From Malaciobacter marinus (GTDB lineage: Bacteria; Campylobacterota; Campylobacteria; Campylobacterales; Arcobacteraceae): 64,000 nt of DNA. Both the position numbers and the translations under genes were made by a program. The stretch is from the NCBI RefSeq assembly GCF_003544855.1, contig NZ_CP032101.1, forward strand, positions 620,001-684,000, given 5' to 3'. Position 1 is the first letter of the stretch; the number at the start of each line of letters is the position of its first letter. This document shows positions 1-64,000 of this stretch, piece after piece. The notes under the pieces are model-generated. The model ran no database searches and had not been told where the DNA came from. It was given only the letters and a program-made list of their open reading frames with translations.

Positions 1-13
1 GTAATATATCCAT
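1..13 (-). CDS. 5' end of a truncated CDS, possibly hisA
   Basis: Only four codons are visible, reading M-D-I-L and then a codon starting with C before the window ends. An AGGGAG ribosome-binding sequence lies about 12 bases upstream (near position 30). HisA proteins of this group commonly begin M-D-I-L-P, and hisH lies just upstream on the same strand, so HisA (phosphoribosylformimino-AICAR isomerase) is a reasonable guess. The assignment is inference from four residues and context. Confidence 0.35.
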
Positions 14-37
14 ATTAATTTTTTCTCCCTTTTTTAA

Positions 38-877
38 TTAAACCAAACTATCTACTGTTTCTTGTATATCTTTATATTTAAACTCAAATCCTAAATCTAA
101 TAATTTTTTAGGTACTGCATCTTGTCCATCTGTAAGTACTTTTGCACCTTCACTAAAAATCAATCTTAATGCAAACTCTGGAACTGGAAAAATTGTAGGC
201 TTTTTAAGTGCTTTACCTAAAGCTCTTGTTAGACCTAAATTTGTTGTAGGTTTTGGTGCTGTTAGGTTAAATGTTGATGTTAAGTTATTGTCAATTACAA
301 ATTTATAAGCATTTAGTAAATCATCAATATGAATAAAAGAGAAAGCTTGTTTCCCACTTCCTATTATTCCACCAAGACCAAGTTTAAAAGGAGTTAGCAT
401 TTTTGCAAAAGCTCCTCCTTTTTTACCTAATACTATACCAAATCTAAAAATCGATACATTTGTTTGAGCTTTATGTGCTTCTTCTTCCCATCTTTGACAA
501 AGTTTTGATAAAAAATCATCTGAGTATTTGCCATCTTCTGCATAAGTGTCTTTATTATCATAAATTCCAACAGCAGAAGTTGAAATAAGTAATTCAGGTT
601 TTGTTTCTACACTATTTATAGCTTCTACTAAATTTGAAGTAGTATTTATTCTACTTGAATAAAGTAGTTCCTTATACTCTTTTGTCCATCTATTTATGAT
701 ATTTGCACCTGCTAAATTTATAACTATATTGCTTGATGATACTATATTTTGAAGTTCTTGTTTATTATTTAAAACTTCTCTATTTATAGCAACTACTTTA
801 TAACCTTGTTTTTCAAAGAAGTTTCTAAGGGAAGTTCCTACAAACCCACTTGCACCTGTTATTGCTATAGTTTTCAT
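38..877 (-). CDS. TIGR01777-family NAD(P)-dependent epimerase-like protein
   Basis: A 279-residue short-chain dehydrogenase/epimerase-fold protein. The N-terminal dinucleotide-binding loop GASGFVG is at residues 8-14, and an NLAGANI segment typical of the TIGR01777 (YfcH-like) family lies near residues 53-60. The C-terminal end carries the small DUF1731-type tail (residues about 230-279). The substrate of this family is not established. The start is well placed: AAAGGAGAT lies 5-12 bases upstream of the ATG. It sits 13 bases downstream of hisH and just upstream of a possible hisA start, so it appears to be cotranscribed with histidine biosynthesis genes. I see no reason to think it works in histidine synthesis. 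Length is close to the family norm. Confidence 0.85.
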   Translation of the reverse strand: MKTIAITGASGFVGTSLRNFFEKQGYKVVAINREVLNNKQELQNIVSSSNIVINLAGANIINRWTKEYKELLYSSRINTTSNLVEAINSVETKPELLISTSAVGIYDNKDTYAEDGKYSDDFLSKLCQRWEEEAHKAQTNVSIFRFGIVLGKKGGAFAKMLTPFKLGLGGIIGSGKQAFSFIHIDDLLNAYKFVIDNNLTSTFNLTAPKPTTNLGLTRALGKALKKPTIFPVPEFALRLIFSEGAKVLTDGQDAVPKKLLDLGFEFKYKDIQETVDSLV

Positions 878-890
878 AATATCTCCTTTA

Positions 891-1502
891 TTATAATTTT
901 ATATTTATAAAGTTTTCAAGAATTTTTAATCCATTATCATGAGATTTTTCAGGGTGAGGCTGAAAACCAAAGATATTATCTTTATTAACAGCACTTGCAA
1001 ACTCATATCCATAAGTTGTCTTACCTATGATATTTTCTTCACTTGTAACTGCATGATAAGAGTGTACAAAGTAAAGATAAGGGTTTTTTAAACCTTCAAA
1101 AAGTTTGTGTTGCTTATTTTCAATAGTGTTCCATCCCATATGTGGGATTTTGAAATCTTCATGCATTTTAGATTTGTCAAATTTTTCAATTTTTCCTTTG
1201 ATTAACCCTAAACCCTCAGTGTGTCCAAACTCTTGTGAACTTTCAAAAAGTAGTTGCATCCCAAGACAAATTCCAATCATTGGTTTTCCACTTTTTGCAA
1301 ACTCCATTACAGCCTCTTTCATGCCAGTTGAGTTTAGATGTTCCATAGCATCACCATAAGCACCTACTCCTGGCAAGATGATTCTACTAAAGTTTTTTAA
1401 CTTTTCTGGGTCTTTTATAATCGATGCTTTAGTATCCAAAAGATGGCAAGCATTATATACACTTGCAAGATTTCCCATATTATAATCAATAATTCCTATC
1501 AC
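891..1502 (-). CDS. hisH: imidazole glycerol phosphate synthase, glutaminase subunit HisH
   Basis: A class I glutamine amidotransferase that supplies ammonia to HisF for the fifth step of histidine biosynthesis in the cytoplasm. The nucleophile motif GICLGMQLLF places the catalytic Cys at residue 79, the oxyanion segment PGVGAYG is near residues 44-50, and the His-Glu pair is in FQPHPEKS near the C-terminus. Length (203 aa) is normal for HisH. The start is GTG, supported by GAGGGCG about 6 bases upstream; no ATG fits the conserved N-terminus (IGIIDYNMGN). HisF is not in the window. The gene downstream is a TIGR01777 epimerase, followed by a possible hisA. Confidence 0.96.
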   Translation of the reverse strand: MIGIIDYNMGNLASVYNACHLLDTKASIIKDPEKLKNFSRIILPGVGAYGDAMEHLNSTGMKEAVMEFAKSGKPMIGICLGMQLLFESSQEFGHTEGLGLIKGKIEKFDKSKMHEDFKIPHMGWNTIENKQHKLFEGLKNPYLYFVHSYHAVTSEENIIGKTTYGYEFASAVNKDNIFGFQPHPEKSHDNGLKILENFINIKL

Positions 1503-1532
1503 AATTTCGCCCTCTAAATAAAATAAATTATA

Positions 1533-2105
1533 CTAAATTTTTGCATCAGCTAGGGTTAAAGAAAAGATAACTTGATTATTTTTTTTCTTTAAAACTTTTT
1601 TCGCTTCTAATATTGTAGCACCTGTTGTGATTAAATCATCACATATAATTGTTGTTTGATTATATAAATTTGATAGTTTGAAATTCCTTGGATTATCTTG
1701 TCTATATTTTAAATTTTTTCCTGCATATTTTACTTTATTTGTTGCTTTTAAACAGTTTGTTTTTGCTTGTATATATTTTGATTGTAGATGTTTAGTTAGT
1801 ATTGCAGTATGTGAAAACTCATGTCTTGTATGATCATCAATTGGTATTGCATAAACTTTATATTTAAAATCAAAATTTTGTGCAAACTTTTTAAAAGATA
1901 AATTTGCTAATATATTATAAATTCTATCTCCATAAAAGTAGTATTTAGAGTTTAATAAATCTTCTATATCACTTAGAGCATAAAATGAGTAATTAAAAAA
2001 ATTCTTATCAATTTCTCTTTTATGAAAAGATGGTTCAAGATATTTTTCTTGGCAACTTTTACAAATAATAAGAAAAGATAATTTTTCACATGATATACAT
2101 CTCAT
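1533..2105 (-). CDS. ComF-family phosphoribosyltransferase-like protein
   Basis: A 190-residue ComF-type protein. The N-terminus has a zinc-ribbon-like arrangement (CISC at residues 3-6, CKSC at about 15-18), and the C-terminal half has the PRPP-binding motif CDDLITTGAT near residues 155-164. ComF homologues are linked to DNA uptake in naturally transformable bacteria, but the biochemical activity is not settled and the role here is inferred from family only. The upstream ribosome-binding site is weak. It ends 31 bases before hisH and could be the first gene of the same transcript. Divergent to yceI. Confidence 0.82.
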   Translation of the reverse strand: MRCISCEKLSFLIICKSCQEKYLEPSFHKREIDKNFFNYSFYALSDIEDLLNSKYYFYGDRIYNILANLSFKKFAQNFDFKYKVYAIPIDDHTRHEFSHTAILTKHLQSKYIQAKTNCLKATNKVKYAGKNLKYRQDNPRNFKLSNLYNQTTIICDDLITTGATILEAKKVLKKKNNQVIFSLTLADAKI

Positions 2106-2202
2106 ATAAAATAATACTATAAATTATTTAAAATAATATTTAATTTATAATTATTATCTTAAATAAATATTAGATTTTATATGATAAATGAAAGGAGTTG
2201 TT

Positions 2203-2754
2203 ATGAAAATAAAATTACTAATTGGTATCTTTTTCTTATTTGCATTTGTATCTTTAAATGCATATGAGTTAAATGGTGACTTAAAAGTGCAATGGACAGG
2301 ATATAAAACAGAAAAGAAAGTTGGTGTATCTGGAACATTTAAAGATGTTAATTTACAGATAAAAAAAAGTGATAATTTTACTAAGTTTTTAAAAAGTGCA
2401 AAAGTAAAAATTGACTCTTTAAGTTTAGAATCTGGTTTGGAAGTTAGAAATAAAAGTATGGTAAATACGCTTTTTTCTTTAAAAAGTTCAGAAAAAATTC
2501 TTGCTTTTATTTCAGATGTTAATACAAATACTAAAAGTTTAACATTGAAATTAACTATGAATGAAGTAACAAAAACTGTTCCTATGAAATATGAAATAAA
2601 AGATAAAAAAGTTATAGCAAGTGGTGTGATTGATATTTTAGATTATAGTATGAGTGAATCTTTTGCAAAATTTGCTAAAGAGTGTTTTGATTTGCATAAG
2701 GGTAAAAGTTTTTCAGAAGTTACTATTGCTTTTGAGTTACCTTTTAAAAAGTAA
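2203..2754 (+). CDS. periplasmic YceI-family protein
   Basis: A secreted lipocalin-like protein of the YceI family. A signal peptide is clear: MKIKLLIGIFFLF... with a probable cleavage after LNA near residue 17, so the mature protein starts YELNGDLKVQW. The family folds as a beta-barrel that binds isoprenoid or long-chain lipids in characterised members; the ligand here is unknown. I chose the ATG at 2203 because AAAGGAG lies 6-12 bases before it; the in-frame ATG at 2188 lies upstream of that ribosome-binding site. A short hairpin follows the stop, so it is probably a single-gene unit. Confidence 0.85.
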   Translation: MKIKLLIGIFFLFAFVSLNAYELNGDLKVQWTGYKTEKKVGVSGTFKDVNLQIKKSDNFTKFLKSAKVKIDSLSLESGLEVRNKSMVNTLFSLKSSEKILAFISDVNTNTKSLTLKLTMNEVTKTVPMKYEIKDKKVIASGVIDILDYSMSESFAKFAKECFDLHKGKSFSEVTIAFELPFKK

Positions 2755-2759
2755 TATTT

Positions 2760-2789
2760 ATAACAAGTAGTACTTTTGCTACTTGTTAT
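2760..2789 (+). terminator. hairpin after yceI
   Basis: Perfect 11-bp inverted repeat (ATAACAAGTAG / CTACTTGTTAT) with an 8-base loop, six bases after the yceI stop. The U-tract is short (TT then GAAG), so it is a plausible but weak rho-independent terminator. Confidence 0.55.
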
Positions 2790-2877
2790 TTGAAGTACAA
2801 ATTAAACTCAATAATTTCAATAAAAGCTTCTTATAATATAATTAGTTTGTAAAAAGATATTAAATGAGGTGTTTAGT

Positions 2878-4095
2878 ATGTATGTAATAAAGTTATTTAT
2901 TTTTTTACAATTTTTATATGTATACTCTTATGGAATACAATTTGATTATATTAAACTTGAAAATATTGATAAAAATAATGCACTCTTAAAAGTAGAGAAA
3001 AAAAATAAACTTTACGAATATGTAATAGAATATAAATTAGAAAAAAATGGTTATCTTAATGATAATAAATTAAATACAAATTTTTATGATACAAGTTTTT
3101 ACGATTTAAATAATGAAGATAAACAAAGTGTAACTTTTGCAAATAGTTTATATATAAATGATAATATTTGGTTAGATTTAAATTTTAATTATGAAGACTC
3201 ATTAAAAAAAAGTATAGATAATTCAATAGGACTTTTTTCTGAAAATAAAATCTATAAGCAACAATCTTTAGCAAAGTTATATTTTAAACATAATTCTATA
3301 ATGACTAGTAAACTTAGCTTTGAAAGTATAAATTCAAATTTAAATTCAAACATAAATATAGATACAAATGGGTATAGAAATCTTATTTTAAAAGATAAAA
3401 ATAAAGTTAGCTTTGATACAAATTTAGGTTTTGATTCAATTGATGTTTATACTAAAATTTATCAAATAAATGATAATTATAATAAATTTTATAAAGATAT
3501 TGATTCTGATTATATAAAAAATAAGAACAACATATCAAGAGGAATAGAATTAACATTTGAAAAAGATTTTTTTGAATCATATTTGATTAGTAGTACATTA
3601 TTTAGAGAAAATAATTATTATGACTATATTTATAGAAAAAGTGATTCAAATAAAAAAGAAAAAATTGATAGTGAATCTCAAGGGATAAAAATCTCTATAA
3701 TTAAAAGTTTTTATGATAATCTAAAATTAGCAATGTTAGCAATAATAAGCCACAATAAGATAAAAAATAGTAATAGAAAAGATTTGATTGGTAATAAGTT
3801 AAAAGATAAAGCAGAAAAACAATTAAACATGAATCTAGAATATAAAATAAAAAAGATTAAGTTATTTAGTAGATTAACTCATATGTCAAGTCGGTATGCA
3901 AATGAAAATAATAGTAAAAAACTAGATGTTTATACTATTGCTTCCATAGGAAGTTCTTATTATACAAAAGTAAAAGATAAAGATATAAAATTTAATTTTG
4001 ATATAAAAAATATATTTAATAAAAAGTATTTTATTGATTCAGATACACATGGAGAGTCAAGAAGTTATTTTTTTAATATGATTATGAAATTTTAA
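2878..4095 (+). CDS. orphan outer-membrane beta-barrel, TonB-receptor-like C-terminus
   Basis: A 405-residue secreted protein with a short hydrophobic signal sequence (about residues 1-18, ending near YSYG). The rest alternates polar and hydrophobic residues in many short strands rich in Asn, Lys, Asp, Ser and Tyr. The last 35 residues contain KNIFNKKYFIDSD and end in Phe, as at the end of TonB-dependent receptors (the usual form is NLFDKKY). I see no plug domain and no TonB box, and the length is roughly half to two thirds of a normal receptor. It is either a plug-less relative or a truncated receptor that still has an intact reading frame. GAGGTG lies 6 bases before the chosen ATG. No transport partner is nearby. 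Confidence 0.55.
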   Translation: MYVIKLFIFLQFLYVYSYGIQFDYIKLENIDKNNALLKVEKKNKLYEYVIEYKLEKNGYLNDNKLNTNFYDTSFYDLNNEDKQSVTFANSLYINDNIWLDLNFNYEDSLKKSIDNSIGLFSENKIYKQQSLAKLYFKHNSIMTSKLSFESINSNLNSNINIDTNGYRNLILKDKNKVSFDTNLGFDSIDVYTKIYQINDNYNKFYKDIDSDYIKNKNNISRGIELTFEKDFFESYLISSTLFRENNYYDYIYRKSDSNKKEKIDSESQGIKISIIKSFYDNLKLAMLAIISHNKIKNSNRKDLIGNKLKDKAEKQLNMNLEYKIKKIKLFSRLTHMSSRYANENNSKKLDVYTIASIGSSYYTKVKDKDIKFNFDIKNIFNKKYFIDSDTHGESRSYFFNMIMKF

Positions 4096-4105
4096 AAACA
4101 AGTTC

Positions 4106-4155
4106 CAAGATTTAAATTTATATATTAATTACTTATATACAAATATTAAATCTTG
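4106..4155. terminator. inverted repeat between convergent genes
   Basis: A 10-bp inverted repeat (CAAGATTTAA / TTAAATCTTG) with a 30-base AT-rich loop lies in the 72-base gap between the 3' ends of the barrel gene and lepA. Position suggests a shared terminator; the long loop makes this weak. Confidence 0.35.
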
Positions 4156-4167
4156 AATTTACAAAAT

Positions 4168-5955
4168 TTAGATTTTAAGAACAGCCATAAAAGCTTCTTG
4201 AGGTACATTAACCTTACCAATAGCTTTCATTCTTTTCTTACCAGCTTTTTGCTTTTCTAAAAGTTTTCTTTTTCTTGTAATATCACCACCATAACATTTT
4301 GCAGTAACATTTTTTCCCATTGATTTTACAGTCTCTCTTGCAATAATTGTTGTTCCTATACTTGCTTGAACAGCAACTTCAAATAATTGTCTTGGAATTA
4401 ACTCTTTTAATGCTTTAATAAACTCTCTTCCTCTGGCTACTGCTTTATCTTCTGGTACAATAATAGAAAGTGCATCTACGATATCTCCTGCAACTCTTAC
4501 ATCAAGTTTTTTAAGATCACCTGGTCTAAAACCTATTGGTTCATAATCAAAAGAAGCATAACCTTTTGAAGTAGATTTTAATTTATCATAAAAATCCATT
4601 ACTATTTCATTCATAGGAATATCATATTCAAGTAAAACTCTTTTACCTAAATAATCCATTTTTACTTGAATTCCTCTTTTTTCATTTACTAGTTTTATTA
4701 CATTTCCTAAAAACTCATCAGGTACTAATATTGTTGCTTTTACATATGGTTCATAAATTGTTTCTATATAGTTTGGTTCTGGTAATTCTGATGGATTTTG
4801 AATTTCAATTCTCTCTCCATCTTTTTTCTCAATTTGATATACAACAGTTGGTGCAGTTGCGATTAAATCAAGATTGAATTCTCTCTCAAGTCTTTCTTTT
4901 ATTACTTCCATATGAAGCATTCCTAAAAATCCTGTTCTAAAACCACTTCCTAAAGCAGCTGAACTTTCAGGTTCAAATGAAATAGAAGAGTCATTTAATT
5001 GTAATTTAATAAGGGCTTCTCTTAAATCTTCAAACTTATCAGTTTCAATTGGATAAAGTCCTGCAAAAACAAATGGTTTAACAGGCTCAAATCCAGCAAT
5101 TGGCTTTAATGTTGGATTTTTAGCATCTGTCATTGTATCACCAACTGCAATTCCATCAAGAGTTTTAAGTCCAAGAACTACAATACCAATTTCACCTGTT
5201 TGTATTTCATTTGTTTTTTCTCTTTTTATTGGGTGAGGGTACATTAAATCAAGTACTGGATGTTCAACTTTTGTGTTCATCATCTTTAATACTTGACCTT
5301 TTTTAATACTTCCATCATAAACTCTTACAAGAGCTAGTGCACCAAGATAATTATCAAACCAAGAATCATAAATAAGTGCTTTAGTAGAAGCCTTTTCATC
5401 TCCATTTGGTGCAGGAACTCTTTCAACAATAGAATCAATTAACTCTTTTACTCCAAGACCTGTTTTTGCACTAATTAAATTATGCTCTGTACAATCTAAA
5501 CCAATAGCTTCTTCTGTTTCTTCTAATACTCTATCAGGATCAGCTGAGGGTAAATCTATTTTGTTTACAACTGGAAGTAATTCTAAGTCATTATCAAGTG
5601 CAATATAAACATTTGCAATTGTTTGTGCTTCAACTCCTTGAGTTGAATCAACAATTAATAAAGCTCCCTCAGAAGAGGCTAAACTTCTACTAACTTCATA
5701 TGAAAAATCAACATGCCCTGGAGTATCAATAAGATTTAGTACATATACTTCATTGTCTTTTACATACTTTAATCTAACACTTTGAGCTTTAATAGTAATA
5801 CCACGTTCTTGTTCTATATCCATAGTGTCCATCATTTGAGCTGACAATTCTCTATTTGTAACAGCTCCACACTCTTGGATTATTCTATCAGCAAGTGTTG
5901 ATTTTCCATGATCAATATGTGCAATAATACTAAAATTTCTAATGTTTTTTTGCAA
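4168..5955 (-). CDS. lepA: elongation factor 4 (LepA)
   Basis: A 595-residue translational GTPase that remodels stalled or mis-translocated ribosomes. G-motifs are all present: AHIDHGKST (G1, near residue 12), DTPGH (G3, near 77), NKID (G4, near 131) and SAKTG (G5). The C-terminus has the LepA-specific tail with the [16 protein letters not shown] basic stretch near residues 560-575. Length is typical. The start codon is TTG, with AGGA about 10 bases upstream; no in-frame ATG gives the conserved N-terminus [10 protein letters not shown]. It stands alone, convergent with the barrel gene and 113 bases downstream of the OmpA-family gene. Confidence 0.97.
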
Positions 5956-6032
5956 AGTAGTATCCTATTTTATTATATTTTACGCGATTATATCTAAAAT
6001 AATGTTATGTAGTTATTAAGTTATTGTAGTTA

Positions 6033-6060
6033 TTAAAAGATAGGAGAACCTATCTTTTAA
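6033..6060 (-). terminator. terminator after the OmpA-family gene
   Basis: Perfect 12-bp stem TTAAAAGATAGG / CCTATCTTTTAA with a 4-base loop, located just past the stop of the minus-strand OmpA gene. The T-rich arm gives a U-tract in either direction. Confidence 0.75.
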
Positions 6061-6068
6061 TTATGTTT

Positions 6069-7100
6069 TTATTTTACGATTGTAGCTTCAACTCTTCTGT
6101 TTTTAGCTCTACCTTCTTTTGTTGCATTAGTTGCAAGAGGTTTAGACTCTCCATATCCATGCCATTTTAATCTTTTTGCATCAATATTATATGCTTTTAA
6201 TGCATTAACTGTAGAAGCTGCTCTTCTTTCAGATAATTTTTGGTTATATTTTTCTGTACCAATTGAATCTGTATGTGCTTCAATTTTTGCTTTTGTTGAT
6301 GGGAATGATTTCATAAATTCTGCAAATTTTTTAATTTTTGACTCATATGAATTGTTGATTTTTGCACTATCAAAAGCAAAGTTAATATTTAAATCTGTTT
6401 TTAAAGAACAACCTTTTTCATCTACAAAATCACCTTTTGGTGTATTTGCACATTGATCTTTTGAATCAATTACTCCGTCATTATCACTATCTAGTTCTAC
6501 TTTTTTAGCTTGAACTTCTTTTTTAGGTTCAGGTTTAACTTCTTGTTTTACAGGTTCATGTTTTGTTACATTTGTAGCTTTTTTTCCAAAAGGAATTGCT
6601 AAACCAAAAGTATAAAGTAAGCTATTGTCTCCATGATCAGTTTCAATCATATGTCTTACATCTGTTTTAAATATTAAATCATCACTGATGTTATATCTTA
6701 AACCTACACCATAGTTTCCAAAAAATCCTGTTTCGTTTTTATATGCTTCATGACCAAAAACTTCAACACCCGCACCTATTAAAGTATATAGTGAAGTATT
6801 AGTTGTAAGATCATAATTTTTGATTACATTTGTAAAGATTCTTGAAATCGAAGTATCTCCACCTTTATCATAATCAACATCACCTAAACTTCTTAAAAAA
6901 CCTAGTTCTATTTGATCAAACATGCTTTCTTCAAGATTAAATCCTAAACTTAATCCACCAACCCCATAGTGATCATCAAGAGTAGTATTACCCTCTGTTA
7001 CAACACCACCAACTAATGGAGTTACTTCATATTTGTAAGAACTATCTGCTGCAAACATTAAGCTTGCACATAATACTGTTGATAATAGTACTTTCTTCAT
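6069..7100 (-). CDS. OmpA-family outer-membrane protein
   Basis: A 343-residue porin-like protein. Order: signal peptide (MKKVLLSTVLCASLMFAA), an N-terminal beta-barrel of about 170 residues, a Pro/Lys-rich linker near 185-205, a calcium-binding thrombospondin type-3 style repeat (DSDNDGVIDSKDQCANTPKG), and a C-terminal OmpA peptidoglycan-binding domain with AHTDSIGTEKYNQKLSERRA. The last domain anchors the outer membrane to the cell wall through diaminopimelate. I start at the ATG at 7100, which has AAGGAT 5-10 bases upstream and opens directly into the signal peptide; an upstream in-frame ATG at 7154 would add 18 residues without a ribosome-binding site. Monocistronic, with a strong terminator. 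Confidence 0.93.
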   Translation of the reverse strand: MKKVLLSTVLCASLMFAADSSYKYEVTPLVGGVVTEGNTTLDDHYGVGGLSLGFNLEESMFDQIELGFLRSLGDVDYDKGGDTSISRIFTNVIKNYDLTTNTSLYTLIGAGVEVFGHEAYKNETGFFGNYGVGLRYNISDDLIFKTDVRHMIETDHGDNSLLYTFGLAIPFGKKATNVTKHEPVKQEVKPEPKKEVQAKKVELDSDNDGVIDSKDQCANTPKGDFVDEKGCSLKTDLNINFAFDSAKINNSYESKIKKFAEFMKSFPSTKAKIEAHTDSIGTEKYNQKLSERRAASTVNALKAYNIDAKRLKWHGYGESKPLATNATKEGRAKNRRVEATIVK

Positions 7101-7177
7101 AATTATCCTTGTTTTATTGTTTTTTATATTATAATAGCTAAAACTTAATGACAAAGCATTTAATTGTTCATATTAAC

Positions 7178-8110
7178 TTAATATTTAAAAATTGAATTAA
7201 CAGATTCATTATTATGAATTCTTTTTATTGTTTCTCCAATTATCTCTGATGCAGTTAAAACTGTAATTTTATCTGACTTTTGTTTTGGAGGGATTGTATC
7301 TGAGACTACTAATTCATCTAAAACACCATTTTCAATTCTTTCATATGCTGGACCACTTAATACTCCATGTGTACAGCAAGCCATAACTGATGTTGCACCT
7401 CTTTTTTTAAGTGCCTCTGCTGCTTTAACTAATGTCCCAGCTGTATCAACCATGTCATCAACTAAAATTACATCTTTGCCATTTACATCACCAATAATAT
7501 TCATAACTTCCGCAACATTGGCTTGTTCTCTTTTTTTATCTACAATTACTAAGTCATAGTCAAGTTTATTTGCATAACTTCTAGCTCTAGCAACACCACC
7601 AATATCTGGACTTGCAATAATTGGATTAGCTAATTTTTTAGATCTAATATAATCTACAAACATAATTGAACCAAATAAGTTGTCAACTGGAACATTAAAA
7701 AAACCTTGAATTTGTGCAGCATGTAAATCAATAGTAATTACTCTGTGTATTCCAGCTTTTTCTAATAAATCAGCAACTAACTTTGCAGAAATAGGAACTC
7801 TTGGAGCAGCTTTTCTATCTTGTCTTGCATAGCCATAGTATGGTATTACAGCTGAAATTGATTTTGCACTAGATCTTTTTAATGCATCAATCATAATTAA
7901 TAATTCCATTAAGTTATCATTTGCAGGAGCACTTGTTGGTTGAATTATAAACACATCTTGCCCTCTTACACTTTCTGTAACTTGAACAGAAATTTCTCCA
8001 TCGCTAAATTTATTTAATTTAGCTTCGCCAATTGGTTCTTTTAAATATTCTCCAACTTTCTTGGCAAAATCAGGATTAGCTGAGCCACTAAAAAGTTTAA
8101 AACATGACAT
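7178..8110 (-). CDS. prs: ribose-phosphate pyrophosphokinase
   Basis: Makes PRPP from ribose 5-phosphate and ATP for purine, pyrimidine, histidine and NAD synthesis. A 310-residue class I enzyme with the flexible-loop and metal region DLHAAQIQGFF (near 128-138), the regulatory-flexible-loop segment YARQDRK (near 93-99) and the PRPP-binding motif DDMVDTAGT (near 218-226). Length matches the family. The ATG is preceded by AAGG at about 10 bases. Upstream lies a gap of about 190 bases, so it probably has its own promoter. Confidence 0.97.
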   Translation of the reverse strand: MSCFKLFSGSANPDFAKKVGEYLKEPIGEAKLNKFSDGEISVQVTESVRGQDVFIIQPTSAPANDNLMELLIMIDALKRSSAKSISAVIPYYGYARQDRKAAPRVPISAKLVADLLEKAGIHRVITIDLHAAQIQGFFNVPVDNLFGSIMFVDYIRSKKLANPIIASPDIGGVARARSYANKLDYDLVIVDKKREQANVAEVMNIIGDVNGKDVILVDDMVDTAGTLVKAAEALKKRGATSVMACCTHGVLSGPAYERIENGVLDELVVSDTIPPKQKSDKITVLTASEIIGETIKRIHNNESVNSIFKY

Positions 8111-8266
8111 TATTTTTTTCCTTGTGTTGAGTATTTGTTTATTGCGATTTTATCTAAATACTTCTTACATTGAATTTATATGTATAAATAAAAAAAAATT
8201 ACTTATTGGAATTTTGAGATTAATGTCTTATTTTAAACTATTTTGTAGTTATTTTAAGTATAAATC

Positions 8267-8290
8267 CAAAAGAGGGTAATTTCTCTTTTG
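8267..8290 (-). terminator. hairpin downstream of the first mnmA
   Basis: An 8-bp inverted repeat CAAAAGAG / CTCTTTTG with an 8-base loop, 13 bases past the stop of the minus-strand mnmA. Short stem; moderate support. Confidence 0.5.
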
Positions 8291-8302
8291 AATTTTAGTT
8301 TA

Positions 8303-9337
8303 TTATTTAAAAGTGTTTGTAATCCAAGCACTACCAATAACTTTTTCATCTATGTAAAATACTGCTAATTGACCAGCTGCAACTCCAAATGCTGATTTTT
8401 TAAGCTTAATACTTGCCTTGTCATTTTTAATACTTACTTCACAAGGAAGTAAGTTACTTCTATATCTTAATTTAACAGTACATTTAAAGTTTGTATCTTC
8501 AATATACATATTTAAATTATTTGCTTCAACTATATTTATTTCTAGTGATTCTTTTTTCCCAACAATAATAGTATTATCTTTTGGATTTAAAGATTTTACA
8601 AAATGTGGTTCATGGGCACCATGAACAGTAAAACCTCTTCTTTTTCCAATGGTATAGTGCATATAACCTTTATGTGTTCCTACTTCATTTCCCTCTTCAT
8701 CAAAAACAACACCTGGTTGATCTATATTTGCGTGTTTTTTAATAACATCAGTATAAACAGTATCAACAAAACAAATTTCTTGAGATTCATTTTTTTCTGT
8801 AATTCTTTTATACGAATCACCTAATTTTGAACCAAATTTTACAATGTCTTCTTTTTTATATGTACTCATTGGAAACATCATAAAAGGTAATGCTTCTTTT
8901 TCAACTTGTGAAAGGAAATAGCTTTGATCTTTTGTTTTATCATCAGCTTCATAAATAAATTCACCATCTGTTTTTGCATAATGCCCTGTTGCTAAATATG
9001 AAGCTTTGTGTTCTTTCGCAAAATCTAACATTTTTCCAAATTTGATTTGTCTATTGCATTTAACACATGGATTAGGTGTTGTGCCTTCTAAATATGAATT
9101 TACAAAATAGTCATAAACTTCTTTTGTAAAATCTTCAGCAATATCTAATATATGATATTTAATACCAAGAAATTTTGCAACATTTTCTATATCTTTGATA
9201 TTTGATTCATGATATCCATCTGTTCTATTATGAAGTTTTAGATAAACACCTTCTACTTCATATCCCTCTTTTTGTAGCATATAAGCAGTAACTGATGAAT
9301 CAATTCCTCCACTCATTCCAACCATTACTTTTTCCAT
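8303..9337 (-). CDS. mnmA: tRNA-specific 2-thiouridylase MnmA (copy 1)
   Basis: Thiolates U34 of tRNA-Lys, -Glu and -Gln using ATP and a relayed sulfur. A 344-residue protein with the P-loop-like GMSGGIDSS near residue 7, the first catalytic Cys in NPCVKCNRQIKF near 98, and the second in SQEICFVD near 193. The shape (VYLKLHNRTDG after the first strand) differs clearly from copy 2 about 250 bases away. Ribosome-binding site AAAGGTAAG precedes the ATG. The gap upstream holds a decayed folK fragment. The two copies are divergent paralogues or xenologues, not a recent duplication. Confidence 0.95.
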   Translation of the reverse strand: MEKVMVGMSGGIDSSVTAYMLQKEGYEVEGVYLKLHNRTDGYHESNIKDIENVAKFLGIKYHILDIAEDFTKEVYDYFVNSYLEGTTPNPCVKCNRQIKFGKMLDFAKEHKASYLATGHYAKTDGEFIYEADDKTKDQSYFLSQVEKEALPFMMFPMSTYKKEDIVKFGSKLGDSYKRITEKNESQEICFVDTVYTDVIKKHANIDQPGVVFDEEGNEVGTHKGYMHYTIGKRRGFTVHGAHEPHFVKSLNPKDNTIIVGKKESLEINIVEANNLNMYIEDTNFKCTVKLRYRSNLLPCEVSIKNDKASIKLKKSAFGVAAGQLAVFYIDEKVIGSAWITNTFK

Positions 9338-9381
9338 ATCTTACCTTTAAAAGTCTCTTTTTTAGAAACTATAGATTTAAT

Positions 9382-9530
9382 AAAGGAATAATCACTAATT
9401 CTTTAATGCCCAATTTTATGAAGAAGCATATAGCTCTTCATATTTATAATTAATATGATATTTAATTTTTGGTTTTAGACGTATTTTGAAAGGATCGCTT
9501 TCTTCCATATATAAGTTATAATCTTTACAT
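9382..9530 (-). pseudogene. decayed 3' fragment of folK
   Basis: Two blocks match the intact folK 1.4 kb away. Bases 9471-9506 match 10884-10919 at 32 of 36 positions and still read G-R-K-R-S-F-Q, the HPPK signature; all four differences are G/C in folK and A/T here. Bases 9382-9397 match 10780-10795 at 15 of 16 and correspond to the C-terminal V-I-I-P-L-K. Between them the reading frame is broken by a 2-base length change and in-frame stops (for example Gln to TAA in the M-Q-R-L segment). The fragment sits directly upstream of mnmA copy 1, as intact folK sits upstream of copy 2. Confidence 0.85.
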
Positions 9531-9584
9531 GAATTTATTAGAAGTTAATCTTGTAAAGATTATTAAAAAAGGGATTATAGCATA

Positions 9585-10682
9585 TTAATTATAATCACTA
9601 ATAAATCCACCACCTAAGCAATAATCACCATCATATAAAACAAGGCTTTGTCCTAAAGTTACAGCTCTTTGAGGATTATCAAACTCAACTACTACTTTTT
9701 TATCATCAGCTTGTGTTACTGTACAAGCTTGCTTTTGTTGACGATAACGAATTTGTGCCATTAGTTTATCTCCAACTTTTGGAGCAACTCCAAGTACCCA
9801 ATGCATATGAGTAGCTTCAACACTTTTGTTCATAAGTAAAGGATGATTTGTATCTTGCACAATTGTTAAGGTATTGTTTTCAAGGTCTTTTTTTGCTACA
9901 TACCAAGGTTTATGAATATGATTCTCACCTTCAGTCTCTTTAATACCTCCAACACCAATTCCTTTTCTTTGTCCAAGTGTGTAACAAATAAGGCCTTTGT
10001 GTTTTCCTATTACATTTTCATTTTCATCTATAATATCACCAGGAATTGCTTTTAAATGTTGTGTGATAAATTCATCAAATCTTTGATTCCCTATAAAACA
10101 TATACCTGTACTATCTTTTTTATCACTTACTGGTAAATTGTGCTCTTTTGCTATTTCTCTTACTTCTTTTTTAGTTAAATCTGCAAGGGGAAACATAGCT
10201 TGTGATAATTGTTCACTTGATAATGCATGTAAAAAATAGCTTTGGTCTTTAGTATTATCTTTTGGTGTGTCTAAAACATAATGATCTTTATATTTAGCTA
10301 TTTTAGCATAGTGTCCAGTAGCAATAAAATCTGCACCCATCTTTTTAGCTTCATTTAAAAATACATTGAATTTGATTTCACGATTACATAATATATCGGG
10401 ATTTGGTGTAAGTCCTTTTTTTAGACCTTCTAAAAATACATCAAATACTTTAGTTTTATACTCTTCAACGAAATCTTTACCTTTTACTTCAATCCCTATT
10501 AATTCACCTACTTTTTTAGCATCTTCAAACTCTATACGATTAGGGCATTGACTACCTTTTATGCCATACTCCCAATTACGCATAAATAAGCCTTGTACTT
10601 CATAACCTTGCTTTTTTAATAGTAAAGCAGTAACTGATGAATCAACACCACCAGACATTCCTACAACTACTTTTTTTTTCAT
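9585..10682 (-). CDS. mnmA: tRNA-specific 2-thiouridylase MnmA (copy 2)
   Basis: A second complete MnmA, 365 residues, with GMSGGVDSS near residue 8, the catalytic Cys in NPDILCNREIKF near 104, and the second Cys in STGICFIGN near 201. After the ATP motif it reads GLFMRNWEYG, like the gammaproteobacterial form (MKNWEE), and unlike copy 1. Both copies retain their catalytic residues, so loss of function is not evident in either. Ribosome-binding site GAAGGT precedes the ATG. It lies 66 bases downstream of folK. Likely acquired separately from copy 1; which copy does the housekeeping work cannot be told from sequence alone. Confidence 0.93.
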   Translation of the reverse strand: MKKKVVVGMSGGVDSSVTALLLKKQGYEVQGLFMRNWEYGIKGSQCPNRIEFEDAKKVGELIGIEVKGKDFVEEYKTKVFDVFLEGLKKGLTPNPDILCNREIKFNVFLNEAKKMGADFIATGHYAKIAKYKDHYVLDTPKDNTKDQSYFLHALSSEQLSQAMFPLADLTKKEVREIAKEHNLPVSDKKDSTGICFIGNQRFDEFITQHLKAIPGDIIDENENVIGKHKGLICYTLGQRKGIGVGGIKETEGENHIHKPWYVAKKDLENNTLTIVQDTNHPLLMNKSVEATHMHWVLGVAPKVGDKLMAQIRYRQQKQACTVTQADDKKVVVEFDNPQRAVTLGQSLVLYDGDYCLGGGFISDYN

Positions 10683-10748
10683 TTTATACCTTCTTTAAAA
10701 TAATTGAACAAGAGGTGCTATTTTAAAACTTATAATTAACTCTATGCT

Positions 10749-11243
10749 CTATTTTGTTTTTAATTTATTCATATATTTTAAAGGAATAATCACTGATTCT
10801 CTGTTTGCCCAATCTTTGTGAGGAACAATAAGTTTTTGGGTATTAATTGTTTTATTATCAAAAAAGATAATATCAATATCCAAGGTTCTAGGCGCATCTT
10901 GAAAGGATCGCTTTCTTCCCAATCTTTTCTCTAACCGTTGCATATTTTTTAAAAAATCATTTGGTGCTAGGTTAGTTTTAAGTTCAATTATACCATTTAA
11001 AAAGTTATTTTGATTTAAAAAACCAAATGGTGGATTTAAAAGTAAAGGACTAGTCATTATTATATCAAATCTTGTATCAGCTTTTAAATATAAGAATAAC
11101 TTATCAAATCTTTTTTTTACATTACCTATATTCCCCCCAATACCAATAGTAACAAGATATTTTTTGTCTGAATTAACCTTTTTATTGTATGGAAAATTAC
11201 TTGTATAAAATAGTGTTAAATTATCATCTAATTTTTTTAACAT
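10749..11243 (-). CDS. folK: 6-hydroxymethyl-7,8-dihydropterin pyrophosphokinase FolK
   Basis: Transfers pyrophosphate from ATP to hydroxymethyl-dihydropterin in folate synthesis. A 164-residue protein with TIGIGGNIGN (pterin-binding N-terminal strand) near residue 33 and the HPPK signature GRKRSFQDAPRTLDIDIIFF near 113-132. I start at the ATG at 11243 because AGGAG lies 5-9 bases upstream; the open frame extends 12 codons further without a site. A roughly 30-residue N-terminal extension precedes the usual HPPK start. Gene order peptidase, folK, mnmA on the minus strand. Confidence 0.94.
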   Translation of the reverse strand: MLKKLDDNLTLFYTSNFPYNKKVNSDKKYLVTIGIGGNIGNVKKRFDKLFLYLKADTRFDIIMTSPLLLNPPFGFLNQNNFLNGIIELKTNLAPNDFLKNMQRLEKRLGRKRSFQDAPRTLDIDIIFFDNKTINTQKLIVPHKDWANRESVIIPLKYMNKLKTK

Positions 11244-11299
11244 TTTGCTCCTAAATATAAAATTGAGTAAAAAAGTCAAGTTTTTAAAAAACTTGATTT

Positions 11300-12325
11300 T
11301 TATAAAATTACTGCTTTTCCATCAATCATGGCAACAGTATCTTCTATTCTTACTCCAAACTCATTTGGCAAATAAATTCCAGGTTCAATAGTAAAGACCA
11401 TATTATTTTCGATTATTGTATCTGCTTTTGATGTAATCATTGGAAATTCATGTATGTCAAGTCCTACTCCATGTCCAGTACTATGAACAAAATATTTCCC
11501 ATAACCAGCTTTTGTTATTACATCTCTTGCTAATGCATCTATTTTAGAAGCTTTCATCCCAACTTTTGCATTTTTAATAGCAGTTTGTTGAGCTTTGTAT
11601 ACTAAATCATATATTTTTTGATGTTTTTTATTTTTGAATTTTTGTTCCCTTTTAAAATTAAAACTTTCAAAGTCCACATAAGAAGTACAAGTTCTATCTG
11701 AACAATACCTTTTATATTTTATTCCCGCATCAACTAAAAGCAAATCATGAAGTTTTAATCTTTTTTTAGTTGGTAGGGCATGAGGTTTTGCTGCATTTTC
11801 ATTTATTGCAAGTATTGGTTCAAAACTTAAATTATATTTACCTTGTTGACTCATTTTTTCTATTGCTTTAAAATTTAAAAATTCTTCTTTTTGATTGTAA
11901 GCATTTTTTCTTATATACTTAGCAAGAGTTTTAAAACCTTCTCTTCCTAATTTAGCTGCTTTACTTAATATTGCAATTTCATCATCTGTTTTTATGATTC
12001 TTTTGAGTTTTGAAAAATTTGCTTCTTGAATAAACTCAATATCTAAATCTTGTACTAACTCAGAATATGCAAAATATGTAAAATCATTTGGATCAAATGT
12101 TAACTTTTTAATTTTGCTATCTTTTAAAAGAACTTTGGCAGTTTGGAATAAATCTCTTGATTCAACAACTGTACAATTGTAAGCATACTCTTTTGCTTCA
12201 AGTACATATCTAGCATCAGTTAGAAAAAACTTCTCACTTCCTAGACTTATAAAAATAACATTATCACATGAAAAACCGCACTCATAGTAGATTGCATTTT
12301 CATTTCTTAGTATATAATTTTTCAT
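11300..12325 (-). CDS. M24-family Xaa-Pro aminopeptidase
   Basis: A 341-residue metallopeptidase removing N-terminal residues next to proline. The N-terminal creatinase-like domain spans about residues 1-115; the C-terminal pita-bread domain carries the five metal ligands: Asp in [10 protein letters not shown] and in YCSDRTCT, His in [10 protein letters not shown], Glu in FTIEPGIYL and in VRIEDTV. It reads divergently from aroQ and is 56 bases upstream of the folK start, so the two are probably cotranscribed. The exact specificity (PepP or PepQ type) is not resolvable from sequence. Confidence 0.9.
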
Positions 12326-12354
12326 AACTCATCTTTCATTAACGTAAATTTTAA

Positions 12355-12360
12355 TATAAT
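12355..12360 (+). promoter_or_regulatory. -10 element upstream of aroQ
   Basis: A perfect TATAAT, 31 bases before the aroQ ATG in the 66-base divergent gap with the peptidase gene. No convincing -35 is visible, which is common in this phylum. Confidence 0.5.
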
Positions 12361-12391
12361 CTTATCAAAATTTTATAAAAGGAAATATAAT

Positions 12392-12865
12392 ATGAAAATT
12401 GCAGTAATTCAAGGACCAAATTTAAATATGTTAGGTGTAAGAGAACAGCATATTTATGGACCTATGACTTTAGAGCAAATCCATGAGCAAATGAAATCAA
12501 GTGCTCAACAAAATAATGTAGAATTGGAATTTTTTCAATCAAACCTTGAGGGTGAGATAGTTGATAAGATACAAGAGTGTTTAGGAGAAGTTGATGGAAT
12601 TATTATTAACCCAGCTGCATATTCTCACACTTCAATTGCAATCAAAGATGCTTTAAGCGCAGTTAGTTTGCCAGTTGTAGAAGTACACATTTCAAATATA
12701 TATAAAAGAGAAGAGTTTAGACAAAAATCTATTACAGCTGGTGCATCAACAGGAGTTATTTCTGGGTTTGGACCATTTGGATATCATTTAGCATTAATTT
12801 CATTAATGCAAATTGTTTCAGAAGTAAAAGCAGTTCAAGAAGCAAATGACGCAAAAGAACAGTAA
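12392..12865 (+). CDS. aroQ: type II 3-dehydroquinate dehydratase
   Basis: Third step of the shikimate pathway, a dodecameric cytoplasmic enzyme. At 157 residues it has [16 protein letters not shown] (catalytic Arg and Tyr lid) near residues 8-23, [12 protein letters not shown] near 74-85, and the His-containing [14 protein letters not shown] near 97-110. Length is normal. Ribosome-binding site AAAGGAAAT precedes the ATG. The following gene starts 5 bases later and the one after that overlaps it; the order aroQ, amidohydrolase, sppA matches Campylobacter, so this is a conserved operon. Confidence 0.97.
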
Positions 12866-12870
12866 TTATT

Positions 12871-14094
12871 ATGAAAATAATAGCTGCAAAGTGGATAGTT
12901 ACTTGTGATGAAAACGATAGTATCATAGAAGATGGTGCTATTGTTTATGATAAAACAATAAAAGAGATTGATACTTTTGAAAATATTTCAAAAAAATATC
13001 CAAATGAAATAATTGAAGAATTAGAAGATAACTCTGTTTTAATGCCAGGTCTTATAAACACTCACGTTCACTTAGAATTTAGTTCAAATACAACAACTTT
13101 AAAATATGGTAATTTCATGTTATGGCTTAATTCTGTTATTGCTTCAAGGGATGAACTTGTACAAAAAGCAACAACAAAATTAATATCAAAAAAACTAGAA
13201 ATGATGAAAAAAAGTGGTACAACAACTATTGGAGCAATCTCTTCATATGGATTTGAATTAGAAGCTTGTTTAAATTCACCTTTAAACACGGTTTTTTTCA
13301 ATGAAGTAATAGGTAGCAAAGCAGATATGATTGATACATTGTTTAATGATTTTAAAGCAAGGTTGCAAAAGTCTGAAGATAAAAAAAGTGAAAAGTTTTT
13401 TCCAGCAATTGCCATTCATTCTCCTTATTCAGTACATCCATTTTTAATAAGAGAAACTTTAAATATAGCAAAGCAAAAAGATTATCCTGTTAGTGCACAT
13501 TTTTTAGAATCAATTGAAGAGTATGATTGGTTGCATAAAGATGAAGGTGGTTTTTTAGAGTTTTTTAAAAACTTTTTAGGTGAAGAAAAAGCTGTTACAA
13601 AGCCAATGAGATTTTTAGAACAATTTCAAAATTTAAAAAATTTATCATTTACACATTGTGTTGAAGCAAGTAATGATGATTTAAATAAAATTGAAGAGTT
13701 AAATGCAACAATAAATCATTGTGTTACATCAAATAGAGTTTTAAACAATACTAAACTTGATTTGCGAAAATTGGATAATATTAATTTTTCAATAGGCACA
13801 GATGGTTTAAGTTCAAATAACTCTTTATCTATGTTTGATGAACTTAGAAATGTGCTTATGATGCATAGTGAGTTTGAAATAAATAGTTTTGCAAAAAAGA
13901 TTTTAAAAGCGGCAACTTTTAATGGTGCAAAGGCTTTAGGTTTAAATAAAGGTACTTTAGCAAAAAATAAAGATTCAGATATAATTGCTATAAAACTTCC
14001 AGATGCTATAAAGCATAAAGAAGATATATCAACTCACATAATACTACATACAAAATACGTGAAAAAAACTATAATAAGGGGAATTGATGCGTGA
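12871..14094 (+). CDS. mqnX: amidohydrolase, probable aminodeoxyfutalosine deaminase
   Basis: A 407-residue metal-dependent amidohydrolase. The metal-binding HVHLEF motif is near residues 65-70, further ligands are in HSPYSVHP and SAHFLES, and the catalytic Asp region is GTDGLSSNN near 310-318. Orthologues in this genomic place in Campylobacter and Helicobacter are assigned to deamination of 6-amino-6-deoxyfutalosine, a step of the futalosine route to menaquinone. The substrate here is inferred from that orthology; related chlorohydrolase-like enzymes act on other purines. It overlaps sppA by 8 bases. No other futalosine gene is in the window. Confidence 0.8.
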   Translation: MKIIAAKWIVTCDENDSIIEDGAIVYDKTIKEIDTFENISKKYPNEIIEELEDNSVLMPGLINTHVHLEFSSNTTTLKYGNFMLWLNSVIASRDELVQKATTKLISKKLEMMKKSGTTTIGAISSYGFELEACLNSPLNTVFFNEVIGSKADMIDTLFNDFKARLQKSEDKKSEKFFPAIAIHSPYSVHPFLIRETLNIAKQKDYPVSAHFLESIEEYDWLHKDEGGFLEFFKNFLGEEKAVTKPMRFLEQFQNLKNLSFTHCVEASNDDLNKIEELNATINHCVTSNRVLNNTKLDLRKLDNINFSIGTDGLSSNNSLSMFDELRNVLMMHSEFEINSFAKKILKAATFNGAKALGLNKGTLAKNKDSDIIAIKLPDAIKHKEDISTHIILHTKYVKKTIIRGIDA

Positions 14095-14971
14095 TTTTTT
14101 TAGATTCATGTTTTCACCAATAATTGCTATTTTAGACTTTCTTACTAAATATTTTAAAACAATTGTTTTTTTAACAATAATGTATTTTATTGTATTTGAT
14201 GCAAATGATTCAACAATGAATAATATGCAAACTGCAAACTTACAAAAAATAGAATTAAGTGGTCCAATTATGGATTCAACAAAAGTTTTAGAGCAAGTAA
14301 ATCAAGCAAAAGAAGACAATAATATAAAAGGTGTACTTTTTGTAGTTAACTCACCTGGTGGAGCAGTTGCTCCCTCAGTTGAAATTGCATATGCAATAAA
14401 AGAGCTAAAAGAGTTAAAACCAGTTGTAGCATATGCAAGTGGAGTTATGGCAAGTGGAAGTTATTATGCTTCAATTTGGGCAAATAAAATTATTGCAAAT
14501 CCAGGAAGTATGGTAGGTTCAATTGGAGTTATTTTTCAAGGTGCAAATGTAGAAGAACTTATGCAAAAAATTGGAGTTAAAACTCAAACTGTTAAGATTG
14601 GTAAATACAAAGAAGCTGGAACACCTACAAGAGCATGGGAAAACTTTGAAAAAGCAGAGTTAGAAAAAGTTATAGATGATACATATGATATGTTTATAAC
14701 AGATGTAAGTAGTGCAAGAGGACTTAAAAAAGCAAATCATAAAGAGTTTGCTGATGCACATATTTTTACTGCAAGACAAGCAAAAGCAGTAAAATTAGTT
14801 GATGAGGTAGCTACACTATCTTTTGCACAAGATGAGCTTATAAAAATATCAAAAGTTTCAACACCTATATGGAAAAAACAAGATAAGTTTGATAAGTTTA
14901 TTGATAAAGTTATAAATCAAGCAGTTACAAACTTTTCTATTAGATTTATGGATGGTTTAAAAGCTTATTAA
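14087..14971 (+). CDS. sppA: signal peptide peptidase SppA, short form
   Basis: An inner-membrane serine protease that degrades cleaved signal peptides. It is 294 residues, with one N-terminal membrane segment near residues 20-38 and the protease domain facing the periplasm. The catalytic Ser is in NPGSMVGSIGVI, near residues 137-148, and the general-base Lys is in KIGKYKEAGTP, near 165-175. The Gly-rich NSPGGAVAPS loop is near 87. This is the 36-kDa single-domain type, about half the E. coli enzyme. The start is the ATG at 14087 behind AAGGGG; the open frame also has an in-frame TTG three bases earlier. Third gene of the aroQ operon; a strong terminator follows. Confidence 0.93.
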   Translation: MRDFFRFMFSPIIAILDFLTKYFKTIVFLTIMYFIVFDANDSTMNNMQTANLQKIELSGPIMDSTKVLEQVNQAKEDNNIKGVLFVVNSPGGAVAPSVEIAYAIKELKELKPVVAYASGVMASGSYYASIWANKIIANPGSMVGSIGVIFQGANVEELMQKIGVKTQTVKIGKYKEAGTPTRAWENFEKAELEKVIDDTYDMFITDVSSARGLKKANHKEFADAHIFTARQAKAVKLVDEVATLSFAQDELIKISKVSTPIWKKQDKFDKFIDKVINQAVTNFSIRFMDGLKAY

Positions 14972-14987
14972 TTAAATTTTAAAAGAC

Positions 14988-15024
14988 AAAGAAAAGATAA
15001 AATTGAAAAATTTATCTTTTCTTT
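14988..15024 (+). terminator. terminator after sppA
   Basis: A perfect 14-bp stem AAAGAAAAGATAAA / TTTATCTTTTCTTT with a 9-base loop starts 16 bases past the sppA stop. It separates the aroQ operon from the helicase gene. Confidence 0.8.
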
Positions 15025-15032
15025 AATAATTG

Positions 15033-15041
15033 TGATATAAT
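15033..15041 (+). promoter_or_regulatory. extended -10 promoter of the DEAD-box helicase gene
   Basis: TGATATAAT is an extended -10 element (TGN-TATAAT). Transcription would start near 15048 and leave an untranslated leader of about 80 bases before the ATG at 15128. Long leaders are frequent in RNA helicase genes controlled by cold, but nothing in this one proves such control. Confidence 0.6.
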
Positions 15042-15127
15042 ACACAAAAACTATAGTAACTAACCTATATATTCTTCATAAAACACGAATAATTTTACTT
15101 GAATTACTAAGATACCAAAGGTCATAT

Positions 15128-16384
15128 ATGTCATTTTCACAATTAGGATTGAATCCTAATATTTTAAAAGCAGTAAAAGAGCAAGGCTATACAAGCCCAA
15201 CTCCAATACAAAAAGAATCAATACCAGTTATACTAAATCATAAAGATGTTTTAGCAGCTGCACAAACAGGTACTGGTAAAACAGCCGCATTTACTCTTCC
15301 ATTATTAGAAAAAATGAGTCAAAAACCCAATAAAAAAGGGCAAAAATCTTATATAAAAGCATTGATTTTAGCACCTACAAGAGAGTTAGCCTTACAAGTT
15401 TCTGAAAATATACAAACTTATAGTAAGTATCTTTCTTTGAAAACAGCAGTTATATTTGGTGGAGTTGGAATAAGTCCACAAAAAGCAAGTTTGCGAAAAG
15501 GTGTTGATATTGTTATTGCAACACCAGGTAGGCTATTAGATCACATGTCACAAAAAACAATAGATTTATCAAGAGTTGAATTTTTAGTTCTTGATGAAGC
15601 AGATAGAATGTTAGATATGGGATTTATCCATGATATTAAAAAAGTTGTTGCAAGTATCCCAAATAAAAGACAAACACTTCTTTTTTCAGCTACTTTTTCA
15701 CCTGAAATTAAAAAATTATCAAATTCATTTTTAGATAATCCTAAATTAATTGAAGTTGCAAGAAGCAATGCTTTATCAGAGCAAGTTTCACAAGTTGTTC
15801 ATTATGTACAAAAAGATAAGAAAAAAAATCTTTTAGCCTTTTTAATACATACTCAAAAGTGGAATCAAGTTTTAGTTTTTACAAGAACAAAACATGGTGC
15901 AAATAAGTTAAGTGAATTTTTAAATAAAAGTAATATTCCCTCATTAGCAATTCATGGAAATAAATCACAAGGGGCAAGAACAAGTGCTCTAAGTAATTTT
16001 AAATCAAAAAAAATAAGAGTTTTAGTAGCTACTGATATTGCAGCAAGAGGTATTGATATTGAACTTTTACCCCATGTTGTAAATTTTGAATTGCCAAATG
16101 TTCCTGAAGATTATGTTCACAGAATAGGAAGAACAGGTAGAGCAGGGAATAATGGTATTGCTTTATCTTTAGTTTGTGATGAAGAGAGTCAATATTTAAA
16201 AGATATTGAAAGACTTACAAAAATATCTATTCCTGTAAAAGATATTGAAGGCTTTACTGTTCCTTTATTAAAAAAAGTTAATAAAAAAAGTGATAGTAAA
16301 AATAGAACTAATAGAAGAGATTCAAATAAAAAAACTACAACTAATCATCGTAGAAGTACTAGAAGTAGAAATAATAGTAGATAA
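15128..16384 (+). CDS. rhlE: DEAD-box ATP-dependent RNA helicase, RhlE type
   Basis: A 418-residue RNA helicase. Motifs in order: Q-motif region [29 protein letters not shown] (I, near 45-53), PTREL (Ia), TPGR (Ib), DEAD (II, near 155), SAT (III), and [10 protein letters not shown] (VI, near 335). A basic, Ser/Asn/Arg-rich tail of about 45 residues (ending [10 protein letters not shown]) follows and probably helps RNA binding. It is assigned to the RhlE group on overall layout; other DEAD-box subfamilies are possible. It is a single-gene unit between two strong terminators. Confidence 0.93.
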
Positions 16385-16418
16385 AAAAAGGCAAGGCTAA
16401 AATGCCTTGCCTTTTTTT
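16383..16418. terminator. bidirectional terminator between rhlE and ackA
   Basis: A perfect 15-bp stem with seven A on the left, GGCAAGGC / GCCTTGCC at the core and seven T on the right, loop TAAAAT. It serves both convergent transcripts. Confidence 0.92.
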
Positions 16419-16434
16419 GTGAAGTATATTTGTT

Positions 16435-17637
16435 TTATTTTTCAAGTCCAGAAACAAGTTTGTATGTATCATTTGCAATAACAAACTCTTCATTTGTTGG
16501 AATAACAAAAATTCTAGCAGCAGAACTATTTGTTGCAATATCTCTAGCTTTGTTTGATCTTTTGTTATTTTTAGTAGGATCAATATTTAATCCCATTCCA
16601 TCAAGTCCAGCACATACTATTTCTCTTATTAAAGCAGAATTCTCCCCAATTCCACCTGTAAAGCATAATGCATCTATACCATCAAGTGCGGCAACATATG
16701 AACCAACATATTTTTTAATATTATAAGCAACCATATCAACAGCTAACCTACATTTATCATCACCTTCTTGCATTCCATCAAGAACTTCTCTTAAATCTGA
16801 AGATTTACCAGAAATACCTAAAATACCAGATTTTTTGTTCATTAAATCAAGTGTTTGATTTATTGTCATTTCTTCTTGACTCATCATAAATGAAATAGCA
16901 CCAGCACCTACATCTCCAGCTCTTGTTCCCATCATCAAACCTTGAACAGGAGTAAGTCCCATTGATGTATCTATACATTTTCCATCTAATACAGCAGAAA
17001 CAGATGAACCATTTCCTAAGTGACATACTATAATTCTTGTATTGTGTTTTTTATCTAACATTCCTCTTGCTTCATTTGAAACAAAATAGTGAGATGTTCC
17101 ATGGAAACCATATTTTCTAATACCATGTTTTGTATATTGATCATATGGTAAAGCATACATATAAGCATAATCTGGCATTGTTTGGTGAAATGCTGTATCA
17201 AATACTGCAACATTTGGAATACCAGGCATTAATTGTTGACAAATTTCCATACCCATAATATTAGCAGGGTTATGTAAAGGAGCTAATGGAATAAGTTTTT
17301 TCATTGCATCAATTACTTTATCAGTAACCATAACAGACGATGCAAACTCTTCTCCACCATGTACAGCTCTATGTCCAATTGCTTCAATATCATTAATTGA
17401 GTCAATTACTTTACCTTCACCATCAGTTAATGTTCTTAACACAAGCTCAATAGCCTCTTTATGTGTAGGCATTGAAACATCAATTTTTAATTTTTGATCA
17501 TTTCCAAATTCATGTTTTAAAACACCATCAATTCCAATTCTTTCACAAATACCAGCTGCTAATACATCTTTTGTTATTGGATTCATTAACTGGTATTTTA
17601 ATGATGAACTCCCTGCGTTTAAAATAAATACATTCAT
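16435..17637 (-). CDS. ackA: acetate kinase (copy 1, in the pta operon)
   Basis: Interconverts acetate plus ATP and acetyl phosphate plus ADP. A 400-residue ASKHA-fold enzyme with LNAGSSSLKY near residue 6, HRAVHGGEEF near 89, DTAFHQTMP near 146, FHGTSHYFV near 178, HLGNGSSVSAV near 206 and TGGIGENS near 325. It lies 34 bases downstream of pta on the same strand, so pta-ackA is one operon. A second complete acetate kinase lies 1.3 kb upstream of pta's start. Ribosome-binding site GAGGGAGATG precedes the ATG. Confidence 0.97.
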   Translation of the reverse strand: MNVFILNAGSSSLKYQLMNPITKDVLAAGICERIGIDGVLKHEFGNDQKLKIDVSMPTHKEAIELVLRTLTDGEGKVIDSINDIEAIGHRAVHGGEEFASSVMVTDKVIDAMKKLIPLAPLHNPANIMGMEICQQLMPGIPNVAVFDTAFHQTMPDYAYMYALPYDQYTKHGIRKYGFHGTSHYFVSNEARGMLDKKHNTRIIVCHLGNGSSVSAVLDGKCIDTSMGLTPVQGLMMGTRAGDVGAGAISFMMSQEEMTINQTLDLMNKKSGILGISGKSSDLREVLDGMQEGDDKCRLAVDMVAYNIKKYVGSYVAALDGIDALCFTGGIGENSALIREIVCAGLDGMGLNIDPTKNNKRSNKARDIATNSSAARIFVIPTNEEFVIANDTYKLVSGLEK

Positions 17638-17671
17638 TTATACATCTCCCTCATATAATTATTTGTTATTT

Positions 17672-18670
17672 TTAATCTTCTACTTGTGTAGCTGTAATTG
17701 CAACTAAATTTGCAATATCTTCAACTGAACAACCTCTTGATAGATCATTTACAGGTTTTGCTAAACCTTGAACAATTGGTCCGTGTGCATCTGCTTTTGC
17801 AAATCTTTGTACTAGTTTATAACCAATATTACCAGATTGTAAATCAGGGAAAACTAATACATTTGCATTACCTGCAACACTACTTTCTGGAGCTTTTTTA
17901 GCACCAATTGTTGGTACAATTGCAGCATCTGCTTGCATTTCACCATCAAATTTAAAATCAACATTTCTTTCTTTTAAAATTGAAACTGCATCTTGAACTT
18001 TAGATACAAGTGGATGTTTAGCACTACCCATTGTAGAAAAAGAAAGCATTGCAACTTTTGGATCTAATCCTACAACATTTTTAGCAGTTGCAGCTGTACT
18101 TGAAGCTATATCAGCTAATTGTTCAGGATTTGGATCTGGTAAAACAGCACAGTCTGCAAATAAAATCAAACCATCTTCTCCAAACTCTTTATCTTTAGTT
18201 TCCATAATAAATGTTGAAGATACAGTATTTATTCCAGGTGCAGTTTTAATAACTTGAATAGCAGCTCTTAAAACATCTGCTGTAGGTGAATTTGAACCAG
18301 CAACTAAGCCATCAGCATCTTTCAATCTTACCATCATACAACCAAAAAATCTTGGTTCATTTGTCATGATTTGCGTAGCTTCTTCTTTTGTTAGTCCTTT
18401 TGATTTTCTCAATTCAACTAATTCATTAACATAAGTGTCAATATTTTCAAATTTTTTAGGATCAACTATTTTAGCACCATCAATATTAGCTTCACACTTT
18501 TGTGCATTTGCTTTTATATTTTCTTCATTTCCTATTAGGATAATATTTGCTGTTTTATCTTCTAAAACTTGCTGTGCAGCTTTTAATACTCTTTCATCTT
18601 CACACTCTGGAAGAACGATATTTCTAAGCTTCTCTCTAGCATTATTTTTAATACTATTTATTAGACTCAT
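17672..18670 (-). CDS. pta: phosphate acetyltransferase (short form)
   Basis: Interconverts acetyl-CoA and acetyl phosphate. It is 332 residues, the single-domain PTA_PTB form without the N-terminal DRTGG and P-loop extension of long enterobacterial Pta. Characteristic segments include GLVAGSNSPTADVLRA near 128, MLSFSTMGSAKHP near 208 and NVLVFPDLQSGNIGYK near 272. The ATG has AAAGGAT upstream. The promoter region carries a TATAAT and three 11-bp-spaced TAGCATT-like repeats directly upstream of it (18719-18747), which suggests control by an OmpR-type regulator. Confidence 0.96.
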   Translation of the reverse strand: MSLINSIKNNAREKLRNIVLPECEDERVLKAAQQVLEDKTANIILIGNEENIKANAQKCEANIDGAKIVDPKKFENIDTYVNELVELRKSKGLTKEEATQIMTNEPRFFGCMMVRLKDADGLVAGSNSPTADVLRAAIQVIKTAPGINTVSSTFIMETKDKEFGEDGLILFADCAVLPDPNPEQLADIASSTAATAKNVVGLDPKVAMLSFSTMGSAKHPLVSKVQDAVSILKERNVDFKFDGEMQADAAIVPTIGAKKAPESSVAGNANVLVFPDLQSGNIGYKLVQRFAKADAHGPIVQGLAKPVNDLSRGCSVEDIANLVAITATQVED

Positions 18671-18701
18671 TTATATATCCTTTATTTATGATTCATAGAA
18701 A

Positions 18702-18747
18702 ATTATAGAAGAAAAGTATAGCAATAATATAGCATTAACGTAGCATT
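18702..18747 (-). promoter_or_regulatory. pta promoter with three 11-bp-spaced heptamer repeats
   Basis: On the pta strand a perfect -10 TATAAT (18702-18707) is preceded, after 11 bases, by three direct repeats. Written on the plus strand these are TAGCAAT at 18719, TAGCATT at 18730 and TAGCATT at 18741, each exactly 11 bases apart. There is no good -35; the repeats occupy its place. This is the layout of PhoB-type activated promoters. The same heptamer pairs occur upstream of three other units of the acetate region. Which regulator binds is inference. Confidence 0.65.
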
Positions 18748-18822
18748 TGAAAAAAAATTATATACATTAAATTAGTGATTGTATAATTTTTGTACATGGT
18801 TACCAAAAAAGTATAATTATTG

Positions 18823-18896
18823 CGTGAGATTGGGGTGTTTTAAAAAGTTTTAAGTTCCTCAGCAAAAATAAAGTTATGATTGCTGAGTTTATATTT
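18823..18896 (+). ncRNA. candidate small RNA in the pta-ackA2 gap
   Basis: No gene lies on the plus strand here, yet the order of signals is that of a short transcript. TATAAT is at 18812-18817, with a weak TTGTAC 16 bases upstream. A G-rich stretch (GAGATTGGGGTG) follows, then an 8-bp hairpin CTCAGCAA / TTGCTGAG (18858-18887) with a T-rich tail TTTATATTTTTA. The hairpin has no U-tract in the ackA2 direction, which argues that it serves the plus strand. The predicted RNA is about 70-75 bases. It might pair with mRNA from either ackA or pta; nothing shows this. Confidence 0.35.
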
Positions 18897-20090
18897 TTAT
18901 AAATCTTTGGCTAAATTATAAGTATCATTTGCAATAACAAACTCTTCATTTGTAGGTATAACAAAAATTTTTACTTTTGATTTATTTGTATTGATTTCTC
19001 TTTTCCCTGTTTGTCTTTTTTCATTTTTTTCATTATCTAATTCAATACCCATAAAATTCAAATTTTCACAAGCTTTTTCTCTAATTATGCTTGCATTTTC
19101 TCCAACTCCTGCTGTAAAACAGATTGCATCAAGTCCACCAAGCATTCCTGCATATGCACAAATATATTTTTTGATTCGATTGCAAATCATATCAATAGCT
19201 AATATGGCTCTTTCATCACCATTTGTACTAGCTTCAATTACTTCTCTTAAATCAGAACTAATTCCAGATACACCTAAAAGACCAGATTTTTTATTTAAAT
19301 AATTAACTACATCTTGTGCACTCATTTGTTTCTTTTCCATTAAATAAGAAATAGCAGCTGGATCAATATCACCACTTCTTGTGCCCATTATTAGACCCTC
19401 AAGTGGAGTTAATCCCATTGATGTATCAATTGATTTACCATCTTTTACTGCACAAATTGATGAACCATTTCCTAAGTGACAAACTATGACTTTTGGATTG
19501 TCTTTTTTTAATAATTTATTTGCTTCTTTTGAAACAAAATGATGACTAGTTCCATGGAAACCATATTTTCTTAAAGCAAATTTTTTATAATCTTCATAAG
19601 GTACAGCGTACAAGTATGTACTTGGATCCATGGTCTGATGAAATGCAGTGTCAAAAACTGCTACATTTGGTTTTTCTTTCATTAAGTCCATACAGATTTT
19701 AATACCCATAATATGTGCGGGATTGTGTAGTGGAGCTAAAGGAACTAATCTTTCAAGTTTTGTAATTACATTTTCATCAATTATTACAGATTTTGAAAAA
19801 TATTCACCTCCATGAACAACTCTATGTCCAATTGCATCTATGTCTTTTTCTACTGAATCAATAACTTTGTGAGGTTTTGTTACTAAGGATTCTAAAACTA
19901 ATTCAATTGCTTCTTTATGTGTAGGTAAATTTACATCTTTTTTAGTTTTAGTTCCATTTGACTCAATTGCTAATCTTCCATCTACTCCAATTCTTTCAGC
20001 AACTCCTCTAGCAAATACATCATGAGTTGCATGATTCATAAGCTGAAATTTAAGAGATGAACTCCCAGCATTTAAGATTAAAACTAACAT
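18897..20090 (-). CDS. ackA: acetate kinase (copy 2)
   Basis: A second full acetate kinase, 397 residues from the ATG at 20090, with LILNAGSSSLKF, HRVVHGGEYF, DTAFHQTMD, FHGTSHHFV, HLGNGSSICAV and TAGVGENAS in the same order as copy 1. The copies are diverged along their whole length, so the duplication is old or one was acquired. The ATG at 20090 has AAAGG about 9 bases upstream; the in-frame GTG at 20099 overlaps that site. It has no pta partner beside it and no TAGCATT repeats upstream, so it is probably regulated differently from pta-ackA. Confidence 0.95.
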   Translation of the reverse strand: MLVLILNAGSSSLKFQLMNHATHDVFARGVAERIGVDGRLAIESNGTKTKKDVNLPTHKEAIELVLESLVTKPHKVIDSVEKDIDAIGHRVVHGGEYFSKSVIIDENVITKLERLVPLAPLHNPAHIMGIKICMDLMKEKPNVAVFDTAFHQTMDPSTYLYAVPYEDYKKFALRKYGFHGTSHHFVSKEANKLLKKDNPKVIVCHLGNGSSICAVKDGKSIDTSMGLTPLEGLIMGTRSGDIDPAAISYLMEKKQMSAQDVVNYLNKKSGLLGVSGISSDLREVIEASTNGDERAILAIDMICNRIKKYICAYAGMLGGLDAICFTAGVGENASIIREKACENLNFMGIELDNEKNEKRQTGKREINTNKSKVKIFVIPTNEEFVIANDTYNLAKDL

Positions 20091-20154
20091 ACATAACACC
20101 TTTCTTGAAATTTGAAAAATTATATCAAAAGGTTATGTAAAAGTAGTGTCTAAA

Positions 20155-20778
20155 TTATGTATGTCTTTTCATTTTTGCTTGATTTTTCAATTTTAAAAAC
20201 ATCATTGCAGTCATCATTGCATCATTATACGCATCATGTTTACCCATAATTGGTATTTGAAGTTCTTTCATAATAGTATCAAATCTTAAATCGATATGTC
20301 CTTGAGGAATTGTTTCTATTTTCCAATCGTAATAAATAGCAGAAACTTCTAAGGTTTTATTTGGAAGTTTTATACCAATTTTATCTTTAATATATTTATT
20401 AACCATTGCAATATCAAACTCTAAAAAGTACCCAACTAGTTTTCTATTTCCTATAAACTCTAAAAACTCTTCAATTACTTTATCAATATTTTCAGCATTT
20501 TCTAAATCACATTCTCTTATATAATGAATTTTAATTGAGTCTTCTTGTAATTTTGTTTTTGGTTTAATAAATCTAACAAATTTTTTACTAGAAACTATTG
20601 TATTATCTTTTATTATAACTGCACCAATAGATATAATATCATCAATTTTTGGATTTAATCCTGTTGTTTCACAATCAAAACATACATATTCATCTTGCTT
20701 TGGTTTATCAAATAAATAAAGATATTTTTTATCTTTTAACTTTTTTTTACTAAAATGATTTTTTATTAAACTATACAT
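20155..20778 (-). CDS. DnaQ-type 3'-5' exonuclease (copy 1, paired with a DUF294 protein)
   Basis: A 207-residue DEDDh exonuclease. Exo I is DCETTGLNP near residue 38 (Asp and Glu ligands), Exo II is GYFLEFDIAMV near 115, and Exo III is KHDAYNDAMMT near 178 (His and Asp). Nothing outside this domain would mark it as a polymerase epsilon subunit. It starts inside the last 8 bases of the upstream DUF294 gene, so the two are translationally coupled. The same pair occurs again at 25-27.4 kb. DUF294/exonuclease pairs beside acetate symporters are seen in other proteobacteria, but the substrate is not known. Confidence 0.88.
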   Translation of the reverse strand: MYSLIKNHFSKKKLKDKKYLYLFDKPKQDEYVCFDCETTGLNPKIDDIISIGAVIIKDNTIVSSKKFVRFIKPKTKLQEDSIKIHYIRECDLENAENIDKVIEEFLEFIGNRKLVGYFLEFDIAMVNKYIKDKIGIKLPNKTLEVSAIYYDWKIETIPQGHIDLRFDTIMKELQIPIMGKHDAYNDAMMTAMMFLKLKNQAKMKRHT

Positions 20779-22612
20779 AACTTAACTTGTAATGATATTC
20801 TAATTTTTTCTTTAGTTTATTAACAATTTTAAAACTATCTTTTAATAAATCTTTTTCCATAGTATTTAAATCTTCAGGATTAACATAATTATTAATCTCT
20901 TTACCTGCATCTAAATTTTGTAGATTTGATTTTAATTTTACACTTGCTAAAAAATTAAATGCTTCTTCTAACTCTTTTGAAAATTCATCATCTATAATAT
21001 TTAATTTGTTTAGCTCTTTAATCCTTTTTATAGTATTTGTTCTAAAAAGCTTATTCTCTAAGCTTAATGTTCTAATACTTTGAACAAGTATAAATATACC
21101 GCCTCTTTTTATATCAATTTCATTTTTATGTTTTTTATTTTCATTATTAAATACAAATCCATCAAAGAAACCCAATGGAACATCAAAACTAGTAATTATT
21201 TTTGCAAAATTCATATAAAAACTTTGAGAGTTTGAGCCAACTTTAAATAAGTACTCTTTTAATGATGTAAGAAGAGTTCTATCTCCACTTGCACAAATAG
21301 CATCATAAAATATTGCAAGATTCATAAAATCATCACCAGTTTTACCCATAACCCAACTATAAATAAGTTCTTTAAAATCACTAAATCTTCTGCACCAATA
21401 AGGATTTGATACCATTATATTCCCCTCACATCTTGGAAAACCAAATTCGACTAGTATTTCAGTAAATTTTCTCGCAAAATCATGAATTTGTTCATCATTT
21501 AAACTACAATCATCACTAATAATTAATGCATTATCTTGATCTGTTTTAAGTATTTGTTCCGCTCTTCCTTCACTTCCCATTACAATAAGAGCTGATTTAC
21601 CTAATAGTTCTTTAGGAGCTAATAATTCAAATATTTTATCAATTAATTTTTTATTTAATTGATTTACAAGTTTTGTGATAAAAGCAATTTTAACACCTTT
21701 TGCATTTAATGATTTAATAATTTTTAAAAATGATTTTGATGTATTTTTTAATTCTTCTAAAGTTTGAGCCTTATCTATTTCATTTGAAACAGAAAAAGTG
21801 TGAGTTGCAAAAAATGATGAAAGAGATATTTGATCAATTATTCCTACTATTTCATTGTTATTATTCTTTACAACTAATCTTTTTAAACCATGCTTTGACA
21901 TAATAAGTTGCGCATCAAATAAAAAATCATTTTCATTTATATAAATAAGACCTGTACTAGATATTTTTCCAACGCAATCATCAAAATCCATTCTATTTAA
22001 AATCACTTTTTGTCTAAAATCAGAATCAGTTACTATATAAATTTCATCTTTTTCATCTTTTAAAAGCAAAGTGGGAACTCTATGTTCTTTGATTGTTTTA
22101 GCAGCTTCATAAATTGTTGTTTTAAAAGGAACAATTATAGCTTTATGTACATTTGCATCTTTTACTTTAGCTATCATCATATTAGCTAACTCTTTATTTT
22201 TTTCATGAAGAGTATTATTATTTAATTTTTCTGAAATTGATTGAAAAAAATAACTTTCCATTTTATGATTTTCATGTAAGATTTTTAAAAATATTTTTCT
22301 TGGAAGTGCATAACATATTGTCTCTTCTGCAGTAATAAAGGTATTCTTTGAATAGTTTTCTATTAATGAAATTGGATCAAAAAATTCATTTATTGAATAA
22401 ATAGATAATACTTCTTCACTATTTTTTTCTTGAACAATCCCTTTCATTATTAGATATAAGTTTTCAGGATTTTTATCTTTTTCTTGAATAATTTGATTTT
22501 TTTTAAAATACATAATGTCTAAATTTTGACTAAATTCTTCCATTTGTGTTTTATTTAGTTGGTCAAATGGATATATAGTTTTTAAAAAGTTAATTTGTTC
22601 TTGAATACTCAT
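20771..22612 (-). CDS. cNMP-binding/CBS/DUF294 nucleotidyltransferase-like protein (copy 1)
   Basis: A 613-residue soluble signalling protein. Order: a cyclic-nucleotide-binding-like domain (about 8-135), a CBS-domain pair (about 150-272), a DUF294 nucleotidyltransferase-like domain with MGSEGRAEQ and TDQDNALII (about 310-450), and a helical DUF294 C-terminal domain (about 470-610). The nucleotidyltransferase G-S and D-x-D positions are kept. GlnD/GlnE-like transfer of a nucleotide is the usual speculation, but no target is established. AGAAGAG precedes the ATG. It is the first gene of a two-gene unit with the exonuclease and lies next to the actP-type symporter operon, downstream of its terminator. 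Confidence 0.85.
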   Translation of the reverse strand: MSIQEQINFLKTIYPFDQLNKTQMEEFSQNLDIMYFKKNQIIQEKDKNPENLYLIMKGIVQEKNSEEVLSIYSINEFFDPISLIENYSKNTFITAEETICYALPRKIFLKILHENHKMESYFFQSISEKLNNNTLHEKNKELANMMIAKVKDANVHKAIIVPFKTTIYEAAKTIKEHRVPTLLLKDEKDEIYIVTDSDFRQKVILNRMDFDDCVGKISSTGLIYINENDFLFDAQLIMSKHGLKRLVVKNNNNEIVGIIDQISLSSFFATHTFSVSNEIDKAQTLEELKNTSKSFLKIIKSLNAKGVKIAFITKLVNQLNKKLIDKIFELLAPKELLGKSALIVMGSEGRAEQILKTDQDNALIISDDCSLNDEQIHDFARKFTEILVEFGFPRCEGNIMVSNPYWCRRFSDFKELIYSWVMGKTGDDFMNLAIFYDAICASGDRTLLTSLKEYLFKVGSNSQSFYMNFAKIITSFDVPLGFFDGFVFNNENKKHKNEIDIKRGGIFILVQSIRTLSLENKLFRTNTIKRIKELNKLNIIDDEFSKELEEAFNFLASVKLKSNLQNLDAGKEINNYVNPEDLNTMEKDLLKDSFKIVNKLKKKLEYHYKLSYV

Positions 22613-22743
22613 ATGCTCTTCTTTATTTTAAGTTATGTAAAAATTATTTAAAGATTAGCATATAAAAAATGATAGAAAACTGAGAAAATTATTAATAAAT
22701 AAAACTGTTATAGTTAAGTTTAAAAGTGTTTCGTTTGGTAAAG

Positions 22744-22775
22744 TGTTACAAAGAAGCTCAAGCTTCTTTGTAACA
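22744..22775 (-). terminator. terminator after the first acetate symporter
   Basis: Perfect long stem TGTTACAAAGAAGCT / AGCTTCTTTGTAACA (15 bp, of which the innermost AGCT bases probably form the loop), ending 10 bases before the symporter stop at 22786. It isolates the symporter from the DUF294 unit. Confidence 0.75.
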
Positions 22776-22785
22776 TTAGAACTTT

Positions 22786-24438
22786 TTAGTGATCAACTGC
22801 ACCTTCAGCACCAAAACCAGTTTCAGCTCTTATACTTTGAGCCTCAAAAGCTTTTTGTTCATCTTTTGCTCTTTGAGAATTATCAGTAATTGAAAAAAAC
22901 CAAATTGCAATAAATGCTGTTGATACAGAGAATAGTGCAGGGTATTTATAAGGGAAAATCGCTTCTTCATTTCCTAATATATCTACCCAAACAATTGGCC
23001 CTATAATAACTAAAATAACAGCAGTTAATAAACCAATAAATCCACCAATAACTGCACCTCTTGTAGTAAGTTTTCTCCAATAAATTGATAAAAATAAAAT
23101 TGGAAAGTTTGCAGATGCAGCAATTGCAAATGCAAGTCCTACCATAAAGGCAATATTCTGTTGTTCAAATGCAATACCTAATACTACACCAATTACACCA
23201 ATAATAATAACAGCTCTTTTAGAAATTTTAATCTCTTGTTCTTCTGTTGCATTTGGATTAATAACTGATGCATAAATATCATGTGAAATAGCACTAGCAC
23301 CAGCTAGAGTAAGACCAGAAACAACTGCTAAAATAGTAGCAAAAGCAACTGCTGAAATAAATCCTAAAAATACATTTCCACCAACCATATGAGATAAGTG
23401 AATTGCTGCCATATTATTTCCACCAAATAACTTACCATCAACAAAGTATTGTGCACCTGCATCTGAGTTTAAAAATACAATTGCACCAAGACCAATTACA
23501 GCAATTACTAGATAAAAATAACCAATTAATCCAGTAGCATATACAACAGATTTTCTAGCCTCTTTAGCATTTCCAACAGTAAAAAATCTCATAAGAACAT
23601 GAGGAAGACCAGCAGTACCAAGCATAAGCGCCATACCAAGTGAAATAGCTGAAATTGGATCAGTTATAAATCCACCAGGAGCCATAATAGCTTGTCCTTT
23701 TGTATGTGTTTCAACAGCTTTAGCAGCTAATGCTTCAAAACTAAATCCAAAGTGACTTAAAACCATAAATCCCATAAAAGAAACACCAGATAAAAGTAAT
23801 ATAGCTTTGATAATTTGAACCCAAGTAGTTGCTAGCATACCACCAAAAGTAACATAAATAATCATCATTACACCAACTAATACAACTGCATATTCATATT
23901 CTAAGCCAAACAATACTTGTATAAGTTTACCTGAACCTACCATTTGTGCAATAAGATATAAAATAACAACTGAAAGTGAACCAAATGCAGCTAATGTTCT
24001 AATCTCTTTTTGACCTAATCTATAAGCAGCAATATCTGCAAATGTAAATTTTCCTAGGTTTCTTAATTTTTCAGCCATTAAAAATAAAATAACAGGCCAA
24101 CCAACTAAAAATCCAACTGCATAAATAAGACCATCATAACCACTTAAATATACAAGACCAGAAATACCTAAAAATGAAGCAGCTGACATATAATCACCTG
24201 CAATTGCCATACCATTTTGGAATCCGCTAATTCCACCACCAGCTGTATAAAAATCACTTGCAGATTTTGTTCTTCTAGCTGCCCAATATGTAATACCTAA
24301 TGTACCCATAACAAATACAAAAAACATAATAATTGCTGGAATATTTAATTCCCTTTTTGTTGCCTCAAAACTTGCATCTCCTGCTGCAAAAAGCGAAACT
24401 GCAAATAGTGTTGTTAATAATATTAAAATTCTACTCAT
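22786..24438 (-). CDS. actP: sodium:solute symporter, ActP-type acetate permease (copy 1)
   Basis: An inner-membrane Na+/acetate-type cotransporter of the SSS family, 550 residues with about 13-14 membrane helices. An N-terminal signal-like helix (residues 1-19) ends near FAAGDAS. The family core [20 protein letters not shown] is near 62-81. A small DUF485 protein is encoded immediately upstream, sharing the TAATG stop/start, as in E. coli yjcH-actP. The neighbouring pta and ackA support acetate as a substrate, but other short carboxylates cannot be excluded. Two TAGCATT heptamers 11 bases apart lie upstream of the operon. Confidence 0.9.
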
Positions 24439-24752
24439 TATAACTCATCCTTTACATCTTCTTTTACTTGATTTGTTAAATCTTCAAACTCACCATTTGC
24501 TCTTCTTACATAAATTAAAGTTGTAATAAAACTAATTATAATAATTGCTCCTCCAATAGGATATCCTATTGTCATAACACCCTCTCCAGTTTTAATTCCC
24601 ATAATGCTTGGATTAAATGCAATTACTAAAATATATGCATAAAACATTACTAAAACTAAGATTCCTAACTTTAGTGCAAAACCAGTTCTTTTTGATACTA
24701 GTTCTTGATATTTTGGGTTAGATTTTATTTTTTCTACTAACTCATCATTCAT
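24438..24752 (-). CDS. DUF485-family small membrane protein (YjcH-like)
   Basis: A 104-residue protein with two membrane segments (about residues 28-48 and 62-82) and a conserved N-terminus [19 protein letters not shown]485 proteins are the usual partner of ActP-type symporters and are thought to be accessory subunits. The stop overlaps the symporter start (TAATG). The transcript presumably begins in the 244-base region upstream, which carries the 11-bp-spaced repeats. Confidence 0.9.
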
Positions 24753-24835
24753 ACTTTCCTCCTAAGTTTAGTGAATAATTCTATACTAATTAGCCTAATT
24801 ATAAAGCTGTCTAAAGTACCTTAAAATCGACTTCG

Positions 24836-24853
24836 TAGCATTAAAATAGCATT
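24836..24853 (-). promoter_or_regulatory. paired heptamer repeats upstream of the DUF485-actP operon
   Basis: Two perfect TAGCATT heptamers (24836-24842 and 24847-24853, plus-strand reading) with start points exactly 11 bases apart, as upstream of pta. Two TATAAT elements on the operon strand flank them: one at 24798-24803 (32 bases downstream of the repeats) and one at 24870-24875 (upstream). Which promoter is used decides whether binding would activate or repress; the sequence does not tell. Confidence 0.55.
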
Positions 24854-24996
24854 GGCTATCTAGTATTTGATTATACATATAAATAATGTTTTGTGCTAGA
24901 AGTGAGTAGGGCTTTAAGTGAAATTTAAACCTGTAAAGGAGTATGAGTAACTTTTTGTAACTAAAGTGTATGAATTGTGTAAAAACGTATGTTTTA

Positions 24997-25629
24997 TTAG
25001 TTGGTATAAAATGTAGTTTTTGCTGGAGTTTTATCTTTTAATTTCAAAAATATCATTGAAGTCATAATAGCATCATTTAATGCATCGTGTTTTCCAAGTT
25101 CTGGAATATTTAATTCTTTCATAATTGTATCAAACTTTAAATCAACAAATTCGTACTCACTTGAACGTTTTTTTGTTTTATAATACATAGATGATACTTC
25201 AATACTTTCATTGGGAATTTTTATACCAATATATTTTTTTGTATATTTAGAAATCATTGCAATATCAAACTTTATATAATATCCTACAATAGGTCTTGCA
25301 CCAATAAACTCAAGGAGTTTTAATATTGCTATTTTTGGTTCACTTGCATTTTCTAAATCAATTGGTCTAATTTGATGAATTTTAATTGATTCTACATTTA
25401 CATTAGAAGAGGGTTTTACAAATATATTGAAATTTTTTCTAAAAATGATTTTATTATCTTTTATTAAGACAGCACCAATAGATAATATTTCATCTTTTCT
25501 TGGTTTTAGTCCTGTTGTTTCACAATCAAGGCATATATATTCACCCTTTGGAGGCTCATCAAATAAATATAAAAAACTTTTATCTTTTAAAGATTTTTTT
25601 TGAAGATATTTAATTAAATTCTTAATCAT
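24997..25629 (-). CDS. DnaQ-type 3'-5' exonuclease (copy 2, paired with a DUF294 protein)
   Basis: A 210-residue paralogue of the exonuclease at 20.2-20.8 kb. DEDDh motifs are intact: DCETTGLKP near residue 37, GYYIKFDIAMI near 116 and KHDALNDAIMT near 184. It shares a TAATG stop/start overlap with the DUF294 gene upstream, so coupling is even tighter than in copy 1. The two exonucleases match over their full length with many substitutions, so the duplicated pair is not recent. Role unknown. Confidence 0.87.
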   Translation of the reverse strand: MIKNLIKYLQKKSLKDKSFLYLFDEPPKGEYICLDCETTGLKPRKDEILSIGAVLIKDNKIIFRKNFNIFVKPSSNVNVESIKIHQIRPIDLENASEPKIAILKLLEFIGARPIVGYYIKFDIAMISKYTKKYIGIKIPNESIEVSSMYYKTKKRSSEYEFVDLKFDTIMKELNIPELGKHDALNDAIMTSMIFLKLKDKTPAKTTFYTN

Positions 25630-27443
25630 TACAAAATCTTATCAATTTTAAATGAATAGATAATAAACTTCTTAAAAGCAAGTACTATTTTAAAACTATC
25701 TTTTAGTAAATCTCTTTCAATTTTACTAAGTTTATGAGTATCAATTTCATTATTTATTTTTGTTTTATTGTTGTTTTGTTCTAATTGTGATTTTAACCTT
25801 AAAGTGCTCAATACTTCAAAAGCTTCAATTAATTCATTTGCTAACTCAGTATCAATAACTTTCTTATCTTGTAAAATTTTAATTCTTTTAACTGTTGTTG
25901 TTTCTCTTATCTTTTCTCTTAAAGCTAAACTTCTAACTCCTTGTACAATTGGAAAAACACCAGTTTTTTTAATATCTATTTGATGGCTTTTTGTCATAAA
26001 ATTTGCAACTGTAGTTGGAGTATCAAAAGTTAAAGTAGCTTTTGCAAAATATGCTAGGAAAACATCTTTATCGTGAAGTTTATTAAATAAATAGTCTTTT
26101 AAGTTTATTAATAATTCTTTATCTCCAGCTACTGCAAAAGAATCAAAAAATATTGCTAGATCCATATAGTTTTGCATATCTGGTGCTTCTATCCATCTTT
26201 TTGTCTCTTTTTCATAATCTTTTACACTTTTACACCAAAAAGGATTTGAAACCATAATATTACCCTCGCATGGAGGATATCCAAAATCTATTAAAGTTTT
26301 TGTCATAGTATTCATATAAGTTCTATACTGCTCAATATCAACATCATTTCTAATAATAAGAGCATTATCTTGATCTGTTTTGACTATTTGTTCATTTCTT
26401 CCCTCACTTCCCATAACCATAAAACATGCATCTTTTTGAAGATTTTGTGGAACAATAAGTTGATATAATTTTTTATAAACTTTTATATTTAATTGACCAA
26501 TTAAGTTTGATATATGATTAACTTTCACACCTTTTGATTGCAATGCTTTTATAATATTTAATAAATCACTGCTAGCAGATTTTAAGTCTTTTATTGTTTT
26601 TGCTTTTTTTATTTGAGTATCAACAACAAAAGTATGGTTTGCAAAATGTGAAAGGACATCAAGTTGTTCTAATATTCCTACTAATTCATTTTTATTATTT
26701 GTTACTCCAACTCTTTTTATGCCTTTTTTTATTAGCAATGTTAAAGCTTCAAATAAATAATCATCATTTGATACTGTAAGTAAAGGAAATATTGCTATAT
26801 CTTCAACATATATTGATAAATCTCTTCCTTTTAATAAAACTTGCATTTTAAGTAATGAATCTGTAATTATTCCATATTCATCATCTTTTTGTACAATAAT
26901 AGTTGAAGTTTTAAATTCAATTGATTTTGCAATTGCATTTGTTAATGTTGTTTTACCTTGGACAATACACGGTTCATGAATTAGTGTATCTTCAACTCTT
27001 GCAATCATAAAAGAAGATAATTCAGATGTATATTCTTTTGTTTTTAGTGTTTGAATTTTGTTTACTAAATTGTTTAAGAAAAAATCTTTAAACTCATTAT
27101 TTTGTTCTATAAGATTTAAAAAAGTATTTCTTTCAAGTTCATAACAGATTAAATCTTCTTGAACTCTAAAAGTGCTTTTAGTTTTTGAATATATAAGTGA
27201 ATTAGCATCAAAAGAGTCTTCATGATGATAATCCATAACAAGCTGTTCATCTCTATATTCATGAACAGAGCCTTTTATAATAACAAAAAAATAGTTTGAA
27301 ATATTCTCAGGATTAATTAAAGTAGTATCTTTAGGATAGTAAGCTATATCCATATTATTAATACAAATATCCATTTGCTTTTCATTTAATACTTCAAAGG
27401 GATGAATTTTTGATAAAAATGCTTGTTGGTCACGAAGACTCAT
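25629..27443 (-). CDS. cNMP-binding/CBS/DUF294 nucleotidyltransferase-like protein (copy 2)
   Basis: A 604-residue paralogue of the protein at 20.8-22.6 kb with the same order of domains: cyclic-nucleotide-binding-like (about 8-130), CBS pair (about 148-270), nucleotidyltransferase-like core with MGSEGRNEQ and TDQDNALII (about 310-445), helical C-terminal domain. It starts with ATG behind AAAGGAT. The upstream region contains an inverted TAGCATT pair and a weak 11-bp-spaced direct pair. It sits beside the second, DUF4212-type symporter operon, so each symporter has its own DUF294/exonuclease pair. Confidence 0.85.
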   Translation of the reverse strand: MSLRDQQAFLSKIHPFEVLNEKQMDICINNMDIAYYPKDTTLINPENISNYFFVIIKGSVHEYRDEQLVMDYHHEDSFDANSLIYSKTKSTFRVQEDLICYELERNTFLNLIEQNNEFKDFFLNNLVNKIQTLKTKEYTSELSSFMIARVEDTLIHEPCIVQGKTTLTNAIAKSIEFKTSTIIVQKDDEYGIITDSLLKMQVLLKGRDLSIYVEDIAIFPLLTVSNDDYLFEALTLLIKKGIKRVGVTNNKNELVGILEQLDVLSHFANHTFVVDTQIKKAKTIKDLKSASSDLLNIIKALQSKGVKVNHISNLIGQLNIKVYKKLYQLIVPQNLQKDACFMVMGSEGRNEQIVKTDQDNALIIRNDVDIEQYRTYMNTMTKTLIDFGYPPCEGNIMVSNPFWCKSVKDYEKETKRWIEAPDMQNYMDLAIFFDSFAVAGDKELLINLKDYLFNKLHDKDVFLAYFAKATLTFDTPTTVANFMTKSHQIDIKKTGVFPIVQGVRSLALREKIRETTTVKRIKILQDKKVIDTELANELIEAFEVLSTLRLKSQLEQNNNKTKINNEIDTHKLSKIERDLLKDSFKIVLAFKKFIIYSFKIDKIL

Positions 27444-27458
27444 TTTTTATCCTTTACA

Positions 27459-27513
27459 TAGCATTTTTTAATGCTAATTATCTATATATCTAATATAGAA
27501 GTAATATGGCATT
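27459..27513 (-). promoter_or_regulatory. heptamer repeats upstream of the second DUF294 gene
   Basis: Within the leader close to the ATG, TAGCATT (27459) and its reverse complement AATGCTA (27470) form an inverted pair with start points 11 bases apart. Further upstream TAGAAGT (27496) and TGGCATT (27507) form a degenerate direct pair, again 11 apart. A GATAAT -10-like element lies 13 bases downstream of the direct pair. This is the weakest of the four repeat-bearing regions. Confidence 0.4.
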
Positions 27514-27525
27514 AAAGAATACTAT

Positions 27526-27551
27526 AAAAAGCCGGTTAATCCCGACTTTTT
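27526..27551 (-). terminator. terminator after the second acetate-type symporter
   Basis: Read on the minus strand this is AAAAAGTCGG / CCGGCTTTTT with a 6-base loop, complete if one U:G pair is allowed; on the plus strand the same position is a C:A mismatch. It therefore fits the symporter transcript, which ends at 27558. Confidence 0.75.
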
Positions 27552-27557
27552 AATAGT

Positions 27558-29453
27558 TTAGTGATCATGCGCTTCACCAGCTCCTGATGGAATTCTGATG
27601 TTTTCTACAATCTCTTGTACATGTGCAGGTGGTTCTGGTGTCATTCTTGACACAATAAATGCTACAATTAAGTGTAACAATGTACCAACTGTACCGATAC
27701 CTGTTGGAGCTATTCCTAAGAAATAGTCTGCTTTATCTCCACCTAAGAATACAAAGTAAATTATATATCCAAAAGTAAAGATTAAACCAGTTAATATACC
27801 AGCAATCGCACCTTCTTTATTCATTCTTTTATCAAAAATTTCAAGAATAATTGTTGGGAAAAATGCTGCAGCTGCTAAACCAAATGCAAAAGCAACAACT
27901 TGTGCAACAAATCCTGGAGGGTTAATACCCAAATAACCAGCGACACAAATTGCAGCAATTGCAGCAATTCTAGCCCACATTAACTCTGATTTCTCAGTAA
28001 GTTTAGATTTACCTGTTTCTTTATCTTTAAATATTACTTGTCCCATCAAATCATGAGAAATTGCTGAAGCAATTACAAGTAATAAACCAGCTGCTGTTGA
28101 TAATGCTGCTGCAAGACCACCAGCTGCGATAAATGCGATTACCCAATTTGGTAAATTTGCAATTTCAGGATTTGCAAGAACCATAATATCTCTATCAACA
28201 TATAGCTCATTGTGTAAACCATTATTTTTTGCTAACTCTTCTTGAGTTGGCGCACCTTTACCATTAGTTGTAACTCTATTACCAACTTCTGATCTTTCAT
28301 CTTCTACAAATTGAGGTTTACCTTTTGGTCCATCAAAAGCTGTACCACTTGCATATTGGATTTTTCCATCACCATTTCTATCTGTCCAAGCAATTAATCC
28401 ACCTTGTTCCCAAGTTTTAAACCAATTACCATCATTTTTAGTACCATCTGAATGAGATAGTTCACCATTAACAAATGCTTTATAATCAACATTTTGTACA
28501 TTTTTGATTAAGTTAACTCTTGCAAATGCAGCAACAGCTGATGCTGATGTATACATAATTGCAATAAATACTAATGCCCATCCAGCAGATACTCTAGCGT
28601 CTTTTACAGTTGGAACTGTGAAAAATCTTACAATAACGTGAGGAAGCCCTGCTGTACCTAACATCAATGCAGTTGTTAGCATAAACATATTCCATAAGTT
28701 ACCTGGCTCTGTATAAGCTGTAAATCCTAAATCAGTTATTGCACTATCTAAAGCATGAAGTAAATATGTTCCTTCTGGAATAACTCTAACCCCATTGTCA
28801 AATGCAAAAGTTGTTTGTCCAAAGATACCTAATTGAGGTAAGAATGTATCAGTTACTTGTAATGAAAGAAATATTGCAGGAATTGTATATGCAAAAATCA
28901 TTACTACATATTGTGCAACTTGCGTATAAGTAATACCTTTCATACCACCAAGTACTGAGTAAAAGAATACAATAACCATACCGATTATAACACCTGTATT
29001 TACATCAACCTGTAAAAATCTTGAAAATACGATACCAACCCCTCTCATTTGACCAGCAACGTATGTGAAAGAAACAAATATTACCGCAATAACTGCAACT
29101 GTTCTTGCAACATCTGAATAATATCTATCTCCTACAAAATCAGGAACTGTAAACTTTCCAAATTTTCTTAAGTATGGAGCTAATAACATAGCAAGTAGAA
29201 CATATCCACCTGTCCATCCCATTAAGTAAGCACTTGCATCACTACCAATAAATGCAATAATACCTGCCATTGAAATAAATGAAGCAGCACTCATCCAATC
29301 TGCTGCTGTTGCCATACCATTTGCTACTGGGTGAACCCCTCCACCAGCAACATAAAAGTCTTTAGTTGAACCCGCTTTTGCCCATAGTGCAATACCAATG
29401 TAAATAGCAAAAGATATACCTACAAATAGGTAAATTAACGATTGTAATTCCAT
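27558..29453 (-). CDS. sodium:solute symporter, large ActP-like form (copy 2)
   Basis: A 631-residue SSS-family permease, about 80 residues longer than copy 1. The family signature FYVAGGGVHPVANGMATAAD is near residues 34-53. The extra length is a hydrophilic insert of roughly 110 residues (about 325-435) between membrane helices. It contains DRNGDGKIQ, a calcium-loop-like D-x-N-x-D-G-x-I sequence. The layout fits the VC_2705-type subfamily, which is always paired with a DUF4212 subunit, encoded here 10 bases upstream. The substrate is probably acetate or a related monocarboxylate by context. GGAG precedes the ATG. Confidence 0.88.
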   Translation of the reverse strand: MELQSLIYLFVGISFAIYIGIALWAKAGSTKDFYVAGGGVHPVANGMATAADWMSAASFISMAGIIAFIGSDASAYLMGWTGGYVLLAMLLAPYLRKFGKFTVPDFVGDRYYSDVARTVAVIAVIFVSFTYVAGQMRGVGIVFSRFLQVDVNTGVIIGMVIVFFYSVLGGMKGITYTQVAQYVVMIFAYTIPAIFLSLQVTDTFLPQLGIFGQTTFAFDNGVRVIPEGTYLLHALDSAITDLGFTAYTEPGNLWNMFMLTTALMLGTAGLPHVIVRFFTVPTVKDARVSAGWALVFIAIMYTSASAVAAFARVNLIKNVQNVDYKAFVNGELSHSDGTKNDGNWFKTWEQGGLIAWTDRNGDGKIQYASGTAFDGPKGKPQFVEDERSEVGNRVTTNGKGAPTQEELAKNNGLHNELYVDRDIMVLANPEIANLPNWVIAFIAAGGLAAALSTAAGLLLVIASAISHDLMGQVIFKDKETGKSKLTEKSELMWARIAAIAAICVAGYLGINPPGFVAQVVAFAFGLAAAAFFPTIILEIFDKRMNKEGAIAGILTGLIFTFGYIIYFVFLGGDKADYFLGIAPTGIGTVGTLLHLIVAFIVSRMTPEPPAHVQEIVENIRIPSGAGEAHDH

Positions 29454-29463
29454 TTTTTATCTC

Positions 29464-29718
29464 CTACTCATTTACGCCATATTTCTCATCAATTTTTGTC
29501 ATCGCTCTCACATAAACAAAAATTAAAATAACAAATACATATATTGCACCTTGTTGTGCAAACCAAAATCCTAGCTTAATACCACTTATTTCTATCGTAT
29601 TAAGTTCATTAATAAAAATGATTCCACAACCAAAAGAAACGACAAACCAAACTACTAAAAGTTTTAAAATAGTAGTAATGTTTTCTTTCCAATAAGCTTG
29701 AGCTTTTTCTGGACTCAT
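29464..29718 (-). CDS. DUF4212 small subunit of the sodium:solute symporter
   Basis: An 84-residue protein with two membrane segments (about 17-36 and 48-70) and the family N-terminus AYWKENI. DUF4212 proteins accompany large SSS symporters and are distinct from DUF485. The ATG has AAGGAGAG upstream and the symporter gene follows after 10 bases. The promoter region carries two TAGCA-type repeats 11 bases apart. Confidence 0.9.
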   Translation of the reverse strand: MSPEKAQAYWKENITTILKLLVVWFVVSFGCGIIFINELNTIEISGIKLGFWFAQQGAIYVFVILIFVYVRAMTKIDEKYGVNE

Positions 29719-29778
29719 ATTCTCTCCTTCATAAAGTTTATACTAACAAATAAATTGTTTAGTCATCCAACATTGAAA

Positions 29779-29812
29779 GTATAATAGTTATATATAGCAA
29801 AAGGGTAGCAAT
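29779..29812 (-). promoter_or_regulatory. promoter with paired repeats upstream of the DUF4212 symporter operon
   Basis: Plus-strand TAGCAAA (29795) and TAGCAAT (29806) start exactly 11 bases apart. On the operon strand a -10-like TATACT (29779-29784) follows the repeats after 10 bases, nearly the same arrangement as at pta (11 bases). The match to the heptamer is weaker than at pta or the first symporter. Confidence 0.55.
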
Positions 29813-29852
29813 TAATATAAAATGTAAAAAAAATGTATTAGTGTTTTAGTAG

Positions 29853-29872
29853 AATGGTCTAGAAAGACCATT
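29853..29872 (-). terminator. terminator after the two-component operon
   Basis: Perfect 8-bp stem AATGGTCT / AGACCATT with a 4-base loop, 12 bases past the response regulator stop. Confidence 0.65.
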
Positions 29873-29883
29873 TTATAGTAGTT

Positions 29884-30546
29884 TTATAAAGAATAGAATC
29901 TATCTATTTTATATCCTAAACCTCGAATATTTTTAATAAAATCTTCTTTCAATGCTTTTTTTAACCTAGAAATTTCTGCTCTAATAGTAGGATTGTCAAT
30001 ATTTTCTCCATCCCAAATATCGATTCTAAATCTTTCAAAATCAACAATCATATTAATATTTAATGCTAATATATGAATTATTTCAGATTGTTTTTTTGTT
30101 AGAGTTTGTGGTTCTCCATTAAAATATAGTGTTTGTGTATCCTTTGAATACGAATAGTGTTCACTAAATCTTATATGAGAAGTATTCTTTTGATCTTTTT
30201 TAAGTATTTGATTTATTTTTATACCAAGCTCACCTAAATGGAAAGGTTTTTTGATGTATTCTCTACAACCAAGGTTATATGCTTTTGTGATATCTTCAAT
30301 ATCAACTAATGCACTAATGAAGATTGTTGGTACATATATTTTTTTTTGGTTTAATTCTTGAAGTATTTCAAAGCCATCTTTTTTTGGGACATTTATATCT
30401 AAAATAAGTAAATCATATGATGAGTTTACATTTTCAATAACTTGTTGTCCATCAGAAAAACTTTCAACCATGTGCCCAATATCTTTAAGATATTCACTTA
30501 TTGCATTATTTAGCATTAATTCATCTTCAAGAAGTAGTATTTTCAT
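29884..30546 (-). CDS. OmpR-family response regulator
   Basis: A 220-residue two-component regulator. The receiver domain (1-115) has the acidic pair near residues 7-9, phosphoacceptor Asp50 in LLILDINVP and the Lys in YIKKPFHLGEL near 101. A C-terminal winged-helix domain (about 130-216) ends in IRGLGYKID. It overlaps the histidine kinase gene by 20 bases. OmpR/PhoB-family regulators bind direct repeats spaced 10-11 bp, so this protein is the natural candidate for the TAGCATT-type repeats upstream of four transcripts in the region. That link is inference from geometry and proximity. Confidence 0.92.
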   Translation of the reverse strand: MKILLLEDELMLNNAISEYLKDIGHMVESFSDGQQVIENVNSSYDLLILDINVPKKDGFEILQELNQKKIYVPTIFISALVDIEDITKAYNLGCREYIKKPFHLGELGIKINQILKKDQKNTSHIRFSEHYSYSKDTQTLYFNGEPQTLTKKQSEIIHILALNINMIVDFERFRIDIWDGENIDNPTIRAEISRLKKALKEDFIKNIRGLGYKIDRFYSL

Positions 30547-32104
30547 TTATTTTAAACCTATATGTAAATTTTGTCTCTTGTTCATTTGAATCTAACTTGA
30601 TTATAACAAAGTTTTTATCACATATCTCTTTTACAATCCTTAGTCCAAGTCCAAACCCACCACGTGCACTATTTTCCCTATAAAAATCGTTAAAAATTTT
30701 GTTATTGTTATCTATTTTTTCAGAAGAGGTCTTAACTTCAAACTCTATATGAATATCATCTATGTACATTAATTTTATGTATATAGGAGATTTTGCATAT
30801 GAGTATTTTATTGCATTAGATAGATTATTATCTATTATTCTTTGAAGCTCAGTTTTATTAAATTTTATATATATATCTTTTTCAATGTTAGTAATAAAAA
30901 ATAAAGAGTTAGATTTTGCAATCTCTTCAAAAAAATCAAGTCTGACTTGTAAAACTTCTGAAAAATTTAAGTATGTTTTTTTGTATTCAACTCTATCTTT
31001 TTTTATCATAAAAGATAAGTCATCGTATATATATTGTATTATCTTAGCCCCTGATTCAATATTTGTAACATATGAATTATCAGGTATTTTCCTTTTTAAT
31101 AAATCAATATTTGTTTGTATTATTGCTAAAGGAGTATTTATTTCATGAACAGAATTTTTTAAAAATTGTTTTTGTGATTCTATTAGATTTGTGAGCTCTT
31201 TTGTTTTTTCTTCAACTTTTGATTCAAGATTTTTATTTATATCTTCTAGTAAATGTTTTTTGTATTTTATGCTTGTCAAAGTTTCATTTGCGTAATTTAC
31301 AATAGTTCTAAATTCTGAAAATGATATTTTGTCTTGATTAATTGGCTTTTCGTCAGTTTGTGATCTTTTAAAATACTTTCCAATTTCTCTTACTTCTTTT
31401 GCAATAAGAATCGTTGCATTTTTATATATAAATATCGAGTATAAAACTAGCATGATAGTAAGTGAAGTGATTTGTAAAGTAGAATTAGATATTTTTTGGT
31501 CATACTCTCTTTCTTTTTCTTTTACAAGTTTTTTAATTTTATCTAAATATACTCCTTTTCCTATTGTCCAATTCCAAGGTTTATATGACATAGCAAATGA
31601 TATCTTATTTACTTCTTTTTTTAATTGTGGTTTATACCAAAGATATTCTACAAAACCACCATTTGATTTTTTTGAAATTTCGATTAAATCCTTAATAACT
31701 TTTGTTCCATTTTTATCAGTAAATTCATATAAATTTTTCCCTGCTTTCCCTACTGGATAATATATCGATTTTCCATTAAAGTTATAAATAAAAGTATAAT
31801 CATTTACATCTTTTTGATTTTTCATTTTATCAATTGCAATTATAATATCTTTTTTTATTTCATCTTGGGTTTTTATATTGTTATATTTTTCATGATAAAA
31901 CTTAATAAACTTCATCGTATTAGCTATATCTTGTCTAATTAAGTCTTTTTGTTTAGTTGTATAGCTTTCTTTTATAATTTTTATTTTTGCTTGAAATTCA
32001 TTAAAAGTATTATCTATAATAGTTAGTGTAAAAAATGAGATCAATATAATAATAAATAAAATACTATAAACTATTAATTGATAAAGAGATTTTGCTCTAA
32101 TCAA
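30527..32104 (-). CDS. Cache-domain sensor histidine kinase
   Basis: A 525-residue inner-membrane kinase. Order: first membrane helix (about 11-31), a periplasmic single-Cache type 2 domain (about 40-200, with GKAGKNLYEFTDKNGTKV and WNWTIGKGVYLDKI), second helix (about 208-228), a coiled-coil linker, HisKA with phosphoacceptor His320 in HEINTPL, and an ATPase domain with NNLSNAIKYS and GGFGLGLRIVKE. Single-Cache type 2 domains in characterised receptors bind small carboxylates such as acetate, propionate, lactate or pyruvate. With the flanking acetate genes this suggests carboxylate sensing, as inference. The start is TTG, with AAGGA about 8 bases upstream. Confidence 0.9.
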   Translation of the reverse strand: MIRAKSLYQLIVYSILFIIILISFFTLTIIDNTFNEFQAKIKIIKESYTTKQKDLIRQDIANTMKFIKFYHEKYNNIKTQDEIKKDIIIAIDKMKNQKDVNDYTFIYNFNGKSIYYPVGKAGKNLYEFTDKNGTKVIKDLIEISKKSNGGFVEYLWYKPQLKKEVNKISFAMSYKPWNWTIGKGVYLDKIKKLVKEKEREYDQKISNSTLQITSLTIMLVLYSIFIYKNATILIAKEVREIGKYFKRSQTDEKPINQDKISFSEFRTIVNYANETLTSIKYKKHLLEDINKNLESKVEEKTKELTNLIESQKQFLKNSVHEINTPLAIIQTNIDLLKRKIPDNSYVTNIESGAKIIQYIYDDLSFMIKKDRVEYKKTYLNFSEVLQVRLDFFEEIAKSNSLFFITNIEKDIYIKFNKTELQRIIDNNLSNAIKYSYAKSPIYIKLMYIDDIHIEFEVKTSSEKIDNNNKIFNDFYRENSARGGFGLGLRIVKEICDKNFVIIKLDSNEQETKFTYRFKINENTTS

Positions 32105-32214
32105 ATTACAATCCTTATATGTAAAGCTTGTGTATATAAATGGTATCTTATTTTTTATTAAAAAATGTATTATTAGGGGAAAAGATTAAGAAAAATTAAG
32201 TATGTGTTTCTAAG

Positions 32215-32291
32215 TGGCGCGGTTGACGAGACTCGAACTCGCGACCTCCTGCGTGACAGGCAGGCATTCTAACCAACTAAACTACAACCGC
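32215..32291 (-). tRNA. tRNA-Asp (GTC), unit 1
   Basis: 77 bases including an encoded CCA; acceptor GCGGTTG pairs with CAACCGC, discriminator G, anticodon GTC, T-loop TTCGAGT. Last gene of the twelve-tRNA transcript. Confidence 0.97.
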
Positions 32292-32305
32292 ACAACTAAA
32301 AAAAA

Positions 32306-32381
32306 TGGTGGTCGATATAAGACTCGAACTTATGACATCTACCTTGTAAGGGTAGCGCTCTACCAACTGAGCTAATCGACC
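32306..32381 (-). tRNA. tRNA-Val (TAC), unit 1
   Basis: 76 bases including encoded CCA; acceptor GGTCGAT pairs with ATCGACC, anticodon TAC. Confidence 0.97.
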
Positions 32382-32395
32382 TAAGAAAATTTGAT

Positions 32396-32470
32396 TGGTG
32401 ACCCCTAGGAGACTTGAACTCCTGTGGCATGGATGAAAACCATGAATCCTAACCGCTAGATGAAGGGGCC
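32396..32470 (-). tRNA. tRNA-Glu (TTC), unit 1
   Basis: 75 bases including encoded CCA; acceptor GGCCCCT pairs with AGGGGTC (one G:T pair), anticodon TTC. A substrate of MnmA 2-thiolation by family knowledge. Confidence 0.97.
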
Positions 32471-32545
32471 AAAAAAATATAAAAAAAGTAATAGATAATA
32501 TTGAATAATGAACAAAGGAATTCACTTTTCATTATTGTCTAATAG

Positions 32546-32621
32546 TGGTGACCCGTGAAGGATTCGAACCTTCGGCCACCTCCTTAAAAGGGAGATGCTC
32601 TACCAGCTGAGCTAACGGGTC
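32546..32621 (-). tRNA. tRNA-Lys (TTT), unit 1
   Basis: 76 bases including encoded CCA; acceptor GACCCGT pairs with ACGGGTC, anticodon TTT. First tRNA of this unit. Confidence 0.97.
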
Positions 32622-32637
32622 AATAAACAATAATAAG

Positions 32638-32714
32638 TGGCGCGGTTGACGAGACTCGAACTCGCGACCTCCTGCGTGACAGGCAGGCATTCTAACCAAC
32701 TAAACTACAACCGC
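32638..32714 (-). tRNA. tRNA-Asp (GTC), unit 2
   Basis: Identical in sequence to the tRNA-Asp of units 1 and 3; encoded CCA, anticodon GTC. Confidence 0.97.
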
Positions 32715-32726
32715 ACAACTAAAAAA

Positions 32727-32802
32727 TGGTGGTCGATATAAGACTCGAACTTATGACATCTACCTTGTAAGGGTAGCGCTCTACCAACTGAGCTAATCGA
32801 CC
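32727..32802 (-). tRNA. tRNA-Val (TAC), unit 2
   Basis: Identical to the tRNA-Val of units 1 and 3; encoded CCA, anticodon TAC. Confidence 0.97.
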
Positions 32803-32810
32803 TAATAAAA

Positions 32811-32885
32811 TGGTGACCCCTAGGAGACTTGAACTCCTGTGGCATGGATGAAAACCATGAATCCTAACCGCTAGATGAAGGGGCC
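32811..32885 (-). tRNA. tRNA-Glu (TTC), unit 2
   Basis: Identical to the tRNA-Glu of units 1 and 3; encoded CCA, anticodon TTC. Only 8 bases from tRNA-Val. Confidence 0.97.
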
Positions 32886-32948
32886 AATAAAATAAAATAA
32901 GTAATGAATAGTATCAAATATAAATATAAGATACAATATTCTTTACAA

Positions 32949-33024
32949 TGGTGACCCGTGAAGGATTCGAACCTTCGGCCACCTCCTTAAAAGGGAGATG
33001 CTCTACCAGCTGAGCTAACGGGTC
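32949..33024 (-). tRNA. tRNA-Lys (TTT), unit 2
   Basis: Identical to the tRNA-Lys of units 1 and 3; encoded CCA, anticodon TTT. The 63-base spacer to tRNA-Glu contains a GTATC/GATAC inverted repeat. Confidence 0.97.
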
Positions 33025-33040
33025 AATAAACAATAATAAG

Positions 33041-33117
33041 TGGCGCGGTTGACGAGACTCGAACTCGCGACCTCCTGCGTGACAGGCAGGCATTCTAACC
33101 AACTAAACTACAACCGC
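33041..33117 (-). tRNA. tRNA-Asp (GTC), unit 3
   Basis: Identical to the other two tRNA-Asp genes; encoded CCA, anticodon GTC. Confidence 0.97.
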
Positions 33118-33129
33118 ACAACTAAAAAA

Positions 33130-33205
33130 TGGTGGTCGATATAAGACTCGAACTTATGACATCTACCTTGTAAGGGTAGCGCTCTACCAACTGAGCTAAT
33201 CGACC
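33130..33205 (-). tRNA. tRNA-Val (TAC), unit 3
   Basis: Identical to the other two tRNA-Val genes; encoded CCA, anticodon TAC. Confidence 0.97.
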
Positions 33206-33213
33206 TAATAAAA

Positions 33214-33288
33214 TGGTGACCCCTAGGAGACTTGAACTCCTGTGGCATGGATGAAAACCATGAATCCTAACCGCTAGATGAAGGGGCC
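33214..33288 (-). tRNA. tRNA-Glu (TTC), unit 3
   Basis: Identical to the other two tRNA-Glu genes; encoded CCA, anticodon TTC. Confidence 0.97.
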
Positions 33289-33351
33289 AATAAAATAAAA
33301 TAAGTAATGAATAGTATCAAATATAAATATAAGATACAATATTCTTTACAA

Positions 33352-33427
33352 TGGTGACCCGTGAAGGATTCGAACCTTCGGCCACCTCCTTAAAAGGGAG
33401 ATGCTCTACCAGCTGAGCTAACGGGTC
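33352..33427 (-). tRNA. tRNA-Lys (TTT), unit 3
   Basis: First gene of the array, 22 bases from the -10 element; encoded CCA, anticodon TTT. Confidence 0.97.
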
Positions 33428-33449
33428 GTCTTTCTTAAAATGGAGTGGA

Positions 33450-33478
33450 ATTATATAAAAAAATTTTTTATTTGTCAA
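33450..33478 (-). promoter_or_regulatory. consensus sigma-70 promoter of the tRNA array
   Basis: On the minus strand TTGACA (33473-33478) and TATAAT (33450-33455) are separated by 17 bases, a perfect match to the sigma-70 consensus at both boxes and in spacing. The -35 box overlaps the last codons of the pncC gene. A start near 33443 leaves about 15 bases before the first tRNA. Confidence 0.93.
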
Positions 33479-33974
33479 GGGTTTTTTGAAAAAATTCTAA
33501 AAAAATTTTAAAACTTGTTTTTGCAGCTTGTATTTGAACCTCTTTTCGGTTACCATTGAAGTTATAAACATCAACTAGTTTATCACCATTTTTAGATCCT
33601 ACCCCTATTACAACTGTACCTACAGGTTTATTTTTTGTAGCACCAGTTGGTCCAGCTATTCCACTTGTAGCAAGGGAATAATCAGCATCAAACATCTTTA
33701 TTGATCCAGTAAGCATATCTTCAACAACTTGAGTACTAACCGCACCATAGTTTTCTAAATTTTCTTTTTTTACATTTATTTTTTTATTTTTTATTTCATT
33801 TGAATAAGATACTATTGATCCATTGAATATATCAGATGAACCTGAAAGTTCTGTTATCATTGAAGCAATTAATCCACCCGTACAACTTTCTGCGCAAGTA
33901 ATTGTTTTTTTATTTTCTCTTAATAGTTGCTGTAACTCTTGCATTGTTTTTTCATTAAAAATATTGTCAAACAT
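33468..33974 (-). CDS. pncC: CinA C-terminal-type nicotinamide-nucleotide amidohydrolase
   Basis: A 168-residue single-domain PncC/CinA_C protein that hydrolyses nicotinamide mononucleotide to nicotinate mononucleotide in NAD recycling. The signature TCAESCTGGLIASMITELSG is near residues 22-41, and GIAGPTGATKNKPVGTV near 108-124. The N-terminal MoCF-like domain of long CinA proteins is absent, as in E. coli YgaD-type enzymes. AAAAGGAAA precedes the ATG. It is directly upstream of the tRNA promoter, whose -35 lies inside its 3' end. Confidence 0.92.
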   Translation of the reverse strand: MFDNIFNEKTMQELQQLLRENKKTITCAESCTGGLIASMITELSGSSDIFNGSIVSYSNEIKNKKINVKKENLENYGAVSTQVVEDMLTGSIKMFDADYSLATSGIAGPTGATKNKPVGTVVIGVGSKNGDKLVDVYNFNGNRKEVQIQAAKTSFKIFLEFFQKTLDK

Positions 33975-34089
33975 TTTTTTCCTTTTATCTATACTAAAAA
34001 TATAACATATTAGTATATTTTAAATGAAAAGTTAATAAGTATAATAAAGAATATATATAGTATGAAAATCATACTATATATAATGTAGT

Positions 34090-35436
34090 TTATTCATCTT
34101 CTGTTAAATCTGCTAAAAACTCTTTTTCATTAAACTCTAAATTTAAATATTCAGTAATTGTATGAATGTCTCTTTTTGCATTTCCTAAACAAGATGTAGC
34201 ACCTGGACTTGGAGTCATATTAAATATAATTCCTTTACCTGTATTAATTGAAGCTTCACCAAGCATTAATCTTTGTTGCTCTTTATTAAGAACTTGAGGT
34301 CGAATTCCTCCAAAGCCTTTTGCGTATTCTATATCTTTTTCTTGTAATGATGGAACAATCTTTTTCGCATCTTTTACAAAAAGTTTTTTATTTAATCCTG
34401 GAACTTCAAATAAGAAGTTTCTTAATACATAATTTCTTATTTCACTATCTTTTAATAAGTCCCAAAATATTTTAATAATATTTCCATCTAAGTTTAAAGT
34501 TTTAAAGAAGTCTAAGTAAGTACCTGGTTTATATCTTTCTAATTTTGGAAGCATAAGTGCAGTTGGACCAAATCTTGTTTTTCCATCTGCTAAAATATCT
34601 GGATCACCATGAAGTGCGGCAAATGGAAGTTTATCATTTTGTACCATATATACTTTACCATTTAGGAATTCTTCATTAGTCATATAAAAACTTCCTGCCA
34701 TTGGTAGACAACCCATATGTTTTCCATAACCCATTTTGTGTGCTAGATATAATGAGTGTGCACCAGCATTTACCACAACAAAATCAGCAGTAAAAACAGT
34801 TCCTGATTTTGTTGTAATTTTATACAATTCTCCAAGTTGCTCTATTTCATCTACTTCTGAATTATAAAATATATCTGTTCTAACATCTTCACATGCTTGA
34901 GCTGCTTTTGCAAGCTCTTTTGTCATTTGTCCATATTCAACAGTTGTATATTCATCTTTTGCACCCATGGCTAAAATTGGCTCAGGTCTTTCTTGACCAT
35001 TTTCTAAGTAGACTAATTTTGGCTCAAGTTTTTTCAAGTCTTCTTTGTCCCAAAGCTCTAAATAAGGGAAAACTGTCTTGAACTCTTCATATCTATTTTT
35101 TATAAATTCTACTTCTTTTTCTCCAACACCTAAAGCCATTTTTTGATGTTTGAACATAATTTTATCTTGCAAATTATATTGAAGACAAAACTTTTCAATC
35201 ATTTTTGCAGTTCTTTTTGTGATTTTTGCTTTTTCTAATGTATAATTTGTTTCTATGTCACCCACATGAATTGTTTGTGAATTACTTGTTCCTTTTGTGT
35301 TTAAAGTAGCTAAATCTTCGTATTTTTCTAACATACAAACACTTTTTGTATTTGTATATTTGGCTAACTCATAAAATAAAGCTGCACCAGAAATACCTCC
35401 ACCGACAATAACTACTTCATAATGTTTCTCGTTCAT
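34090..35436 (-). CDS. mqo: FAD-dependent malate:quinone oxidoreductase-type protein
   Basis: A 448-residue peripheral membrane flavoprotein that most likely oxidises malate to oxaloacetate and passes electrons to quinone. The N-terminal FAD motif VVIVGGGISGAALFYELAK is near residues 7-25, a substrate-loop NSQTIHVGDIETNYT near 50-64, and a C-terminal flavin contact NMTPSPGATSCLGNA near 400-414. The family also contains other 2-hydroxyacid oxidases, so malate is the expected rather than proven substrate. The ATG at 35436 has GGGGA about 9 bases upstream; the in-frame ATG at 35451 lies before that site. Confidence 0.85.
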   Translation of the reverse strand: MNEKHYEVVIVGGGISGAALFYELAKYTNTKSVCMLEKYEDLATLNTKGTSNSQTIHVGDIETNYTLEKAKITKRTAKMIEKFCLQYNLQDKIMFKHQKMALGVGEKEVEFIKNRYEEFKTVFPYLELWDKEDLKKLEPKLVYLENGQERPEPILAMGAKDEYTTVEYGQMTKELAKAAQACEDVRTDIFYNSEVDEIEQLGELYKITTKSGTVFTADFVVVNAGAHSLYLAHKMGYGKHMGCLPMAGSFYMTNEEFLNGKVYMVQNDKLPFAALHGDPDILADGKTRFGPTALMLPKLERYKPGTYLDFFKTLNLDGNIIKIFWDLLKDSEIRNYVLRNFLFEVPGLNKKLFVKDAKKIVPSLQEKDIEYAKGFGGIRPQVLNKEQQRLMLGEASINTGKGIIFNMTPSPGATSCLGNAKRDIHTITEYLNLEFNEKEFLADLTEDE

Positions 35437-35810
35437 ATTAATAATCCCCATCAAGTTTTAAAATATAAAAGATACTATCATATTTAAATTATTTTTGGTA
35501 TAAAAATAAAAAAAACTGTACATAATTAATATAATATATCCTCTTTCGTAACATTATAACAGAAATATTTGTATATGTAATGTACAATAATTGTACAATT
35601 CTATTTTTAATGGTTACTTCTATGGTAAGTAAACAAAAAAAATACATTTTAGCTAAATAATAAAATTTTAATTAAAAAAATAACTATTATTTAATATTTA
35701 TCAAGATTTAAAATATTGCCAATTAAATCTAATTTTACTAAATCTTAGATATAATCTACACTTTAAATAAATAAGAACAAATACTTAAATATATTGAAGG
35801 TAGTACAGAT
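35437..35810. other. 374-base divergent intergenic region between mqo and ileS
   Basis: No gene is visible. It holds a mqo-strand -10 TATAAT (35553-35558) with TTACAT (35575-35580) 16 bases upstream, a perfect palindrome at 35581-35597, and an ileS-strand TATAAT at 35750-35755 about 55 bases before the ileS ATG. I see no T-box-like leader before ileS; the space is too short for one. Confidence 0.6.
35581..35597. promoter_or_regulatory. palindrome upstream of the mqo promoter
   Basis: TGTACAA-TAA-TTGTACA, a perfect 7-3-7 inverted repeat immediately upstream of the likely mqo -35. It has the form of an operator for a dimeric regulator. The regulator is unknown. Confidence 0.45.
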
Positions 35811-38537
35811 ATGGATTATAAAGATAGTTTATTGCTTCCAAAAACAAAGTTTCCAATGAGAGGGAGTTTACCCCAAAATGAGCCTAAAAAATATAAGGCT
35901 TGGGATGAGAAAAAAGTTTATGACAGAATGAAAAAAAACAGAGAAGGTAAACCTAGTTTTACTCTTCATGACGGTCCTCCGTATGCAAATGGACATATTC
36001 ATATTGGTCATGCATTAAATAAAGTATTAAAAGATATTATTGTTAAGTATCATTATTTTAATGGTAAATCAGTTAGATATGTTCCAGGTTGGGATTGTCA
36101 TGGTTTACCAATTGAGCAAAAAGTAGAAGAAAAAATAGGTAATACAAAGAAAAAAGAGTTACCAAAATCAAAAATTAGAGAGCTTTGCAGAGAACATGCT
36201 TCAAGATTTGTAGATATTCAAAGAGATGAATTTAAAAAACTTGGTGTTCTTGGGGATTGGGATAATCCTTATTTGACAATGGATTTTAAATTTGAAGCTA
36301 ATATTTATAGAGAACTTTGTGCAATTGCAAAACAAGGTTTATTAGTGCAAAGAAGTAAACCAGTTTATTGGTCATGGGCAGCACAAACTGCACTAGCTGA
36401 AGCAGAAGTTGAGTATGAAGATAAAACTTCACCATCAATTTATGTTGCATTTAAACATGAAACACTTGATGCAAGTTTAGTTATATGGACTACAACACCT
36501 TGGACAATTCCTTCAAATACAGGAATTGCACTAAATGGTGAAGAAGAGTATGTAATAACAAGTGATAAGTTTATTGTTGCAAAAAAACTTTATAACTCTT
36601 TAATAGAAAATGAAATAATAAAAGGTGAGATTGTAAAAGATGTTTGTCCAAAAGAGCTTGAAAATACAAATGCAATCAATCCATTAAATGGAAGAACTTC
36701 AAAAGTTATTTTAGCAGATCATGTTGAAATGGATGCTGGTACAGGTGCAGTTCATACAGCTCCTGGGCATGGTGAAGATGACTATAAAGTTGGATTAAAA
36801 TATGGTCTTGAAGTATTAATGCCAGTTGATGCATATGGTAAATATGATGAAACAATTGTAAGAGAAAAACTTTTTAAAGATACTGATAAATATCTAGGTG
36901 TTCATGTATTTAAAGCAAATGAGTTGATTTTAGAAGAATTAGGTGAGGCTTTATTAAGTAGAATTGACATAAGACACTCATATCCACATTGTTGGAGAAC
37001 GCATAAACCAATTATCTTTAGAGCAACAAAACAGTGGTTTATTTCAATTGATGATGAGTATGGAAAAGAAAATAAAACTTTAAGAGAAAATGCACTTAAA
37101 GTAGTTGAAGATCTTACATTCTATCCAGAGTGGGGAAGAAATAGATTAAAATCTATGATAGAAGGAAGACCTGATTGGTGTATTTCAAGACAAAGAGATT
37201 GGGGTGTGCCAATTGCATTTTTTAGAAATAAAAAAACTGATGAAATTATCTTTGATGAAAAAGTATTAAATTATACTGCGATGATTTTTGAACAAAAAGG
37301 TTGTGATGCTTGGTATGATTTATCAATTGAAGAGTTATTATATCCAGGTAGTGGTTTAAATGCAGATGATTTAGAAAAAACTATGGATATTTTAGATGTT
37401 TGGTTTGATTCAGGTTCTACTCAAAATGCAGTATTAAGAAGTAGAAATTATGATGCAGGAACATTCCCAGCTGATATGTATTTAGAAGGAAGTGATCAAC
37501 ATAGAGGTTGGTTCCAATCTTCACTTTTAACTACTTTAGCATCAAATGAAGTTGCTCCTTATAAATCTATTTTGACACATGGTTTCACTGTTGATGAAAA
37601 AGGTGAAAAAATGTCTAAGTCAAAAGGAAATGTTGTTGCTCCTGATAAGGTTATGAAGCAATATGGAAGTGAAATCTTGAGAATGTGGGTTGCAATGAGT
37701 GATTATCAAAGTGATTTGAAAATCTCTGATAATATCTTAAAGCAAAATGCAGAGATGTACAGAAAAATAAGAAATACTTCAAGATTTTTACTTGCTAATA
37801 TTGATGATTTAGATGAAATAGTATCTCTTGATAAAATGACTGAACTTGATAAGTGGATTTTAGCAAAAGCTAAAAAAGTATTTACAGAAATTGAAGATTC
37901 ATTTGCTATTTATGAGTTTTCAAAAGGATTAAATAAGTTAAATAACTTTTTAGTAGTAGATTTATCTGGTATTTATTTAGATGTTTGTAAAGATAGATTA
38001 TATTGTGATGATAAAGATGATATTCATAGAAGAAGTTCACAAAGTGCAATGGCTTTAATTACTAAAAAACTTATTACTACATTATCTTGTATTTTAACAT
38101 ATACAATGGATGAATTATTAGAGTATGCACCAGAATTCATAAAAGGTGACGCACAAGATATTTTTGATTTAGAAGATGAAAAATTACCTGAAATTGAAAG
38201 TAATCTTAATGAAGAATTTTTGTTAAAAGCTAAAGAAAAATTTTCAGAAGCTATTGATACACTTAAAAAAGAAAAAATAATTAAATCTACGTTAGAATTA
38301 GCAATAGTTACAAACTCTAAAGATATTTTGGCTTTACCAACTATTGAAGCAGAAGATTTATTTTTAGTAAGTTGTGTTACTCAAAATTTAGATAGTGAAG
38401 TATTAGTATCTTTTGAAATTGATTCATGCAAATTTGATGTTTGTAAAGTAAGTGATGAAAAATGTCCAAGATGTTGGAAATTTAAATCAGAGAGTGAAGA
38501 TACTTTATGTAAAAGATGTGAAAGTGTATTAGCTTAA
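35811..38537 (+). CDS. ileS: isoleucyl-tRNA synthetase
   Basis: A 908-residue class I aminoacyl-tRNA synthetase. It has [11 protein letters not shown] (HIGH motif, near residues 57-67), the editing domain with [12 protein letters not shown] near 229, [10 protein letters not shown] (KMSKS, near 602) and a C-terminal zinc knuckle CPRCWKF...CKRC in the last 35 residues. Length and the C-terminal zinc motif are those of the bacterial type. GAAGGTAG precedes the ATG. The stop overlaps the start of a 35-residue membrane peptide (TAATG), and nfu, an unknown gene and murE follow without a gap, so this may be one long operon. Confidence 0.98.
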
Positions 38538-38644
38538 TGTTAGAAGATCCAGTAACACTATCTTTTGTATTTAAAACAGTAGGGGTAATTCTTGTAATTA
38601 TTGCTATTGCTGTATTTTTAGTAAATAAAAAAAAGAAGAGGTAA
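38537..38644 (+). CDS. 35-residue single-pass membrane peptide
   Basis: Reads [16 protein letters not shown], then a hydrophobic stretch of about 15 residues (VILVIIAIAVFLV), ending in N-K-K-K-K-R. This is one membrane helix with a positive C-terminal end. The ATG overlaps the ileS stop as TAATG, which favours translational coupling, and the nfu gene starts 7 bases after its stop, with the AGAGG of its last codons as nfu's ribosome-binding site. Membership in a tight operon makes it likely to be real. No family recognised. Confidence 0.55.
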   Translation: MLEDPVTLSFVFKTVGVILVIIAIAVFLVNKKKKR

Positions 38645-38651
38645 ACTTAAT

Positions 38652-38930
38652 ATGATGCCATTTTCAGATGAAGATTTGAAACTTCCAGTTAGTACAATTA
38701 TTGAAAACAAAGTAGTTCCTATGTTAGCACAAGATGGAGGAGCTATATCATTAATTGATATTAAAAATGGAAAAGTATTTGTGCAACTACAAGGTGCATG
38801 TGTTGGATGTAGTGCAAGTGGTAGTACTTTAAAATATGTTGTTGAAAAAGAATTAAAAGCAGCAATACATCCAGAACTAGAGATTATAAACGTACCACAA
38901 GGTATGGAAAATAGTTTAGAGGAACTTTAA
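38652..38930 (+). CDS. NifU C-terminal-domain (Nfu) iron-sulfur carrier
   Basis: A 92-residue Nfu-type protein that carries and delivers [4Fe-4S] clusters as a dimer. The cluster-binding motif is CVGCSAS near residues 56-62, preceded by the conserved MLAQDGGAISL segment near 23-33. No A-type or IscU domain is attached. The stop overlaps the next gene's start (TAATG). The order nfu, unknown, murE is shared with Campylobacter, where the same three genes are neighbours. Confidence 0.93.
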   Translation: MMPFSDEDLKLPVSTIIENKVVPMLAQDGGAISLIDIKNGKVFVQLQGACVGCSASGSTLKYVVEKELKAAIHPELEIINVPQGMENSLEEL

Positions 38931-39523
38931 TGATAAATGAGAAAAGATTATTAAATGAAGCAAATTCATATTTTTTGAATAAAGAGTATGATAAAGCTCT
39001 TTTTTTATATTCTCAACTTTCATCTTTATTCTCTACAAAAAAAGAGTATAAAGTATATGCTATTTTTTGTGATATTGCTAGTGAAGATGAGCAAAAAGCA
39101 TTAACTTTATATGACTATTTTTCTGCTGCATCTTTAGAAGATATGGAAGCTGCAATCTCTTATGTAGAAGAGGTTGTAAATGCTTATGATGGTGATATTG
39201 ATAAAATGATGGAAATGTTAAAAGATATCACTGAAACAGGTGTTGATTCCCTTGATGCAATAAAATATGATGATTTTAAAAAATTAGTAGATTCTAGGGG
39301 ATCTTTTAGAGTGGCTTTTGAAGATATAATGTTTTCTACAAAAGTAGCAATAGAATCAAAAGAAGATTTTTTTGATTTTGTTTCAAAATTAATTGACAAT
39401 GGATTTAATACTACTGCTTATAGCTATTTGGATGGTTTTAATGAGTATTTTACTTATGATAAAGAGATTGAAGAGCTATATAAAAAATTAGAAGAGAAAA
39501 AAATTGCTAATAACCATAAATAA
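38930..39523 (+). CDS. conserved helical protein of unknown function between nfu and murE
   Basis: A 197-residue, acidic, apparently all-helical cytoplasmic protein. The N-terminal 50 residues resemble a tetratricopeptide repeat (NSYFLNKEYDKALFLYSQLS), and the remainder is a run of amphipathic helices with no catalytic-looking motif and no Cys pair. It overlaps nfu by one base and murE by 20, so its expression is tied to both. I do not recognise the family. Its conserved position in Campylobacterota suggests a role in cell-wall or iron-sulfur metabolism, but that is only context. Confidence 0.7.
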   Translation: MINEKRLLNEANSYFLNKEYDKALFLYSQLSSLFSTKKEYKVYAIFCDIASEDEQKALTLYDYFSAASLEDMEAAISYVEEVVNAYDGDIDKMMEMLKDITETGVDSLDAIKYDDFKKLVDSRGSFRVAFEDIMFSTKVAIESKEDFFDFVSKLIDNGFNTTAYSYLDGFNEYFTYDKEIEELYKKLEEKKIANNHK

Positions 39524-40787
39524 TAAGAAATTTACAGATAATTCAAAAGAAGCAAATAGTGAAGTTGCTTTTGTTTATTCATCACAAAATGAGAAGTTTT
39601 GTGATGATGCAAAAGCAAATAATTGTGTTGATTTAATTCCTTCAAGAAAGTTAAAAGATTATGTTGATTTTTCTTCAATAAAGATTATTGGAATAACAGG
39701 AACAAATGGAAAAACAACAACTGCTGCTGCAATTTACTCAATACTTTTAGACTTAGGATATAAAGTTGCACTTCAAGGTACAAGAGGTTTTTTTATAAAT
39801 GATGAAAAAGTCGAAGATTATACTTTAACTACTCCTGTACAACTTGCAAACTTTGCACACATACAAAAAGCAATAGATAATAAATGTGATTTCTTTGTAA
39901 CAGAAGTAAGTTCCCATGCAATCGAACAAAAAAGGATTGAGGGTATTGAGTTTGAATTAAAAGTTCATACAAATATAACAAGAGATCATTTGGATTATCA
40001 TAAAACAATAGAAGAATACATAAATGTAAAAAATTCATTTTTCAATGATGATAGTAAAAAACTTATTAATAAAGATGACAAAGTTGTTAAGTTTAATACT
40101 AAAAATGCATATACATACTCTTTAGAAAATCCTTCAACTTATAAAGTTACAGCATATTCTTTTAAAAATGGAATGCATGTAATGTTTTCAAATATTGAAA
40201 AAATGAACGCTTTCTCATCATCTATGATGGGTATTTTTAATATTTATAATCTAATGGCAGCAATTGCAAGTGTTCATTTAACTACAAACAAAACATTAGA
40301 TGAGATTTGTGAAGCTGTTGAGAATTTTGCGGGAGTTAGTGGAAGAATGGAGATTGTAAGTGTTGATCCTCTTATTATAATTGATTTTGCCCATACTCCT
40401 GATGGTATGAAAGAAGTTTATGAAAGTTTTAATCATAAAGATATTATAACAGTATTTGGTGCAGGTGGAGATAGAGATAAAGAGAAAAGACCTCTTATGG
40501 GAAAACTTGCAGCAAATTTTGCAAAACATATAATTGTAACATCAGATAACCCAAGATTTGAAGATCCAGATTTAATTATTGAAGATATTTGTAAAGCAAT
40601 ACCTAATAAAGATAATTTGACTATTGAAGTAAATAGAAAAGAAGCTATTAAAAAAGGTATTGATTTAGCAAAACAGAACAAAAATTCTGTTTTATTAATA
40701 CTTGGAAAAGGGGATGAGCCTTATCAAATAATTTATGATAAGAAGCTTCCTTTAGTAGATAAAGATGAAGTACTTAAGCATATTTAA
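39504..40787 (+). CDS. murE: UDP-MurNAc-tripeptide synthetase, meso-diaminopimelate-adding
   Basis: Adds meso-diaminopimelate to UDP-MurNAc-L-Ala-D-Glu in peptidoglycan synthesis. It is 427 residues with the Mur-ligase ATP motif GITGTNGKTTT near residues 61-71, the carbamylated-lysine region near 180, GAGGDRDKEKRP near 316 and the diaminopimelate-specificity motif DNPR near 346. It is a little shorter than E. coli MurE at the N-terminus. The start is TTG at 39504 behind AGAAGAG, inside the previous gene; there is no ATG before residue 200. The 3' end overlaps the convergent gene by 4 bases within a hairpin. Confidence 0.95.
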   Translation: MLITINNKKFTDNSKEANSEVAFVYSSQNEKFCDDAKANNCVDLIPSRKLKDYVDFSSIKIIGITGTNGKTTTAAAIYSILLDLGYKVALQGTRGFFINDEKVEDYTLTTPVQLANFAHIQKAIDNKCDFFVTEVSSHAIEQKRIEGIEFELKVHTNITRDHLDYHKTIEEYINVKNSFFNDDSKKLINKDDKVVKFNTKNAYTYSLENPSTYKVTAYSFKNGMHVMFSNIEKMNAFSSSMMGIFNIYNLMAAIASVHLTTNKTLDEICEAVENFAGVSGRMEIVSVDPLIIIDFAHTPDGMKEVYESFNHKDIITVFGAGGDRDKEKRPLMGKLAANFAKHIIVTSDNPRFEDPDLIIEDICKAIPNKDNLTIEVNRKEAIKKGIDLAKQNKNSVLLILGKGDEPYQIIYDKKLPLVDKDEVLKHI

Positions 40788-40804
40788 TAATATGCTCTAA
40801 GTAC
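40770..40804. terminator. bidirectional hairpin across two overlapping stop codons
   Basis: GTACTTA-AGCATAT / ATATGCT-TAAGTAC forms a 14-bp stem with one bulged C (40797) and a 6-base loop. The loop holds the TAA of murE (40785-40787) and, on the other strand, the TAA of the convergent gene (40784-40786). Confidence 0.6.
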
Positions 40805-41545
40805 TATACCTTTATTATTTTCTTTAGATTTTATATAATAATTCACAGGAGTTATTACTATATTTTTATCTTTTATTAATTCTTTAACTAACCATGAAGC
40901 TTCAACTACTCTGTCTCTTGCAATACCTCTTACAATATATTTTTGAATTTTTTCATCTTTTGATAGTTTTGATGCTTCTTTAATATCATCTTTTGAAATA
41001 ACGCCAATTACTTCTAGTCGTATAGTTTTTTTATTTTTTGCTAAAAATATTGATAAGCTTTCTTTACAAGTTTTTGTTGGCATATATTCAAAAGTTTTGT
41101 AGTTATAACATTTTGCAAGATTAAACTTTTTTGTATTAAAGAACTCTTTAAAATTTTCATTTGATAAAGGCACTTTTTTTTCAACTATCACTTCTTTTGT
41201 AATAATTTTTTCTTTTATAATTGGCTTGTTAATATCTTTTTGAATATCTTTTATTTCTTTAGTGCTATTTACATTTTTTGTAACTTCTTTTTGTGGTTTT
41301 TTATTAGTATCTTCTTTAGCAATTTGACTATTATCATTAGTACTTAATAAATAAGCACTTAGGCTGATAATTATTAATGTAAAAATAGTAATTAATATAT
41401 AAAAAATTCTTTTTTGTTTTTGTTTTTCTTGTTGGTTTAATTGGTCTTGTTTTAATTTTTCTTCCATAAGTTTTTCTTGAATATTCTCTTTTGACATGCT
41501 TTTTTCTAAGGCTTTTTTTAACTCTTCACTTTTACTTTCTAGCAT
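40784..41545 (-). CDS. single-pass membrane protein with coiled-coil N-terminus, unknown function
   Basis: A 253-residue protein: a charged coiled-coil-like cytoplasmic segment rich in Glu, Lys and Gln (1-45), one membrane helix (about 47-67, FYILITIFTLIIISLSAYLL), a Lys/Asn-rich linker (about 75-125), and a C-terminal globular domain of about 110 residues ending VLRAYY. Two Cys (in AKCYNYK and TKTCKES) could form a periplasmic disulfide. AAGGGG precedes the ATG and the VWA gene ends 11 bases upstream, so it is the last gene of the MoxR operon. I do not recognise the C-terminal domain. Confidence 0.7.
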   Translation of the reverse strand: MLESKSEELKKALEKSMSKENIQEKLMEEKLKQDQLNQQEKQKQKRIFYILITIFTLIIISLSAYLLSTNDNSQIAKEDTNKKPQKEVTKNVNSTKEIKDIQKDINKPIIKEKIITKEVIVEKKVPLSNENFKEFFNTKKFNLAKCYNYKTFEYMPTKTCKESLSIFLAKNKKTIRLEVIGVISKDDIKEASKLSKDEKIQKYIVRGIARDRVVEASWLVKELIKDKNIVITPVNYYIKSKENNKGIVLRAYY

Positions 41546-41556
41546 ACTTTAACCCC

Positions 41557-42459
41557 TTATTCTTTATTTCTTAAGTATATTAACAAAATTAATATAATGG
41601 TAGCTATAAACAAAGGATAAAAATAGTAATACTCTTTTAATACAACTTTATTCTTTTTGAGTTTACTTTTTTCTAGCTCATTGATTTGTTTATAAACATT
41701 TTGTAAATCTTCTTTACTATTTGCATTGAAGTATTTACCATTAGTCTCTTTTGCAATTTTATTTAAAACATATCTATTTTGACTTTGAATTGCAATAGTA
41801 TAAACTTTTATATTATATTTTTTAAGAAGTTTTAATGCTATATTAAAAGGTATTTGACTTGAAGTGTCTTCTCCATCACTAAGTAAAATGATGATTTTAC
41901 TTAGTGCTTTTGAATTTTTCAATATCTTTACACTACTTGCTAAAGAATCAATTAGTGCTGTTCTTGGACCAACTATTCCTATATCTAAATAGTTCAAAAT
42001 CTCCTTTTGTGCGTTCTTGTCAAAACTTAAAGTTGAAGCAATAAGCGCGCTATTACCAAATACAACAAGAGCTATATTATCATTTGTTCTTTTATCAATA
42101 AAATCACTTGCAAGTTCTTTTACAACATCAAATCTATTTTGTTGCAAATCAAATTTATTAAAACCTCTTTGTTTCATTGAATCACTTGTATCAAGATTTA
42201 ATACAATATCAATTCCATCACTATTAATGAATTGGGCATTTTTAATTTTAATAGGGGAAGCCAAGGCGGTTATGGCAAGAATTACTGTCAAATATTTTAA
42301 TAAATTTATTAATATGGTACTTTTTTTAGTACTTTGATTAAGTAAATTAAGATGTGGCATAAAATAACTTGACTCTTTTGCTTTACAATATATAAAACAT
42401 AGTATAAATGGTATTAAAAGTAAAAATAAATAAGGGTATTCAAAACTAAAACTATACAT
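41557..42459 (-). CDS. VWA-domain membrane protein, BatA-like
   Basis: A 300-residue inner-membrane protein with two N-terminal helices (about 7-24 and 48-66), a von Willebrand A domain (about 80-255) and a C-terminal helix (about 275-294). The metal-binding MIDAS sequence is DTSDS near residue 88, with LLSDGEDTS further on. BatA-type proteins accompany MoxR ATPases and DUF58 proteins; their molecular role is not established, though in Bacteroides such genes were linked to oxygen tolerance. It overlaps the upstream small gene by 8 bases. Only one VWA gene is present and there is no TPR partner, so the operon is a reduced form. Confidence 0.87.
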   Translation of the reverse strand: MYSFSFEYPYLFLLLIPFILCFIYCKAKESSYFMPHLNLLNQSTKKSTILINLLKYLTVILAITALASPIKIKNAQFINSDGIDIVLNLDTSDSMKQRGFNKFDLQQNRFDVVKELASDFIDKRTNDNIALVVFGNSALIASTLSFDKNAQKEILNYLDIGIVGPRTALIDSLASSVKILKNSKALSKIIILLSDGEDTSSQIPFNIALKLLKKYNIKVYTIAIQSQNRYVLNKIAKETNGKYFNANSKEDLQNVYKQINELEKSKLKKNKVVLKEYYYFYPLFIATIILILLIYLRNKE

Positions 42460-42838
42460 CTATTGCATCCACAAATCTTTTATATTCATTAATAATATCT
42501 TTATCAAATTTAGCTACATCTTTTTTGTATTTGTATTTCTCTAACTTTTCTTCTAATTGGAAGAATAATCTTTTGGATCTATTATCAGTAGATGCAACTC
42601 TTCCGTATTTTGTAATTTTATAAGCTGCATCTTTTGTATTATTTAAATCTAGTTTCTCTAATATTTCATATGCTATTTGTTCATCGCTTTTTTTTCTTTT
42701 ATAAAATATTCTAATTATTTGTAAAAATAAAATTACTAAAATTAAAATAATAACAACAATTAAAAAAATATATATAAAATAAGAGTAGTCTAAAATAGAG
42801 ACTAAGCCTTTTATGTCATTTATTTTTAATTCATTCAT
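42452..42838 (-). CDS. DUF4381-like small membrane protein of the MoxR operon
   Basis: A 128-residue protein with one membrane helix (about residues 18-41) followed by a cytoplasmic helical domain containing AYEILEKLDLNNTKDAAYKI, then a basic C-terminal part. The length, topology and position between DUF58 and VWA genes fit DUF4381. The start overlaps the DUF58 stop and the end overlaps the VWA start by 8 bases. Confidence 0.65.
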   Translation of the reverse strand: MNELKINDIKGLVSILDYSYFIYIFLIVVIILILVILFLQIIRIFYKRKKSDEQIAYEILEKLDLNNTKDAAYKITKYGRVASTDNRSKRLFFQLEEKLEKYKYKKDVAKFDKDIINEYKRFVDAIDV

Positions 42839-43671
42839 TATTTCATTAACCTTGCAAGTTTAGAAATGGGATTTTCATCTGTATATATTTTTGTAAAGTT
42901 TGCATTGCACTTTCTTAAATGCTCATATAAAATATGATCGTTTTTTTTAATTTGTTCTTTATAATCTTTAAGAGCTTGAGCATTTACAACTCCATTGTAC
43001 TCAAAGCCATTTTCTAAATCTTTTAAATTTATATTTCCCAAAGTTGTTAAATTCTCTTCAAATCTATCCCTTACTATTATTACTACAATTTCATGTTTTT
43101 TACTTAATAGTTTTAAATCTAAATTTTCCACATTAAAAAAGTCACCTATTAAAAATATAAGAGAACGCCTTTTTATATGAGAAAAAATAGAGTTTGTTAT
43201 ATTTTTATAATTTAGCTTTTTATTTACACTTTTGTATTCAAAAATATTTTCAGTCATTTTATTTACACTAAAAGTTCTTTTACTTTTTTTAGTACAAAAA
43301 GTTAGAGTTTCATTTGCAATATATGAACTAAAGGCATCACCTTGTTTTATTGCACTAAAAGCTAAAATAGAACAAATCTCACATATTAATTCTTGTTTGA
43401 ATTTATCCGTACCAAAATGTACACTTCCATTTAATAAAGCAACTAGGTTTATATTTAACTCTTTTTGTGCATGGAAAACTTTTACATATGGCTTTTGAAG
43501 TTTTGCACTAATAACCCAATCAATATTTTTTACGTCTTCTCCATATTCATACTCTTTAAGTTCTAAAAAATCGTAGCCTTCACCCTTTAGCTTTGAGCTA
43601 TTATTTCCAACAACTTCACTAAAAACCTCTTTTTTGCTTTTTATTAAAATCTTTTTTATTTTTGGATTCAT
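42838..43671 (-). CDS. DUF58-domain protein
   Basis: A 277-residue protein with the DUF58 signature GEDVKNIDWVISAKLQKPYV near residues 43-62, followed by a VWA-like Rossmann fold (LVALLNGSVHFGT near 76). No membrane helix is evident, unlike longer DUF58 proteins. It shares a TAATG stop/start overlap with moxR and another with the next gene. Family role: partner of MoxR-type ATPases; exact function unknown. Confidence 0.88.
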   Translation of the reverse strand: MNPKIKKILIKSKKEVFSEVVGNNSSKLKGEGYDFLELKEYEYGEDVKNIDWVISAKLQKPYVKVFHAQKELNINLVALLNGSVHFGTDKFKQELICEICSILAFSAIKQGDAFSSYIANETLTFCTKKSKRTFSVNKMTENIFEYKSVNKKLNYKNITNSIFSHIKRRSLIFLIGDFFNVENLDLKLLSKKHEIVVIIVRDRFEENLTTLGNINLKDLENGFEYNGVVNAQALKDYKEQIKKNDHILYEHLRKCNANFTKIYTDENPISKLARLMK

Positions 43672-44624
43672 TATGGAATATTTATTTTCTCTACTATTTT
43701 ATCAATTACATCATCAACATTTATATCTTGTGCTTGAGCCTCATAACTTAAAATAATTCTATGCCTTAAAATATTTTTTACAAGCAATGCAATATCAATA
43801 GGGCTTACATAGTCATTTCCTCTTAAATATGCTTGAGCTTTAACTGCTTTAAACATATCAATAGTTGCTCTTGGACTTGCTCCAAACTCTATTTGCTCAC
43901 TTAATTCTTCTAATCCATAACTTTTTGGATCTCTTGTTGCACAAATAATATCAACTATATACTCTTCTAATTCTTTATCAATATGGACATTTAATATTTC
44001 ATCTTTTAGTTTAAATAATTCTTCTTTTGTTATGATTTTTTCAAGATTAATTTTTTCATTACTAGAAGCCATTTTAGCTATTTCATACTCTTGTTCTTTT
44101 GTATTATATGAAACAACAATTTTAAACATAAACCTGTCTAATTGTGCTTCTGGAAGAGTGTAAGCTCCTTCTTGTTCAATTGGGTTTTGTGTTGCAAGAA
44201 CTAAAAATGGTTTATCTATTTTAAAACTATTTTCTGCAATTGTTACTTGTCTTTCTTGCATAACTTCAAGTAGGGCTGATTGAACTTTAGCAGGAGCTCT
44301 GTTTATTTCATCTGCTAATAATAAATTCGTAAAAATAGGTCCTTTTTTTATTTTAAATTCACCTGTTTTCATATCATAAATTTGTGCACCAATAATATCA
44401 CTTGGCAATAAATCAGGTGTAAATTGAACTCTTTTAAAATCTACATTTATTACCTTAGCTAAGGAATTTACAGTTGTAGTTTTTGCAAGTCCTGGAACAC
44501 CTTCAAGTAGAATATGACCATTTGTTAATAATCCAATTAGTAAAGCATCAATCATCTCTTCTTGACCAACTATTTTTTTAGCCAATTCATTTTTTATTTG
44601 CATAATGGTTTTAAAACTATTCAT
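43671..44624 (-). CDS. MoxR-family AAA+ ATPase
   Basis: A 317-residue AAA+ ATPase, presumed chaperone for assembly of VWA-protein complexes. Walker A is GVPGLAKTT near residues 44-52, Walker B LLADEINRAP near 104-113, sensor 1 LATQNPIEQEG near 146, and the arginine-finger region LDRFMFK near 165. I start at the ATG at 44624 (AAAGG about 12 bases upstream); the frame stays open 12 codons further. It is the first gene of a five-gene, tightly overlapping operon on the minus strand. Confidence 0.92.
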   Translation of the reverse strand: MNSFKTIMQIKNELAKKIVGQEEMIDALLIGLLTNGHILLEGVPGLAKTTTVNSLAKVINVDFKRVQFTPDLLPSDIIGAQIYDMKTGEFKIKKGPIFTNLLLADEINRAPAKVQSALLEVMQERQVTIAENSFKIDKPFLVLATQNPIEQEGAYTLPEAQLDRFMFKIVVSYNTKEQEYEIAKMASSNEKINLEKIITKEELFKLKDEILNVHIDKELEEYIVDIICATRDPKSYGLEELSEQIEFGASPRATIDMFKAVKAQAYLRGNDYVSPIDIALLVKNILRHRIILSYEAQAQDINVDDVIDKIVEKINIP

Positions 44625-44735
44625 ATATTTTATATAACCTTTTTTGTTTAATTTTATCAAAATAGTAATAAATAGAGTTTAAATTTTAATAAATATTTCA
44701 ATTATAATCTATGTTTATTTTGTTAAAATAATTTT

Positions 44736-45914
44736 ATGAAAAAAACTTTTTTAATTTTTATAGTAATATTTTTTTTAATTGGATGTAGCAGTTCTGATAT
44801 TTATAACTTAACTCGTGCTGCTATAAGTCAAGATCCTACAACTGCTTTAAAATCTATTGCAAAGTCAAAAAGTATAAATTATGCTACTAATCCTAAAAGC
44901 TTAGAACAAGATATAAAATCTTTAGATAAAAACTTTAGAAAAATATTGATTGCTTTTACTAAAGCAATCACTGAAAATTGGGGTGAAAATAATGTAAAAT
45001 TGCCCAAAAAGAAAGAGTATGTTAAGTATATGCAAAACTATAAAAGTAGAGCTTTAATAGATTTTGATAATGCATATGTTTTAGTTGAAACACTTGATAC
45101 AAATAATACAAAGAAGAGTTTGCAAAAAGCAATTGTTACAACTTTATTATTGCCAGAAGATCCTCAAGCTGCAGATTTATTTAATGCAAAAAAGATAAAA
45201 TTAGGTAAAACTCCTTATTTATTAGGTGAAATAAAAGATGACCAAAATAAAGAGATTAGATACTCTTGGAGGGCAAATAGATTTGCTAAGTTATTAACGA
45301 AAAAAATAAAATATAAAACAATAAAAAAAGATAATAAAAATACAAAAGTTGCTTATGTGAAAATACCAATGGTAAAAGACCATGCAAGTATAAGAGTTGC
45401 CAAATTTAAACCTCTTGTTGAAAGATATTCGAAAAAATATAATATAAGTAAGAATTTGATTTATGCAATTATCAAAACAGAAAGTAATTTTAATCAATTT
45501 GCAATAAGTAATGCAGGAGCTATTGGATTAATGCAAGTTGTACCCACTACTGCTGGAAGGGACTCTTATAAATACTTAACAAATAAAACACATACTCCAA
45601 GTAAAGAGTATTTATTTAATGCAAGTAATAATATAAAATTAGGGACTGTATATTTAAAAATATTAAATGAAAGATATTTAAAAGGAATATATAATCCTAT
45701 TTCAAAAGAGTATTGTGTAATTAGTGCTTATAATACAGGAAGTGGAAATGTCTTAAAAACATTTAATTCTAATAAACAAAGAGCAAAATCTATGATTAAT
45801 AAAAGTAATGCTTCACAAGTGTATAAAAAATTAGTAAAAGAATTACCATATAAAGAGACAAGACGTTATTTAATAAAAGTTTTAAATAACAAAAGAGATT
45901 TTGTCTCTTTATAA
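44736..45914 (+). CDS. membrane-bound lytic murein transglycosylase, MltC-like lipoprotein
   Basis: A 392-residue outer-membrane lipoprotein cleaving peptidoglycan glycan strands. A lipobox-type signal ends at FLIGC (Cys17). The N-terminal half (about 30-220) corresponds to the MltC-specific DUF3393 domain. The C-terminal SLT domain contains catalytic Glu249 in KTESNFNQ, followed by GAIGLMQVVPTTAGRD and the AYNTGSGNV segment near 335. It ends KETRRYLIKVLN, as in this enzyme class. Monocistronic; the leader of rpsB follows. Confidence 0.9.
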   Translation: MKKTFLIFIVIFFLIGCSSSDIYNLTRAAISQDPTTALKSIAKSKSINYATNPKSLEQDIKSLDKNFRKILIAFTKAITENWGENNVKLPKKKEYVKYMQNYKSRALIDFDNAYVLVETLDTNNTKKSLQKAIVTTLLLPEDPQAADLFNAKKIKLGKTPYLLGEIKDDQNKEIRYSWRANRFAKLLTKKIKYKTIKKDNKNTKVAYVKIPMVKDHASIRVAKFKPLVERYSKKYNISKNLIYAIIKTESNFNQFAISNAGAIGLMQVVPTTAGRDSYKYLTNKTHTPSKEYLFNASNNIKLGTVYLKILNERYLKGIYNPISKEYCVISAYNTGSGNVLKTFNSNKQRAKSMINKSNASQVYKKLVKELPYKETRRYLIKVLNNKRDFVSL

Positions 45915-45963
45915 TTGCTTAAACTTAAATTAAAGTTACATTAGCTAAAATACGCGTTCTTAT

Positions 45964-45969
45964 TATAAT
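45964..45969 (+). promoter_or_regulatory. -10 element upstream of rpsB
   Basis: A perfect TATAAT with no good -35 box. A start near 45976 would place the structured leader at the very 5' end of the rpsB-tsf message. Confidence 0.5.
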
Positions 45970-45993
45970 TTACAAAATAATTATGATTAGAAA

Positions 45994-46062
45994 CCTCACA
46001 TGTGTCAGTCCTAAAATGGGTTGTATCAATGCTGATACTAAGGGGCACAGAGGCTAAACCCA
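45994..46062 (+). ncRNA. structured 5' leader of rpsB-tsf with a possible pseudoknot
   Basis: Three nested helices can form: CCTC (45994-45997) with GAGG (46050-46053); TGTGTC (46001-46006) with GGCACA (46044-46049, one G:U); CCT (46010-46012) with AGG (46041-46043). Inside is a perfect 6-bp hairpin GTATCA / TGATAC (46023-46038) with a 4-base loop. In addition TGGGTT (46017-46022), inside the main stem, can pair with AACCCA (46057-46062) just outside it, which makes a pseudoknot. Ribosomal protein S2 represses its own mRNA in other bacteria through such leaders, so an S2-binding element is the likely role. Confidence 0.65.
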
Positions 46063-46094
46063 ATTGAAAAAATAAAAACTTAGGAGAATTAAAT

Positions 46095-46892
46095 ATGGTT
46101 ACTATGAAAGACCTATTAGAATGTGGTGTACACTTTGGACACCAAACAAGAAGATGGAATCCAAAAATGAAAAAATATATTTTTGGTGTTAGAAAGAATA
46201 TTTATATTATTGACTTACAAAAAACATTAAGATATTTCAGATATACATATAATGTAGTAAGAGATGCAGCTGCTGAGGGTCAAACTATGATCTTTGTTGG
46301 TACTAAAAAACAAGCTAGTGAAGCTGTAAAAAGAGCTGCTGAATCTTGTGGAATGCCATATGTTAACCATAGATGGTTAGGTGGTATGTTAACAAACTAC
46401 GGAACAATTAAAAAATCAATTAGAAAATTAGAAGTAATTAAAAAAATGAAAGAAGAAGGTCAATTTGATCTTTTAACTAAAAAAGAAGCTTTAATGCTTA
46501 CAAGAAAAGAAGAAAAATTAGAGTTATATCTTGGTGGAATTAAAGAAATGAATAATATCCCTGATATGATGTTTGTTCTTGATTCAGTTAAAGAAAAAAT
46601 TGCTATTAAAGAAGCTAGAAGATTAGGAATTAAAGTTGTAGCTCCATTAGATACAAACTGCGATCCTGATTTAGTAGATTTCCCAATTCCTGGAAATGAT
46701 GATGCTATTAGATCAATTCAATTATTTTGTCAAGAAATGGCTGCAGCAATTAATGAAGGTAAATCAGCAGCTGCTGATGCTGAGGGTACTGATGAAGTTG
46801 AAGCACCTGTAAGCGAAGAAGAAGCAAAAGAAGTTGTTGCAGAAGCAGTAGCAGAAGAAAGTAAAGAAGAAAAAGCGAAGGAGGAAGCATAA
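46095..46892 (+). CDS. rpsB: 30S ribosomal protein S2
   Basis: A 265-residue small-subunit protein. The N-terminus [20 protein letters not shown] is the S2 signature, and [14 protein letters not shown] near 198-211 marks the conserved C-terminal helix. After about residue 222 comes an acidic, Ala/Glu-rich tail of some 40 residues (ending KEEKAKEEA) that is not part of the conserved fold. TAGGAG precedes the ATG, and tsf follows after two bases, the usual order. A structured leader upstream probably allows S2 autoregulation. Confidence 0.98.
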
Positions 46893-46894
46893 TC

Positions 46895-47941
46895 ATGGCA
46901 GGTGCAACTCCAAAATTAATTAAACAATTAAGAGAGATGACTGGTGCTGGTATGCTTGATTGTAAAAACGCTTTAAATGAGTGTGAAGGTGATTTAGATA
47001 AAGCAGTTCAACACTTAAGAGAAGCAGGTCTTGGAAAAGCTGCTAAAAAAGCTGGTAATGTTGCTGCTGAGGGTTTAATCTCTGTTTTAATTAATGAAGA
47101 TAACACTAAAGGTACAATTTTAGAACTTAACTCTCAAACAGACTTTGTTGCAAAAAATGAAAATTTTATTTCTTTAACTAAAGAAATTACTACTCATGCA
47201 CAGTCAAATGATATTAAAGATGCTGAAACTTTAGCATCTTCAAAAATCAATGGACAAGAGTTTGGAACTTTCTTAAATGAAAAAATTGCAACTATTGGTG
47301 AAAATTTAGTAGCAAGAAAATTAGCTACTGCAGAAAATCAAGTAGTTAATGGTTATGTTCATGCAAATGGTAAAGTTGGGGTTTTATTAGCTGCAACTTG
47401 TGATGATGCGGCAAAAGAAAAAACTGCAACATTATTAAGAAATATTGCTATGCATGCATCAGCTATGAAACCAACTGTTATTTCATATACTGATTTAGAT
47501 TCAGAGTTTGTTGAAGCAGAAAATAGAGCTATTAAAGCTGAAATTGAAGCAGAGAATGATGAATTACAAAGATTAGGTAAACCATTAAAAAATATTCCTG
47601 ATTTTGTATCTAAATCTCAATTAACAGATGAAGCTATTGCAAATGCAAAAGCTAGATTTGAAGCTGAATTAAAAGAGCAAGGTAAACCAGAAAAAATCTG
47701 GGATAAAATTATTCCTGGTAAAATCGAAAGATATATCCAAGATAATACTCAACTAGATGGTAGATTAGCTTTACTATCTCAAGCTTATGTTATGGATGAT
47801 AAAAAAACTGTAGAGCAAGCAATTGCTGAAGTTGATTCTTCAATTAAACTTGTTGAATACATTAGATTTGAACTTGGTGAGGGAATAGAAGTAAAAGAAG
47901 AAGATTTTGCAGCAGAAGTTGCAAAACAAATGGGTAAATAA
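46895..47941 (+). CDS. tsf: elongation factor Ts
   Basis: Nucleotide-exchange factor for EF-Tu. It is 348 residues, longer than the E. coli protein (283). The N-terminal domain has LIKQLREMTGAGMLDCKNAL near residues 6-25, and the TDFVAKN motif contacting EF-Tu is near 81-87. The extra length is in the C-terminal half (about 200-270), as in other Campylobacterota. GAAGGAGG of the rpsB 3' end serves as ribosome-binding site. A strong inverted repeat 60 bases after the stop may be its terminator, though it lies inside the next gene. Confidence 0.98.
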   Translation: MAGATPKLIKQLREMTGAGMLDCKNALNECEGDLDKAVQHLREAGLGKAAKKAGNVAAEGLISVLINEDNTKGTILELNSQTDFVAKNENFISLTKEITTHAQSNDIKDAETLASSKINGQEFGTFLNEKIATIGENLVARKLATAENQVVNGYVHANGKVGVLLAATCDDAAKEKTATLLRNIAMHASAMKPTVISYTDLDSEFVEAENRAIKAEIEAENDELQRLGKPLKNIPDFVSKSQLTDEAIANAKARFEAELKEQGKPEKIWDKIIPGKIERYIQDNTQLDGRLALLSQAYVMDDKKTVEQAIAEVDSSIKLVEYIRFELGEGIEVKEEDFAAEVAKQMGK

Positions 47942-47960
47942 TCTCTACTAAAGAACAATT

Positions 47961-48647
47961 GTGTACGAACAAAATTTAAACTCGTCACACTCTACAACTA
48001 AACCCCTTTTGCTGGAAGCAAAAGGGGTTTCTCATAAATTTGACTATGAACTTTTCAATGATATAAATTTATCTTTACATCAAAAAGAGACTATTGCAAT
48101 TATAGGTATGAGTGGTAGTGGAAAATCCACATTATTAAATATTTTGTCTTCACTTTTAAAACCTAATAGTGGAAAAGTTTTTTTTGAACAAAAAGATATA
48201 TATAAACAAAAGAAAACAAAACTTTTAAATATACGTAGAGAAGATTTTGGTATAATATTTCAAGCACATTATTTATTTAGAGGATTTAGTGCTAAAGAGA
48301 ATCTAGATATAGCAACACTGCTTAGTTTAAATGAGATTGATACAAATCTATTGAAAGTATTGGATATAGAATATGTACTTAATCAAGGAGTTGGAGAACT
48401 AAGTGGAGGTCAACAGCAAAGATTATCGATTGCAAGGGTTTTAACAAAAAAGCCTAAAGTAATTTTTGCTGATGAACCTACTGGAAATCTAGATAAAGAG
48501 ACTTCAACTCACGTAATTGATGCACTTTTTGAGTATGTAAACTTATATAATGCAGGTTTGATTTTAGTAACACATGATGAAGAGCTTGCAAAAATGTGTG
48601 ATAAAACTTATAAGCTTATTGATTTAAAGCTAGAGGAGCTAGGGTGA
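47961..48647 (+). CDS. ABC transporter ATPase, LolD-like
   Basis: A 228-residue ATP-binding subunit with Walker A GMSGSGKST near residue 49, Q-loop IIFQAH near 96, signature LSGGQQQR near 143 and Walker B VIFADEP near 165. It is closest in layout to LolD/MacB-type ATPases (lipoprotein release or efflux), but no permease partner is in the window. The only plausible start is GTG at 47961 with a poor ribosome-binding site; a later start at a Leu codon is possible. The first 25 codons contain a 14-bp inverted repeat. The next gene overlaps by 4 bases (GTGA). Confidence 0.85.
   Translation: MYEQNLNSSHSTTKPLLLEAKGVSHKFDYELFNDINLSLHQKETIAIIGMSGSGKSTLLNILSSLLKPNSGKVFFEQKDIYKQKKTKLLNIRREDFGIIFQAHYLFRGFSAKENLDIATLLSLNEIDTNLLKVLDIEYVLNQGVGELSGGQQQRLSIARVLTKKPKVIFADEPTGNLDKETSTHVIDALFEYVNLYNAGLILVTHDEELAKMCDKTYKLIDLKLEELG
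48000..48030 (+). terminator. 14-bp inverted repeat in the 5' coding region of the LolD-like gene
   Basis: AAACCCCTTTTGCT / AGCAAAAGGGGTTT, perfect over 14 bp with a 3-base apical GGA. It lies 59-89 bases after the tsf stop and inside codons 14-24 of the downstream ORF. The tail after it (CTCAT) lacks a long U-tract. It could terminate or attenuate the rpsB-tsf message, or block translation of the ATPase. Confidence 0.5.
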
Positions 48648-49444
48648 ATATATTATTGATTAGTAATACTCCAATAATTGTAAAGATTTTTAAACTTGTT
48701 TGCAAAAAACTTGATTTAGAACTGTTTGTTCAAAGTGATTATAATGTACAAGAGAAAAAAGATTTTATAATTATTGATCAAGAATATATCGATGATAGAT
48801 TTAATTCATTAAAGAAGTTTTGTTCTAAACTTGGTGCTATTTGCAATGATGAATTACCTTTTGAAAAAGCAAGAGATTTTATTATTCCAAGACCTTTTTT
48901 ACCTTTACAACTTCAAGAAATAATAAAAGAACAATTAGAATTTATTGATGAAGAAGAGACTTTAAAAAAACAAGAAAATATAAAAAATAGTGCAAAATAT
49001 TCAGCATCTACTATGATAAATGATGATTCAGCAGAAGATTTGACAAATTATGTTGAATCACTAGCTGATAATATAGCTTCTGATATTGAAGATGAAAATG
49101 ATGAAAGTATAGTTACTTTAGCAACTTTAAATGATGGTGGAGTTTTAGATAATAATGAATTATCTAAAATTTCTGATATATTAAGATATGACAATATACA
49201 AAATGAGTTTGTAAATAGTGAAAAAGAGACTGATTGGAAAGAGTTATCTGATATTATTGATGATGCATTAAATGAAGTTGGTGATTATGATATTGCAAAT
49301 AATCAACCTTTAAAATTAATTTTGAATAAGTACAGTATTGATGAGTTAAAACCATTATTAGAAAAATTTGACCAAAGTGTTATTGATAAACTTTCAAATG
49401 GTGAAGATATTGATTTAAAATTAAGTTTGAAGGATAATAACTAA
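48644..49444 (+). CDS. protein with a degenerate receiver-like N-terminus, unknown function
   Basis: A 266-residue acidic protein. The first 105 residues have the alternation of a CheY fold: strand ILLIS, helix, strand ELFVQ, strand KDFIIIDQEY with an Asp at the end of the third strand, and FIIPRPFLPLQLQEIIKEQL where normal receivers have K-P. The acidic pair after strand 1 is missing, so it should not take phosphate normally. Residues 110-215 are Asp/Glu/Ser-rich and probably disordered. The last 50 residues are helical (YSIDELKPLLEKFDQSVID). GTG start overlapping the ABC gene; one-base overlap with gmk. Family not recognised. Confidence 0.65.
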   Translation: MNILLISNTPIIVKIFKLVCKKLDLELFVQSDYNVQEKKDFIIIDQEYIDDRFNSLKKFCSKLGAICNDELPFEKARDFIIPRPFLPLQLQEIIKEQLEFIDEEETLKKQENIKNSAKYSASTMINDDSAEDLTNYVESLADNIASDIEDENDESIVTLATLNDGGVLDNNELSKISDILRYDNIQNEFVNSEKETDWKELSDIIDDALNEVGDYDIANNQPLKLILNKYSIDELKPLLEKFDQSVIDKLSNGEDIDLKLSLKDNN

Positions 49445-50064
49445 TGCAAGATAACCATGGAGCAATTTTACTTATTTCTGGTCCTAGTGGATGTGGTAAA
49501 TCAACACTTTTAAAAGAAGTTTATAAAGATATTAGTGAGTATTATTTTTCTATTTCAACAACAACAAGAGCTCCACGAGAAGGAGAGAAAAATGGTGTTG
49601 ATTATTTTTTTGTATCAAAAGAAGATTTTGAAAAAGATATCAAGGATAAGAACTTTTTAGAGTATGCAAATGTTCATGGTAACTATTATGGCACTTCTTT
49701 AAAACCTGTAAAAGAAGCCTTGAAAGATGGAAAGTTAGTAATCTTTGATATTGATGTGCAAGGACATGATTTAGTTAAGAAAACAGACCTTTGTTCTTTT
49801 TTAACTTCTGTTTTTATTACAACACCTACTTTAAAAGAGTTAGAAAGTAGATTGAATAATAGAGCAACTGATTCAAAAGATATAATTGCTAAAAGAGTAA
49901 AAAATGCAAAAATAGAGATTAACTCTATTGATAAGTATGATTATTTTTTAATAAATGATAATTTAGATGATGCAAGTAAAAAACTTGTAAGTATCGCAAA
50001 TGCAGCAAGAATAAAAGCTTCTTTATTTAATAAAAAACAAATTATAAGCGAGTGGATGAACTAG
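49444..50064 (+). CDS. gmk: guanylate kinase
   Basis: Phosphorylates GMP to GDP with ATP. A 206-residue P-loop kinase with SGPSGCGKST near residues 10-19, the GMP-binding STTTRAPREGEKNGVDYFF near 37-55, and the lid region RLNNRATDS near 137. Length is normal. The ATG overlaps the stop of the upstream gene (TAATG). The 3' end is convergent with a GGDEF-EAL gene 15 bases away. Confidence 0.96.
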   Translation: MQDNHGAILLISGPSGCGKSTLLKEVYKDISEYYFSISTTTRAPREGEKNGVDYFFVSKEDFEKDIKDKNFLEYANVHGNYYGTSLKPVKEALKDGKLVIFDIDVQGHDLVKKTDLCSFLTSVFITTPTLKELESRLNNRATDSKDIIAKRVKNAKIEINSIDKYDYFLINDNLDDASKKLVSIANAARIKASLFNKKQIISEWMN

Positions 50065-50079
50065 TTTCATCTACTTAAC

Positions 50080-51699
50080 TTATACTTCATCAAAACTCAT
50101 AGGTTTACCAAAGTGATAACCTTGTGAGTAGTCAATATCTAAAGATTTTACTTTTTCATAAATCTCTTTACTACTTACAAACTCAGCTACTGTTGTAAAA
50201 CCAAACTCTTTAGAGAAGTTTGAAATTGTATTTACAATAATCTCTTGATTTTTTGAGTGATCAATCTCTTTTATTAATGAACTATCAATTTTTACAAAAT
50301 CAATATCTAAATTTGTAAGCATATTAAAGTTGGAGTATCCAGCACCAAAGTCATCTACTCCTACTGTACAACCAAGAGCTTTAACATCTTTTATAAAACT
50401 TTTTACTATATCAATATCTGAAATTTCTTCACTTTCTAATATCTCAAACTCTAAAAGTTTTGTTGCTTCTGGTTCAGCTTTTAACTCTTCATAAATGAAT
50501 TTTTGTGTTTCATCACTTGCAATATCTTCAAATGAGATATTTACTGCAACTCTTTTATTTTTTGCTTTTATAAGAAGTAATGCTTCTTTTAACATTACAT
50601 TAATTACATGGGGGTACAATTTTGCTTTTTTTGCTATATCTAAAAATTTAAATGGAGCAATTACTTCTCCATCATCTTCAATAAATCTAATTAAAGCTTC
50701 ATATTTATAGATTTCTTGAGTTTTATTATCAACTATTGGTTGATAAAAACCTTTAAAATTACCATTTTTAAGACCATTTTTAATCTTCTTAACCCATTTT
50801 ATATTTTCTTCAAATGATTCTTGGATATTAAAAGAATCATCATAAATCATAACTTGTTCAAATTTACTTCTTGCATATGAAATAACTCTTTGAGAATATT
50901 TGTATGCTCTATTACCATCACCTTTTGCAATACCAATTGTAACATTTAAATCAATTTCATTATCATCAATAATAATTGTTTCTTTTTGAATATTATCTGC
51001 AAAGGTTTTGCATAGTTTTTTAAACTCATAAATATCTTTATCTTGTTTTTTTGAAACTATTGCAAATTTATCTGCTTCAATTCTATATATTTTATAATCT
51101 TGTTTACAAAAATGTTTTTTCAAATTATCTGAGAATTCAGAAAGTATTTTATCACCATTGCTTTCACCAAACAAATCATTTATAGTTGAAAACTTATCAA
51201 TATTTATAAGTGCCATCAAGTCTTCTTCTGTTTGGGCTAAATCTTTTTTTAATCTATTTCTATTTGGTAAGTGAGTAAGTTTATCAATGTATAAATCTTT
51301 TAATTCGTGATAAAGTAATGATTGACTCATTGTTTGAAGTAATTTTTTCATATCAATTGGTTTTAAAACATATTTATCAACACCAATATCAATTGCTTCA
51401 AGTAAATATTCTGTATTTGAAAATGCAGTTGCAACAATAATTGGAATATTAGGATTTATTTGTTTTATCTCTTTTATCATTTCTAAACCATTCATATGTG
51501 GCATATTTACGTCTGTTATGATAAGGTCAATCTCTTCCTCATTCTCTTTAAACAAGTCCAAGCCTTCTTGACCATCTTTTGCAACAAACTGTTTTTTTGT
51601 GAAACCTTTTAAGATATTTAAAGTTATTTCTCTTAAACTAGCTTCATCTTCTGCATATAAAATCGTAATATTTTTTAATATTGAGATATTATTTATCAT
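50080..51699 (-). CDS. response regulator with degenerate GGDEF and EAL phosphodiesterase domains
   Basis: A 539-residue cytoplasmic protein. The receiver (1-125) has acidic residues AEDEA near 16-20, phosphoacceptor Asp63 and the Lys in YVLKPIDM near 113. The GGDEF domain (about 140-290) has lost its active-site signature: EADKF stands in its place, so it should not make cyclic di-GMP. The EAL domain (about 300-535) keeps YEALIRF, EILESEEI, VDDFGAGYSNF, FVKIDSS and TVAEFV, so it probably hydrolyses cyclic di-GMP. No kinase lies beside it. GGAG precedes the ATG. Confidence 0.9.
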   Translation of the reverse strand: MINNISILKNITILYAEDEASLREITLNILKGFTKKQFVAKDGQEGLDLFKENEEEIDLIITDVNMPHMNGLEMIKEIKQINPNIPIIVATAFSNTEYLLEAIDIGVDKYVLKPIDMKKLLQTMSQSLLYHELKDLYIDKLTHLPNRNRLKKDLAQTEEDLMALINIDKFSTINDLFGESNGDKILSEFSDNLKKHFCKQDYKIYRIEADKFAIVSKKQDKDIYEFKKLCKTFADNIQKETIIIDDNEIDLNVTIGIAKGDGNRAYKYSQRVISYARSKFEQVMIYDDSFNIQESFEENIKWVKKIKNGLKNGNFKGFYQPIVDNKTQEIYKYEALIRFIEDDGEVIAPFKFLDIAKKAKLYPHVINVMLKEALLLIKAKNKRVAVNISFEDIASDETQKFIYEELKAEPEATKLLEFEILESEEISDIDIVKSFIKDVKALGCTVGVDDFGAGYSNFNMLTNLDIDFVKIDSSLIKEIDHSKNQEIIVNTISNFSKEFGFTTVAEFVSSKEIYEKVKSLDIDYSQGYHFGKPMSFDEV

Positions 51700-51802
51700 T
51701 AAGATTTACTCCAATGTTAATACGGTATAATAATAATTATTGTTTTAGAAAATTATTATTCATTTAAATAATAATAACATAAAAGCATTTAAAAGAGGTT
51801 AT

Positions 51803-52300
51803 ATGAATAAATTATTAGTAATAAATACAGGCGGAACATTTAATAAAAGATACAATGAACAAACTGGAACTTTAGATGTAGCTAAAGACAACAAAGCAAT
51901 TTTAGATATTTTAGAAAATTGTGCTAGAGGAAATTTAAATATTGACATAAAAGGTATTATCTTTAAAGACTCATTGAAAATCAATACTAATGATAGAGAA
52001 GAAATTATTAATGAAATTGGAAAATATGATAAGATTCTAATAGTTCATGGTACAGATACTATGGATGAAACTGCAAAATATATTGAAAAAAGAGTTAAAG
52101 ATAAATTTATTGTTTTAACAGGGGCTATGCACCCATACTCTATTGATAAAATTGAGGCAACTTCAAATTTTATGATAGGACTTAGCTTTTTAAATACTAA
52201 TGATACTAAAGGAGTTTATATCTCTATGCATGGTCTTGTAAAAGAGAGTGCAAAACTTTTTAAAAATAGGGATTTAGGAATATTTCAGTGTCAAAAATAA
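51803..52300 (+). CDS. asparaginase N-terminal-domain protein (half length)
   Basis: A 165-residue protein matching only the N-terminal domain of type II L-asparaginase (normally about 330 residues). Motif 1 is LLVINTGGTFNKRY near residue 3, and motif 2 is VHGTDTMDETAKYI near 79, with the active-site Thr, Asp and Lys region TGAMHPYS following. The C-terminal domain, which completes the active site across the tetramer interface, is missing, and the reading frame ends cleanly. Activity as an asparaginase is doubtful. The stop overlaps the P-type ATPase start by 13 bases, so the two are coupled. AAAGAGG precedes the ATG. Confidence 0.8.
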   Translation: MNKLLVINTGGTFNKRYNEQTGTLDVAKDNKAILDILENCARGNLNIDIKGIIFKDSLKINTNDREEIINEIGKYDKILIVHGTDTMDETAKYIEKRVKDKFIVLTGAMHPYSIDKIEATSNFMIGLSFLNTNDTKGVYISMHGLVKESAKLFKNRDLGIFQCQK

Positions 52301-54726
52301 AATGCGATCATTGTCATTTAGAGTATGATGAAGATATAATGATAAAAGATGATTCTTTGCATTTTTGTTGTAAAGGTTGTCAAGGAGTTTATCATCTTCT
52401 AAAAGATGATGGTTTAGACTCTTTTTATGAAAAACTTGGAAATAAAACCATTGCTCCACCATTAACAACTGATAATGATGTGGAAAAATTTGATACAAAA
52501 AGTTTTGAAGATAATTTTATAAAAACAACAGATGAAGGCTTTAGTAGAATTGACTTGATAATTGAAGGAATTCATTGTGCTGCTTGTGTTTGGCTAAATG
52601 AAAAAGTACTTTATGATACAGATGGAATAGTTGAAGCAAATATAAATTTCTCTACAAATAAAGCAAAGATAGTTTGGGATGAAGATAAAATTAAACTTTC
52701 TGAAATTATTTTGAAAATTAGAAGTATTGGTTATAACGCATATGCATATGATGCAACTATTGCAGATGAAAAAGCTACAAAATCAAAAAGAGATTTTTTT
52801 ATTAGAATGATGGTAGCTGTTTTTGCAACAATGAATATAATGATGTTATCTGTAGCAAAATATACTGGATTTTTTACAGGAATCTCTGAACAAGTTAGAA
52901 ATTATATACACTTAGGTGAGTTTATACTAGCAACACCTGTACTTTTTTATAGTGGTTGGATTTTTTATAAGGGTGCATATTATGGATTGAAAAATCGTAT
53001 TTTAAATATGGACTTTTTAGTTAGTTCAGGAGCTACATTTTCATATATTTATTCGCTTTATGTTCTTTTTGGAGGCAAGGGTGAGAGTTACTTTGATAGT
53101 GTTGCTATGATTATTACCTTTGTTTTAGTTGGAAAGTATCTTGAAGTTATTGGTAAAAAATCAGCCGTTGATACCTTAGATAAAATTAAAAGCTCAATAC
53201 CATTAGAAGCAATTATTATAGAAGACAATATAAAAAAAGTATTACCTATAAATAGTGTAAAAGTTGGAGATATTGTCGAGTTAAAAGCAGGTGAAAAAGC
53301 ATCTTTTGATGGAGCACTTGAATCTTCAAGTGCATCTTTTGATGAATCAAGTATTAGTGGTGAATCACTTCCTATTGATAAACAAAAGGGTTCAAAAATT
53401 TTTAGTGGAACAATAAATTGTGAAAAGGTTATAAGATATAAAGTTTTGAAATCCTATGAAGATTCAACTTTAAATTCAATAGTAACTTTACTTGAAGATT
53501 CATTAAGTTCAAAACCAAAAATTGAACATAAGGCAAATGAAATATCAAAAGGTTTTAGTGTATTAATTTTATCTTTAGCTATTTTGACATTTGTTGTTTG
53601 GTATTACTTTGGGATAGATTTAGGCTTTGATTATGAGGGGGCTGAACATTTTGAAAAATCTTTTATTGTTGCAATTTCAGTTATTGTTATTGCTTGTCCT
53701 TGTGCTTTAGCCCTAGCAACGCCAATAGCTAGTTTAATAGGTATTTCAGAACTTGCAAAAAATGGTTTACTATTTAAAGAAGCAAAATATATTGAAACAT
53801 TGGCAACAGCTGATACTTTAGTAATGGATAAAACAGGAACAATTACAAAAGGTAAACTAAAAGTAAAAAAAGCAAAATTTTTAGATGATAATATTCACAA
53901 ACTAAATTTATTATATACTCTTTTAGATAGTTCAAATCATCCAATTAGTAATTCTGTAAAAGAGTATATGAAAAATAATTTTTCTTTAGAATCAAAAGAT
54001 CTTTTTGATATTAAAAGTATTGATGGACAAGGTGTAGTCGCAAAATATAAAAATATTGATGGAAAAGTATTTAATATATTAGGCGGAAATATGAAACTTT
54101 TAAAAACTTATAATATTGATTATAAATTTGAAAGTAAAAATTCTATTTATATTTTTGTAGTAGATTCAAAAGTTATTGCAACATTTGAACTTGAAGATGA
54201 GATAAAAGAGGGCGCAAAAGAGTTTATTTTAAATATCAAAAAATTAGGTTTAGATGTAGTCATGCTTACAGGAGATAATAATGCAACTGCAAAAAATGTT
54301 GCATCTAACGTTGGAATTAAAAACTATATTTCAGAAGTTGATCCAATAGAAAAGGCACAGTTTATACAAGATTTAAAAAATAAAGATAAAAATGTTATTA
54401 TGGTAGGTGATGGGATAAATGATTCTGTTGCCTTAGCAAAAAGTGATGTTTCTATTGCAATGGGAAGTTCTGCTGATATTGCATTAAGTGTATCAGATAT
54501 TGTTTTACTAGATAATTCATTAAATAGTTTAGAACTAGCATTTACACTTTCAAAAAGAACATACAAATTTATAAAACAGAATTTATTTATATCTTTAGTA
54601 TATAATGCAATAACAATTCCTTTAGCAATGGCTGGGTATGTTATTCCTTTGGTTGCTGCATTATCAATGAGTCTTAGTTCACTTATTGTTGTTGCTAACT
54701 CTATGAGAATTAAATTAAAAAAGTAG
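52288..54726 (+). CDS. ccoI: copper-type P1B ATPase, CcoI-like (cbb3 oxidase maturation)
   Basis: An 812-residue metal-transporting ATPase. Order: N-terminal Cys-rich domain (C6-x2-C9, then CCKGC near 27-31) found in CcoI/FixI, an HMA domain with GIHCAACVW near 90-98, eight membrane helices with the metal-site IACPCALALATP near 470-481, the phosphorylation motif MDKTGTITKG near 512-521, and the hinge VGDGINDSVALAKSD near 705-719. Such pumps supply copper to cbb3 cytochrome oxidase. The gene following is ccoS, which supports that role. The start is GTG at 52288 within the previous gene. Confidence 0.9.
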   Translation: MSKIKCDHCHLEYDEDIMIKDDSLHFCCKGCQGVYHLLKDDGLDSFYEKLGNKTIAPPLTTDNDVEKFDTKSFEDNFIKTTDEGFSRIDLIIEGIHCAACVWLNEKVLYDTDGIVEANINFSTNKAKIVWDEDKIKLSEIILKIRSIGYNAYAYDATIADEKATKSKRDFFIRMMVAVFATMNIMMLSVAKYTGFFTGISEQVRNYIHLGEFILATPVLFYSGWIFYKGAYYGLKNRILNMDFLVSSGATFSYIYSLYVLFGGKGESYFDSVAMIITFVLVGKYLEVIGKKSAVDTLDKIKSSIPLEAIIIEDNIKKVLPINSVKVGDIVELKAGEKASFDGALESSSASFDESSISGESLPIDKQKGSKIFSGTINCEKVIRYKVLKSYEDSTLNSIVTLLEDSLSSKPKIEHKANEISKGFSVLILSLAILTFVVWYYFGIDLGFDYEGAEHFEKSFIVAISVIVIACPCALALATPIASLIGISELAKNGLLFKEAKYIETLATADTLVMDKTGTITKGKLKVKKAKFLDDNIHKLNLLYTLLDSSNHPISNSVKEYMKNNFSLESKDLFDIKSIDGQGVVAKYKNIDGKVFNILGGNMKLLKTYNIDYKFESKNSIYIFVVDSKVIATFELEDEIKEGAKEFILNIKKLGLDVVMLTGDNNATAKNVASNVGIKNYISEVDPIEKAQFIQDLKNKDKNVIMVGDGINDSVALAKSDVSIAMGSSADIALSVSDIVLLDNSLNSLELAFTLSKRTYKFIKQNLFISLVYNAITIPLAMAGYVIPLVAALSMSLSSLIVVANSMRIKLKK

Positions 54727-54735
54727 GAATTTTTT

Positions 54736-54963
54736 ATGATTGATGGTACTTTATTAATGATGTTAGTTGTTGCACTTGTAGTCTCTTTTGCAATACTAGG
54801 TGTATTTATTTGGGGAGCTAAAGGTGGTCAGTTTGATGATGGTGAAAAAATGATGGGTGGCTTGCTTTTTGATTCAACTGAAGATTTAAATGATGCAAGA
54901 AAAAAAGAACAAAAAAAGATGAATGCAAAAAAAGAGCAAAAAAAAAGTAAGTTAGATAAGTAA
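54736..54963 (+). CDS. ccoS: cbb3-type oxidase assembly protein CcoS
   Basis: A 75-residue small membrane protein with one N-terminal helix (about 6-27), followed by the family motif WGAKGGQFDDGEKMM near residues 27-41 and a Lys-rich tail. CcoS is needed for insertion of metal cofactors into cbb3 oxidase. It follows ccoI after 9 bases with AGGAATTTT as ribosome-binding site. The structural genes ccoNOQP are not in the window. Its last codons form the left arm of a bidirectional terminator. Confidence 0.88.
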   Translation: MIDGTLLMMLVVALVVSFAILGVFIWGAKGGQFDDGEKMMGGLLFDSTEDLNDARKKEQKKMNAKKEQKKSKLDK

Positions 54964-54975
54964 CTTACTTTTTTT
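54940..54975. terminator. bidirectional terminator between ccoS and cytochrome c
   Basis: A perfect 15-bp stem: seven A plus GTAAGTTA on the left, TAACTTAC plus seven T on the right, loop GATAAG. It includes the ccoS stop codon and lies 17 bases past the end of the convergent cytochrome gene. Confidence 0.9.
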
Positions 54976-54992
54976 CAATAATTTATAATTAT

Positions 54993-55274
54993 TTATTTAA
55001 ATGAAGCAATTTTTTTAGCTAAATCTTTAATGTCTGCATCTGAAAGTCTTGCAACTTGACCTTTCATTACACCTTTCATAGCTCCACCATAAGATCCATC
55101 TTTATAACCTTTTAGTGTTTTAATAGTTTTAGCTTCGTCCCAACCAGCAATAACTTGTGATTTACCTAAGGCTTTTTTCTCAGCTTTTGCACCATGACAG
55201 CTAGCACATGCAGCCCAATTTGCAGCCATTACAGAAGCTGCTGCTATTAATGTTCCTAAAACAATTTTTTTCAT
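54993..55274 (-). CDS. small periplasmic class I cytochrome c (c553-like)
   Basis: A 93-residue secreted protein. Signal peptide MKKIVLGTLIAAASVMA, haem attachment CASCH near residues 23-27, and a C-terminal Met in VMKGQVARLSD as the likely axial ligand (GAMKGVMKG offers two candidates). Small c553 cytochromes carry electrons from the bc1 complex to cbb3 oxidase in Campylobacterota. The position next to ccoI-ccoS, convergent, fits that use. CAAGGAGAG precedes the ATG. Confidence 0.92.
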   Translation of the reverse strand: MKKIVLGTLIAAASVMAANWAACASCHGAKAEKKALGKSQVIAGWDEAKTIKTLKGYKDGSYGGAMKGVMKGQVARLSDADIKDLAKKIASFK

Positions 55275-55439
55275 TATCTCTCCTTGAAATATCTAAGACA
55301 TGCATTTTATCTTTTTTTTTCTTGAATAAACTTTTAATATCAAAATTAATATTTTTACTAATTTTTTGATAATGTATATACTATTTTAAAGCCATCTTAT
55401 TATATTATAATTAATTATATATAAGTATTTAGGTAAAAA

Positions 55440-56048
55440 ATGAGTGATGATTTAGTATTGAGCATAAAAAATCTTTCTTTCTCTTTTAATAATAAAAAAA
55501 TGATATATGATGATTTTAATCTTGAGTTAAAAAGAGGCGAACTTATTTGTATTGTAGGAGAAAGTGGAAAGGGAAAAAGTACTTTATTTGAACTTATTTG
55601 TAATAACTTAAAACCACAAAAGGGAATTATTAAAGTTAAGAAAATAAGTTCAATATATCAAGACCCTTATAGTTCATTTCATCCATCTTATAAAATTTTA
55701 GAGCAAATAAAAGATGTGGTTGATAATGATACTTTAAATAATGAATTAAATAAGTTATGTCTTGAGCTTAATTTAAGTAAAGAGTTTTTATTAAAAAAAC
55801 CTCATGAATTAAGTGGTGGTCAACTTCAAAGATGTTCAATTTTAAGAAGCTTATTAATGAAACCTGATCTTTTACTTGTAGATGAAGCTACATCAGCTTT
55901 AGATAATATTATATCTTTAGAAGTTATGAAACTTTTAATAAAATATTTAGATAAATGTGCAATACTAATGATTACACATGATATCTCATTAGCTAATTGG
56001 TGTGCAGATGAAATTATAGATTTAAATAGGTTGAAAAATGAAAAATAA
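55440..56048 (+). CDS. ABC transporter ATPase of the peptide/nickel type, orphan
   Basis: A 202-residue ATP-binding protein with GESGKGKST (Walker A, near residue 40), IYQDPYSSFHPSYKI (Q-loop with the DppF/NikE-style YSSFHPS), LSGGQLQR (near 122) and LLLVDEATSALD (Walker B, near 142). It lacks the C-terminal oligopeptide extension of DppD/DppF, and neither permeases nor a binding protein are nearby. The substrate is therefore unknown. It overlaps hemH by 11 bases, which ties its expression to haem synthesis. AGGTAAAAA precedes the ATG. Confidence 0.83.
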   Translation: MSDDLVLSIKNLSFSFNNKKMIYDDFNLELKRGELICIVGESGKGKSTLFELICNNLKPQKGIIKVKKISSIYQDPYSSFHPSYKILEQIKDVVDNDTLNNELNKLCLELNLSKEFLLKKPHELSGGQLQRCSILRSLLMKPDLLLVDEATSALDNIISLEVMKLLIKYLDKCAILMITHDISLANWCADEIIDLNRLKNEK

Positions 56049-56967
56049 AAAAGCATTAGTTTTATTAAATATGGGTGGTCCAAGGACAAAAAATGAGTTA
56101 AAAATGTTTTTAACTAATATGTTTAATGATAAAAATATTATTACAGTCAAAAGTAGCATTTTAAGAAAAATGATTGCTTTTTTTATTACAACTTCAAGAT
56201 TAAATGAAGCATGGAAGAATTATGAAGAAATAGGTGGATTTTCTCCAATTAATAAAATAACTGAAAATTTAATTGATAAGTTAAATGATAGTTTTGATGA
56301 TATTTATGTTACTCAAGCTATGAGATATACTCCTCCTTTTTCATCAACAGCAATAAAACAAATTAAAGAACAAGGTATAAAAGATGTAATTTTACTTCCT
56401 TTATATCCTCAGTATTCAACAACCACTACAAAATCTTCTGTTGAGGATTTTTATGAAGTAGCAAAAGATGAATTTAATATCGAAGTTATTGATCCTTTTT
56501 ATAAAAATGAGAGTTTTAATGATATTATTTTAAAAGAGTTAGTTTCAAAAGTTGAAAATGTAAATGAGTATAATCTTATTTTTTCAGCCCATGGTCTTCC
56601 TCAAAAAATTGTTGATGCAGGAGATGTATATGAAAAACATGTTAATGAACATGTTCGAATTTTATCAGAAAAACTACAACAAAAAGGCTATAATTTTAAA
56701 TCAACAAACCTAGCATATCAATCAAAAGTAGGGCCATTGAAATGGCTTGAGCCATCTTTAGATGATATGTTGAAAAATTTTAAAGATGAAAAAGTTTTGA
56801 TTTATCCAATTGCATTTATTATTGATAATTCAGAAACAGATTTTGAATTAAGTATTGAGTACAAAGAGATTGCTGATGAAATAGGAATAAGTGACTATAA
56901 GGTTTGCAAGTGTGTAAATGATAGTGAAGATTTTCAAGCTACAATTAAAGAGTTAATAGGAAAGTAA
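56038..56967 (+). CDS. hemH: ferrochelatase
   Basis: Inserts Fe2+ into protoporphyrin IX, the last step of haem synthesis. A 309-residue protein beginning LVLLNMGGPRTKNELKMFL; the catalytic His is in FSAHGLPQKIV near residues 180-190, and a conserved acidic helix region SNDS-like DNSETDFELSIEY is near 262-274. Length is typical for proteobacterial HemH. It overlaps the ABC gene upstream and shares a TAATG stop/start with the AMMECR1 gene downstream. Confidence 0.96.
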   Translation: MKNKKALVLLNMGGPRTKNELKMFLTNMFNDKNIITVKSSILRKMIAFFITTSRLNEAWKNYEEIGGFSPINKITENLIDKLNDSFDDIYVTQAMRYTPPFSSTAIKQIKEQGIKDVILLPLYPQYSTTTTKSSVEDFYEVAKDEFNIEVIDPFYKNESFNDIILKELVSKVENVNEYNLIFSAHGLPQKIVDAGDVYEKHVNEHVRILSEKLQQKGYNFKSTNLAYQSKVGPLKWLEPSLDDMLKNFKDEKVLIYPIAFIIDNSETDFELSIEYKEIADEIGISDYKVCKCVNDSEDFQATIKELIGK

Positions 56968-57515
56968 TGGATTTAAAAGTTCTTTTAGATATTGCAAGAA
57001 AAAGCATTTTTACATATTTTGATAAGTCATTAGTTTTAAATAAAGAGTTTTATTTATCAAACTTTGATGAATTAAGTGAACAAAGAGCAAGTTTTGTAAC
57101 ACTTACTTTAAATGGCAGATTAAGAGGTTGTATAGGCTCTTTGACTGCACATACTCAACTTTATGAAGATGTTTTTATCAATGCAAGAAAAGCAGCTTTT
57201 AATGATCCAAGATTTGAACCTTTACAGTTCAAAGATTTTACAAATATAAAAATAGAAGTTTCTGTTTTAACTCCACCAAGAAGAGTAACTTATATAGATA
57301 AATATGATTTAAAAGATAAATTAATTCCAAATGAACATGGTGTAATTTTAAAGTATAATGAAAATCAAGCAACTTTTTTACCTCAAGTTTGGGAACAGTT
57401 ACCAAGTTTCGATGAGTTTATGAACTCATTGTGCACAAAAGCAAATGTATCAATATCTTGTCTTGAAGATAATGCACAAATTTTTATATATGAAGCCATG
57501 AAGATTAAGGAATAA
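56967..57515 (+). CDS. amrA: AmmeMemoRadiSam system protein A (AMMECR1 domain)
   Basis: A 182-residue AMMECR1-type protein. The family signature LRGCIGSLTA is near residues 52-61 and FNDPRFEPL near 77-85. TIGR-type families group AMMECR1, Memo and a radical SAM enzyme as the AmmeMemoRadiSam system, whose product and substrate are unknown. Here the other two parts are encoded as one protein 1.9 kb downstream, with a receiver-PAS-HD-GYP gene between. The one-base overlap with hemH and the 3-base gap to the next gene indicate one operon. Confidence 0.92.
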   Translation: MDLKVLLDIARKSIFTYFDKSLVLNKEFYLSNFDELSEQRASFVTLTLNGRLRGCIGSLTAHTQLYEDVFINARKAAFNDPRFEPLQFKDFTNIKIEVSVLTPPRRVTYIDKYDLKDKLIPNEHGVILKYNENQATFLPQVWEQLPSFDEFMNSLCTKANVSISCLEDNAQIFIYEAMKIKE

Positions 57516-57518
57516 TCT

Positions 57519-59363
57519 ATGCATAAAGAAGAAATATCTAAAAAAAACTTAACTATTTTATATGTGGAAGATGAAAAGTCAGTAAAAACTGAAATTGCTA
57601 CTATTTTAAAACTTTTCGCAAAAGAAGTAATTGTAGCATCAAATGGTCAAGAAGGTTTAGATATTTTTAAAGATAAATCAATTGATTTGATTATTACTGA
57701 TATAAAAATGCCTAAATTAAATGGTTTTGAAATGTTAGAAGAAATCACTAAAATAAATAAAGAAATACCAGCTATTATACTCTCTTCATCTTCACAAGCA
57801 AAGTTTATAAAACAAGCAAATAAAATAGATATTATTAATGATTATTTACTAAAACCAATTGATATTTCAACTCTTTTTGAAAAAATAAATAAAGCCTATA
57901 AAAAAATTCAAAGACAAAAAGAGTATGAAAGTGTTACTAAACTTTTAGAACAGTACAAAATAGCAGTTGATAAATCTGCAATTTTTTCAAAAACTGATGT
58001 AGATGGAAAAATTACTTATGCAAATAAACAGTTTTGTGATATTTCTGGATATTCAATAGAAGAGTTACTTGGAAACTCACATAATTTAGTAAGACACCCA
58101 AATAATAGTAAAGAGTTTTTCAAAGATTTATGGAATACAATCAAAAATGAAAAAAGAGTTTGGAAAGGCAGATTTAAAAATAGAGCAAAAGATGGTTTAA
58201 CTTATATTGTTGATGCAACAATAGTGCCTATATTAAACTCAAAAGATGAAATTGATGAGTTTATTGCTATTAGATATGATGTAACAGAAGGAGAAGCATA
58301 TAAGGAGTTTTTACAAGAAAAACTTTTTACTTCTCAAGAAGATGCAATAAAAAGTGTTCATTTATTAAAAGAGTATGAACATATGATTAATATAAGTGCT
58401 TCTGTTGTAAGAGTTGATATCAATAGAAATATTACCTTTGCAAATGATAGATTATTGGAGTTATTACACTTTGAAGAAGAGATTGACATAATAGGTAAAG
58501 AACTTATATCAATTGTTGATAAAAATTCATATGATGAGTATGAAAAGGTTTTTGATGATATTTTAAATAAAGGTTTATATAGAGGAGTTTTAAACTTTTG
58601 TTGTAATAGTAAAAATGGTCTTTATAATATGGATTTTACTTTTAGAGCAATTAAAGATGTAGATGGTAATATTAAAGAGTTTATGGGAATTGGTAAAAAT
58701 ATTACTGAGAGAATAAATTTACACAAAGAGATTGAAGATACACAAAAAGATGTAATTTTTTCTCTTGGAACAATTGGGGAAGCAAGAAGTAAAGAGACAG
58801 GAAATCATGTAAAAAGAGTTGCAGAATACTCATATATTTTAGCAACAGAGTATGGATTAAGTCAAGAGCTTGCTGAATTAATAAGATTAGCCTCACCTAT
58901 GCATGATATTGGAAAAGTTGCTATTTCTGATAATATTTTAAATAAACCAGGTAAATTTACACCAGAAGAGTTTGAAATCATGAAAGAACATGCAAAATTG
59001 GGTCATGATATGCTGAAAAGTTCAAATAGACAAATTTTAAAAGCATCTGCAACAGTAGCATATGAACATCATGAAAAATGGGATGGAACAGGCTATCCAA
59101 GAGGTTTAAGTGGTGAAAATATACACATTTTTGGAAGAATAACAGCAATTGCAGATGTATTTGATGCTTTAGGAAGTAATAGATGTTATAAAAAAGCATG
59201 GGAACTGGATAGAATTTTGAATTTATTTAAAGAACAAAGAGAAAAACATTTTGACCCAAAACTTGTAGATATCTTTTTTGATAATTTAGATAAGTTTCTT
59301 GAAATAAGAGATAAATATAAAGATGATTATGAAGAGCCAGAGGACTTAGAGGCTTATAGATAA
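57519..59363 (+). CDS. response regulator with two PAS domains and an HD-GYP phosphodiesterase
   Basis: A 614-residue signalling protein. Receiver domain 1-125 with phosphoacceptor Asp61 and YLLKPIDIS near 107; first PAS about 150-265 (VDGKITYANKQFCDISGYS); second PAS about 290-405; HD-GYP domain about 430-600 with HVKRVAEYS, HDIGKVAISD, and EHHEKWDGTGYP near 500-515. All metal-site and GYP residues are present, so it should hydrolyse cyclic di-GMP. It sits inside the AmmeMemoRadiSam cluster, with gaps of 3 and 1 bases. AAGGAA precedes the ATG. No histidine kinase is beside it. Confidence 0.92.
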   Translation: MHKEEISKKNLTILYVEDEKSVKTEIATILKLFAKEVIVASNGQEGLDIFKDKSIDLIITDIKMPKLNGFEMLEEITKINKEIPAIILSSSSQAKFIKQANKIDIINDYLLKPIDISTLFEKINKAYKKIQRQKEYESVTKLLEQYKIAVDKSAIFSKTDVDGKITYANKQFCDISGYSIEELLGNSHNLVRHPNNSKEFFKDLWNTIKNEKRVWKGRFKNRAKDGLTYIVDATIVPILNSKDEIDEFIAIRYDVTEGEAYKEFLQEKLFTSQEDAIKSVHLLKEYEHMINISASVVRVDINRNITFANDRLLELLHFEEEIDIIGKELISIVDKNSYDEYEKVFDDILNKGLYRGVLNFCCNSKNGLYNMDFTFRAIKDVDGNIKEFMGIGKNITERINLHKEIEDTQKDVIFSLGTIGEARSKETGNHVKRVAEYSYILATEYGLSQELAELIRLASPMHDIGKVAISDNILNKPGKFTPEEFEIMKEHAKLGHDMLKSSNRQILKASATVAYEHHEKWDGTGYPRGLSGENIHIFGRITAIADVFDALGSNRCYKKAWELDRILNLFKEQREKHFDPKLVDIFFDNLDKFLEIRDKYKDDYEEPEDLEAYR

Positions 59364-59364
59364 A

Positions 59365-61146
59365 ATGCAATACTTCAAAGAAAAAAATGATAAACAAATT
59401 TGTTTGCTTTGTAGTTATTACTGTCAGTTAAAATTAAACCAAACGGGTATTTGTGGAGTAAATAAAAATATCAATAATAAAATTAAATGTTTAGTATATG
59501 GGTATATTAGTGCTTTTAATATTGATCCTATTGAAAAAAAGCCACTATATCATTTTTTACCAAATAGCAAATCTTTATCTCTTGGTACTGTTGGATGCAA
59601 TTTTAAATGTAGTTTTTGTCAAAATCATGGAATTTCACAAGAAAAAAATATAGATACTAGTAATTATATTTCACCACAAGAAATAGTTCAAATAGCAATA
59701 CAAAAAGATTGCAAATCAATCTCTTATACATATAATGAACCAACAATTTTTTATCCTTTTGCAAAAGATATCGCACTTGAGGCTAAAAAATATAATATAA
59801 AATCTGTATTTGTAAGTAATGGCTTTGAAAGTAGTGAAGTTATTGATGACATGAAAGATATTATAGATGCTGTTAATATTGATTTGAAATCATTTAATAG
59901 TGATTATTATAAAAAGAAGCTTGGTGGAAATTTACAGCAAGTTTTAGATAACTTGATACATTTTAAGAAAAATAATATATGGCTTGAAATTACTACACTT
60001 ATAATTCCTACAAAAAATGATTCAAAAGAAGAGTTATTTAATATGGCAAGTTTTATAAAAAATAGTTTAGGAGAAGATACTCCTTGGCATTTAAGTGCTT
60101 TTCATCCTGATTATAAAGAGCTTGAACTTCCAAGAACTCCTTTTGAAAAATTAAAACAAGCCTATGATATAGCAAAAGAAGTGGGTTTGAAAAATGTTTA
60201 TATTGGGAATGTTTCTTATGAAAATAATACTTATTGTAAAAATTGTAATGAGTTATTAATAAGTAGAAAATACTTTAAAATAACAAAAAATATAATTGTT
60301 GGTTCAGTATGTCCAAAATGCAGTAAAAAAGTAAAGGGAGTATTTGAAATGAGTAATAAAAAAACATCAGTTGCTGGTACATTTTATCCAAATAATAAAG
60401 AAGAAATTTTAGATTTAATTAAAGGTTTTAATAATAGTTTTAAATTAAACGCCAAACCTTTAAAAGCAAAAGCTATTATCTCTCCCCATGCAGGATATAT
60501 TTATAGTGGATTTACTGCTAATTTAGCTTTTAATATAGCTTCACAAAATCAAAATTATGAAAGAGTAGTTGTTATTGGCCCCTCACATAAAATCTATTTT
60601 GAAAAAGCTTCAATTTGTTTAAGTAGTAATTATGAAACTCCTTTAGGAGATATAGAAGTTGATACCCAATATGCAAATAAAATACTTGAAAAATACCAAT
60701 GGTGTGATTATATAAAAGATGTTCATGAAGAGCACTCTACTAAGACACAAGCTCCTTTTATTAAACACTATTTTTCAAATAGTAAAATAGTAGAGATTGT
60801 TTATGGGAAAATTGATTTTAACGATTTAAGTGAACTTATTGAAAATATACTTGATGATGAAACAACATTTTTAGTAATAAGTACAGATTTAAGTCACTTT
60901 TATAACTTAAAAGAAGCAAATAATAAAGACAATATTTGTTTAAATGCAATTGTTAAAAAAGATATGGAATTATTTAATAAAGGTGCTGAAGCTTGTGGTA
61001 TGATAGGTGTAAAAGCCCTTGTTAAAGCTTCAATTAATAAAAATTTAGAAAATGAAGTATTGCATTATTGTACAAGTTTTGATAAAACAAAAGATGATTC
61101 AAGGGTTGTGGGATATGCTTCTGTTTTAGTAGGAAATAAGAGTTGA
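59365..61146 (+). CDS. amrS-amrB: fused AmmeMemoRadiSam radical SAM enzyme and Memo-like protein B
   Basis: A 593-residue fusion. Residues 1-328 are the radical SAM part: an N-terminal Cys set (CLLC, CQLKLNQTGICG), the cluster motif C78-x3-C82-x2-C85 in GCNFKCSFCQNHG, and a C-terminal zinc-ribbon-like segment (CKNC near 294, CPKC near 314). Residues 329-593 are a Memo-type domain starting MSNKKTSVAGTFYPNN, with SPHAGYIYSG near 373. In other bacteria the parts are usually separate. The ATG at 60349 (Met329) has AAGGGAG 9 bases upstream, so free Memo protein could also be made. The substrate is unknown. Confidence 0.9.
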   Translation: MQYFKEKNDKQICLLCSYYCQLKLNQTGICGVNKNINNKIKCLVYGYISAFNIDPIEKKPLYHFLPNSKSLSLGTVGCNFKCSFCQNHGISQEKNIDTSNYISPQEIVQIAIQKDCKSISYTYNEPTIFYPFAKDIALEAKKYNIKSVFVSNGFESSEVIDDMKDIIDAVNIDLKSFNSDYYKKKLGGNLQQVLDNLIHFKKNNIWLEITTLIIPTKNDSKEELFNMASFIKNSLGEDTPWHLSAFHPDYKELELPRTPFEKLKQAYDIAKEVGLKNVYIGNVSYENNTYCKNCNELLISRKYFKITKNIIVGSVCPKCSKKVKGVFEMSNKKTSVAGTFYPNNKEEILDLIKGFNNSFKLNAKPLKAKAIISPHAGYIYSGFTANLAFNIASQNQNYERVVVIGPSHKIYFEKASICLSSNYETPLGDIEVDTQYANKILEKYQWCDYIKDVHEEHSTKTQAPFIKHYFSNSKIVEIVYGKIDFNDLSELIENILDDETTFLVISTDLSHFYNLKEANNKDNICLNAIVKKDMELFNKGAEACGMIGVKALVKASINKNLENEVLHYCTSFDKTKDDSRVVGYASVLVGNKS

Positions 61147-61892
61147 TGTTTTTAGCAAAAAAGATTATTGCTGGTTTTTTTATGCCTTTATCCCTTGGAT
61201 TGATTTTATTTTTAATTGCTTTAGTCTTTTTATATAAAAAATCATATTTTAAAAGTAAAGTTTTTTTTATATTCTCTTTTTTTTGGATAGTTTTATTATC
61301 TTATGAGCCAATCTCAAATAGATTATTATTTCCTTTAGAAAATAGCTATAAAGCTTTGAAAACAATACCAAAAGATATAAAATATATTGTGGTTTTAGGT
61401 AATGGACATACAACAAATGAGAGTTTAAGTATTACTTCACAACTAAACACAACTTCATTAAATAGATTTTTAGAAGCTTATAGAATATATAAAAATACTT
61501 CAAATAGTAAACTTATTTTTTCAGGCTATGAAGGAAAAGATACTATTTCTAATGCATTTATGCAAAAAAAACTTGCATTGTCTTTAAAAGTAAAAAGTGA
61601 AGATATTATTACTTTACCTAAGCCAAGAGATACAAATGAAGAAGCTTTAGCAGTAAAACAGTTATTAAAAAACAAAAAGTTCATACTTGTAACTTCTGCT
61701 TCACATATGAAAAGAGCTATGTTGATATTTAAAAAACATGGTTTATTGCCAATTCCAGCGGTTACAAATCATCTTGCAAAAAATAAGGGCTATTTTTTAT
61801 CAAGACCAAAAGCTTATAATTTATATAAATCAGAACTCGCTTTTCATGAGTATTTGGGAATTTTATGGGAAAAATTTAAAACTATTTTTTGA
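61146..61892 (+). CDS. DUF218 (YdcF/SanA/ElyC-like) membrane protein
   Basis: A 248-residue inner-membrane protein with two N-terminal helices (about 8-30 and 38-55) and a periplasmic DUF218 domain (about 75-235) beginning YIVVLGNGHTTNES. Later parts include SGYEGKDTISNA, the charged LPKPRDTNEEA and TSASHMKRAM, all typical of the ElyC-type long form. Relatives in E. coli affect envelope integrity; a defined reaction is not known. The start ATG overlaps the previous stop (TGATG); the open frame has an in-frame TTG three bases earlier. Confidence 0.88.
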   Translation: MFLAKKIIAGFFMPLSLGLILFLIALVFLYKKSYFKSKVFFIFSFFWIVLLSYEPISNRLLFPLENSYKALKTIPKDIKYIVVLGNGHTTNESLSITSQLNTTSLNRFLEAYRIYKNTSNSKLIFSGYEGKDTISNAFMQKKLALSLKVKSEDIITLPKPRDTNEEALAVKQLLKNKKFILVTSASHMKRAMLIFKKHGLLPIPAVTNHLAKNKGYFLSRPKAYNLYKSELAFHEYLGILWEKFKTIF

Positions 61893-61957
61893 TACAAAAT
61901 TAATAATTATTTAGATAGTATTGCGACTTAGTTGCATTTGATAGAAAAGGTAAATAT

Positions 61958-62698
61958 TTGAATATAATAAAAATAAAAGATTTATCATTTAGTTATGATA
62001 AAGTAAATGTTTTAGAAAATATAAATTTAGAGATAAAAAAAGGTGATTTTTTAGCTATTATTGGACCAAATGGTGGTGGTAAAAGTACCTTGTTAAAACT
62101 AATTTTAAAGCTTAAAGAACCTCAAAAAGGAAGTATAGAAAAGAGTCTAAAAGAAGAATCATTTGGCTATGTTCCTCAAAATACAAATTTAAATATTGAT
62201 TTTCCTATAACAGCACTTGAAGTTGTTCTTATGGGACATATTGGTTCAAAAAGAAAACTCTTTGGTTATTCAAAAGAGGATATTGCTTGTGCTATGAAAT
62301 CTTTAGAGCAAGTTGGTATGCAAGAGTTTGCAAAAAGTAAGATAGGAAATTTAAGTGGAGGGCAAAGACAAAGAGTCTTTATAGCAAGAGCACTATGTGC
62401 AAATCCACAAGTAATGTTACTTGATGAACCAACAGCAAGTATTGATGTTAAAGGACAAAAAGAGGTTTATGAGTTACTTGCAAAATTAAATGAAAATATT
62501 ACAATAGTAGTTGTAAGTCATGATATTTCTGTATTGTTAAATTATGCAAAAAGCGTAGCACATGTAAATAAAAATCTTGTTTATCATAAGCTTGATAATG
62601 TTGAAAAAAATATTGATGATAGTGAGCATTTATGTGAAGTGGAACTTCTTTCAGCATTAGGAAAAAAATCTTCTTGTGGATGTAATCATGGATACTAA
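61958..62698 (+). CDS. znuC: zinc/manganese-type ABC transporter ATPase (ZnuC-like)
   Basis: A 246-residue ATPase with Walker A GPNGGGKST near residue 37, Q-loop VPQNTN near 78, signature LSGGQRQR near 137 and Walker B MLLDEPTASID near 156. The C-terminus ends in SSCGCNHGY, with two Cys and one His that could bind metal. The start codon is TTG behind AAAGG. znuB overlaps the 3' end. No periplasmic binding protein (ZnuA) follows or precedes within the window. The metal is probably Zn2+, but Mn2+ or Fe2+ transporters of this family look alike. Confidence 0.88.
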   Translation: MNIIKIKDLSFSYDKVNVLENINLEIKKGDFLAIIGPNGGGKSTLLKLILKLKEPQKGSIEKSLKEESFGYVPQNTNLNIDFPITALEVVLMGHIGSKRKLFGYSKEDIACAMKSLEQVGMQEFAKSKIGNLSGGQRQRVFIARALCANPQVMLLDEPTASIDVKGQKEVYELLAKLNENITIVVVSHDISVLLNYAKSVAHVNKNLVYHKLDNVEKNIDDSEHLCEVELLSALGKKSSCGCNHGY

Positions 62699-63497
62699 TA
62701 TGTTAATACAAGCATTATCATTTGATTTTGTTCAAAATGCACTTTTAGCTGGGGTTTTAATCTCAATTGCAGCAGGAATAATTGGTTCATTAGTTGTTGT
62801 AAATAGACTTACCTTTTTAGCAGGTGGAATAGCTCATAGTTCATATGGTGGAATTGGTTTAGCAATTTTTCTAGGAATACCTATATTATTGGGAGCTACT
62901 GTATTTGCTGTTATAACAGCAATATTTATAGCTTTTATTACTCAATATAATAAAACTAGAATTGATAGTATCATTGGAATGATGTGGGCCTTGGGAATGG
63001 CTATTGGTATTATATTTGTAGATTTAACTCCAGGATATAATGTAGATTTGATGAGTTACTTATTTGGTTCAATAATTGCTGTTTCAAATGAAGATATTAT
63101 ATATATGTTTACTTTAGATATCTTAGTAATCTTACTAATATCAATTTTTTATAAAGAGATTTTAGCTGTATCATATGATAGTGAATTTGCAAAATTAAGA
63201 GGTATTAGTGTTAGATTCTTTTATACACTTATATTAATTTTAGCAGCATTATGTGTAGTAGCAGCAATAAGAGTTGTAGGTTTGATTTTAGTAATTGCAC
63301 TTTTAACAATTCCCACGTATCTAGCAGAAATTTTTGCTTCTAAACTATCATCTATGATGATAATAAGTTCATTTTTTGCACTATTTTTTACAATAAGTGG
63401 CTTAGTGATTTCTTATTTTTATGATATAAGCTCTGGTGCAAGTATTATTATTGTTGGAGTTATAACTCTTTTTTTAGTAAAAGTAATAAAAAGATAA
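62688..63497 (+). CDS. znuB: metal ABC transporter permease (ZnuB-like)
   Basis: A 269-residue inner-membrane permease with about eight helices. The family sequence LTFLAGGIAHSSYGGIGLAI is near residues 39-58, and FAKLRGISVRFFYTL near 166 is the ATPase-contact loop. I start at the ATG at 62688, inside the last 11 bases of znuC; an in-frame GTG at 62676 is an alternative. Works with the ATPase upstream in metal uptake. Confidence 0.9.
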   Translation: MDTNMLIQALSFDFVQNALLAGVLISIAAGIIGSLVVVNRLTFLAGGIAHSSYGGIGLAIFLGIPILLGATVFAVITAIFIAFITQYNKTRIDSIIGMMWALGMAIGIIFVDLTPGYNVDLMSYLFGSIIAVSNEDIIYMFTLDILVILLISIFYKEILAVSYDSEFAKLRGISVRFFYTLILILAALCVVAAIRVVGLILVIALLTIPTYLAEIFASKLSSMMIISSFFALFFTISGLVISYFYDISSGASIIIVGVITLFLVKVIKR

Positions 63498-63540
63498 AAA
63501 TTAGATATAATAACAAAAATTAAAATAACGGAATAACCAT

Positions 63541-64000
63541 ATGAATAAACAGATAAAACTAGGTGAAATAAACACATTAAAAATAAACAGAGCAAGTGAA
63601 CCAGGACTTTATTTAATAAGTGAAGATGAGGTAGAAGTTTTACTTCCAAATGCATATATAAAAGATGGTATGGAACTTGGAAAAACAGTTGATGTATTTA
63701 TATATACAGATAGTGAAGATAGATTAGTTTCAACAACTTTAACTCCTAAATTAAAACTTAATGAAATAGCTGCTTTAGAAGTTGTAGATATAGCAAGATT
63801 TGGTGCTTTTGTAGATATTGGGTTACCAAAAGATATATTAGTTCCAATCAACAAACAAAAATCTCCTTTTAAAGTTGGTGAAAAAAGAGTTTTAAAATTA
63901 GTTGAAGATGAAAAATCAAATAGATTAATTGCTACTGAAAAGTTTAAAGAAGAGTATGATAGAAATACAAATAGTTTTAAAACAAATGATGAAGTAGAAA
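63541..64000 (+). CDS. CvfB-type S1 RNA-binding protein, 3' truncated by the window
   Basis: 153 codons are visible and the frame is still open at the window edge. The translation begins M-N-K-Q-I-K-L-G-E-I-N-T-L-K-I and contains two S1-like OB folds: residues about 8-68 (EVLLPNAYIKDGMELGKTVD) and about 70-135 (VVDIARFGAFVDIGLPKDIL). Sequence and layout match the CvfB/YitL family, which normally has three S1-type domains and a winged-helix end, about 280 residues. A function in RNA-related regulation is known only for Staphylococcus. GGA precedes the ATG weakly; znuB ends 43 bases upstream. Confidence 0.85.
   Translation, partial: MNKQIKLGEINTLKINRASEPGLYLISEDEVEVLLPNAYIKDGMELGKTVDVFIYTDSEDRLVSTTLTPKLKLNEIAALEVVDIARFGAFVDIGLPKDILVPINKQKSPFKVGEKRVLKLVEDEKSNRLIATEKFKEEYDRNTNSFKTNDEVE

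Follow-up and report, generated by a model that had tools for sequence, protein, structure and literature searches.

A Stranded folK 3′ End Between Two mnmA Genes of Malaciobacter marinus Is Probably a Retained Promoter and mRNA Leader

Introduction

MnmA thiolates U34 of tRNA-Glu, tRNA-Lys, and tRNA-Gln. In Escherichia coli, thrS has an autogenously controlled mRNA leader that mimics a tRNA anticodon arm. Two classes of MnmA are described: the D-type, with a DxxC motif plus a downstream cysteine, as in Proteobacteria, and the C-type, with a CxxC motif plus a downstream cysteine, as in Campylobacter and Helicobacter (PMC11784392). The sigma70 promoters of Campylobacterota have gnTAnaAT −10 boxes and may lie inside genes, as for ftsZ of Campylobacter jejuni, which has a promoter within ftsA; such internal promoters are poorly conserved between species (PMC3847290). 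A search of a literature library for folK-mnmA or Arcobacter mnmA found nothing relevant.

The locus described here lies in a window of 64,000 nucleotides from Malaciobacter marinus (Arcobacteraceae; contig NZ_CP032101.1, positions 620,001 to 684,000), where two mnmA genes are separated by 247 bases. mnmA2 and mnmA1 share the motifs of the D-type and C-type classes, respectively; unlike the described examples, both classes are adjacent here, and the C-type gene is lost in several relatives. As with ftsZ, a putative −10 box of the same type occurs in upstream coding sequence, that of folK. Unlike the ftsA/ftsZ case, the putative promoter is accompanied by a structured leader under strong synonymous constraint, and it has persisted after the death of its host coding sequence. 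Whereas internal promoters are reported to be poorly conserved between species, this promoter-like box is fixed over 75 genomes.

The original prediction, made from the window alone, took the gap to hold a decayed copy of the folK 3′ end, probably stranded when a foreign folK-mnmA segment recombined at folK. The whole account proposed here, to which we give a probability of about 0.7, is that capture split folK from mnmA1 and that the stranded tail was kept as a promoter and leader.

Organization of the Locus

On the minus strand, the window runs from a gene for a pepQ-like Xaa-Pro peptidase (11300–12325) through folK (10749–11243), mnmA2 (9585–10682), the gap (9338–9584), and mnmA1 (8303–9337) to prs (7178–8110). 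The peptidase gene and prs are the upstream and downstream flanks of the ancestral locus. Intact folK precedes mnmA2 and a folK remnant precedes mnmA1, as originally described. The folK product has 164 amino acids from an ATG at 11241–11243 and matches PF01288 with an E-value of 5.1e-26; a PF01288 search of the genome returns this gene as the sole match, a single intact copy.

mnmA1 encodes a C-type MnmA of 344 amino acids (motifs NPCVKC and EICFVD), and mnmA2 a D-type MnmA of 365 amino acids (NPDILC and GICFIG). The latter matches E. coli MnmA with 361 bits, against 195 bits for MnmA1. No DsrC/TusE homologue was found in the genome despite the D-type MnmA. The order folK-mnmA2-folK′-mnmA1 resembles a tandem repeat and could be read as a duplicated folK-mnmA unit that later diverged. 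The two proteins were already judged too unlike for this, and they are indeed only 35% identical and of different classes. mnmA2 is also patchy, with a tree of its own, and the remnant is not nearest to the genome's own folK, so that a tandem duplication is almost certainly not the origin of the locus.

The folK Remnant

The gap aligns colinearly with the 3′ third of folK, from about codon 82 to the C-terminus, and its folK reading frame is interrupted by stops. It is a folK pseudogene. The local alignment scores 77, and the match survives comparison with 500 dinucleotide shuffles, which reach at most 45; blastn returns matches of 32/36 (E 3e-7) and 46/57 (E 4e-6) to folK. Within the 36-mer, each of the four mismatches is a change from G/C to A/T. 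The homology extends further 5′ than first noted, since the N-G-I-I codons (TGCTATAAT, 9574–9582) adjoin the mnmA2 stop. A small open reading frame in another frame of the conserved block (MEESDPFK...) was considered and rejected; its start codon is unconserved and its frame breaks between species.

Capture of mnmA2 in the Arcobacteraceae

The survey covered 104 Arcobacteraceae genomes, one per species, with about 95 neighborhoods fetched. mnmA1 is present in nearly all of them, normally behind folK, and mnmA2 is patchy. The phylogeny of mnmA2 is at odds with a tree of the flanking genes (aroQ+pepQ+prs): G041, G058, and G069 of genus g11 stand apart from the other g11 genomes, and G002 of the window's genus, g1, groups with g19. 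Patchy presence together with this conflict marks mnmA2 as a horizontally acquired gene. Its closest other gene, at 50%, belongs to another genus of Arcobacteraceae. No close match was found elsewhere in Campylobacterota, and a donor search of plasmids and phages gave best matches of at most 48%.

Relatives with a single mnmA in the order peptidase-folK-mnmA, which the capture account calls for, do exist. Genomes with mnmA1 only, including G001 of the same genus as the window, have the order pepQ-folK-mnmA1-prs, in which folK usually abuts mnmA1 or overlaps it, and this order is therefore ancestral. The fossil is absent from these relatives, where intact folK adjoins mnmA1. Remnants of folK between mnmA2 and mnmA1 occur in 19 genomes of six genera, and they differ greatly in length and in how far they have decayed. 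Aligned with folK of different lineages, the remnants of G041 and G058 are nearer to their mnmA1-only sisters than to the folK of their own genomes (86% against 80% in G041; 94% against 88% in G058). In G069, both the intact folK 3′ end and the remnant are nearly identical to folK of the mnmA1-only sisters G060 and G061, with a derived change in common. Because the remnants of these three genomes are nearest to mnmA1-only sister folK, the remnant is the stranded 3′ end of the resident folK. In the window's genus, a genome's own folK ranks only 39th to 67th among the matches to its remnant (G000, G002, and G003), and the remnant is therefore not a recent tandem copy. The window's remnant is probably likewise of resident origin, a reading carried over from the other genera because no very close mnmA1-only sister has a block-bearing folK.

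In G069, mnmA2 is flanked on both sides by copies of the resident folK end, direct repeats without a difference over at least 57 nt. The 3′ part of intact folK is likewise resident in this genome, so capture can leave a direct repeat; donor DNA bridging sister chromosomes, or a circular intermediate, would give this result. These folK-derived repeats, the derived change common to both, and the patchiness and mobility of mnmA2 within the family could also point to a recombination hot spot or attachment site, in which conserved blocks are kept because an mnmA2 cassette moves via folK 3′ ends, with no RNA involved. The unit has no recombinase gene, as a site-specific integrative element would: mnmA2 alone lies between folK and the remnant. 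Moreover, recombination alone would not fix a 36-nt stretch while adjacent synonymous sites vary, and it predicts neither the free N in TGNTATAAT nor the compensatory hairpin changes described below. We regard a hot spot as a very unlikely cause of the conservation. Capture itself, in which a foreign mnmA segment recombined at folK and stranded its 3′ part beside the resident mnmA, is supported by gene order, patchiness, trees, and sister folK.

Most genomes with both genes have gaps of at most 60 bp and no remnant; mnmA1 thus does not depend on a leader of its own. G105, G110, and G114 have mnmA2 alone. The Arcobacteraceae are in the middle of exchanging C-type for D-type MnmA, with the stages on view: a single C-type gene, both genes and a recent scar between them, both genes and no scar, a C-type gene broken by an insertion sequence or decayed, and a single D-type gene.

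Two further kinds of mnmA1 damage were seen. In G015 (L054, about 7056–9642 of the oriented locus), an IS21-type insertion of about 2.6 kb, encoding an IstA-like protein of 528 aa and an IstB-like protein of 256 aa, splits mnmA1 and leaves mnmA2 intact. In G019 (L055) and G021 (L056), mnmA1 is a C-terminal scrap with stops behind an intact mnmA2, a second type of fossil.

Nucleotide Constraint in Dead and Intact folK

Two stretches of the remnant are conserved. Block 1 is a 36-nt element at 9471–9506 (minus strand), corresponding to the GRKRSFQDAPRT codons at 10884–10919 in intact folK; block 2, TTGGGC...GTGATTATTCCTTT, occupies 9382–9413 (minus strand) and derives from the WANRESVIIPL codons. 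Mean identity between genera is 0.90 for block 1 and 0.85 for block 2 in remnants, against 0.52 and 0.60 at the four-fold sites of mnmA1 and mnmA2, respectively, and neutral decay does not extend over the entire remnant. Of the decayed fossil first described, the homology and the broken frame stand, and simple decay does not: a promoter-like box and a structured leader appear to be selected.

The same stretches are constrained where folK is intact. Codons G109–T120 are almost fixed as GGA AGA AAG CGN TCC TTT CAA GAT GCG CCT AGA ACC, including the rare codons AAG (68/72 genomes), TCC (69/75), and GCG (69/75); usage is 0.07 for AAG, 0.011 for TCC, 0.03 for GCG, and 0.04 for ACC. Synonymous constraint in the best 12-codon window reaches 1.39 in folK, with maxima of 0.18 in pepQ, 0.47 in mnmA2, 0.39 in mnmA1, and 0.30 in prs. 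Because this constraint in intact folK falls at the stretches that the remnants keep, a promoter and structured mnmA leader probably overlaps the folK 3′ end, and the fossil is probably that leader, kept after the death of the reading frame. Gene conversion was rejected as a general cause of block conservation; except in G069, the remnants share their states with one another and not with their own folK.

Searched with a covariance model of the block, 72 of the 104 family genomes give a match. In 397 genomes of the phylum the model gives just two weak matches outside the family, one inside the folK immediately ahead of the C-type mnmA of G461 and one not near folK or mnmA. In this folk gene of G461, a genome from another family (L249, about 1990–2050), the sequence AGAAAGCGTTCCTTTCAAGACGC matches the core pattern of the block exactly. 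The block is absent and the −10 box is kept in G001, G013, G076, and G086, all mnmA1-only genomes with mnmA1 behind folK. In G001 (L043) and G086 (L092), which belong to genera otherwise with mnmA2, the block-less folK is of a KRTRSFK type, an allele possibly brought in by recombination.

The remnants might yet be plain fossils, decaying capture scars whose blocks survive by chance or through recent insertions. The broken frames, the wide range of size and decay, and the many genomes with mnmA2 that lack a remnant fit such a picture, as do the remnants of G069 and G058, which look recent. Ten remnants (g1, g10, and g19), however, adjoin the mnmA2 stop at one and the same folK codon, a pattern that favors a single old remnant common to them over ten recent ones. 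In these three genera block 1 nevertheless stays at about 90% identity against about 50–60% at four-fold sites; intact folK is under the same nucleotide constraint, and a hairpin shows covariation. Plain decay is accordingly judged unlikely. The argument for selection depends on the remnants being old, and the common junction supports, without proving, their age.

A Promoter-Like Box

The box TGCTATAAT (9574–9582, minus strand), the former N-G-I-I codons directly behind the mnmA2 stop, resembles an extended −10 element and matches the gnTAnaAT consensus of Campylobacterota sigma70 promoters. Its counterpart in intact folK is TGGTATAAT (10987–10995, minus strand). There the N-G-I-I codons read AAT GGT ATA ATN, with GGT and ATA in 75/75 genomes and a variable third position in the final codon. 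The remnants keep the TGNTATAAT pattern, in which the former Gly position (N) is free to drift to any base. A TATAAT box is present in 17 of the 19 remnants, G069 and G116 being those without. The promoter activity of the box, translational control of mnmA1, and the recombination route are inferred.

RNA Structure of the Putative Leader

About 10 bases behind the −10 box lies a hairpin, P1 (9518–9563, minus strand; arms 9552–9563 and 9518–9529), with a z-score of −4.4 in the window. The mean z-score is −4.2 over 16 remnants against −1.6 over 69 intact folK genes; the G005 remnant has no clear P1. In the hand-aligned arms of 11 remnants, with loops removed, five base pairs show changes in both partners, and none of 500 shuffles attains the covariation score.

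Block 1 can form a hairpin, GCGAUC-CUUUCAA-AAU(A)CGU, with a 6-bp stem that contains a single bulge; its loop, CUUUCAA, is invariant in all remnants, and in the window the loop-closing pair is lost. The stem arises in 1.4% of synonymous recodings of GRKRSFQDAPRT and is found in 69/72 intact folK genes and 17/18 independent remnants. Where its third base is U for G, an A always stands opposite on the 3′ strand and the next base is free. The first base of the former Ala codon has become the free bulge in the dead frame. Direct covariation is modest here (7/500 shuffles; permutation 0.095). The remnant alignment is hand-anchored at the blocks, and the permutation and shuffle tests throughout are uncorrected for relatedness. 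Conserved secondary structure with compensatory changes marks the remnant as a probable structured mRNA leader, the block hairpin being the weaker part. An Rfam search gave nothing better than E 2.3, both matches being to spurious snRNA or snoRNA models.

RNAalifold selects the block stem together with a pairing of CCUU with AAGG of the mnmA1 Shine-Dalgarno sequence. Block 2 has two possible pairing partners, GCCUAA in block 1 and the Shine-Dalgarno sequence AAAGG. The conserved UUCCUUU and its pairing with the Shine-Dalgarno sequence suggest control of the start of translation.

The conserved GAAAG and CTTTC arms, set around two variable positions, would also suit a palindromic DNA operator (GAAAG-N5-CTTTC) bound by a protein, or the block might be a separate small RNA. 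A palindrome leaves the conservation of CAAGATRCGCCTA, TTGGGC, and GTGATTATTCCTTT unexplained, as well as the P1 hairpin. The block matches this genome at folK and the remnant only, with no other copies that could form a regulon, and the interval between the blocks showed no hairpin with a T-run resembling a terminator. An operator or small RNA is therefore quite unlikely, and an mRNA leader remains the preferred reading.

A Possible Anticodon-Arm Mimic

The loop C-U-U-U-C-A-A of block 1 fits the substrate pattern U33-U34-U35-N36-A37, with C36, and the block could be an anticodon-arm mimic in the mnmA leader, though we think this doubtful. The likeness to thrS lies in a loop of seven nucleotides with this pattern on a short stem, before the gene of an enzyme that reads that loop. 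Unlike thrS, the stem is bulged, the loop is identical to none of the genome's tRNA loops for Glu, Gln, or Lys, and binding by the enzyme is hypothetical. The genome's own loops are CUUUUAA for tRNA-Lys, UUUUCAU for tRNA-Glu, and UUUUGGU for tRNA-Gln. An exact tRNA-Glu mimic is rejected on this ground, and any mimic is approximate. Autoregulation of MnmA through its own leader is possible, and its binding there is a testable guess only. Elsewhere in the window (32219–33427; genome 652218–653427) is a tRNA array in which a unit with Val, Glu, Lys, and Asp tRNAs is repeated three times in tandem.

Conclusions

In the proposed history, the ancestral pepQ-folK-mnmA1-prs locus would have carried an internal promoter and a structured mnmA1 leader within the 3′ third of folK. 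A D-type mnmA2 would then have entered by recombination at folK and now lies behind the intact folK, whose 3′ end may serve as its promoter and leader. The 3′ end of the resident folK would have been stranded in front of mnmA1 and lost its coding role. Its −10 box, 5′ hairpin, 36-nt block, and anti-Shine-Dalgarno block would have been kept by selection because, as proposed, the mnmA1 transcript still depends on them for its start and its control, which would make the 247-base gap the putative promoter and 5′ leader of mnmA1.

In this sense the locus lets coding and non-coding constraint be told apart in a natural experiment: bases that served only the protein drifted, and those of the putative promoter and leader stayed. 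It would add an undescribed conserved RNA element of the Arcobacteraceae to an almost unstudied question, the control of tRNA 2-thiolation levels in bacteria.
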